DNA from: Bacillota bacterium
GTDB lineage: Bacteria; Bacillota; SHA-98; UBA4971
Direction: 5' to 3'
DNA: 33,692 nt
Assembly: GCA_029551185.1 (NCBI GenBank)
Contig: JAKPFY010000143.1
Span: forward strand, 1 to 33,692
Shown piece after piece: positions 1 through 33,692 of this stretch. A model generated the notes under the pieces. It ran no database searches. It was not told the origin of the DNA and saw only the letters and a list, made by a program, of their open reading frames with translations. The stretch's first letter is position 1. The number at the start of each line of letters is the position of its first letter. The position numbers and the translations under genes were made by a program.

Positions 1-257
1 TATAGCTCCTTGGTCTTGGCAGTTTTCACCAAGGCGCCGTCATACGTTATCAGAGGCGCATCAATGTCTAACTCTTCCGCGAAAGGCACTGATGCCCGGA
101 ACATTCGTCCGGTCGCCAGTGTGACCATGCTTCCGGCATCCATGGCAGCATGTATAGCCTGCTTTGTTCTGTCACTTATCGTAAGATCGCTGCCAATCAA
201 GGTGTAATCTATGTCAATGGCTATCAACTTAATTCTTCCGGATCCTGCAATTGTCAC
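1..257 (-). CDS. Cof-type HAD-superfamily hydrolase, N-terminal part (cut by window edge)
   Basis: The reading frame is open through base 1, so only the first ~85 residues are present. The N-terminal KLIAIDIDYTL is HAD motif I (DxDxT) with the nucleophile and acid/base Asp pair; the usual Gly after the second Asp is Tyr here. LATGR is motif II (Thr/Ser phosphate binding), and the following LITYDGA is typical of the Cof subfamily (cap type C2B). Such enzymes dephosphorylate sugar phosphates or cofactors in the cytosol; the substrate cannot be told. The start is uncertain: GTG at 257 shares one base with the stop of the upstream gene, while a TTG at 227 has a better spaced GGAAG. I prefer 257 because the shorter form would cut into the first beta strand. 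It is the last visible gene of the DUF2089 operon. Confidence 0.8.
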   Translation of the reverse strand, partial: MTIAGSGRIKLIAIDIDYTLIGSDLTISDRTKQAIHAAMDAGSMVTLATGRMFRASVPFAEELDIDAPLITYDGALVKTAKTKEL

Positions 258-616
258 TAATCTTGCACCACCCAGCTTATAATGCTACTTCCTATTGAGA
301 GGAGGATTGACGCCAGCACGGCAGGCCAGAACCCAGATATGTAAAAACCCTGCACTATCCTGGATACTATCCATAACATGAAGCCGTTTATTATGAACGT
401 AAATAGGCCTAACGTAAGCAGTTGTATAGGAAGAGACAAGATAATCAAAACCGGTCTTATGAGCGCGTTCACAATCCCTAGTATGAAAGCTGCCAAAAGC
501 GCTGGGACAAGTCCGGTTATTCTGACTGCAGGCCCCATGAAGTACGGAATAACAAGAAGGACGATGGCATTTGCCAACCATCTAATCATAAATGTCCGTT
601 TTCCCAATACCGGCAC
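257..616 (-). CDS. yvlD: YvlD-like small membrane protein (phage holin superfamily IV family)
   Basis: A protein of about 116-119 residues with four hydrophobic segments, a short loop containing NALIRP, and the C-terminal half rich in Gly/Ile/Ser. This matches the YvlD / 'mycobacterial 4 TMS phage holin' family (PF04020), a family of unknown function that accompanies YvlB-type proteins in Bacillus. It should sit in the cytoplasmic membrane. The GTG at 616 touches the AGGGGG motif directly, whereas the TTG at 607 (protein starting with GKRTF) lies 8 nt from it and is the likelier start. It is the only membrane protein visible in its operon, so it may anchor the soluble partners encoded upstream; that is inference. 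Confidence 0.8.
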   Translation of the reverse strand: MPVLGKRTFMIRWLANAIVLLVIPYFMGPAVRITGLVPALLAAFILGIVNALIRPVLIILSLPIQLLTLGLFTFIINGFMLWIVSRIVQGFYISGFWPAVLASILLSIGSSIISWVVQD

Positions 617-665
617 CCCCTTTAGTTAAGCTGTGGTCTGCCCTGTCAGCAACGTTACCACGTCC

Positions 666-1043
666 CTACTCAATGTAGACTTCCACTTTTGCATCCTCAC
701 TGTCTACGTCAATGATTTTTCCCGAACTTGCTTCAGTAATAGTGGACAGGAGTTCATCAAGGTCAATGTTTTCATCCTTAAGCTGCTTGGATACGTCCTT
801 AGGAATGAACTTCATTGCGACCTTGGCAAGGGCAAGAGGTAAATTGACATTGACTCGCGTGTTATCCTCGGTATCAAATACGCGTATCCGAAGCATTCTC
901 CCGTGGCGGTCTCCTTGGCGTACAGGCGCTGACCGGTCTTCTTGGTTTGAGCTATCCAAAGCCTCCAGCAACTTCAGACCTTCATCCACAGAGATCTTTT
1001 CTTCCCGGACAAGATCGAGGATTTGCTTCTTTTCTTCAGACAT
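666..1043 (-). CDS. Small SHOCT-like domain protein of the YvlB-type operon
   Basis: A soluble protein of 125 residues. Residues ~1-30 (MSEEKKQILDLV...ISVDEGLKLLEAL) form the short two-helix SHOCT-like module that is also found at the start of the next upstream protein and at the end of the DUF2089 protein. Residues ~50-125 are a mixed alpha/beta domain (MLRIRVFDTEDNTRVNVNLP...KVEVYIE) often seen beside DUF4097 proteins; no function is known. An ATG 30 bases further upstream is open, but the ATG at 1043 is preceded by a strong AGGAGGG at 8 nt and begins exactly at the module, so I chose it. No signal peptide or membrane segment. Confidence 0.82.
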   Translation of the reverse strand: MSEEKKQILDLVREEKISVDEGLKLLEALDSSNQEDRSAPVRQGDRHGRMLRIRVFDTEDNTRVNVNLPLALAKVAMKFIPKDVSKQLKDENIDLDELLSTITEASSGKIIDVDSEDAKVEVYIE

Positions 1044-1087
1044 TAGGGTTTCCCTCCTCTTAAGTATATTCAAGACTCTAAGACGTA

Positions 1088-2344
1088 CTAACTGTGCATA
1101 ATACGCACCTGGCCGTTGGATGTCCGCGCTTTAATTGTCAGTCTGTCAGTGTTCTCAGAAAACCCTGATGTCTCAGCAACTACTTCCCTTCGTACAGTCT
1201 CTTCATCCCTCACTTGATAGGCTAGGTCCGGAAGATCTACCACGATGCGCCCCATGCTTGTTTTCGCTTCTATATGATAGCCCGCCTTGTCAGCGTCTGC
1301 AAGTTTCACTTCTATCGCTCCATTGGAGGTCTTTAGCTCATATTGGGAGTCCCCTGTTATCTTCCGGGGAATAACAGTTATCCCTCCGTTTGAAGTTTTC
1401 GCACTGATTCTCTGAGCGATTCCACTGACGTCGATTCTACCGTTGGAAGCTTCTAATTCCATTATGACTCCACGAGTATTATCCAGTTCTATCCGGCCGT
1501 TAGAAGTTTTTACTCTGATCATTTTGCACTGAAACTCACCCAAACCCACTCTGCCGTTTTGCGTTTCGAGATCCATGTCGTAGAGAAATTCCCTGGGCAG
1601 TTTCACATCGAGAGACGCGCCTGAGAGGGCTTTCCCATGACTAACCTTAATCTCGAGGGAATTATCAGTTGCTTCATATTTCAGAAGCTCTTCCAAAACT
1701 GCTTTGGCTGTTTCGCAATCGTTTGTCCGCCCCTCTGCAGCAGGCGTCACATGGGCTGTCGTTTTGACGCGGAAGCCGGGTTCGTCCCATGGTTCAACTG
1801 CAATGCTGCCATTTTGCGTGATAAGCGCTACGTCAATCTCCTTGCCGGACTCGCCCGCAAGACTCCCCTCTATAACCTTCTCCACCCTAATGCTAGGGGA
1901 AAACATACGTTGGAACGGCTCAACAATGGCTTTTGACCAGCGTGCCCTTGAAGCATCTTCATCATCAGACTCAACACGTATCTTACGACCTCTTACTTCT
2001 TGCTGTACACGGTCAATAGCTTGATCAGTGCTCTTTACCGCGCTCTCTACAGTCTCTCGGATCTTCTCCGCCAGGTTCTCAAAGGCCTCTCGATCCACCA
2101 CATCAACAAGACCTGAAAGCTTATCCACCAACCCTTTGATTTCTGCCACGCCAGGCACTTTTGAAGAAGGCGTTGGCTTTGATTCCTCAGACTTCTCATC
2201 GTCACCCTCGGGAGTCTCGAAGGATTCTTCAGGAATGCGGAGTCCCACGGCATCATCAATGGCTTCAATCAGCGATGAAGCCTGCTCTGAAGTAATCTTG
2301 CCCTCCTCCAGCATTTTCAGGATCATCATAACTTCTTCACGCAT
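1088..2344 (-). CDS. yvlB: DUF4097 (YvlB-like) beta-repeat protein with N-terminal SHOCT-like module
   Basis: A protein of 418 residues. Residues 1-30 are a SHOCT-like helical hairpin (ILKMLEEGKITSEQASSLIEAI). An acidic linker and an amphipathic helical segment (~60-120) follow. The C-terminal ~250 residues are DUF4097, a putative adhesin-like beta-solenoid: short rungs carrying TQNG or TSNG recur at least seven times (TQNGRVGL, TSNGRIEL, ASNGRIDV, TSNGGITV, TSNGAIEV, TSMGRIVV, TSNGQVRI). There is no signal peptide or membrane segment, so despite the 'adhesin' label it looks cytosolic. The ATG at 2344 has AAGGAGGGG at 6 nt. In Bacillus the homologue YvlB sits in an envelope-stress-associated operon; the molecular role is unknown. 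Confidence 0.85.
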   Translation of the reverse strand: MREEVMMILKMLEEGKITSEQASSLIEAIDDAVGLRIPEESFETPEGDDEKSEESKPTPSSKVPGVAEIKGLVDKLSGLVDVVDREAFENLAEKIRETVESAVKSTDQAIDRVQQEVRGRKIRVESDDEDASRARWSKAIVEPFQRMFSPSIRVEKVIEGSLAGESGKEIDVALITQNGSIAVEPWDEPGFRVKTTAHVTPAAEGRTNDCETAKAVLEELLKYEATDNSLEIKVSHGKALSGASLDVKLPREFLYDMDLETQNGRVGLGEFQCKMIRVKTSNGRIELDNTRGVIMELEASNGRIDVSGIAQRISAKTSNGGITVIPRKITGDSQYELKTSNGAIEVKLADADKAGYHIEAKTSMGRIVVDLPDLAYQVRDEETVRREVVAETSGFSENTDRLTIKARTSNGQVRIMHS

Positions 2345-2375
2345 AATACGCCCCTCCTTGCAACGTGCGTCTCGC

Positions 2376-2759
2376 TTACTTTTGCTTCAGAAGCTTTACA
2401 GCTTCATCCGCGCTAAGTTCTCCCTTAGCAAGAGAATCCAGGATTTCCTTACGCCTACCCGCAACTTCGGCCTCATCTTCCTTATCACGTTCCACCGGGA
2501 AACCAAGTGCCCCAATGACTGTATCGAGACGTCCTCGGACTGTAGGATAGGAGATCCCGAGCTCCCTCTCGACTTCCTTTATGTTCCCACGGCACCTAAT
2601 GAATGTTGACACAAAATCCCTTTGCTCATCAGTCATCTGACAGAACTTGCATGTTTCAAAGTGCCCACTGATTGAAGTGTCACACCTGGGGCAAGAAAGT
2701 TCCGTAACTTCCAGCGATTCCCCACAGACAGGACACCTGCCAAGAGCTTTACGCTTCAT
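2376..2759 (-). CDS. DUF2089 protein: zinc ribbon, HTH and SHOCT-like tail (putative operon regulator)
   Basis: A protein of 127 residues. Residues 9-26 form a zinc ribbon (CPVC...CPRC) and a further CKFC lies at 37-40. Residues ~55-95 are the diagnostic DUF2089 helix-turn-helix (GNIKEVERELGISYPTVRGRL). Residues ~100-127 (RRKEILDSLAKGELSADEAVKLLKQ) are a SHOCT-like module shared with the two downstream proteins. DUF2089 proteins are thought to bind DNA. As first gene of the operon, directly behind a cluster of palindromes, it is a good candidate autoregulator (inference). The ATG at 2759 has AAGGGGG at 7 nt. Confidence 0.88.
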   Translation of the reverse strand: MKRKALGRCPVCGESLEVTELSCPRCDTSISGHFETCKFCQMTDEQRDFVSTFIRCRGNIKEVERELGISYPTVRGRLDTVIGALGFPVERDKEDEAEVAGRRKEILDSLAKGELSADEAVKLLKQK

Positions 2760-2776
2760 ATCGCTGCCCCCTTATT

Positions 2777-2809
2777 AATCATGTTGATTATCATATTGAT
2801 AATATCAAT
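2777..2809. promoter_or_regulatory. Cluster of overlapping palindromes, putative operator of the DUF2089 operon
   Basis: Overlapping perfect inverted repeats built from ATCA/TGAT half-sites: 2777-2789 (5-3-5), 2785-2793 (4-1-4), 2788-2802 (6-3-6) and 2795-2809 (7-1-7). They lie just downstream of the predicted transcription start and upstream of the DUF2089 ribosome binding site, as expected for a repressor or autoregulator site. The binding protein is not known; the HTH protein encoded next is the obvious candidate. Confidence 0.6.
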
Positions 2810-2821
2810 CCATGCATTAAT

Positions 2822-2851
2822 ATTATAAAGCCCGCCTCAAAAGAATGTCAA
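2822..2851 (-). promoter_or_regulatory. Sigma-A promoter of the DUF2089 operon
   Basis: Read on the minus strand: TTGACA (2846-2851), an 18-bp spacer, TATAAT (2822-2827). Both hexamers match consensus exactly. Predicted start of transcription is near 2815, giving a ~55-nt leader that contains the palindrome cluster. Confidence 0.8.
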
Positions 2852-3038
2852 TAGGGTGTTGCATAGTTTCGTCATTAGCCCTAACTGATTTGCTTGAACC
2901 AATTTGCTGTTGGATTGTCATGTCTCAGTGGTTTTGGGTAGTGGATGATCGAGATTCGTTCACTGCTTCGAGGAAACGTGTCCTAATATAGGTGAAAGGA
3001 ATTCCACCGTGCTCTCTGATGCTGCAGTAGATCTTTTG
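2852..3038. other. Intergenic region between uvrC and the DUF2089 promoter
   Basis: No gene, RNA or clear Rho-independent terminator is visible in these 187 bases after the uvrC stop, although transcription from uvrC should end here because a strong new promoter follows. Confidence 0.5.
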
Positions 3039-4916
3039 TCAATTTTCTAAGATAGGAGGCAAAATAACATCTGTGTCGGATGCCAGGGCTTCCTTGAGCC
3101 GTTCCGCCAGCTTGTGGTTTATTCCCGGAACACTCGCAATTTCGTCTATGCTTGCCGCGCGTATGCCTTTCACTGACCCAAACGTCGTAAGAAGAGCTTG
3201 AAGTCGTTTCTTACCGATACCCGGAATTTCTTCAAGGGCTGACAGAGTGGATCTTTTCGTCCTCAGCTGTCTATGGTATGAGACTGCGAATCTATGCGCC
3301 TCATCACGGATATGCCTGAGAAGGAGAAGGGCTTTGGAATCCTCGGGGAGAGCAATAGGTTGTTCTTGGCCTTCAACAAAAATCAGTTCGTGAGATTCTG
3401 CAAGACTGATAACCGGAATATTTTGCACGCCCAATTCTGAAAGCGCCTTAAGTCCTGCATTAAGCTGACCCTTGCCCCCGTCAATAATAATTAAATCAGG
3501 CAACTGCTTTTCTTTCTGATCCTGCTTTAGAAGTCTCCTATAGCGCCTGGAAACTACCTCATGCATCATGGCATAATCGTCTTGACCTTCCACCGTCTTA
3601 ATCTTAAAACGCCGGTAAGAAGATTTCTCGGGTTGTCCGCGTTCAAATACTACCATACTGCCGACAGCACAAGTCCCCTGGATGGTTGATATGTCAAAGG
3701 CTTCGATTCTCCTGGGGAGTCCGGGAAGCTCCAACGCTTCCATAAGCTCAAGGAGTGCAGCATCCTTCAGCGCTGCATCTTGCATAGCTCGTGTTCTTGC
3801 TTCCTCCAAACTGAGTTTTGCGTTATCCGTCGCCATGCTCTGAAGATGCTTTTTGTCGCCTCGCTGCGGAACATGAATACTGACCTTGCGACCTTTTTTC
3901 TCCCTCAACCACATACTGATGGCGTCTTTATCATCGGGTTTAAGAGGAAGCAATATCTCATCAGGAATGAAAGCGGCCTCATAGTAGTACTGCTTAATAA
4001 AAGCGGTAAGAATCTCTGAGTCAGGGACATCATCGGCATTAGTCATGAAGAAGCGTTCGCGTCCCATGAGTTTCCCGGAACGAACAAAGAATACCTGAAC
4101 ACATACATCAGCCTCGTCCCGAAAATAGCCGACTACATCAATATCACTGCGTGATGCCAGGACTATCTTCTGCTTTTCAGTTACGCGTTCGATAGCTCTG
4201 ACAGCGTCCCTGATAGACGCTGCCCTCTCAAAATTAAGAGAGTCTGAGGCTGCTTGCATCTCTTTTTTCATAGCACGTATTAACTGATCTTGACGGCCTT
4301 CCAGAAAAAGAATGATCTGGTTTACGAGCTCCATGTACGCTTCCTTGGATATCCTTCCCGAGCACGGAGAAAGGCATTTCTTTATATGGTAGTTGAGGCA
4401 TGGGCGCATCTTTTGCAAATGTTCTTCAGATATTTTCTTCGAGCAGCTCCGTACAGGGAAAAAACGCTTCAAGAAGCGAAGTGTCTCACGCATTGCCCCG
4501 ACATCGGCATACGGCCCGAAGTAACGGCTGCCGTCTTGTTCAACCCTTCTGGTCACGATAACCCTGGGAAATTCGTCCTGCAGCGTAATCTTGATAAACG
4601 GGTAAGTCTTATCATCCCTCAATTGAACATTGAACCAAGGACGATGTTTCTTTATTAGATTATTCTCAAGGATTAAGGCTTCGACCTCAGAGTCCGTAAC
4701 AATGTACTCAAAATCACAGATACGGTCCACAAGTATTTGAGTGCGCTTAGGCAGCCCTGCAGGGGATTGAAAGTAGGAACGAACCCTGTTTCTCAGGGAT
4801 GAAGCTTTCCCGACATATATCACCTTGCCGGACGAGTCTTTCATTACGTATACTCCCGGCCTATCAGGCAGGTCTTTGACTCTTTCTGCGAGATTCGATT
4901 TCAGGTCAAAGCTCAT
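3039..4916 (-). CDS. uvrC: Excinuclease ABC subunit C
   Basis: UvrC makes both incisions around a lesion once UvrA has loaded UvrB. At 625 residues it has normal length. Visible parts: GIY-YIG nuclease (~14-95, with GVYVMKD...VIYVGKA), four cysteines at 158, 173, 181 and 185 that match the iron-sulfur cluster site known in UvrC, a UVR motif (~210-245) for UvrB contact, the RNase H-like C-terminal nuclease (~370-540, with [10 protein letters not shown] and IIDGGKGQ), and tandem helix-hairpin-helix motifs (~560-615, IPGIGKKR and VPGINHK). ATG at 4916 overlaps the uvrA stop as ATGA, so the two are translationally coupled. Confidence 0.97.
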
Positions 4917-7744
4917 CTGTAAAGCACCTTCCTGAGAAAATGTCCTGTATAAGACATTTCCGCTTCTGCAACTTCCTCAGGGGTTCCGCATGCCACAACC
5001 GTCCCTCCTCTTTCGCCGCCTTCAGGACCTAAGTCAATAATGTAATCTGCGGTCTTTATCACGTCGAGGTTATGCTCAATGACTAGAACGGTGTCGCCTG
5101 CATCTACAAGACGGTCCAGAACATCGAGCAATCTATGAATATCAGCGAAGTGAAGCCCGGTTGTGGGCTCATCCAGTATATAGAGAGTTCTGCCGTTACT
5201 GCGCCGGCTCAACTCCGTGGCGAGTTTGACTCTCTGCGCTTCGCCGCCGGACAGAGTTGTAGCAGGCTGTCCCAGTTTTATATATCCAAGCCCGACATCA
5301 TACAGTGTTTCCAGCTTACGCTTGATACGAGGAATATTCCCGAAGAATTCAAGGGCTTCGTCCACCCTCATATCCAGCACGTCCGCTATGGTTTTCCCCT
5401 TATACTTGATCTCCAAGGTTTCTCTGTTATATCGTTTCCCTCTGCATACCTCACACGGAACGTAAACATCAGGAAGGAAATGCATTTCAATCCTAATGAT
5501 CCCGTCACCGCGGCAAGCTTCACACCTGCCACCTTTTACATTAAAGCTAAACCTTCCCGGACGGTATCCTCGAGCCCTGGCTTCCGGGGTCAGGGCAAAA
5601 GTCTCTCTGATGATGTCAAAGGTGCCAGTGTATGTGGCAGGATTGGATCTTGGAGTCCTACCGATAGGTGATTGATCCACATTGATAACACGATCCAGAT
5701 GTTCAAGTCCGAAAACTCTATCGTGAGCCCCGGGTTTAGCTGATGCCCTGTTCAAATCGTGGGAGAGCCTCTTATATAGGATCTCATTTACCAGCGTGCT
5801 TTTGCCTGAACCTGAAACGCCGGTTACACACAAAAACATGCCAAGGGGAATCTCTACGTCAATTCCCTTAAGATTATGCTCTCTTGCCCCTTTAATCAAC
5901 AGGGATTTTCCATTTGGCAAACGACGTTTGGACGGGACAGGAATCTTCTCTTTTCCGGACAGGTAAACCCCGGTCAACGAGTCATCACATGAGATTATGT
6001 CATCAATGGTTCCTTGGGCTACTATATGTCCGCCTTCCGCACCTGCGCCCGGACCCACATCAATAATGTGATCTGCGGATCTGATTGTCTCCTCGTCATG
6101 CTCGACCACGATCACGGTATTGCCTAAATCGCGGAGGTTCTTTAAGGTGCTTATGAGGCGCTTATTATCGCGTTGGTGGAGTCCTATGCTGGGTTCATCA
6201 AGTATATAGAGCACCCCGACAAGGCAGGACCCGATCTGAGTAGCCAACCTTATGCGTTGCGCCTCTCCGCCTGCCAGAGTGCAGGCAGGCCTGTCAAGGG
6301 TAAGGTAATCCAGCCCGACGTTGACCAAAAAACCAAGACGCTCCCGAATCTCCTTCAGAACTTGTCCTGCAATGAGAGTTTCCCGATAAGAGATCTCCAG
6401 GCTTTCAAAAAAATCACAAGCCTCTTGACATGATAAGGCTGTAACCTCCATTATTGACTTGCCTCCCACTGTTACGGCAAGGCTTTCCGGTCTAAGCCTT
6501 GCGCCGCCGCATGCGGGACAAGTCCTTGTTGTTATGAAGTCCTCAATTTCTTCCCGTATTCCCTGCGAACGAACCTCCCTATACTTGCGCTCCAAGTACG
6601 GTATCACACCTTCATAGCTTGTTTCCCGTGATACGTAATTACCTGAGAAGTCATGATATCTGAACCGAAACTTCTCCCTCCCCGCCCCATAAAGCAAGAT
6701 CTTCAGGTGCTCCGGAGACAATCTGTTTACCGGCACAGTCGGGTCAATTCCAAAGCGTTCGCATACCTTTATAACTCTGTTTGCAAAGAAGTCGCTGCGC
6801 GTCCCTTCAAAGGATCTTCGCCAAGGGACCAATGCGCCTTCCATTATGCTTATGTCAGTATCTAAAACAAGCTCCGGATCGATTTCCTCTTTTGTTCCCA
6901 GTCCGGCACATTCAGGACACGCGCCATACGGGCTGTTGAAGGAAAACATCCTCGGAGTAAGCTCTTCAAAACTGATTCCGCACTCAATACATGCAAAGTT
7001 CTCACTGAAGATCAGGTCTTCCTTATCCGCCACGTTGATTACGGCAGTTCCGCCGCTCTGCCTCATAGCAAGCTCTATTGAGTCAGCTAAACGTTGTTCT
7101 ATTCCTTCACGGATTACCAGACGATCAACGACTATCTCGATAGTATGGGTTTTGTATCTGTCCAACAAGATATCCTCATCAACCCGACGAACCTCGCCAT
7201 TGACTCTGACCCTGACAAATCCGTCTTTTCTGATATCCTCCAGGATTTTCTTGTGTTCACCTTTCTTGCCTCGAATAACAGGGGCGAGCACCTGCACCCT
7301 TGCACCTTCACCAAGGGCAATCACTTGATCCACAACTTGCTCCACTGTCTGCTGAGTAATGGGCAACCCGCATTTTGGGCAATGAGGCTTACCTATTCTC
7401 GCAAATAGCAGCCTCAAGTAGTCGTATATTTCCGTTACTGTCCCTACTGTAGATCTGGGATTTCTGCTCCCGCTCTTTTGGTCAATAGCTATGGCAGGAG
7501 AAAGGCCTTCGATGTAATCTACATCAGGCTTGTCCATTTGGCCAAGGAATTGACGGGCATAAGCTGAGAGAGATTCAACATAGCGCCTCTGGCCTTCAGC
7601 ATAGATTGTATCAAATGCCAAAGACGATTTCCCCGAACCGCTAATCCCGGTGATAACAACAAGCTTGTCTCTGGGGATCCTGACATCTATGTTTTTCAGG
7701 TTGTGCTGTCTGGCACCCTTGACCACTATGAAATCTTTACTCAA
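4913..7744 (-). CDS. uvrA: Excinuclease ABC subunit A
   Basis: DNA damage sensor of nucleotide excision repair, an ABC-type ATPase dimer. 943 residues, full length. First ATPase: Walker A GISGSGKS (33-40) and signature LAGGEAQR. Second ATPase: Walker A GVSGSGKS and signature LSGGEAQR. CxxC pairs for zinc are present (CPKC, CIEC/CPEC, CPAC, CEAC/CEVC). The [14 protein letters not shown] and [15 protein letters not shown] motifs are diagnostic. Translation begins at TTG (7742-7744), with GGAGGAG 7 nt upstream. It lies 24 bp after uvrB and overlaps uvrC by 4 bp. Confidence 0.98.
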
Positions 7745-7768
7745 AATAACTCTCCTCCGAAAACCTCT

Positions 7769-9742
7769 TCATTGGATAAACCGCTTGCGGAGGTCTCGTA
7801 TCTTGTCGCGGAGTTCTGCAGCCTGCTCAAACTCTAAAGCCTGGGCTGCCTTATACATCTGGTCTTCTAATGCCTGTATGAGTTTTGCGGCCTCTTTATG
7901 GGACATGGCAGTCTCATCCGACCCGTAAACCGGCTTGTCTTCTGCGACTTTCAACATTTCAGTTATGTCATAGATTGCCTTTTTCACGGATTCGGGGGTA
8001 ATGCCATGTCGTTTATTATACTCCATTTGGATGTTGCGACGACGATAGGTTTCGTCAATAGCCCTTTTCATTGATTGGGTAACAGTGTCAGCGTACATTA
8101 TGACCTTGCCATTGACATTACGTGCAGCACGGCCGATGGTCTGGATAAGTGAAGTTTCTGAGCGTAGGAAACCTTCTTTATCCGCATCCAAAATCGCTAC
8201 AAGTGAGACCTCGGGCAGATCCAGGCCTTCTCTTAGAAGATTGATTCCCACTAAAACGTCAAACTCGCCGAGACGTAAGTCTCTCAGAATTTCAACTCGC
8301 TCCAAGGTTTGCACTTCAGAATGCAGATACCTGGCTTTCACTCCCACTTCCAATAGGTAGTCAGTAAGGTCCTCCGCCATCTTCTTCGTGAGCGTAGTTA
8401 CTAAGACCCTTTCATCAGCGTCTACCCGATCTTGGATTTCAGCCAACAGGTCGTCGATTTGATTCCCCGTAGGATGCACTATGATCTCCGGATCGACAAG
8501 GCCTGTAGGCCTGATGATTTGCTCCACGACTTGACTGCTTACTTCCAACTCATAGGGTCCGGGTGTCGCTGAAGCAAAGATCGCCTGGTTTACACGGGCC
8601 TCAAACTCACGAAACGTAAGCGGCCGATTATCATAAGCTGACGGCAATCTAAACCCGTATTCAACGAGATTATGCTTGCGCGACCTGTCCCCTGCATGCA
8701 TAGCATGTAACTGCGGGAGCGTCACGTGAGACTCGTCAATGATTATCAGGAAATCAGGGGGAAAATAATCGAGAAGCGTTGCCGGCGGCTCTCCGGGTTG
8801 TCTCCCTGTCAAGTGACGCGAGTAGTTTTCGATCCCCTGACAGTATCCGACTTCACGAAGCATCTCCAGATCGTACCTGGTCCTTTGCTCGAGGCGTTGA
8901 GCCTCCAAGAGTTTCCCCGCTCCGCGCAATAAGGCGAGTCTCTCCTCAAGTTCTTCCTCGATACTCTGAATAGCGCGCTTCAGTTTCTCCTCATTGGTGA
9001 TGAAATGAGTCGCAGGGAAAATCGTTACGGACTCCCGTTCCTCAAGTATTTCCCCGGTGATTGCATCTACCTCCAGGATACGGTCGACTTCATCACCGAA
9101 GAACTCCATGCGAATCACGTTTTCTTCATATGCAGGGATAATCTCAACAACGTCTCCTCGAACCCGAAACGTCCCTCTGGTAAATCCAATGTCGTTGCGG
9201 ACATACTGAATCTTTACAAGATCCCGCAATATCCCGTCTCTGTCAGTCTCCTGCCCGAGTTCCAGACGGACTGTCATTTCCTTATAATCTTCAGGGGAAC
9301 CGAGTCCGTAGATACATGACACACTCGCCACAATCAGGACATCCCTTCGCTCAAGAAGAGCGCTTGTAGCTCTGTGTCGCAACCTGTCAATCTCATCATT
9401 TATAGACGCGTCCTTCTCAATGTAAGTATCAGATTGTGGTACATAAGCTTCAGGCTGGTAGTAATCATAGTAGCTGACAAAATACTCTACAGCGTTGTCC
9501 GGAAATAACGCACGAAACTCACTGCAGAGTTGAGCTGCTAATGTCTTATTATGGGCAATAACCAGAGTTGGTTTTTGCACTTCCCGGACTACTAAGGCGT
9601 CAGTAAAGGTCTTGCCTGTCCCTGTAGCTCCGAGCAGGGTTTGAAATCTATATCCTGACACAATGCCTTCCCGCAGCTTTCGAGCGGCTTCAGCTTGGTC
9701 GCCTTTGGGTGTCAACTCTGTCTTTAACTTGAATTCATTCAA
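7769..9742 (-). CDS. uvrB: Excinuclease ABC subunit B
   Basis: Helicase-like damage verification subunit. From the chosen start it has 657 residues. Motifs: Walker A GATGTGKT near residue 40, the damage-probing beta-hairpin region with [26 protein letters not shown]-like IIDESHVT, helicase motif [11 protein letters not shown], and a C-terminal UVR domain ([18 protein letters not shown]-like) that binds UvrC. A GTG at 9763 is in frame, but its codons overlap the ribosome site; the TTG at 9740-9742 has GGAGG at 8 nt and gives the usual short N-terminus (NEFKL), so I use it. First gene of uvrB-uvrA-uvrC. Confidence 0.96.
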
Positions 9743-9792
9743 CTGACAAGCCTCCTGCCGCACTTGAAGTTCCGATTACGGGGTTTATAATA

Positions 9793-9821
9793 ATTCTAAA
9801 ACACCCCTCACAATACTGCAA
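9793..9821 (-). promoter_or_regulatory. Candidate promoter of uvrBAC
   Basis: Minus strand: TTGCAG (9816-9821), 17-bp spacer, TAGAAT (9793-9798). The -10 matches 5 of 6 positions and the -35 only 3 of 6. A second register, TTGTGA with an 18-bp spacer to TATAAA, overlaps it. About 40 bases remain to the uvrB ribosome site. Moderate to weak support. Confidence 0.4.
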
Positions 9822-9843
9822 TGCACCCTAAGCATCCTATCCA

Positions 9844-9936
9844 TCACAAAAGGCCTACCTGCAAGCGATAATTGCTATGCCGGCGTAGGCCGACAACATG
9901 CAAACGACTACGAACATACATTCGGCGTAAGTGCAA
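9844..9936 (-). CDS. Possible 30-codon Arg-rich leader ORF upstream of uvrB
   Basis: A TTG start at 9934-9936 is preceded by GGAGG at 5 nt, within GGGAGGAG. The frame encodes about 30 residues, eight of them Arg (begins HLRRMYVRSRLH), and stops at 9844-9846. The end of the ORF overlaps the whole hairpin at 9852-9891 and its short T tract, so translation would disrupt that structure. No homologue is recognised; it may be chance. Confidence 0.25.
   Translation of the reverse strand: MHLRRMYVRSRLHVVGLRRHSNYRLQVGLL
9848..9891 (-). terminator. Hairpin with short T tract between the MinJ-like gene and uvrB
   Basis: Inverted repeat with 7-bp arms GGCCTAC / GTAGGCC (9885-9891 and 9852-9858) and an inner GCAA/TTGC pair; on the minus strand it is followed by TTTTG. 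This could be a weak intrinsic terminator of the long upstream operon, or an attenuator in the uvrB leader. Confidence 0.4.
9911..9924. promoter_or_regulatory. LexA (DinR) box-like palindrome upstream of uvrB
   Basis: CGAACATACATTCG resembles the Gram-positive SOS box (GAAC-N4-GTTC core) with one core mismatch (ATTC for GTTC). uvrBA is SOS-controlled in Bacillus, which makes the site plausible, but it lies ~90 bp upstream of the better promoter candidate and on the far side of the hairpin. Confidence 0.35.
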
Positions 9937-10127
9937 TATCTCCTCCCTGTGCGCGGAAGAATAACGGAGTTATGTATACGCTTAATGTCAGTCTGTGAAG
10001 AACCGCACCTTGGAAGCAAGGACTTTCACAAGGAAGAGATCCGTGTTAGGAGAAGGGATTGCTCCGGGAAATGGTCACCTTGTCGTGGACTCCGCAGGTT
10101 AGTTACACTGTGTTATGATGGGCTTCT

Positions 10128-11402
10128 TCACCCGGACCGCGGGGTACGGATCCCCCGGATCCATCTGGCCAGCGGCCCTTCGAGAGACGCCACAGGCACC
10201 TTCGCGTGCGCATCATCGTTTGGCCCGGGCGAGGGGATAATTCCAACCCTCTCCACTCCCCCGGAGATAGACCGTGAGAAGCGCTCTCCTCTGCCTGCTG
10301 CGTCAGGTCGTTCAGCCTCAATGTAATACCAAGGAGCACTCGCACTGAAAGCCATTCTAAGATCTTGAGGACTCTTTATCGGTTGGCCGTTTATGGAAAT
10401 AATGATATCTCTGCTCTTGAAACCGGCAACATCTGCAGGTGAATTAGGCACAACATCAAGCACAACCAACCCCCTGGGATTCGCTGAAAAAAGTGCAGGC
10501 GCCATAGTCTCCGCGCGTCTCCCCGATGCTATGACCAATTCATGTCCTACAGGGGCAAAAACTGCAGCTATCCATTGGACCCAGGGGAACGGGATAGAAA
10601 GAAGGGCCAATCCCAGCAGCACCAGACTGAAGATTAGAAGATCACGGGCAGTACGCGAGCTTCTCTCTTTCGGACTTCTGGCAAGGGCAAAATCCCCATA
10701 GCCAAGAGCTGCCGGGAGCACAAACATGGCAAATAAGAACTCGTGGCCTTCAGGCGGCAATATCCCTGGCTTTATGAGAGGCCACCAATCCGGCATGGTT
10801 ATCAATCCGCTTGTAATAGTCTCTATTTCACTTGCCTTGGGAGTCAAGAGCATCATGCTAATGATGGGTACAGGCCAGAATTTCTGTAACACAAAGCCCC
10901 CGACTACCTGTCCTTCCTGCGTTTTCATATAGAGAGGCAATGCCCCGCGACTGCCTGTCAAGCGTATCAGCAACCCCTCAATCAAGTGAAGGACTGCCAC
11001 AAGAATCATTATGTCCCGGACTCCTACTTCAGGCCAGCCAAATATCAAGCTGGACAAAGCCACCAGTCCGCCTGCATATGAAAAGCACAAGAATCTCTGG
11101 TCGATGAGCATAAGGAAAATAGCGAGCGGAAGAATGAACGAGACTCCCGCCCTGGTGATCGTAACACCTACAAGAATCAGAATGAAACTAGCAACAAACC
11201 CTGCTATAACACCAAGCAGAATCGAGGTGAGCAAGCGTGAAATCGGCGACTCAACAGCCTGCCCGTATACGTTAGCTTCAACCCTGGCAGCGCGGGAGTA
11301 TTGGGCTGCAACAAGGGCTATAACCACCCAAAACATGGGGTGCAGCACTGCTTGCGGGATCAACATTAAGATAGTGACAATTATCTTTCCGAACGGAAAC
11401 AT
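10128..11402 (-). CDS. Polytopic membrane protein with C-terminal PDZ domain, MinJ-like
   Basis: About 424 residues. Roughly eight hydrophobic segments fill the first ~290 residues; a PDZ domain follows (~305-370: RGLVVLDVVPNSPADVAGFKS, then DIIISINGQPIKSPQDL). This layout and the position directly after a CtpB-like protease and ftsEX correspond to MinJ of Bacillus subtilis, which bridges DivIVA and MinD at division sites. No MinC/MinD/DivIVA gene is in the window, so a Min role is inference; PDZ proteins of this type could also act with the protease. An ATG at 11417 lacks a ribosome site, whereas ATG at 11402 has GGGAG at 8 nt. The C-terminal ~50 residues are Arg/Pro/Gly-rich and of unknown role. 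Confidence 0.75.
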   Translation of the reverse strand: MFPFGKIIVTILMLIPQAVLHPMFWVVIALVAAQYSRAARVEANVYGQAVESPISRLLTSILLGVIAGFVASFILILVGVTITRAGVSFILPLAIFLMLIDQRFLCFSYAGGLVALSSLIFGWPEVGVRDIMILVAVLHLIEGLLIRLTGSRGALPLYMKTQEGQVVGGFVLQKFWPVPIISMMLLTPKASEIETITSGLITMPDWWPLIKPGILPPEGHEFLFAMFVLPAALGYGDFALARSPKERSSRTARDLLIFSLVLLGLALLSIPFPWVQWIAAVFAPVGHELVIASGRRAETMAPALFSANPRGLVVLDVVPNSPADVAGFKSRDIIISINGQPIKSPQDLRMAFSASAPWYYIEAERPDAAGRGERFSRSISGGVERVGIIPSPGPNDDAHAKVPVASLEGPLARWIRGIRTPRSG

Positions 11403-11446
11403 CAAGGCCACTCCCATTTAATCGACGAACTACTATTCATTATACG

Positions 11447-12691
11447 TCATCCTGCGACCTTGCTAGACTCCTGTTTTCTCAACTGCTCCTTTAGAATCTT
11501 GACAGCGGCCTCGAGCTGCGTATCCGCAACAATGCCTTCAGAGTCGTCGAACTCCTCAGGAAGCTTTATCACTACATCAGGTTCTATTCCTTTCTTGTCA
11601 ATTAAATGCTCACCTGCGGTAAGATACTTGTGAGTTGTTATGGAAATCGCCGAGCCGTCGGACAAGGGATAGATAGTCTGAACTGACCCTTTGCCGAAGG
11701 TCTTAACCCCCACTATAGTCGCCTGCCCCATATCCTTTAGCGCACCTGCCACGATTTCAGACGAGCTTGCGCTTGCCTCGTTAACCAGCACAACCATGGG
11801 AACATCCACCTTATCTCCTGGGCCTGCATAGTATGTAACCCGACGCCCACTCTTATCCACCATATGAACAACAGGGGTCCCGGCGGGCAAAAACTTCGTT
11901 GCTACCTGCACTGCCAAATCCACGGAACCACCCGGGTTCAGCCGCAGATCAAGAATAAAGCCTTTCATGTTCCGGTCAAGAAGACTTCTGATCTCATCCA
12001 TCATCTCTTCAGCGGTATTCTCGCCAAAAAATGAAGCTAAATGGACATATCCTATTTCATCGTCAAGCATTTCACAGGAAGTGCGCGGGATCACTATTGT
12101 ATCCCGGATAATACTCACGTCGAAAGCACGAGTCGTCTCGTTCTCCGTTCGTTCTATTCCTAAGACAACCGTAGTTCCTTTCTTGCCCTTCATTAAAGAA
12201 ACAGCGTACTCCAAAGCCATATCCTTGGTATCCCTGCCGTCGATATGCTTAATCCTATCCAGAGGCAGCAGGCCCGCCTGCTCTCCCGGTGTGCCTTTTA
12301 TCGGGGATACAATAGTCAGCTCCTCGTCAAGGATCCCTACCACTATACCTATACCGTCAAAGGAACCTTTCATATCCTCCATGAAAGTTTGAAACTCAGA
12401 TTCATTCATGAATCTCGAAAGCGGGTCATCTAAGGCTTTAATCATGTCCTCTATGCGCTGATCCTGGCTGTACGCCTTAAGCAAGACGCTCTCATCAATA
12501 GGATACAGGTAAAAGTTCTTCAGTATGTAGAGTGTCTCAAGAGCAGCTTGAGCGTGCACTGCCTGAGCACTTTCAGACTCGACGGAAGCTTTATCTGCAG
12601 CTCCTAAAAGAGGGCTCCATCCCAAAAACAGCGCACCGGCAACTGCCGTGAACGCGACAACCAAGCAAGCCCAACGAAGGCACTTTTTCAT
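11447..12691 (-). CDS. ctpB: S41-family C-terminal processing protease (CtpB-like)
   Basis: An exported serine protease of 414 residues. Residues 1-30 are a signal peptide or membrane anchor. A PDZ domain covers ~105-190 (GIGIVVGI, SPIKGTPGEQAGL, GRDTKDM). The S41 protease domain follows with catalytic Ser309 (in NEASASSSE) and Lys334 (in TFGKGSVQT), with Gln338; the Ser-Lys spacing of 25 is that of the family. In Bacillus, CtpB cleaves the SpoIVFA regulator during sporulation, but homologues also control wall hydrolases. The neighbourhood (M23 peptidase, ftsEX) favours a wall-related substrate. ATG start, 43 bp after the M23 gene. Confidence 0.93.
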   Translation of the reverse strand: MKKCLRWACLVVAFTAVAGALFLGWSPLLGAADKASVESESAQAVHAQAALETLYILKNFYLYPIDESVLLKAYSQDQRIEDMIKALDDPLSRFMNESEFQTFMEDMKGSFDGIGIVVGILDEELTIVSPIKGTPGEQAGLLPLDRIKHIDGRDTKDMALEYAVSLMKGKKGTTVVLGIERTENETTRAFDVSIIRDTIVIPRTSCEMLDDEIGYVHLASFFGENTAEEMMDEIRSLLDRNMKGFILDLRLNPGGSVDLAVQVATKFLPAGTPVVHMVDKSGRRVTYYAGPGDKVDVPMVVLVNEASASSSEIVAGALKDMGQATIVGVKTFGKGSVQTIYPLSDGSAISITTHKYLTAGEHLIDKKGIEPDVVIKLPEEFDDSEGIVADTQLEAAVKILKEQLRKQESSKVAG

Positions 12692-12734
12692 GTTTCTTCA
12701 CCAATTTTCATTTTGTAATTCAAAGAGTACGCCT

Positions 12735-13958
12735 CTACTTCAACCATTGCCACGGATTAACCGGAGCCCCTTGATCCCTTACTTCAAAGTGAACGTGAGG
12801 GCCTGTAGAAACCCCTGTGCTTCCGGCCTTTGATACTACATCGCCTTGAAGCACAGCCTGGCCTGCTCTGACAACAAGCGAAGAATTATGGCCATAAAGA
12901 GTGGAAAGCCCGCCTCCATGGTCAATGATGACAGTATAACCATATCCGGTTATCCATCCGCTGTGGATAATGACACCATCAGCCGCTGCACGCACCGGAG
13001 TCCCGGTAGGAACCGCTATGTCAATGCCTGAATGGAGCCTGTACTGCTTGAGAATCGGGTGATACCTGTTTCCGAAATCTGAAGATATCCGTCCCTGGAC
13101 AGGCATAATAAACTTCCCGGTCCATCTGGGAATGCCCTTTCCCTCTCGGATATTCCGGGCCTGTTGCTCCCGTATAGCCCTCTCCAGCTCTCTACTGGTC
13201 TCTTCCAGCTCGTCCAGGGCTTTTTCGTACCGGGCCCTTTCCTTTTGTAATTTAGCAAGCTGCGTCTCTCTCTCTTTTACTTGGGCTCCCAACTGTGTTT
13301 CTTGCTCCGTAAACTCAACCTTCATGGAAGCAAGTTTCGCACGCTGGTCCTCAAGAGCGACCTTTTTCTTTTCCACCTCTTCCATCTGGGTGGCGAGGTT
13401 TTGAATTTCGAGCTCAATCTCATTCAGGCATTCGGCGTCATTTTCTGCAATCATCCTCAGATAATCGTATCTTCCGATGAAATCCGCAAAACTTGAAGCT
13501 GCACAAAGGGCCTCCATGTAATTCCCGGGACCCCACATATACATGGCTCTTAATCTGTTCTTCAGTACGTCGAGCCTCTCCTCGAGACGCCTCTCTGCAA
13601 GCGCCTGTTCTTTCTCGGAAACCGCCAAATCCTGTTCAGCCTCTCTGATGCGCTTCTCAATATCCTTGACTTGCTTTTCGAGAGAGACAAGACGAGATTT
13701 AGTCCTTTCCAGTTTCATCTCAGTTGCTTCGAGCTCGCTTAAGACTCCCTTTTCCTTTTTCTTGATTGTCAGAAGCTGTTGTTTAGTCTGATCGACTTGG
13801 CCGGAAAGCTCCTGCAATTGGTCACGTTTCGCTGTAAGCCCGGATGACGGTTCCCCGTGGACAGACGTTGATATCGGGCCAAATATAAAACTTGCGACAA
13901 GAAGAAAGGCAAGTAGTCTAAATTTCCAGGTGTTTTTTAATGAAAACCCCACCTGCAA
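12735..13958 (-). CDS. Coiled-coil M23 (LytM) peptidoglycan endopeptidase, FtsEX partner type
   Basis: An exported protein of 407 residues. A signal peptide (~12-35) is followed by a long Glu/Lys/Gln-rich coiled coil (~40-270) and a LytM domain (~285-407). The zinc ligands are all present: His309 and Asp313 (HSGID), His388 and His390 (HVHFE), so unlike E. coli EnvC, whose LytM domain lacks ligands, this one should be an active endopeptidase. The coiled coil is the usual contact region for FtsX. The TTG start at 13958 overlaps the 3' end of ftsX by 41 bp in another frame, with GGGGG 4 nt upstream; no other start with a signal peptide is available. Confidence 0.92.
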   Translation of the reverse strand: MQVGFSLKNTWKFRLLAFLLVASFIFGPISTSVHGEPSSGLTAKRDQLQELSGQVDQTKQQLLTIKKKEKGVLSELEATEMKLERTKSRLVSLEKQVKDIEKRIREAEQDLAVSEKEQALAERRLEERLDVLKNRLRAMYMWGPGNYMEALCAASSFADFIGRYDYLRMIAENDAECLNEIELEIQNLATQMEEVEKKKVALEDQRAKLASMKVEFTEQETQLGAQVKERETQLAKLQKERARYEKALDELEETSRELERAIREQQARNIREGKGIPRWTGKFIMPVQGRISSDFGNRYHPILKQYRLHSGIDIAVPTGTPVRAAADGVIIHSGWITGYGYTVIIDHGGGLSTLYGHNSSLVVRAGQAVLQGDVVSKAGSTGVSTGPHVHFEVRDQGAPVNPWQWLK

Positions 13959-14802
13959 AAACCCCCATTAAAACACCAAGTCCGACAAGACCGGCACAGA
14001 GCCTTGCGACCGGTGCAGTCTCCGTAATTATTGGGATAAAGGGCGCTACCAACCCGAGTCTGCTTATACATGCCCTGTACACGACATAGAGACATATCCC
14101 CGACAAAGAAGACCCCAAAAAGCCGACAATCATTCCCTCTATCAGAAATGGCCACATAATAAACCAGTCAGTTGCGCCTACCAGTTTCATCACTTCAATC
14201 TCTTGAGCGCGGGAAACCAGAGAGAGCCTTACAGTATTCCCTACAATAAACATAACCGCGCCCAGAAGTATGACTGCCAGTACCACAGTAGCCACTGCAA
14301 TAAACCTGGTGGCCGACAGCAGTTTTTCTGTAAAGCCCTGTCCGTAATTGACACCGATGATATGGGGCAGATTGGAAATCCTTGATGCGATATCCGGAGT
14401 ACTGTCTGCATTAAACACGCGCACATCAAAAGTATCGGGAAGTGGGTTTTCTCCTAGGATATCCACGAGCCCGGCTTTCTCTCCAAGCTGTTTTGCCAGA
14501 CGGCTCAGGCCTTCTTCTTTGCTGACATATGTTACCCGGTGAACGCCTTCGATGCTCTCAATCTGCTGTTTCAGCGCTCCCAAGCCTTGGCCGGTGAGAT
14601 TATCCTCCACATAAACCCTTATCTCAATGCTGGATCTCAGATTGCTGTTAACATTGCTCAAGTTCATTAAGATAAGCCCGAATACACCCAAAACAAAAAT
14701 GGACACCGCCATTGTCCCAAGGGAGATAAGGCTTACATTGCGCTTGGTTGACTTCCAGCCTTCAGCCAGGAAGTACCGCATTGTACTCAGCCTCACCCTC
14801 AT
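13918..14802 (-). CDS. ftsX: Cell division ABC transporter permease FtsX
   Basis: FtsX relays ATP hydrolysis by FtsE across the membrane to activate wall hydrolases. About 294 residues from the chosen start: TM1 (~22-45), an extracellular loop (~46-165, with SIEIRVYVED and FDVRVFN), then three C-terminal TM segments with the conserved cytosolic EIEVMKLVGATDWFI between TM2 and TM3. Several starts are open (TTG 14829, ATG 14802, GTG 14796, ATG 14781); ATG 14802 follows AAAGG and gives a typical N-terminus (MRVRLSTMRYFLAEG). It overlaps the end of ftsE by 41 bp and the M23 gene by 41 bp. Confidence 0.94.
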   Translation of the reverse strand: MRVRLSTMRYFLAEGWKSTKRNVSLISLGTMAVSIFVLGVFGLILMNLSNVNSNLRSSIEIRVYVEDNLTGQGLGALKQQIESIEGVHRVTYVSKEEGLSRLAKQLGEKAGLVDILGENPLPDTFDVRVFNADSTPDIASRISNLPHIIGVNYGQGFTEKLLSATRFIAVATVVLAVILLGAVMFIVGNTVRLSLVSRAQEIEVMKLVGATDWFIMWPFLIEGMIVGFLGSSLSGICLYVVYRACISRLGLVAPFIPIITETAPVARLCAGLVGLGVLMGVFAGGVFIKKHLEI

Positions 14803-15472
14803 AGACCCCTTTCTCATCATCTCGCACAATCCGACCGTTATCCAACTCGATCACACGCTGCTTTAATACGTCTACTATCGTTGCATTGTGTGTAGACATG
14901 ATAACTGTAGTGCCTCTCTTATTAATCCGCAAGAGAACCTCCATAATATCCCATGATGTCTCCATGTCAAGATTGCCTGTAGGTTCATCAGCCAAGAGCA
15001 CAGTCGGGTCTCCCACAATCGCCCTGGCAATCGAGACTCTTTGCTGCTCACCACCGGAGAGTTCATCAGGATACATCTCAGCCTTGCTTTCTATGCCTAC
15101 AAGCTTAAGAGCTTCATTGACAAGAGCGCCAATCTGCCTTCTTGGCTTCTCAGTCACCATTAAGGCAAAGGCTACATTATCATAAACAGTCTTGTTCGGG
15201 AGGAGCTTAAAGTCTTGAAATATCATTCTGACAGTTCTTCGTAAATAAGGCACTTCAGTTGGCCTTATTCTAGTGATATTACGCCCGTTCAAGAGCACCT
15301 GGCCACGCGTAGGCAGAATCTCTCTTGTCAAGAGCTTCAAAAAAGTAGTCTTTCCGGCACCGCTGGGGCCTACCAGAAAGACAAATTCCCCTTTCCCAAT
15401 AAAGGTGTTGACTGAGAAGAGCCCTGTGGCACCGCTGGGATAAACCTTAGTTACATCGTAGAAGCGAATCAA
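14762..15472 (-). CDS. ftsE: Cell division ATP-binding protein FtsE
   Basis: ATPase of the FtsEX complex. Walker A GPSGAGKT (~36-43), Q-loop FQDFKLLP, signature LSGGEQQR, Walker B VLLADEPTG and the H-loop STHNATIV are all present, with the FtsE-typical DFKLLPNKTVYDNVAF segment. The frame is open to GTG 15481, but the TTG at 15470-15472 lies 8 nt after AGGAAG and gives the usual N-terminus IRFYDVTKVYP. The C-terminus carries an extra ~12 residues (VYEGEAEYNAVLPG) encoded within the overlap with ftsX. Confidence 0.96.
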   Translation of the reverse strand: MIRFYDVTKVYPSGATGLFSVNTFIGKGEFVFLVGPSGAGKTTFLKLLTREILPTRGQVLLNGRNITRIRPTEVPYLRRTVRMIFQDFKLLPNKTVYDNVAFALMVTEKPRRQIGALVNEALKLVGIESKAEMYPDELSGGEQQRVSIARAIVGDPTVLLADEPTGNLDMETSWDIMEVLLRINKRGTTVIMSTHNATIVDVLKQRVIELDNGRIVRDDEKGVYEGEAEYNAVLPG

Positions 15473-15561
15473 CACAATCACTTCCTGGGATTGATAGATA
15501 GCGACTTTATCTTTACTAATTCGATAATATAAGACTGAATCCCTCCTGCCTGCGCCAAGAA

Positions 15562-16515
15562 CTATGTTCCAATTCTCTCGATTGCCCTGACAGCAGCTTG
15601 GGCAATGTCATCTGCAGTCAAGGAATACTCTTTCATCAGCTCATCCGGTGTGCCGGACTGCCCGAACACGTCGCGTATACCAATCCTCTCCACAGGAACA
15701 GGGCACATGGCACCTGTAACCTCGCATACTGCGCTTCCCAGACCTCCGATGATGCTGTGCTCCTCAGCAGTTACTATGGCACCGGTTTCTTTGGCAGCCT
15801 TAACTACTGCATCAACATGAATAGGCTTAATCGTGGCCATGTTAAGGACCCTCGCTGAAATCCCTTTTTCAGCCAAGATCTCCGCTGCCTCAAGGCTTTT
15901 AGATACCATTATCCCACACGCAATTATCGTGACGTCTTTGCCGTCACGGACAGTCGCTGCTTTTCCAATCTCAAACTCATATGATTCATTAAACAACACC
16001 GGCACAGGGCTTCTTCCTGTACGAATGTAGACAGGCCCTTCGTGGCAGGCTGCGGCAAATACCGCCTGTTCCGTTTCAATGGCATCAGCAGGAACAATCA
16101 CTGTCATTCCCGGGATTACCCTCATGAGAGCCAGATCCTCAATGGACTGATGAGACGCCCCATCCTCGCCTACAGTGATCCCTCCGTGGCTTGCCCCTAT
16201 CTTTACGTTCAACTTGCCGTATCCCGCTGTCTGTCTTACCTGATCAAAAGCTCTGCCTGACGCGAATATAGCAAACGTGCTTGCAAAAGGAATCTTCCCT
16301 GAGGCTGCAAGACCTGCAGCAGTCCCCATCATATCAGCTTCCGCTATTCCCATTTGAAAGAATCTCTCAGGGAATCTCTTAGCAAACCCGTCAGTTTTCG
16401 TAGATTTGGAAAGGTCTGCATCAAGAACCACCACATCAGGGTTCTCCTCGCCCAGTCTCACCAAGGCCTTCCCGTATGCGGCGCGAGTCGCTGTCTTTTG
16501 TGGCACATCTGTCAT
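15562..16515 (-). CDS. Transketolase, C-terminal subunit
   Basis: The pyrimidine-binding plus C-terminal half of a split transketolase, 317 residues. The thiamine pyrophosphate pyrimidine domain spans ~8-170, with the activating Glu in the MGIAEADMMG segment and FASTFAIFASGRAFDQVR. The transketolase C domain (~185-310) has DVTIIACGIMV and TAEEHSIIGGLG. Together with the upstream N-terminal subunit it would transfer two-carbon ketol units in the non-oxidative pentose phosphate pathway. ATG at 16515 with AGGGGG at 10 nt; 71 bp separate it from its partner. Two-subunit transketolases are common in clostridia and archaea, so this is not a broken gene. Confidence 0.93.
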   Translation of the reverse strand: MTDVPQKTATRAAYGKALVRLGEENPDVVVLDADLSKSTKTDGFAKRFPERFFQMGIAEADMMGTAAGLAASGKIPFASTFAIFASGRAFDQVRQTAGYGKLNVKIGASHGGITVGEDGASHQSIEDLALMRVIPGMTVIVPADAIETEQAVFAAACHEGPVYIRTGRSPVPVLFNESYEFEIGKAATVRDGKDVTIIACGIMVSKSLEAAEILAEKGISARVLNMATIKPIHVDAVVKAAKETGAIVTAEEHSIIGGLGSAVCEVTGAMCPVPVERIGIRDVFGQSGTPDELMKEYSLTADDIAQAAVRAIERIGT

Positions 16516-16586
16516 AGTGACTTATCCCCCTGTCTATATGTTAATTCGATAGATGAAACGAGCAACACAAGCCTTGAGTCTCTCTG

Positions 16587-17426
16587 CTACAAAGCTGAGT
16601 CAAGCAAAGCCTCAATATGCTTTATCGCTTCCTCCGCTTGTTCTTTGGACGGTGCTTTGCCATGCCAATCTGCGACGTTTTCCATGAATGAAACGCCTTT
16701 CCCTTTGACTGTATGAGCTACTGCCAAAGTCGGCCTTCCTGAAGTTGCCTTCGCTTCCTCGCAAGCAGAGTGGATAGCCTGGACGTCATGGCCGTCTATC
16801 TCAAGGACATGCCAACCGAAAGCCCGCCACCTTGCAGCCGGATCCGTAAAGGATTTCACATCTACTACACTGCCGTCAATCTGCAGGCCGTTGTAATCAA
16901 GAAACACCATGAGATTATCCAGCTTCTGATGGACGGAAGTCATGGATGCCTCCCAGACTTGGCCTTCCTGTGCTTCTCCGTCTCCTATAATCACATACAC
17001 TCTCGTGGGGCGCTTGTCGAGTTTCGCAGCAAGCGCCATACCGTTCGCTGCAGATAATCCTTGGCCCAACGAGCCTGTAGACATTTCTACCCCAGGAACA
17101 TGATTCATGCTGGGATGGCCCTGCAATCTGCTTCCGAATTTCCTGAGAGTGAGAAGCTCTTCCCTCGGAATAAATCCTGCCTCAGCCAAAGTTGCATACA
17201 AAGCAGGAGCTGCATGACCTTTTGACATGACGAATTTGTCCCTGTCAGGCCATTTCGGATTCTCTGGGTCAACCCTCATCACCTTGAAGTATAAAGTCGC
17301 CATAATATCCGCAACTGAGAGAGACCCGCCGGGATGCCCGGACCCTGCTGCAGATACAGATCTTATGATGCCTAATCTGATACGCTGAGCAATGCGCTCC
17401 AATTCCTTCGTTTCTTCTTTCGTCAA
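16587..17426 (-). CDS. Transketolase, N-terminal subunit
   Basis: The pyrophosphate-binding half of a two-gene transketolase, 279 residues. It has the family N-terminus GSGHPGGSLSVADIMATLYF, MSKGHAAPALYATLAE, STGSLGQGLSAANGMALAAK, and the thiamine pyrophosphate/Mg motif GDGEAQEGQVWEA...DYNGLQIDG. Translation starts at TTG (17424-17426) after GTGAGGTAA; GGGAG lies 8 nt upstream. The gene sits between a wall glycosyltransferase and ftsE, with no visible promoter of its own. Confidence 0.93.
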   Translation of the reverse strand: MTKEETKELERIAQRIRLGIIRSVSAAGSGHPGGSLSVADIMATLYFKVMRVDPENPKWPDRDKFVMSKGHAAPALYATLAEAGFIPREELLTLRKFGSRLQGHPSMNHVPGVEMSTGSLGQGLSAANGMALAAKLDKRPTRVYVIIGDGEAQEGQVWEASMTSVHQKLDNLMVFLDYNGLQIDGSVVDVKSFTDPAARWRAFGWHVLEIDGHDVQAIHSACEEAKATSGRPTLAVAHTVKGKGVSFMENVADWHGKAPSKEQAEEAIKHIEALLDSAL

Positions 17427-17475
17427 TTACCTCACTCCCTGACCTCAAAGTATATTTCTATAAGGCATTACAGCG

Positions 17476-18201
17476 CTAGGCCAGCTTCTCCCGGAGAACT
17501 CTTATGACAAACCGAGGCAAAGCCAGCATACGCACAAACCTGCTGGGCTGACATATAAGACGAAACAGCCACTCCAGGCCGCACCTGCCCATCCAATCCG
17601 GCGCCCGTTTCACCTTGCCTGCCAAGACATTGAAGCTACCTCCAACGCCTATGCATATAGCTTCCTTTATCCGTGTCTTGTTCGCCGCAATCCAAAAATC
17701 CTGCCTGGGTGCGCCCATTCCGACAAAGACAAGACGGGCTTCAGCTGAATTGATCCCGTCGATAATGGCTGCCTCTTCTTCATCGCTAAAAAATCCATGA
17801 TGAGTTCCTGCCACAATCAGCTCAGGCAGCCTCCTTTTTACGCATTCAGCTGCCTCTTGCGCTACACCGGGTTCAGCTCCTAAAAAGAATACAGGCCAAC
17901 CGTGGCAAGCTGCACATGCAAGTAATTCCTGCATGAGATCAAACCCGGCCACTCTTTCGGGGAGTGAAACCCCAAGGACCCGGGAAGCCCAGACAATGCC
18001 GGCGCCGTCAGGAACCACCAAGTCAGACTCAAAAATGACCTCTGCAAGCCTGGAATCCTCCTGAGCTGTCATGGCAATCTCCGAGTTCAGGGTCACTACC
18101 TGACATGTCCTATTCTCCGAGATAAGCTCGCATACACGCGCGACAGCCCCGGCCATGTCTACCCTGTCCACCGGGAGGCCGAGAATACTAACACGTTCCA
18201 C
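17476..18201 (-). CDS. WecG/TagA/CpsF-family glycosyltransferase
   Basis: Membrane-associated GT26 enzyme of 241 residues, expected to transfer N-acetylmannosamine (or a similar sugar) to undecaprenyl-linked GlcNAc, an early step of teichoic acid or secondary wall polymer synthesis. Thr37 and Asp65 (in VVTLNSEIA and VPDGAGIVWA) correspond to the active-site residues described for a Thermoanaerobacter TagA. VFVGMGAPRQDFWI and GVGGSFNVLAGKVKRAPDWM are diagnostic, and the basic, hydrophobic C-terminal tail (GLEWLFRLICQPSRFVRM) is the membrane-binding appendage. GTG at 18201 with AGG at 7 nt, 13 bp after csaB. Confidence 0.9.
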   Translation of the reverse strand: MERVSILGLPVDRVDMAGAVARVCELISENRTCQVVTLNSEIAMTAQEDSRLAEVIFESDLVVPDGAGIVWASRVLGVSLPERVAGFDLMQELLACAACHGWPVFFLGAEPGVAQEAAECVKRRLPELIVAGTHHGFFSDEEEAAIIDGINSAEARLVFVGMGAPRQDFWIAANKTRIKEAICIGVGGSFNVLAGKVKRAPDWMGRCGLEWLFRLICQPSRFVRMLALPRFVIRVLREKLA

Positions 18202-18214
18202 ACCGGCACCTCCG

Positions 18215-19321
18215 TCACTGCTTTCGTCCCTTCATTCCTGTGTCAACTGCAAGGCAAGCTACATACTTCGCGGATTCCGCCAATTCCGGGGCAAGCGCCG
18301 AAAACCTTGCCTTCATCTGTTCCCTTCTGTGCCAAGCATCATTAACATGGCGGGAAAGAGAGTCCACGCAACAATCGTCTTGCGACAGTCCGGGCTTTTC
18401 GCCTACGATTGAAAGGAGTCCGTCCACTTTCGGATCGTATGACAAAGCAACAAAAGGAGTGGCTGTAGCTATTGCAAATACAAGCGAGTGATATCTCATG
18501 CCAATGGCGAAATCTGCGTCCTCCATAATAGACAGGATTTCTCCCGGCAACATGTGACAATCCAACATATATGCACGTTCCTGCATCAATTCGATACACG
18601 CCTGGCATATAGGAGCGTCTTGCCCCCTATGGAAAGGAACATACACAACAACCGCGCCATAGGCTTTCACCAGATCATCACAGGCTGCAGCCACAGCCTG
18701 GATATACCCGGGCACCTTAACCCAAGGACGCACAGAAACTATCACCAAAGGCCCCCCATGTGTGGGAATTCCGGAAGCATGCAAGAGTTCACTGCCCTTC
18801 CTTACCCCATCGCCGGGTTCAAGCCCGAAAGCCGGATCAGCTGCCACACACATTCCGGGACGGGTGACACCGAGGGATTGCAGGAGTTTCAGTGACGGCT
18901 CGTCCCTGACAACAATAGTCTCAACGAGATTGCCTACAGTCTTCACCAGAAATCTGCTGAACTTCAGGTTCAGAGGTCCAATCCCCTGAGCGTAGAAGAA
19001 AACAGGCTTCCTCATGGCCTTCGCTAAGGTTACCAGACCCAAATAATACGGGACTGACCGAGAGCTTGTGACATCTTGGAGGAGTCCGCCGCCTCCGCTG
19101 ATGAAGAGATCAGCGTCAGCAAGCTCCCTGGATATTCCTAAAAGATCAGTCCTGCTGACAGCTGAAACGTTGTGGAGCTTTTCTGTTAGAATGGCATTCT
19201 CAGACAGGACCACTATCTCCGGGTCAGGAGATACCTCCCTTAGGTGCTGAGTCATGGCTGCCAGAATGGCTTCATCGCCTATGTTTTGAAATCCAAAGTA
19301 GCCGGAAATAACAAACTTCAT
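18215..19321 (-). CDS. csaB: Polysaccharide pyruvyl transferase CsaB
   Basis: CsaB adds a ketal pyruvate to secondary cell wall polymers, creating the ligand for SLH-domain S-layer proteins. 368 residues, normal length. The N-terminus KFVISGYFGFQNIGDEAILAAM, FISGGGGLLQDVTS, FFYAQGIGPL and RYHSLVFAIATATPFVALSYDPK are typical. The frame stays open 64 codons upstream inside the previous gene, but ATG at 19319-19321 forms an ATGA overlap with that stop and matches the family start. Its presence implies an SLH-type S-layer or other pyruvylated wall polymer in this organism. It is followed by a TagA-family enzyme for the same type of polymer. Confidence 0.92.
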   Translation of the reverse strand: MKFVISGYFGFQNIGDEAILAAMTQHLREVSPDPEIVVLSENAILTEKLHNVSAVSRTDLLGISRELADADLFISGGGGLLQDVTSSRSVPYYLGLVTLAKAMRKPVFFYAQGIGPLNLKFSRFLVKTVGNLVETIVVRDEPSLKLLQSLGVTRPGMCVAADPAFGLEPGDGVRKGSELLHASGIPTHGGPLVIVSVRPWVKVPGYIQAVAAACDDLVKAYGAVVVYVPFHRGQDAPICQACIELMQERAYMLDCHMLPGEILSIMEDADFAIGMRYHSLVFAIATATPFVALSYDPKVDGLLSIVGEKPGLSQDDCCVDSLSRHVNDAWHRREQMKARFSALAPELAESAKYVACLAVDTGMKGRKQ

Positions 19322-21378
19322 TCTCCAAAGGGTTCCTCCTCCGGGACTTTTGAGCCTACTTTTGTTTTTCTCAGAACGTAAATGAAGATTGCGCTGATTG
19401 CAATCCCAATCACCCCGCCAAGTATTAATCCGTAAAGGGTTCTCCGAAGAGTCGCCATAATCGGGGTGTGTATATGGGAAAACGTGTTTATCATGGATAT
19501 CTGCCCTATACACCCTACAAGCGCAAGCGGCAAACTGAGCCTGAAATAGCCTGAAAGCGCCAGTGTCGCAGCAAGTATTAACGCAGGGTGTCCTATAAGA
19601 AATTCCTTGGTCCTTGGACGGAACACCAAGAGATTCTCGAGAAACCGTCTCATTCCCTCATCAAATTGGGGAATTGGCAGACCCAGATAGATATTGCCTG
19701 TTCGCAAAATATACACAAGGCCGCCTAACGCTACAACAGCCAGGACCAGGAGATGCCATATGCAAAGAGGCGTCATAAGCAAGTCCCTAAATGAGGCAAG
19801 AACGCCCCGGCTTGAGTCTTCCTCAAGTTGCTCATATCCTAAGAGATAACGCCAGCATATGACAGCTGCAAAGAGAATCGGGATGATGTGGGCAGCCTTT
19901 ACGCCCATGAACTTATCAAGGGACAACATGAAACTCCCGCTGGAAAGAGTGGCTGCGACAAGAAGCCCGCCCACAATTGATACACCTGAAGCCTTGAGCC
20001 ACAATAAGATAGCGTCCTTCAACTGAACACTCTCACCGCTATAGCTTCTCCACAACGATTTAGCGTACAATCCGCTTACTGTAAGAACAGGAAATACTAT
20101 CGCCCCACCGAGCGCAGCCAATTGTCTTGCAAAGGTTGCCTGCCCGGTTGACAGCAAAACCACATAAAGGATGACCCCTATCGCGAACAAGCCTAACTCG
20201 ATAGCGGGAGGAAAAGAAAACAAGGTATCAAGCAGGATAAACGCAAACCCCAAAATGCCGATGCCAACTAACGCAATAAGGTATCTGCCAGGGGTGTACT
20301 GCCTGAACGGCCGGGCTTGTCCTATGGAAAACCCTGATGCCTCAAGCCCCTCACCAATAGCCTGAATGTAACTGAGGTTTTTGTCAATAGCCTCCGCATC
20401 TCCTCTTGCCGCAGGGAAAGGACGAATATACATGACTCTCATGTTACGCTCACGGGCTGCGCGGGCAAATCTCTCCACAGCCTTGTCAAAAGGGATTTTC
20501 TCCATTTCCCGTTCAGTAATGCTGTGAACCCTTATCACGCCGGAACCCATGAGACGGGCGAACCGGCTGTCGCCTGTCTGAGATGCAAATTCCACTTGTC
20601 CGAAATCCATGGAATTCAGCAGCATCATATCTCGGACATCGCTTAGGTAGTTAGGGTACCCAAGGACTTCCATGCCCTCAAATATCATGAGGCTGACACT
20701 GTCCTTGTAGGGAATACGGTTGAAGAAGTAACTTATCTTGTGAGGAGTCGCACCCGGGTAGTTTCTGAGCCTCGCAACAATACGAAGCCCTGCTTTTCTC
20801 ACTTCATCGGCCTCGTTCGGATCCAGCCCGACATTGACCTTCTCCAGGTCAAGAACATCTCTTGATGTCTCAAGGAATGTCCCGAAGCGTTGAGATGAGA
20901 ATGAAGAAACACGCTCTCCTTCAAGCCTCACAGGCAGGATTTCGACTAAGTCCTCAAAGACTGCATCATCTCCGGGGAATATATAGGAGTTGCCTGCATA
21001 AAGGCGGGATTCATCTATCATCCGCCTAAGGGCAAAGTCGCTTACAGGCGCTAATCTGTCATATTCAAGGATCTGCCTGCCGCTGAACACGAATATTTGT
21101 CCCTTGTCCGCCATGTCCTTGATTGTGCGTTCACCAACAGCGACAGACGTAAGCCCTCTGTCTCTCGCTTCTCGAAGAAATGTGTCCAACGGATAACCTG
21201 CGTTCTGGCACAATACCTTAGCTGCCTTATAATCCATAACCAACTCTACGGTATTATTGGACTTTTCAACCTGCCCTCTTCCCCACAATATAACGATAGC
21301 GGAGATTACCGCTGCCACTGATATCCATACCCAAAGATTCTTTACACGCCTGGGTCCGGTCACAGAGCCCCACCCCAC
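19318..21378 (-). CDS. DUF5693 membrane protein (partner of CsaB)
   Basis: A protein of 686 residues of unknown function. One N-terminal TM (~15-33) is followed by a ~320-residue extracytoplasmic domain (~40-365) containing AGYPLDTFLREARDRGLTSV and VNVGLDPNEADEVRKAGL, which recalls a TIM-barrel-like or glycosidase-like fold, and then about ten TM segments (~365-675). The family DUF5693 is commonly found directly before csaB, as here (4-bp overlap), which suggests a role in wall polymer export or modification. The GTG at 21378 is the outermost start; GTG 21363 with GGGG close upstream is an alternative. Confidence 0.8.
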   Translation of the reverse strand: MGWGSVTGPRRVKNLWVWISVAAVISAIVILWGRGQVEKSNNTVELVMDYKAAKVLCQNAGYPLDTFLREARDRGLTSVAVGERTIKDMADKGQIFVFSGRQILEYDRLAPVSDFALRRMIDESRLYAGNSYIFPGDDAVFEDLVEILPVRLEGERVSSFSSQRFGTFLETSRDVLDLEKVNVGLDPNEADEVRKAGLRIVARLRNYPGATPHKISYFFNRIPYKDSVSLMIFEGMEVLGYPNYLSDVRDMMLLNSMDFGQVEFASQTGDSRFARLMGSGVIRVHSITEREMEKIPFDKAVERFARAARERNMRVMYIRPFPAARGDAEAIDKNLSYIQAIGEGLEASGFSIGQARPFRQYTPGRYLIALVGIGILGFAFILLDTLFSFPPAIELGLFAIGVILYVVLLSTGQATFARQLAALGGAIVFPVLTVSGLYAKSLWRSYSGESVQLKDAILLWLKASGVSIVGGLLVAATLSSGSFMLSLDKFMGVKAAHIIPILFAAVICWRYLLGYEQLEEDSSRGVLASFRDLLMTPLCIWHLLVLAVVALGGLVYILRTGNIYLGLPIPQFDEGMRRFLENLLVFRPRTKEFLIGHPALILAATLALSGYFRLSLPLALVGCIGQISMINTFSHIHTPIMATLRRTLYGLILGGVIGIAISAIFIYVLRKTKVGSKVPEEEPFGE

Positions 21379-21413
21379 TTTGCCGGAACGCCTACATCTG
21401 AAGAACGCTTTTC

Positions 21414-22166
21414 TTATGTGTTCTCTCCCGTGTCATCCAGCGTTCGCCCGATAATGCGCACGGCTTTATCTTCAATACTTATGTGACTAATCATCATAGG
21501 AACAGGAAGATCAGTCATGTCCAGCGAAAAGTCAAGACCTCTTAACAACCCGTCACTGATAGTGTAAGGAAGTGTCGTGTTACCCGCCTGAATATGATCT
21601 ACAGCATACCTGAGCCAAGTGCCGCCTCCTTCCGCAACGAACGTGCCGTCAAGACTCACAGGGATTTCTATACCGACTACACTTACACTGCCTCTCACTG
21701 TAACTCGACCTGGACTCAACTCAACAAGGACAGACTCCGGCACACCCTCGAGCCCACGAATATATCTATTGAGATCGTTCTCAGTAATTACTACTTCAGC
21801 TTGACCTTGCCCAACACGGGACAGAGCAAAGCGCCCCTCCCCGGTCAAGGCTTGCATATGAACAAGAATGTCCCTTGCGTCAACCACGAGAGAGTCAACC
21901 CTAAGGCCTTCCATGAAAAGGCCTTTGCAGTCAATGCTGATAGAATCCACGCTTCCTGAAGAAACTAAACTGATTACAGGAAACGTTCTTAAGCGAATTC
22001 TGACAGATTCAATCCTGTCTACGCTTGATCTTATCGCATCTTCCAATCGGGACTCAATTATGCGTGGAACCGCCAACTCAAAGATTAGCGCTATGCCAAT
22101 GACAACGCTAAGAATAATTATAACAAGGGATGTGCCTCCTCGTCTGCGATATTTCAACCGCGACAC
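21414..22166 (-). CDS. DUF2993 (LmeA-like) membrane-anchored protein
   Basis: About 250 residues. A basic N-terminus (SRLKYRRRGG) and one TM helix (SLVIIILSVVIGIALIF) anchor it, with the rest outside. The extracellular part fits DUF2993: repeated 'SVDSISIDCKGLFMEGLRVDSLVVDARDI'-type strands, then ITENDLNRYI and the closing strand pattern. Actinobacterial members (LmeA) act on lipoglycans; in Bacillota the function is unknown, but the csaB neighbourhood suggests lipid- or polymer-linked wall biology. The frame is open into prfB; GTG at 22166 with AGGAG at 7 nt is preferred (TTG 22157 is an alternative). Confidence 0.8.
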   Translation of the reverse strand: MSRLKYRRRGGTSLVIIILSVVIGIALIFELAVPRIIESRLEDAIRSSVDRIESVRIRLRTFPVISLVSSGSVDSISIDCKGLFMEGLRVDSLVVDARDILVHMQALTGEGRFALSRVGQGQAEVVITENDLNRYIRGLEGVPESVLVELSPGRVTVRGSVSVVGIEIPVSLDGTFVAEGGGTWLRYAVDHIQAGNTTLPYTISDGLLRGLDFSLDMTDLPVPMMISHISIEDKAVRIIGRTLDDTGENT

Positions 22167-22179
22167 TCCTTGACTCCTT

Positions 22180-23290
22180 TCACGATTTGCCAATCTTCGC
22201 TCGAGATCTGAGATAAGTCTCGATAAACTCGTCAATATCGCCGTCCATAACCGCCTGAACATTACCTGTCTCAATCCCTGTTCGGTGGTCCTTTACCATA
22301 GTGTAAGGCTGGAACACATATGACCTTATCTGGCTCCCCCAGGCAATCTCCCTTTGCTCACCTTGAAGTTCACCGAGTCTCTTCTCCTTCTCAGCCTCAA
22401 GGTGCTCAAACAATCTGGCTTTTAGGATCCTCATCGCGGTAATCCTGTTTTGATATTGGGACCTTTCGTTTTGACATTGCACGACTATTCCGGTGGGGAT
22501 ATGCGTTATTCTGACAGCTGATTCAGTCTTATTCACATGCTGCCCGCCTGCTCCGCCCGACTTATAGGTATCTATTTTCAAGTCTTCAGGATCTATCTCA
22601 ACTTCCACATCCTCCGGAATGTCCGGGATCACATCAACAGACGCAAATGAAGTATGCCGCCTGGCGTTAGCGTCAAAAGGCGATATTCTGACGAGGCGAT
22701 GCACTCCTTTTTCAGCCTTCAGGTATCCGAAAGCATTCCTTCCGCTAATCAAGACTGTCGCGCTCTTAATTCCGGCCTCATCTCCCGGCAGGCAATCAGT
22801 AATCTCTGTATCGTACCCGCGTTTCTCAGCCCATTTCAGGTACATACGAAGAAGCATCTCCGCCCAATCCTGAGATTCTGTTCCCCCTGCACCCGGATGT
22901 ATCGAAAGAATAGCATTGGAACCATCATATTCGCCGCTTAATAGGTGAGCAACCTCAAGACCCGAGACAATTCTTCCCAAAGACTCAACGCCTTTTTCAA
23001 TCTCATCTTCAACTGAATTGTCTCCTTCGTCTATCGCCAAATTCAGAAGGGTCCAAAGGTCTTCAGTTTTGGCCATTGTTTCTTTCCAAGCCTCAACGTC
23101 TTCCTTAAGCCTGCTTGCTCGCTGGAGCGTTTTCTTGGCTTCGTCAGGTTCGTCCCAGAAACCGGGATCAGCCATTATCTTTTCAAGGTCTTTGAGTTGC
23201 GCTGACTTCGTGTCAATTTCAAAGATAACCCCTCATCTTTTCCACTCTGGCCTTAAGATCCGCTAAGACCGGCTTAATCTCACTGAGCAC
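22180..23290 (-). CDS. prfB: Peptide chain release factor 2, expressed by programmed +1 frameshift
   Basis: RF2 ends translation at UGA and UAA. The gene is in two frames: codons 1-23 (GTG at 23288-23290, LSEIKPVLADLKARVEKMRGYL) end in an in-frame TGA at 23219-23221; after slipping +1 on CTT, translation continues (EIDTKSAQLKDLEKIMADPGFW) to 22180, giving about 369 residues, the normal RF2 length. The anticodon-like SPF motif (RISPFDANARR) and the catalytic GGQ (SGGAGGQHVNK) are present. It follows secA by 5 bp, the same order as in Bacillus. Confidence 0.95.
23219..23233 (-). promoter_or_regulatory. prfB: prfB programmed frameshift site
   Basis: Minus strand AGGGGTTATCTTTGA: an internal Shine-Dalgarno element (AGGGG, 23229-23233), the slippery CTT codon (23222-23224) and the UGA stop (23219-23221). 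This is the autoregulatory signal of bacterial RF2 with one change from the common AGGGGGTATCTTTGA. Low RF2 favours the shift. Confidence 0.93.
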
Positions 23291-23295
23291 GTTAG

Positions 23296-25989
23296 CTACA
23301 CACCCTTTCCACAGCACTTCTTGTATTTCTTTCCGCTGCCGCATGGACAGGGATCATTTCTCCCTACCTTTTTCACCCGACGCTGCTCAACTTTGGGAGC
23401 AGCGTCTTCACTGCTGCCGGAGGTTGCGTTAATGGTGAACCGTTTAGCCTTCGGCTGCTTCTCCCCGCGTTCATCACTTACAGCCACCCTTGACATCCAT
23501 ACCACGACATCATCACGGATATTGGCTTTTAAATCCTCAAACATCTGCCAGCTTTCTATTTGATACTCAAGAAGAGGATCCTTCTGCCCGTACGCCCTGA
23601 GCCCAATCCCTTCCCTGAGATCATCCATAGCCTGGAGATGGTCGATCCACTTGGAATCAATAATCCTTAGCATGACAAGTTTCTCCATGACCCGCATGCG
23701 TTCTTGGCCAATTGCTTCCTCACGCGCTTCATAAGATCCGGCAGCAAGGTTCATTATAAAGTCGTCAAGTTCGGGGCGGGCCTTTCCCTCCAGATCAGAA
23801 GGTCCGATAGGAGGTCGAAGCATGAATGTCTGATTCAACTTGTCTGCCAGCCCTCGAAGGTCCCACTCTTCCTGGAATATCTTCTCGTTAGCGTATATGT
23901 CCAGGATTTCTCGGACCACCTCGGACATCATTTCCATGATCCTGTTTCTTAGGTCTTTTCCTTGAACTACTTTACGCCTGTCATCATAGATGACCTCACG
24001 CTGCTTATTCATGACGTCATCATATTCAAGGACCTGTTTCCTTATGTCGAAGTTATGTCCCTCAACTCGTTTCTGCGCAGTCTCAATTGACCGGGCTATT
24101 CGCGGGTGTTCTATGGGCATATCTTCTTCCCACCCGAGACGGTCCATTATCCCGGTTATCAACTCCCCGCCGAACAGTCGCATAAGATCATCTTCCAGTG
24201 AAACATAGAACCTGGACGCCCCGGGATCTCCTTGCCTTCCTGAACGTCCTCTGAGTTGATTGTCAATTCTGCGGCTTTCATGACGCTCAGTGCCGATGAT
24301 AAAGAGTCCGCCAAGCTCTACGACTTTTTCGTGTTCTCCTCTGCACTCAGCCTTAGCTTCCTCCAGAAGCTCCTGATACTCGTTCCTGGCTTGAAGCACC
24401 TCCGGATCTTCCGTGGGGAAATGCTCTGCAGCTTCAGCCACTACCTCGCCTGAATATCCTTTGGCGCGCAGTTTCTGCTTAGCAACATACTCGGGGTTGC
24501 CTCCTAATACAATATCTGTGCCTCTGCCTGCCATATTCGTGGCAATGGTCACTGCCCCCAACCTACCTGCCTGTGCCACTATCTCTGCTTCACGTTCGTG
24601 ATGCTTCGCATTGAGGACTTGATGCTTAATTCCCCTTCGTCTAAGCATTTCACTTAAGCGCTCTGACTTTTCTATGGATATGGTCCCGACAAGGATAGGT
24701 TGGCCTGTCTTGTGTATTTCCTCGATTTCATCAACAATCGCAGCAAACTTTGACTTTTCAGTCTTAAAGATGACATCCGGATGGTCGGTGCGGATCATAG
24801 GAAGATGTGTAGGAAGAACGACAACATCAAGTCCATATATCTTGCTGAACTCCTCTTCTTCCGTAGCTGCTGTTCCAGTCATCCCCGCCAGTTTTTGATA
24901 CATACGGAAGTAATTCTGAAAAGTGATTGTGGCCAAGGTCAGGCTTTCTCGTTCTACTTTAATGCCTTCCTTTGCCTCAATAGCCTGGTGGAGCCCGTTG
25001 CTGTACCGCCTCCCGAACATAAGCCTACCGGTAAATTCGTCCACTATGATTGCTTGGCCGTCTTTTACAATATAGTCTCTGTCACGACGCATAAGAGCGT
25101 GAGCCCTCAGCGCCTGGTTTAAGTGATGCATCAGCTCTATGTTAGACTCATCGGAAAGGTTGTCCAGCCCCAGCATACGCTCGGCTTTCTCGACCCCCTC
25201 GTCAGTTAAGGCTACCGTGTTTGCCTTTTCGTCAACTGTATAATCCTCATCTCGCTTCAACCGTGGGATGAGCCTGGCAAATTGGCGGTAGAGATCAGTG
25301 GACTCCTCTGCTTGTCCGGAGATAATCAGAGGGGTTCTGGCCTCGTCTATCAGGATACTGTCTACCTCATCGACAATCGCGTAATTAAGTTCTCCCTGTA
25401 CCATCTCGTCCTCGGAGGCGACCATGTTATCACGAAGGTAATCAAATCCAAACTCGTTATTAGTTCCATAGGTTATATCTGCAGAATATGCCGCCCTTCG
25501 TTCAGCATAATCAAGGCCGTGGATTATGACGCCCACCTTGAGTCCAAGGAACTTATAGATTGTACCCATCCATTCTGCGTCACGCCTGGCCAGGTAATCA
25601 TTAACTGTGACAATATGAACACCCTTCCCTGTCAGGGCATTAAGATACGCAGGCAGAGTCGCAGCCAGAGTCTTACCTTCTCCTGTCTTCATTTCAGCGA
25701 TTCGCCCTTCATGGAGGACTACCCCTCCCATGATCTGTTCGTCAAAGTGACGTTGGTCCAGCACTCTGACTGCAGCTTCACGGACCACGGCGAACGCCTC
25801 AGGAAGAAGTTCATCCAGTGTCTCACCGTTATCCAGCCTTGTTTTGAACTCAAAGGTCTTAGATGCAAGTTCATGGTTGGATAGCCCGGAAACCTCGGGT
25901 TCCAAAGCGGATACTTGTTCCGCTATCGCCCTCAGCCTTCTCAGTTCTCTTTCGTTTGTATCAAAAGTCCTTTTCAGGAACCCAAGCAC
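23296..25989 (-). CDS. secA: Preprotein translocase ATPase SecA
   Basis: Motor of Sec-dependent protein export. 897 residues, full length. N-terminal [16 protein letters not shown], Walker A in EMKTGEGKT (99-107), DEAD-type [42 protein letters not shown], and a C-terminal zinc-binding SEC-C motif ([13 protein letters not shown]) that contacts SecB or phospholipid. GTG at 25987-25989 with GAGGGG at 8 nt. First gene of the long operon and preceded by the promoter at 26107-26135. Confidence 0.98.
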
Positions 25990-26037
25990 TGACCTATCCC
26001 CTCTTCCTTTGCAAGGTTTACGTGTACATAACCAAAA

Positions 26038-26067
26038 GTCCCATTAGTTCGATATCGATGTTGGGAC
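26038..26067 (-). promoter_or_regulatory. Inverted repeat in the secA leader
   Basis: Arms GTCCCA / TGGGAC (6 bp) enclose the palindrome TCGATATCGA. It lies within the ~110-nt leader between the predicted transcription start and the secA start codon; no T tract follows, so it is not a terminator. Confidence 0.45.
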
Positions 26068-26106
26068 AGTTACATAGATTCTCTTGAACCTGTAAAACGC
26101 GAGTCA

Positions 26107-26135
26107 ATTATATCATTTACCTTTTTGAGCAGCAA
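26107..26135 (-). promoter_or_regulatory. Sigma-A promoter of secA and the following operon
   Basis: Minus strand TTGCTG (26130-26135), 17-bp spacer, TATAAT (26107-26112) with an extended -10 TG one base upstream (TGATATAAT). The -35 is weak, the -10 perfect. Transcription should start near 26100. Confidence 0.65.
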
Positions 26136-26299
26136 CTGCGCATCATAAGGCCTCGCTGCTCTTTGCAACATTCATGGCTTACCTATGCAGTGAGCTGATT
26201 GCCGCTTTCCCTTAGACAGGAACGACACAGGAACCTTTGGATTATGGCTCAGTGAGGTATTTTTCGGTGAAAGGGCCTAAATTGATGATATTTGCTATA

Positions 26300-28198
26300 T
26301 CAACCGTTATCGGATAGCCTTCTCCAGATTGTGCTTCGACTGACTCCCAGTAGTCGAGAAGCTTGAGTCTTGTCTCCTCCTACTCGTTGTAAGACTTGGC
26401 GCATGATTTCCTCTTCCATTTGCCTTAATCCACCTTCTATGGATACAGTAACACTGTTCGTGGGAATGGAAGGTTTCTCCGCCTCTGCACAGGGTTTAAG
26501 GAGTCTAAGGACATCATGCCTGGCAATTTTGTCGGCGTCAACTGCGACTGCAAGTCTCTCACAGATATTCCTCAACTCCCGAACATTCCCTGGCCATGTA
26601 TAACCCTCCAGAACTTCCAACGCTTCGTCAGTAAAGGTTTTTGGGGCCTCCTTCAGATCCGCACCATAAACTTGGAGAAAGTAAGAAGCTAATAAAGACA
26701 CGTCACAAAACCGCTCTCTTAGTGGCGGAATAGTGATATTGAGAACATTTAGCCGATAGTACAAGTCTGCCCTGAATGTACCGTCGTTTACTAATTTCTT
26801 AAGATTCCTATGAGTAGCTGCAATTACTCGAACGTCTACTGGAATTATCCGCTTTCCGCCTAACGGCATAACTTCACGCTGTTCAAGCACACGAAGCAGC
26901 CTTGCTTGAGTAGACATGCACATGTCGCCGATCTCGTCCAAGAATATCGTTCCTCCATGGGCAAGTTCAAAAAGCCCTGGCTTACCGCCTTTTCGCGAAC
27001 CCGTGAATGCTCCTTCCTCATATCCGAAGAGTTCACTTTCCAGCAAACTCTCAGGTAAAGCCGCACAATTTATGGCAACAAAGGGTCCGTCCGAGCGACG
27101 GCTTTCATTATGAATGCTCTGAGCAAATAATTCCTTGCCTGTCCCCGTTTCACCAATAATGAGAACCGTGGATTCTGTCGCCGCGAATTTCTTCGCTAAG
27201 TCAACTGCGCCATACATATTGTCATCCTTTGTAAGGATATCATCGAAAGTATGTTTCGCCACGTGCCCGCTTAGATAGAGTTTACGCCTTGCCTCTTTTT
27301 CGACTTCCTGAATACGGACAACATCTTGGAAAGTGAAGACAGCCCCAACAACCTCGCGATCTACGGTAATAGGGATACGGTTGCCTACGATTACAGTATT
27401 GCCGATGCGTTGGATTCTTCCAAGATCAGAGCGTCTGCTTGACCTAACGAGGTCAAAGCCGATTTCAGGAACTACCTCCGTTATATGTTTCCCGAGAGCT
27501 TTGTCAGTACTTATTCCCAACAGTCGTCCTGCGATAGGATTAAAAGCCTTGATAACGCCATTTTGATCTATGGCCATTATTCCCTCATACGCGAAGTCCA
27601 GGATCGCCTGAAGCTCTTCAGCTCTTTGACGTTCGTGTCTGCGAACCGCAGCTACATGTTTAGCTTCTTCGAGAGCTTTAACGATAGCTTCCTTTCCGGA
27701 TTCAATCAAGACCCCCTTTGCACCGTATCTTGACGCAATTTTTGTGGCAATTGCATCACCGACAATAACCCTAAGACCACCTTCAATTGCCGATGCAATT
27801 TGCTCATCAGCACTGCCTTCACTCTCAAGGTAGATGAATTTTAATGAAACTCCGAGAATATCTTCAACAGACTCTGTACCATAGATAATATTCCGAAAAC
27901 CGACAACGCCTATCACATCTTGAAATTGCTTTGCGCTGTGAATAGCTCTTACAATATCAAATCCTGTCACTTGGATAGAGACTACAGGCACGTCTACAGC
28001 CTTCTCAATCGCAAGGGCTGTCCCACCCCTGCTGATAATTACATCCATATCTTGATCCTGCATTTTCTGAGCGATTTTGACACCTGCGCCGAGGTCTCCC
28101 TCATAGATGTCGATTTGCTCATTTAAATCTTTGCATACTTCGTGTGCAAGATTAGCCAGATCCGGATAAGGTGCGATAAGGCCAACTCTAAAGCTCAT
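26300..28198 (-). CDS. Sigma-54-dependent activator with PrpR-N sensor and PAS domain
   Basis: 632 residues. Domains: PrpR N-terminal sensor (~1-185, with DVIISRGGTALAIEKAVDVPVV), PAS (~195-300, DFAYEGIMAIDQNGVIKAFNPIAG), AAA+ sigma-54 interaction domain (~320-560) and a C-terminal Fis-type HTH (608-627, KTQASRLLGVSRSTIWRRL). AAA+ motifs: Walker A GETGTGKE (349-356), GAFTGS (396-401; the usual last residue is Ala), Walker B IFLDE (418-422), and the ADLYYRL segment (477-483). It should activate RNA polymerase-sigma-54 promoters in response to a small ligand bound by the PrpR-N domain, most likely those of the adjacent catabolic genes. Of two adjacent ATGs the second (28198) has AGGAGG at 6 nt. 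Confidence 0.92.
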   Translation of the reverse strand: MSFRVGLIAPYPDLANLAHEVCKDLNEQIDIYEGDLGAGVKIAQKMQDQDMDVIISRGGTALAIEKAVDVPVVSIQVTGFDIVRAIHSAKQFQDVIGVVGFRNIIYGTESVEDILGVSLKFIYLESEGSADEQIASAIEGGLRVIVGDAIATKIASRYGAKGVLIESGKEAIVKALEEAKHVAAVRRHERQRAEELQAILDFAYEGIMAIDQNGVIKAFNPIAGRLLGISTDKALGKHITEVVPEIGFDLVRSSRRSDLGRIQRIGNTVIVGNRIPITVDREVVGAVFTFQDVVRIQEVEKEARRKLYLSGHVAKHTFDDILTKDDNMYGAVDLAKKFAATESTVLIIGETGTGKELFAQSIHNESRRSDGPFVAINCAALPESLLESELFGYEEGAFTGSRKGGKPGLFELAHGGTIFLDEIGDMCMSTQARLLRVLEQREVMPLGGKRIIPVDVRVIAATHRNLKKLVNDGTFRADLYYRLNVLNITIPPLRERFCDVSLLASYFLQVYGADLKEAPKTFTDEALEVLEGYTWPGNVRELRNICERLAVAVDADKIARHDVLRLLKPCAEAEKPSIPTNSVTVSIEGGLRQMEEEIMRQVLQRVGGDKTQASRLLGVSRSTIWRRLSDNG

Positions 28199-28240
28199 CA
28201 TACGCCTCCTAGTACCTGTCACTTAGACGAGTGCAGCGAT

Positions 28241-28257
28241 CCCAGATCATGTCTGGG
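28241..28257. promoter_or_regulatory. Inverted repeat in the activator gene leader
   Basis: CCCAGA-5 bases-TCTGGG, 43 bp upstream of the activator start codon. Could be an operator for autoregulation; no protein can be assigned. Confidence 0.35.
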
Positions 28258-28339
28258 AAAACACCTAAAATGCAACCTCTTAGTGAGAGTATCTGAATAG
28301 TGTTGAACCCTCTTGCGAAAATGGGTTTCTCTCCTTCTT

Positions 28340-28369
28340 ATGATCCTACAGGCTGCGTATATATGTCAA
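28340..28369 (-). promoter_or_regulatory. Candidate promoter of the sigma-54 activator gene
   Basis: Minus strand TTGACA (28364-28369, consensus), 18-bp spacer, GATCAT (28340-28345, 4 of 6). It gives a ~135-nt leader containing the inverted repeat. Confidence 0.5.
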
Positions 28370-28384
28370 GCGTACCGCACTTTT

Positions 28385-28400
28385 GGGCAAGACTTTTGCA
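28385..28400 (+). promoter_or_regulatory. Sigma-54 promoter-like motif on the plus strand
   Basis: GGGCAAGACTTTTGCA matches the -24/-12 consensus TGGCACG-N4-TTGCW at 10 of 12 defined positions with the required GG-N10-GC spacing. It points towards higher coordinates, that is, antisense to the 3' end of the glutamate dehydrogenase gene; no gene on that strand is supported. Confidence 0.3.
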
Positions 28401-28622
28401 GGGGCAGTGTTTTTCTCGGTACAGGTTCCGACTACAGAGATGGAGGGGATCTCATTCATCCTGATACAACCATAGCGTGGGGCGGAGTGCCAGTGCAGAA
28501 GCAACGCCCTACCGCAAGCACTCCCAAGTAATCCACACGATTTCACAGAATAGATTAAAATGATGTTATTGCCCACAAGTCGCTATGGGCCCACTCAAGG
28601 GAACGGCTATGGCCTACCTATT

Positions 28623-29879
28623 CTACAGAGAGAAACGATAGGCCGCGGCCTGGGCTACTCTATTCACAGCAAGCATGTATGCTGCCGCTCTCATGGAACA
28701 CCCTTCTTCTTTAGAAACAGTCCAGACGTCGTTACATGCTTTCGTCATCTTGGATTCAAGTTTGGTCATAACATCATCAAAAGACCATTGTGCCCCATGA
28801 AGGTTTTGCATCCACTCAAAATATGATACAACAACTCCCCCGGCATTAGCCAATATGTCGGGGACTACAGGTATTCCTCGTTCGTTGAGTATCCGGTCGG
28901 CTTCGAATGTTGTAGGTCCATTGGCTGCTTCTACTACCATCCGTGCCCGGACACCATTGGCGTTAGCCTCGGTTAGCTGGCCCTCCATAGCGGCTGGAAT
29001 CAAGACATCAACGTCCAAAGCAAGAAGCTGCTCATTTGTAATGCGTTGGAGTCCACTGACATCATACCCTTCCAGTAGTCCGGACGGAGATCGGGATACA
29101 TACTCACGTGCCCCGGAAATATCTATGCCATCCTTCCCAAATAAGCCCCCGGAAATATCACTGATTGCTACAACCTTAACACCGGCTTCATGAAGGTACT
29201 GCGCTGTCCACGATCCCACTTTCCCAAAGCCCTGCACCGCAGCGGTGCAATTTGCAGGATCCATGCCGGCCTTTCTCAATATTTGGAGGGCAACAGACGC
29301 CACACCGCGACCTGTCGCTTCTCTGCGGCCAAGAGACCCTCCCAAAGATATAGGCTTTCCGGTAACGCTTGCGCGTGCCCACAGAGCTCCTGTATGAAGT
29401 CTTGCATCTACTATCCATGACATCACTTGATCGTTAGTATTGACATCTGGGGCGGGAATGTCAATCTGAGGGCCGATTACAGGTTCCATCATCCGCGCGT
29501 ACTGCTTCGTGAGGGCCTCCAATTCACGCTTGGACATGCCCGTAGGGTCACATGCAACACCGCCTTTAGCTCCACCGTAGGGAATATCAGCCACTGCGCA
29601 TTTCCAAGTCATAAGCGCCGCGAGGGCTCGCACTTCCTCTAAGTCCACATTTACGTCGAACCGAATGCCTCCCTTATACGGACCTCGAACGCTTGAGTGC
29701 TGAACCCGATAGCCACGAAATGTCTTCAAAGTCCCATCGTCCATCGCAACCGGAACTGTGACCATGATCTCCCTCTCGGGGTTATCAAGCAGCACCCGGA
29801 TATTGTCGTCCAACCCTAATCTATCTACAGCATCGCTGTAAGCCGCGTTTACCCCTTCTAACAAAAGATTCCTACCCAT
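28623..29879 (-). CDS. gdhA: Glutamate dehydrogenase (Glu/Leu/Phe/Val dehydrogenase family)
   Basis: A cytosolic enzyme of 418 residues interconverting glutamate and 2-oxoglutarate plus ammonia with NAD(P). The substrate domain (~1-185) has GGIRF, TWKCAVADIPYGGAKGGV (Lys93 and catalytic Lys105) and DIPAPDVNTN; the Rossmann domain (~190-360) has the nucleotide loop GFGKVG. Length and sequence fit the hexameric, catabolic RocG/GudB-like type. Placed between a TRAP transporter/aminotransferase set and their likely regulator, it probably regenerates 2-oxoglutarate as amino acceptor. Leucine or another amino acid as substrate cannot be excluded. ATG with GGGAG at 8 nt. Confidence 0.93.
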   Translation of the reverse strand: MGRNLLLEGVNAAYSDAVDRLGLDDNIRVLLDNPEREIMVTVPVAMDDGTLKTFRGYRVQHSSVRGPYKGGIRFDVNVDLEEVRALAALMTWKCAVADIPYGGAKGGVACDPTGMSKRELEALTKQYARMMEPVIGPQIDIPAPDVNTNDQVMSWIVDARLHTGALWARASVTGKPISLGGSLGRREATGRGVASVALQILRKAGMDPANCTAAVQGFGKVGSWTAQYLHEAGVKVVAISDISGGLFGKDGIDISGAREYVSRSPSGLLEGYDVSGLQRITNEQLLALDVDVLIPAAMEGQLTEANANGVRARMVVEAANGPTTFEADRILNERGIPVVPDILANAGGVVVSYFEWMQNLHGAQWSFDDVMTKLESKMTKACNDVWTVSKEEGCSMRAAAYMLAVNRVAQAAAYRFSL

Positions 29880-29899
29880 TCGCTAGACTCCCTTTCTTA

Positions 29900-29927
29900 A
29901 TTATACACTCCCGGCGTTTCCATCCAA
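29900..29927 (-). promoter_or_regulatory. Candidate promoter of the glutamate dehydrogenase gene
   Basis: Minus strand TTGGAT (29922-29927), 16-bp spacer, TATAAT (29900-29905). The -10 is perfect; the -35 is poor. Transcription would start only ~14 nt before the start codon, right at the ribosome site, so the leader would be very short. Confidence 0.4.
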
Positions 29928-29951
29928 TGCCTGTTCATAGGGGGTGAAGGG

Positions 29952-30001
29952 GCAATAGCCGGGGCCTGGGCCACAACAGGTAGCGGGCCCTCGGCTATTG
30001 C
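29952..30001 (-). terminator. Strong hairpin between dctP and glutamate dehydrogenase
   Basis: Perfect 10-bp arms GCAATAGCCG / CGGCTATTGC, extended inward by GGGCC/GGCCC after one bulged base. On the minus strand it is followed by C-rich sequence, not T, so it is not a standard Rho-independent terminator; it may be a stability or processing element separating transporter and dehydrogenase messages. Confidence 0.5.
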
Positions 30002-30049
30002 AATATCTGCTCTTAGCAAGCTTTGTTGGCAAACAATGCCTTTCAGATC

Positions 30050-31027
30050 CTATTCAACTTCACGGACCTTATCTGCCCATTTCTGCACTTCAGGGGTAAG
30101 CACTGTCTTACTTCCGGCTTCTCTAAAGGGTTCAAGGTCAGGATAGACCACTTTGACACCCATAGCCTTTATAGCATCGAGCGCCTCCTTCTCCTCATTA
30201 GCAATGGTCATCCTCATCCATTCAGTTGTTAAATGTGCCGCATCGCTCAAGATAGCCTGACTGTCCTTAGACAGCCGTTTGAACGTAGGTTCCCACATAA
30301 TAATCCCGAACGGCTCTGCTGCATGGTACGTCATTATGAGGTTCTTACATACGTCCATCCAGCTTTCTTCCAACATTACATTAATTGGCTGCTCAACGCC
30401 TTCAATAACCCGTTGCTGAAGCGCAGTGAACACTTCGCTTAACGACATAGGTGTAGGATTAGCGCCCAATGCCTTCCATGTTCGGATATAAGTCTCCTCA
30501 GGGGGCACACGGACCTTTAGGCCCTTAAGGTCTGCGAGATTCTCAACCGGTTTTACAGTCGCTAGTTGTCTGGCGCCTCTCCACATCACATTGAGAAAGC
30601 GCCTGTTGGTTTGGCGGACGATCTCCTCAATTACTTCTGCGCCTACAGGACCGTCCCATACGCGGTAGAAGTGAGCCTCATCCTTATAGAGATAAGGGGC
30701 CCCTTCCAGGCCTGCGAGCTTGCAGTAGGGTTCCAGAGTGCCTAATGACTCCGCAACCATATCGACGGTTCCAAATTCCATGGCTTCCAGACACTCTCTC
30801 CAAGTTCCCAAAACGCCACCGGGGTAGATCTCAACCGTCATCTGCCCGTCGGATAGCCTGTCCACCTCTGAAGCAAAATGCTTCATGGCTCGATCCACTA
30901 CGCCGTCAATAGCATAGTCATGGGATAGTTTCAATGTAGTTTTCTGAGCTGCAAATCCACGGCCGACACATGCTACGAGGATGCACGCTAAGCCCAATAT
31001 TGCGCATCTTACCATATTCTTTGACAT
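30050..31027 (-). CDS. dctP: TRAP transporter solute-binding protein DctP
   Basis: Extracytoplasmic receptor of a TRAP transporter, about 325 residues. The N-terminus has a signal with a lipobox-like LVAC (Cys20), so it may be a lipoprotein as expected in a Gram-positive. The mature part has LKLSHDYAIDG, VEIYPGGVLGTWRECLEAM, LKGLKVRVPPEETYIRTWKALGANP with the conserved Arg that pairs with a substrate carboxylate, and GVEQPI. The substrate is thus probably a carboxylate; which one is unknown. Two ATGs are 6 bp apart: the second (31027) has AGGAGG at 7 nt. It follows dctM, the order being Q-M-P. Confidence 0.92.
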   Translation of the reverse strand: MSKNMVRCAILGLACILVACVGRGFAAQKTTLKLSHDYAIDGVVDRAMKHFASEVDRLSDGQMTVEIYPGGVLGTWRECLEAMEFGTVDMVAESLGTLEPYCKLAGLEGAPYLYKDEAHFYRVWDGPVGAEVIEEIVRQTNRRFLNVMWRGARQLATVKPVENLADLKGLKVRVPPEETYIRTWKALGANPTPMSLSEVFTALQQRVIEGVEQPINVMLEESWMDVCKNLIMTYHAAEPFGIIMWEPTFKRLSKDSQAILSDAAHLTTEWMRMTIANEEKEALDAIKAMGVKVVYPDLEPFREAGSKTVLTPEVQKWADKVREVE

Positions 31028-31103
31028 CCCCATACCTCCTCAAATTGAGCCATCCTACAGTTTCATGTACTACAACAATCGTCGTAACGCGGGAAAACCT
31101 CAT
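30918..31103 (-). CDS. Possible small ORF with strong ribosome site, overlapping dctP
   Basis: A 61-codon frame (MRFSRVTTIVVVHETVGWLN...) whose ATG at 31101-31103 has the best Shine-Dalgarno of the region (TAGGAGGTGAT, 3 nt before ATG; AGGAGG at 7). It begins 10 bp after the dctM stop and overlaps the first ~110 bp of dctP in another frame. The sequence has no recognised domain. It may be a translational coupler or leader peptide, or chance. Confidence 0.25.
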   Translation of the reverse strand: MRFSRVTTIVVVHETVGWLNLRRYGDVKEYGKMRNIGLSVHPRSMCRPWICSSENYIETIP

Positions 31104-31113
31104 GTATCACCTC

Positions 31114-32394
31114 CTAGTGACCCATGATAAGATTAGGAATGAGCATCACTATACCGGGCAAATACGTAATCAGAATCAGAACTGCAAATCCAGCCAGCAA
31201 GAAAGGCATTGCCGCCTTGAATGCCCTGTTCAGGCTAATTTTGCCCATCTGAGCGCCAAGCATCAGACAGATTCCCACAGGTGGCGTCAGCAATCCTAGC
31301 ATTAGGTTAAACACCATGACGACTCCGAAATGAACCACGTCAATGCCAAGACTCTTAACAGCCGGCAGGAGAATAGGAACCAGCATTAAAGTGGCAGGGG
31401 TTGAGTCGAGGAACATTCCGGCTATTACGAACAATACGTTTGACAGCGCCAAGAATATATACTTGTTCGGAGCAAAGGTTGTAATTGCCGCTGACACAGT
31501 CTGTGGCACGCGATACATAGTGAGCACCCAGCTAAACAAGGTGGTGCATCCGATTATGAACATTACCACTGCAGTGTCTACAGCCACTTCTTTTAATATT
31601 CTTGGAATATCATCCCACTTCAGCGATTTATACACGAACAACCCAACTATCAGAGCATAAACCACTGACACGCAGGCAAGTTCAGTTACGGTAAAGACTC
31701 CGAATAATATGCCCAAGACCAGAATCAGTGGCATTATTATGGCCCACAATCCGTCTTTGAGAATCCTCAGCGTATCTTTGACATCTACTCTCCCATGCAC
31801 AGGGTAATTGCGTTTATGTGAGTAGTAGTAACAAAGACCGAATTGAGTAATAGCGAGGAGAAGCCCTGGAATAATCGATGCCAAAAAGAGTCTTATTACT
31901 GACACGCCTGTCGTTACTCCGTAGATTATCAAAGGAATACTTGGAGGAACTATCGGCCCCAGGACCGATGACGCTGCGGTGACAGCTACGGTAAAGTCAG
32001 CATCATATCCTTCGTCTATCATGGCAGGAATCAACACTGCCCCAATGGAAGAAGTATCCGCGATGCCACTCCCTGACATACCGGCAAAAAACAAGCTTGC
32101 CGCCACGTTGGTATACGCCAGACTGCCCCTAATATGTCCGAATGTCGCGTTGAATATATTAATTATCCGTTGTACTATACCACCGCCGCTCATGAACGCT
32201 GCTGCCAAAAGGAAAAACGGCAGAGCAAGCATTGGGAAGCTGTCAACACCTGCCAGTATGCGCTGGGGCATAATCATTAAGTTTATGTTGCCATTGCCAA
32301 TTAAGGTGATGGCAGAACTTATGCCGAGGCTTAATGCAATGGGCATTCCCACAAGACACAAGACTAGAAAGGCCAGGCCCATTATCCATATCAT
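31114..32394 (-). CDS. dctM: TRAP transporter large permease DctM
   Basis: Main transport subunit, 426 residues with about 12 hydrophobic segments. Typical motifs: MPIALSLGISS near the start, FPMLALPFFLLAAAFMSGGGI, MSGSGIADTSSIGAVLIPAM, TAASSVLGPIVPPSIPLIIYG, and the C-terminal GLLTPPVGICLML. TRAP transporters use a sodium gradient rather than ATP. ATG at 32392-32394 overlaps the dctQ stop (ATGA), with GAGGAG at 8 nt. Confidence 0.96.
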   Translation of the reverse strand: MIWIMGLAFLVLCLVGMPIALSLGISSAITLIGNGNINLMIMPQRILAGVDSFPMLALPFFLLAAAFMSGGGIVQRIINIFNATFGHIRGSLAYTNVAASLFFAGMSGSGIADTSSIGAVLIPAMIDEGYDADFTVAVTAASSVLGPIVPPSIPLIIYGVTTGVSVIRLFLASIIPGLLLAITQFGLCYYYSHKRNYPVHGRVDVKDTLRILKDGLWAIIMPLILVLGILFGVFTVTELACVSVVYALIVGLFVYKSLKWDDIPRILKEVAVDTAVVMFIIGCTTLFSWVLTMYRVPQTVSAAITTFAPNKYIFLALSNVLFVIAGMFLDSTPATLMLVPILLPAVKSLGIDVVHFGVVMVFNLMLGLLTPPVGICLMLGAQMGKISLNRAFKAAMPFLLAGFAVLILITYLPGIVMLIPNLIMGH

Positions 32395-32912
32395 GTTTGG
32401 CTCTCCTCACTTCCCGTTAACCTTACCGGCCCTGTGCTGCCAGCCATATTGGAAACCGTTTTGCATATGTCCTCAACCGCAAAAATGGCCATGCACAAAA
32501 ATCCTATAGGCATCGAAGCATATACGATTCCCATGGGTATCTTAGTGGCAGGCGATATTGCCTTCCATGCCACTTTAGATATCTCCACACCCAACCAGGC
32601 CATTAGCAAGCAGAACACCGTTGAAATTACCTGGAGCACCACAGTAATACGCTGGCGATTTGCTCCTGTGAACCGAGATACAATAGAATCGATCAATAGA
32701 TGCTGACCATGTCTCATGGCAACGGCGGCCCCAATCATGGTCATCCAAATCAGTGAATACCGCGCAACTTCTTCTGACCAAATAAGAGGGCTGCTGAAAA
32801 CATACCTGAAAACTACCTGCAAGAAGATGGACGTAACCGATACAGTTATACATATAATGAGAATTATGTTCAGGCACATCTCTAATAGGTCAAGCCATGA
32901 TTTGCGCTTCAT
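32391..32912 (-). CDS. dctQ: TRAP transporter small permease DctQ
   Basis: Small membrane subunit, 173 residues and four TM helices. The FLQVVFRYVFSSPLIWSEEVARYSLIWMTMIG segment with WSEE-ARY is the DctQ signature, followed by MRHGQHLLID. It pairs with DctM. ATG overlaps the aminotransferase stop as ATGA; the GGAGG ribosome site is encoded by the Gly-rich tail of that gene. Confidence 0.94.
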   Translation of the reverse strand: MKRKSWLDLLEMCLNIILIICITVSVTSIFLQVVFRYVFSSPLIWSEEVARYSLIWMTMIGAAVAMRHGQHLLIDSIVSRFTGANRQRITVVLQVISTVFCLLMAWLGVEISKVAWKAISPATKIPMGIVYASMPIGFLCMAIFAVEDICKTVSNMAGSTGPVRLTGSEESQT

Positions 32913-33692
32913 TTTCCACCTCCGTAATTGCCCCCTGTCATCCCCGTCTCCAGTTCATTCATAGTTTCCTGCAGTGCCATATCAAGTTTGTCCACCAGCT
33001 CTTCAATTTGAGCCTCCGTGAGGACATAGGGAGGAGTAATCTGAATATGATCTCCAACTATGCTGTCGACAGTCCCTCTGACACCCCCTACAACCAGCAA
33101 GCCTTTGTCAAAGGCGTTCGCGGCCAGCTTATCAGAAAACTTCACATCAGCAGGATAAGGTTCTTTTGTAGCTTTGTCTTTCACGAATTCCATTCCAAGA
33201 AGGAGACCTGTGCCACGAATGTCTCCCACAGCCGGATGGTCTTGGAATCTCTCTTTCAGCGCATCCAGCAACTTAGCGCCAATAACAGCAGACCGCTCTA
33301 TGAGCCCGTGATCTGAGATGTATTTGAGCACCGCATTTCCTGCAGCACAAGATATGGGGTTGCCACTAAATGTGAAGCTGTGGTGGAATAATCCGGATCC
33401 GTTGTAGAAAGTGTCAAAGACATCATTATGAGCTATCACTGCACCTATTGGCGCGTAACCTCCACTCATACCCTTGGCAGCTGCAATGATATCCGGTGTC
33501 ACATCATAGTGATCAATTCCAAAGTTTTTTCCCGTTCTTCCGATCCCGGTTATAACTTCGTCCATAATCATGAGGACATCATATTTGTCGCAAATATCAC
33601 GGATTATCGAATAGTATTCTTTCGGCGGAGCACAAGCGGTAGCCGTAGTTCCAATGATTGGCTCAGCAATGAAGGCAGATATGTTTTCTTCT
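32909..33692 (-). CDS. Class III (omega) aminotransferase, C-terminal part
   Basis: Open through the right edge, so the N-terminal portion is missing; ~260 residues are visible. FIAEPIIG, VLMIMDEVITGIGRTGKNFG (PLP-contacting Asp) and the PLP lysine in IIAAAKGMSGGYAPIGA identify a fold-type I class III aminotransferase (family of taurine, beta-alanine, putrescine, GABA and similar aminotransferases). HSFTFSGNPISCAAGNAVL and GTGLLLGMEFV are also typical. The exact amino donor cannot be read. The tail GMTGGNYGGGK is unusual and encodes the ribosome site of dctQ. Together with the TRAP transporter and glutamate dehydrogenase it suggests use of an imported amino acid or amine. Confidence 0.92.
   Translation of the reverse strand, partial: EENISAFIAEPIIGTTATACAPPKEYYSIIRDICDKYDVLMIMDEVITGIGRTGKNFGIDHYDVTPDIIAAAKGMSGGYAPIGAVIAHNDVFDTFYNGSGLFHHSFTFSGNPISCAAGNAVLKYISDHGLIERSAVIGAKLLDALKERFQDHPAVGDIRGTGLLLGMEFVKDKATKEPYPADVKFSDKLAANAFDKGLLVVGGVRGTVDSIVGDHIQITPPYVLTEAQIEELVDKLDMALQETMNELETGMTGGNYGGGK

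Follow-up and report, generated by a model that had tools for sequence, protein, structure and literature searches.

The analyzed window is the whole 33,692-nucleotide stretch of contig JAKPFY010000143.1 (NCBI GenBank assembly GCA_029551185.1, positions 1 to 33,692), taken from a 2.66 Mb Bacillota genome that is 81% complete (GTDB lineage SHA-98; UBA4971). Near its beginning the minus strand carries, in this order, genes for a DUF2089 regulator, a DUF4097/Toastrack protein, a small protein and a YvlD-like membrane protein (Table 1), with uvrC sitting between this operon and uvrA. The repair genes are recurrent neighbors: of 170 loci, 69 have uvrA and/or uvrC within the flanking sequence retrieved, and 66 have uvrC on the same strand. 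By hydropathy, the YvlD-like protein is the only one of the four operon proteins with a strongly hydrophobic 19-residue stretch. A scan of five window proteins with Pfam profiles gave no PspC match and no receiver or kinase domain among the matches listed, which for the operon proteins fits the proposal of an initial sequence-only reading that the unit signals without a classical sensor kinase.

Table 1. Features of the DUF2089 operon and its upstream region in the window.
Feature	Positions	Strand	Details
DUF2089 regulator	2376-2759	minus	first gene of operon order
DUF2089 parts			zinc ribbon aa 9-40 (PF22747), helix-turn-helix aa 43-87 (PF09862), C-terminal SHOCT-like module aa 103-126 (PF22746)
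SHOCT-like module, regulator class (DUF2089 aa 103-126)	2382-2453	minus	PF22746 25.0 bits in genome scan, below cut-off; family alignment 97.8%
Toastrack (DUF4097) protein with N-terminal SHOCT-like module	1088-2344	minus	PF22746 38.0 bits, PF13349 39.2 bits
SHOCT-like module of Toastrack protein (aa 3-30)	2255-2338	minus	PF22746
Small protein: SHOCT-like module and unnamed 'SB' domain	666-1043	minus	PF22746 42.7 bits
SHOCT-like module of small protein (aa 3-32)	948-1037	minus	PF22746
YvlD-like membrane protein (Phage_holin_4_2)	257-616	minus	PF04020 114.7 bits
uvrC and uvrA	3039-7744	minus	conserved upstream neighbors
Sigma-A-type promoter TTGACA-18-TATAAT	2822-2851	minus	12/12 consensus matches
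Putative operator site 1, CTTTATAATATTAAT	2816-2830	minus	overlaps -10 hexamer; 11.8 bits; 21 bp from site 2
Putative operator site 2, ATTGATATTATCAAT	2795-2809	minus	perfect palindrome with central base; 17.7 bits
Putative operator site 3, ATCAACATGATTAAT	2774-2788	minus	weaker, 8.3 bits; 21 bp from site 2; ends 14 bp 5' of start codon

The same reading had noticed one short helical module in three neighboring proteins, and this was borne out: a hairpin of about 25 residues is shared by the C-terminus of DUF2089 and the N-termini of the Toastrack and small proteins, and exactly these three rank first when the whole genome is scanned with PF22746 (SHOCT-like_DUF2089-C; curated cut-off 27 bits), with E-values of 1.2e-10, 3.9e-10 and 5.4e-5 and the next match at 0.02. 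Scored protein by protein, the Toastrack and small proteins pass the cut-off and only the window's DUF2089 copy (22.6 bits) falls below it; among relatives, the profile is matched by 28 of 36 DUF2089 proteins at E ≤ 0.01 and by all 41 aligned small proteins. Family-against-family alignment joins the DUF2089 tail to the Toastrack module at 97.8% (E 1.2e-12) and to the small-protein module at 97.7% (E 1.8e-12). In predicted models the module forms a helical hairpin both in the small protein (helices 3-13 and 19-37; mean pLDDT 92-98 over residues 1-30) and in DUF2089 (helices 93-112 and 117-125; mean pLDDT 92-96 over residues 101-120), and direct coupling within one hairpin is prominent at pairs 9-19 and 2-23, as expected for an antiparallel hairpin. 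The classic SHOCT profile PF09851 matches neither the Toastrack nor the small protein in complete lists at E ≤ 1 and is not among the 25 of 27 matches listed for DUF2089. The module profile finds the LarB N-terminus best (E 0.0037); its match to 8kem is weak (E 0.64), although the two hairpins superpose closely (1.2 Å over 33 residues, Z 3.1). The shared module is real, but it was known beforehand, as PF22746 and, together with the DUF2089/Toastrack gene context, from published work (Ravi et al., 2024; PMC11237479). The parts of the literature examined contain proposals for its function and no demonstrated one was found there; a classic SHOCT domain, in the available text of its discoverers' report, did not oligomerize in their test (PMC3581485), which speaks against hetero-oligomerization of the modules.

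The regulator is identified by its helix-turn-helix (PF09862, 83.7 bits) and zinc ribbon (PF22747, 55.1 bits), both above cut-off, and its predicted model has a pLDDT of 89. The solved folds nearest to the helix-turn-helix are those of VraR, DosR and LiaR (Z 7.1-7.7, under the Z 8 guide), with VraR best (Z 7.7, rmsd 1.9 over 53 residues) and sigma region 4 and Fis at Z 6.2-6.7, and an earlier COMPASS comparison, in the part of the source available, had matched DUF2089 to 1je8 (NarL) (PMC2686095). By sequence, at E ≤ 1 against solved structures, DUF2089 and the small protein each give only weak, unrelated-looking matches and the Toastrack protein gives none. The Toastrack domain itself (PF13349, aa 251-415; cut-off 22.9 bits) is recognized, and the whole protein matches the LiaX model NF038025 partially, at 55.6 bits without reaching the cut-off of 350; the Listeria and Priestia homologues score 291 and 173. 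The SB domain of the small protein is predicted to fold as beta-beta-alpha-alpha-alpha-beta-beta. No Pfam family matches the SB half in the window, and fold searches gave a best Foldseek E of 0.25 and, for the SB part, VIA Z values of at most 3.4. A match of the small protein to LiaX positions 2-105 had prompted the idea that the small and Toastrack proteins are a LiaX cut in two, which we rejected because the match comes entirely from the module half (positions 2-36), with none between LiaX and the SB half.

The locus resembles previously described systems. The four-gene DUF2089/Toastrack context that Ravi et al. (2024; PMC11237479) describe likewise has a DUF2089 protein built of zinc ribbon, helix-turn-helix and SHOCT-like module with a Toastrack partner, and in its available text those authors place SHOCT-like domains on Toastrack proteins and propose that a membrane signal reaches transcription; no operator array, SB protein or co-occurrence count was found in that text. 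The yvlABCD/liaXYZ loci of B. subtilis, Enterococcus and Listeria share the Toastrack protein with an N-terminal SHOCT-like module and the holin-like YvlD/LiaZ protein, and the yvl loci of Priestia and Listeria also share the position after uvrA. However, a PspC gene stands between the Toastrack and YvlD genes in Priestia and Listeria and is absent from the window's operon, which has its own DUF2089 regulator and an extra SB protein. In the portions of the literature seen, liaXYZ is under LiaR control and yvl at least partly under that of sigma-W. LiaR/VraR-type response regulators provide the nearest solved DNA-binding folds and, in LiaR, the regulator of a related locus; their receiver domain is replaced in DUF2089 by a zinc ribbon and a SHOCT-like tail.

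New in this study is a phased array of palindromes in these operons. The repeated unit is a 15-bp palindrome, ATTRATA-N-TATYAAT, in tandem at exact 21-bp steps; three such sites in the window span the region from the -10 hexamer to just 5' of the DUF2089 start codon, and site 2 is the sole perfect match to ATTRATANTATYAAT in the genome. At C202:8835 of the same genome, a one-mismatch single site is found close to the end of its contig, and no gene is visible beyond it. With 83 loci used to train a palindromic model, 62 of 84 held-out upstream regions scored at least 12; shuffled sequences reached this score in 5.0% of cases and a set of 298 other upstream regions in 4.4%. Sites scoring at least 10 occur in 138 of 167 loci, leaving 29 without one, and in those 138 a further 106 sites are placed exactly 21 bp away from the best-scoring one, where 0.5 would be expected, and 29 are 42 bp away (0.4 expected); phasing gives rows of two to five sites in 105 loci, and 33 have a single site. 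Exact 21-bp partners were also found in a further set drawn from one order, in 27 of its 31 loci (shuffles 0.0000); this set left out ten duplicate loci and L260, with fewer than 120 upstream bases, where the best site scores 6.3 and has no pair. Where a good promoter is present (112 loci), the array overlaps its -35 or -10 hexamer in 74, a raw count without placement control and with a -35 that resembles a half-site.

In 21 genomes chosen for having the array at DUF2089, the 34-bp tandem pattern occurs elsewhere in 4 places, against 6 for the reversed pattern. The array is near-unique to DUF2089 loci in the genomes searched, and because tandem matches elsewhere do not exceed the reversed control, we claim no targets outside the operon. 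Of eight module-bearing loci that lack an adjacent DUF2089 gene, seven stay below a score of 9; in the remaining one, L334, an unlinked Toastrack gene has an 18.5-bit site, and DUF2089 is encoded at another place in that genome. Pairs of TTTAATANTATTAAA-like sites spaced 21-22 bp apart accompany zinc-less DUF2089 paralogues in 10 of 11 loci (0.00 expected), but only 2 of 9 plasmid copies of this type have paired sites. The C-termini of these paralogues look like a divergent module by eye, an assignment that profile comparison did not uphold (probability <1%). The type of site follows the type of regulator, and since paralogues without a recognizable module have paired sites, the array does not need the module. 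It is very unlikely that the array is just the AT-rich DNA of a promoter or is bound by a different regulator: the sites are AT-rich, and no report of DUF2089 binding to DNA, or of its DNA target, was found in the available literature on DUF2089, but the array is palindromic, exactly phased and near-unique to DUF2089 loci in the genomes searched, has no counterpart at the yvl loci of Priestia and Listeria, and varies with DUF2089 class.

The module is conserved with the operon. Of 191 non-redundant loci, 164 bear it on both DUF2089 and a neighbor, 6 on DUF2089 only, 2 on a neighbor only and 19 on neither, such that a module-bearing neighbor accompanies the DUF2089 module in 164 of 170 cases. 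Where at least 4.5 kb of downstream sequence is available (142 loci), the neighbors are of Toastrack type only in 28, SB only in 60, both in 53 and neither in 1, and the partner domain on the module-bearing neighbor is interchangeable. YvlD follows in only 66 of these 142 loci, so the envelope anchor proposed for the unit is not a necessary one. The sequence-only reading also took the modules to hetero-oligomerize, and this is partly supported: the association of modules across genomes, the interchangeable partner domain and the opposite mean charges described below stand in its favor, but among ten genomes picked by hand, G084, G228, G107, G169 and G204 (completeness ≥98%) and G145 (79%) each contain just one PF22746 match at E ≤ 0.01, and pairing between different proteins can therefore not be obligatory.

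Nor do the modules co-vary beyond shared ancestry, although the sequences are too few to exclude an interface. The strongest coupling was 4.96 for DUF2089-Toastrack (shuffle maximum 4.87, 93 loci, with shuffling that destroys ancestry too), 3.87 for DUF2089-small protein (4.24, 126 loci) and 3.48 for Toastrack-small protein (4.29, 60 loci), and the mean of the top eight couplings exceeds the shuffle mean for all three pairs, again with shuffles that also remove ancestry. Partial distance correlations with the helix-turn-helix removed gave z of 2.4 and 3.8, not higher than the 3.8 for the control pair of DUF2089 module and SB domain; removing YvlD distances as well left, with few sequences, 1.1 for the small protein (71 loci) and -2.7 for Toastrack (31 loci). 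Modules are no more similar within one operon than between operons. In the part of the report available, B. subtilis YvlB has two-hybrid contacts with other Yvl proteins (PMC9239133).

Mean charges of DUF2089-type and partner-type modules are opposite at several columns, with column 1 of the alignment unoccupied in 60% of the DUF2089 modules. A common charge pattern unites the Toastrack and SB modules (r = 0.95), and the regulator class differs from it. We dropped this reversal as proof of heterotypic pairing because, without a known geometry, it suits heterotypic and separate homotypic pairing equally. Homotypic pairing, in which DUF2089 tails would lock neighboring dimers on the 21-bp array, Toastrack and SB modules would pair among themselves, and charge would keep the classes apart, seems rather unlikely: it agrees with the two charge patterns, with the single-module genomes, and with L136 and L144, where a zinc-ribbon DUF2089 without the module has one strong site and no 21-bp partner, but both loci belong to one genus, the zinc-less paralogues pair their sites without a recognizable module, and the association of the DUF2089 module with module-bearing neighbors is left unexplained. 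We give a similarly small chance to the hairpins being membrane or lipid anchors, as Ravi et al. propose for SHOCT-like domains in the available text (PMC11237479), which would tether each protein singly to the inner leaflet, where the proteins would meet without module contact, and leave the array to DUF2089 autoregulation. Partner modules retain extra hydrophobic positions (M8, L22) and stand alone in some genomes, and the missing co-variation agrees with this; however, the regulator module is less hydrophobic at those positions and differently charged, a membrane-tethered DNA-binding array would require a release step, and anchoring would rest on the hairpin alone because the three module proteins lack a membrane-spanning stretch by hydropathy.

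Taken together, we consider it fairly likely that the locus is an envelope-stress operon of yvl/liaXYZ type encoding its own autoregulator, DUF2089, which works without a kinase and is coupled through its tail to the Toastrack and small proteins. We infer that dimers of DUF2089, with its zinc ribbon and probably NarL/LuxR-like helix-turn-helix, may occupy the row of 15-bp palindromes, two helical turns apart, over and around its own promoter, where DUF2089 probably represses its own operon. The zinc-ribbon repressor NrdR is a comparable case, acting on pairs of palindromes set whole helical turns apart on the promoter that it controls; it differs in having an ATP-cone domain and other targets. 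The C-terminal hairpin would serve as a docking tail that couples the DNA-bound array to the Toastrack and/or SB proteins through their sister hairpins, and membrane stress would alter this assembly and release the promoter. The fuller version is tentative, and we hold it somewhat doubtful: DUF2089 dimers would bind cooperatively at two-turn steps, their tails would dock on oppositely charged hairpins of a membrane Toastrack/SB scaffold as a kinase-free counterpart of LiaR, stress would add or strip repressors, and zinc-less paralogues would share the operator principle but use another tail and another membrane partner. Against the explanation of the locus as a whole count the arrays without a module, the 29 of 167 siteless loci and the 33 of 138 with one site, the single-module genomes, the lack of co-variation beyond ancestry, the helix-turn-helix Z-scores under 8 and the published membrane-anchor reading.

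DUF2089 is a widespread regulator family. With a phased, near-unique putative operator, the genes that it controls, the cooperativity of its binding and its connection with envelope stress can be tested directly. The array also provides a defined assay for the function of the SHOCT-like module. If the proposed mechanism is true, these bacteria would have a Lia-like response that needs no histidine kinase.

In the window, which carries uvrA and uvrC ahead of the DUF2089 operon on the minus strand, a helical hairpin of 24-30 residues lies at the C-terminus of DUF2089 and at the N-terminus of both the DUF4097 (Toastrack) protein and the small protein. The sequence-only reading was right that these three neighbors have one pattern in common: in a profile search with PF22746, a model that Pfam already holds for this module under the name SHOCT-like_DUF2089-C (cut-off 27 bits), they score 22.6 (DUF2089, under the cut-off), 38.0 (Toastrack) and 42.7 bits (small protein), they are exactly the top three places in a scan of the whole 2.66-Mb genome, and family-against-family alignment of the regulator module with the two partner modules gives 97.8% and 97.7%. 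The hairpin is helical and confident in both AlphaFold models. By sequence, a module-like N-terminal hairpin also occurs in LarB (PDB 8soq/7mj0; E 0.0037) and, as a weak match, in 8kem (E 0.64), the latter superposing on the module at 1.2 Å over 33 residues.

Features of the DUF2089 operon and its upstream region in the window
Feature	Position	Strand	Score or match
DUF2089	2376-2759	minus	
DUF4097/Toastrack protein	1088-2344	minus	
Small protein	666-1043	minus	
YvlD-like membrane protein	257-616	minus	
HAD hydrolase, start of gene only	after YvlD-like gene	minus	
Promoter TTGACA-18-TATAAT	2851 to 2822	minus	12 of 12
Operator site	2816-2830	minus	11.8 bits
Operator site	2795-2809	minus	17.7 bits
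Operator site	2774-2788	minus	8.3 bits

The shared module is itself of a known kind; its use for hetero-oligomerization was the earlier reading's addition. The consulted sections of Ravi et al. (2024; PMC11237479) recognize three parts in DUF2089 (zinc ribbon, HTH, SHOCT-like), assign SHOCT-like domains to Toastrack proteins (e.g., CAB15517.1), present a four-gene context of DUF2089 and Toastrack that would work in the manner of the lia operon, and propose membrane anchoring as the role. SHOCT was proposed in 2013 to be an oligomerization domain, which a first experiment did not support (PMC3581485, in part). Module and gene context are thus already known. The sections of the DUF2089 literature consulted do not mention the operator array, its 21-bp phase, the small protein with its SB domain as a third partner, or the charge code; to that extent, these are new.

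A profile search of 398 genomes sampled from the phylum detected the DUF2089 HTH in 147 (E ≤ 1e-4). Stretches around matches (140), 80 loci among those listed on named genome contigs and the window made 221 loci, or 191 once near-duplicates were removed. Counting same-strand genes within 4.5 kb as neighbors, the module occurs on both DUF2089 and a neighbor in 164 loci, on DUF2089 only in 6, on a neighbor only in 2 and on neither in 19 (Fisher p 4.9e-19, ancestry not corrected for). Three of the DUF2089-only loci are at contig ends, two have an SB neighbor with an overlooked or truncated module, and the sixth, L070, is a genuine exception; the neighbor-only loci comprise one with unknown bases and one split gene. 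Zinc-less paralogues, fusions, L164, the short zinc-ribbon proteins of L136 and L144, and L057 and L066, whose tail is degenerate by eye, are among the 19. Where 4.5 kb or more of downstream sequence is available (142 loci), the partners are Toastrack only (28), SB only (60), both (53) or neither (1), with YvlD downstream in 66: the partner domain is interchangeable and the module constant. Two modules occur in 102 of 170 loci, three in 50 and five in 8 (L044, L047, L049, L056, L073, L103, L113, L129), the last consisting of DUF2089, two Toastrack proteins (one hairpin N-terminal, one C-terminal) and two SB proteins. A shorter second SB-like protein without hairpin follows the hairpin-SB gene in L145, L147-L150 (by profile), L043, L335 and L338 (by eye), which suggests SB-SB pairing. 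In L332 and L333, two hairpin proteins and YvlD adjoin uvrA with no DUF2089 beside them.

The proposal that the modules hetero-oligomerize the DNA-binding and beta-repeat proteins fares unevenly, being favored by the co-occurrence (164/191) and the interchangeable partners. Obligate hetero-pairing is opposed by single-module genomes and by the lack of co-variation beyond shared ancestry. Some genomes have module proteins and no DUF2089 match, and six of ten hand-picked genomes (nine from one set of search matches, plus G204) hold a single PF22746 match at E ≤ 0.01 (G084, G228, G107, G169, G145, G204). Modules are as similar between operons as within them. With HTH distance removed, regulator and partner module distances correlate (z 2.4-3.8), and a control pair, DUF2089 module and SB domain, is as high (z 3.8); with YvlD distance also removed, the regulator-partner correlation is gone (1.1) or negative (-2.7). 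Mean charges of DUF2089 and Toastrack modules are opposite at columns 1 (+0.68, the column often being a gap in DUF2089, versus -0.98), 11 (+0.59, -0.81), 13 (-0.84, +0.93) and 24 (+0.94, -0.55), and Toastrack and SB charges agree (r 0.95). This looks like a specificity code, which, without geometry, fits hetero- and homo-pairing alike. Given co-occurrence and interchangeable partners, the chances that the tail couples the regulator to Toastrack or SB appear evenly balanced.

Comparison of upstream regions showed enrichment of ATTRATA-N-TATYAAT k-mers and palindromes before DUF2089 operons. In 167 loci there are 18 perfect palindromes versus 0.10 expected from shuffles, and 54 with at most one mismatch versus 1.35, the motif having been chosen on the same data. 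To lessen this selection bias, a model was trained on 83 loci and scored on the other 84, of which 62 reached 12 or more, compared with a rate of 5.0% in shuffled sequence and 4.4% in 298 other-gene upstream regions; the split was random, leaving relatives on both sides. Sites of at least 10 occur in 138/167 loci, where the best site is accompanied by others exactly 21 bp away (106 versus 0.5 expected), 42 bp away (29 versus 0.4) and 62-63 bp away (11 versus 0.4); 105 of the 138 carry one phased site or more, and 33 a lone site. Among 31 fresh loci, all from one order with relatives in the first set, 29 score at least 12, and a partner at exactly 21 bp is present in 27 (0.0000 in shuffles). 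The array overlaps the -35 (63) or -10 (19) in 74 of 112 loci with good promoter and site, which suggests repression; the window's three sites start at the -10 hexamer and stop 14 bp short of the start codon.

If one mismatch is allowed, the window's genome has two copies of the palindrome, the perfect one lying in the window, and no copy of the reversed pattern. A 34-bp tandem pattern was searched in 26 genomes, 22 chosen for an array at DUF2089 and four without a DUF2089 match. All 22 have it upstream of DUF2089; elsewhere, 21 of them hold only 4 copies (reversed pattern, 6), and G355 has extra matches, mostly one tract of 21-bp repeats. Of the four, two have no tandem array, G461 has one next to uvrC where the contig stops, a place at which DUF2089 would be expected to follow, and G302 has one between ABC-transporter genes. 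The pattern precedes similar ABC-type exporters at L365:2902-2958 (G302) and about L368:4045 (G388, below 8 bits), which may reflect either a second target or coincidence. A second array (15.9 and 9.9 bits; L367:2431-2466), in a genome that also has a DUF2089 operon (G249), precedes a gene that, judged by eye, may encode a ferritin-like coat protein. The array is strongly supported as present and specific to DUF2089 operons.

DUF2089 very probably binds this array, because the site adjoins the gene of this HTH protein, site type tracks its HTH type, and sites are mostly weak or absent without an adjacent DUF2089. Zinc-less paralogues (L159, L160, L162, L163, L165-L167, L169, L177, L178, L372) have TTTAATANTATTAAA-like pairs 21-22 bp apart in 10/11 loci (expected 0.00), and plasmid-borne ones in only 2/9. 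Seven of eight module-bearing loci without adjacent DUF2089 score below 9; the exception, L334, has an 18.5-bit site (L334:5387-5401) upstream of an unlinked second Toastrack gene with module, in a genome (G311) whose DUF2089 operon is elsewhere. The HTH model is nearest the DNA-binding domains of VraR, DosR and LiaR (Z 7.1-7.7, short of the guide value of 8). The array is no proof that tails touch, because paralogues without a recognizable tail also have site pairs; the only hint of contact is the single strong site at each of the tail-less zinc-ribbon loci L136 and L144, both from one genus. A small hydrophobic protein comes next after zinc-less DUF2089 in L159, L162 and L166, among loci with neighbors listed, a layout matching that of DUF2089 paired with a membrane protein in leaderless-bacteriocin clusters, as described in the consulted sections of PMC10707071, PMC7332713 and PMC9484092; L390, the sole plasmid locus in which a bacteriocin gene was visible, has no site pair.

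The window's order (uvrA, uvrC, DUF2089, module-Toastrack, module-SB, YvlD) resembles the yvl loci of Priestia megaterium (uvrA, small hypothetical protein, module-Toastrack, PspC, YvlD, hprK) and Listeria (uvrA, module-Toastrack, PspC-Toastrack, YvlD, hprK, the last by eye), but has DUF2089 inside, lacks PspC and adds SB; one or both of uvrA and uvrC occur within the retrieved flank in 69/170 loci. The motif was not found at the Priestia and Listeria yvl loci. According to the sources consulted, LiaR regulates liaXYZ in enterococci. We read the window operon as a yvl/liaXYZ locus under different control, in which DUF2089 on the array would probably repress its own operon and, by analogy with relatives only, stress may be the signal.
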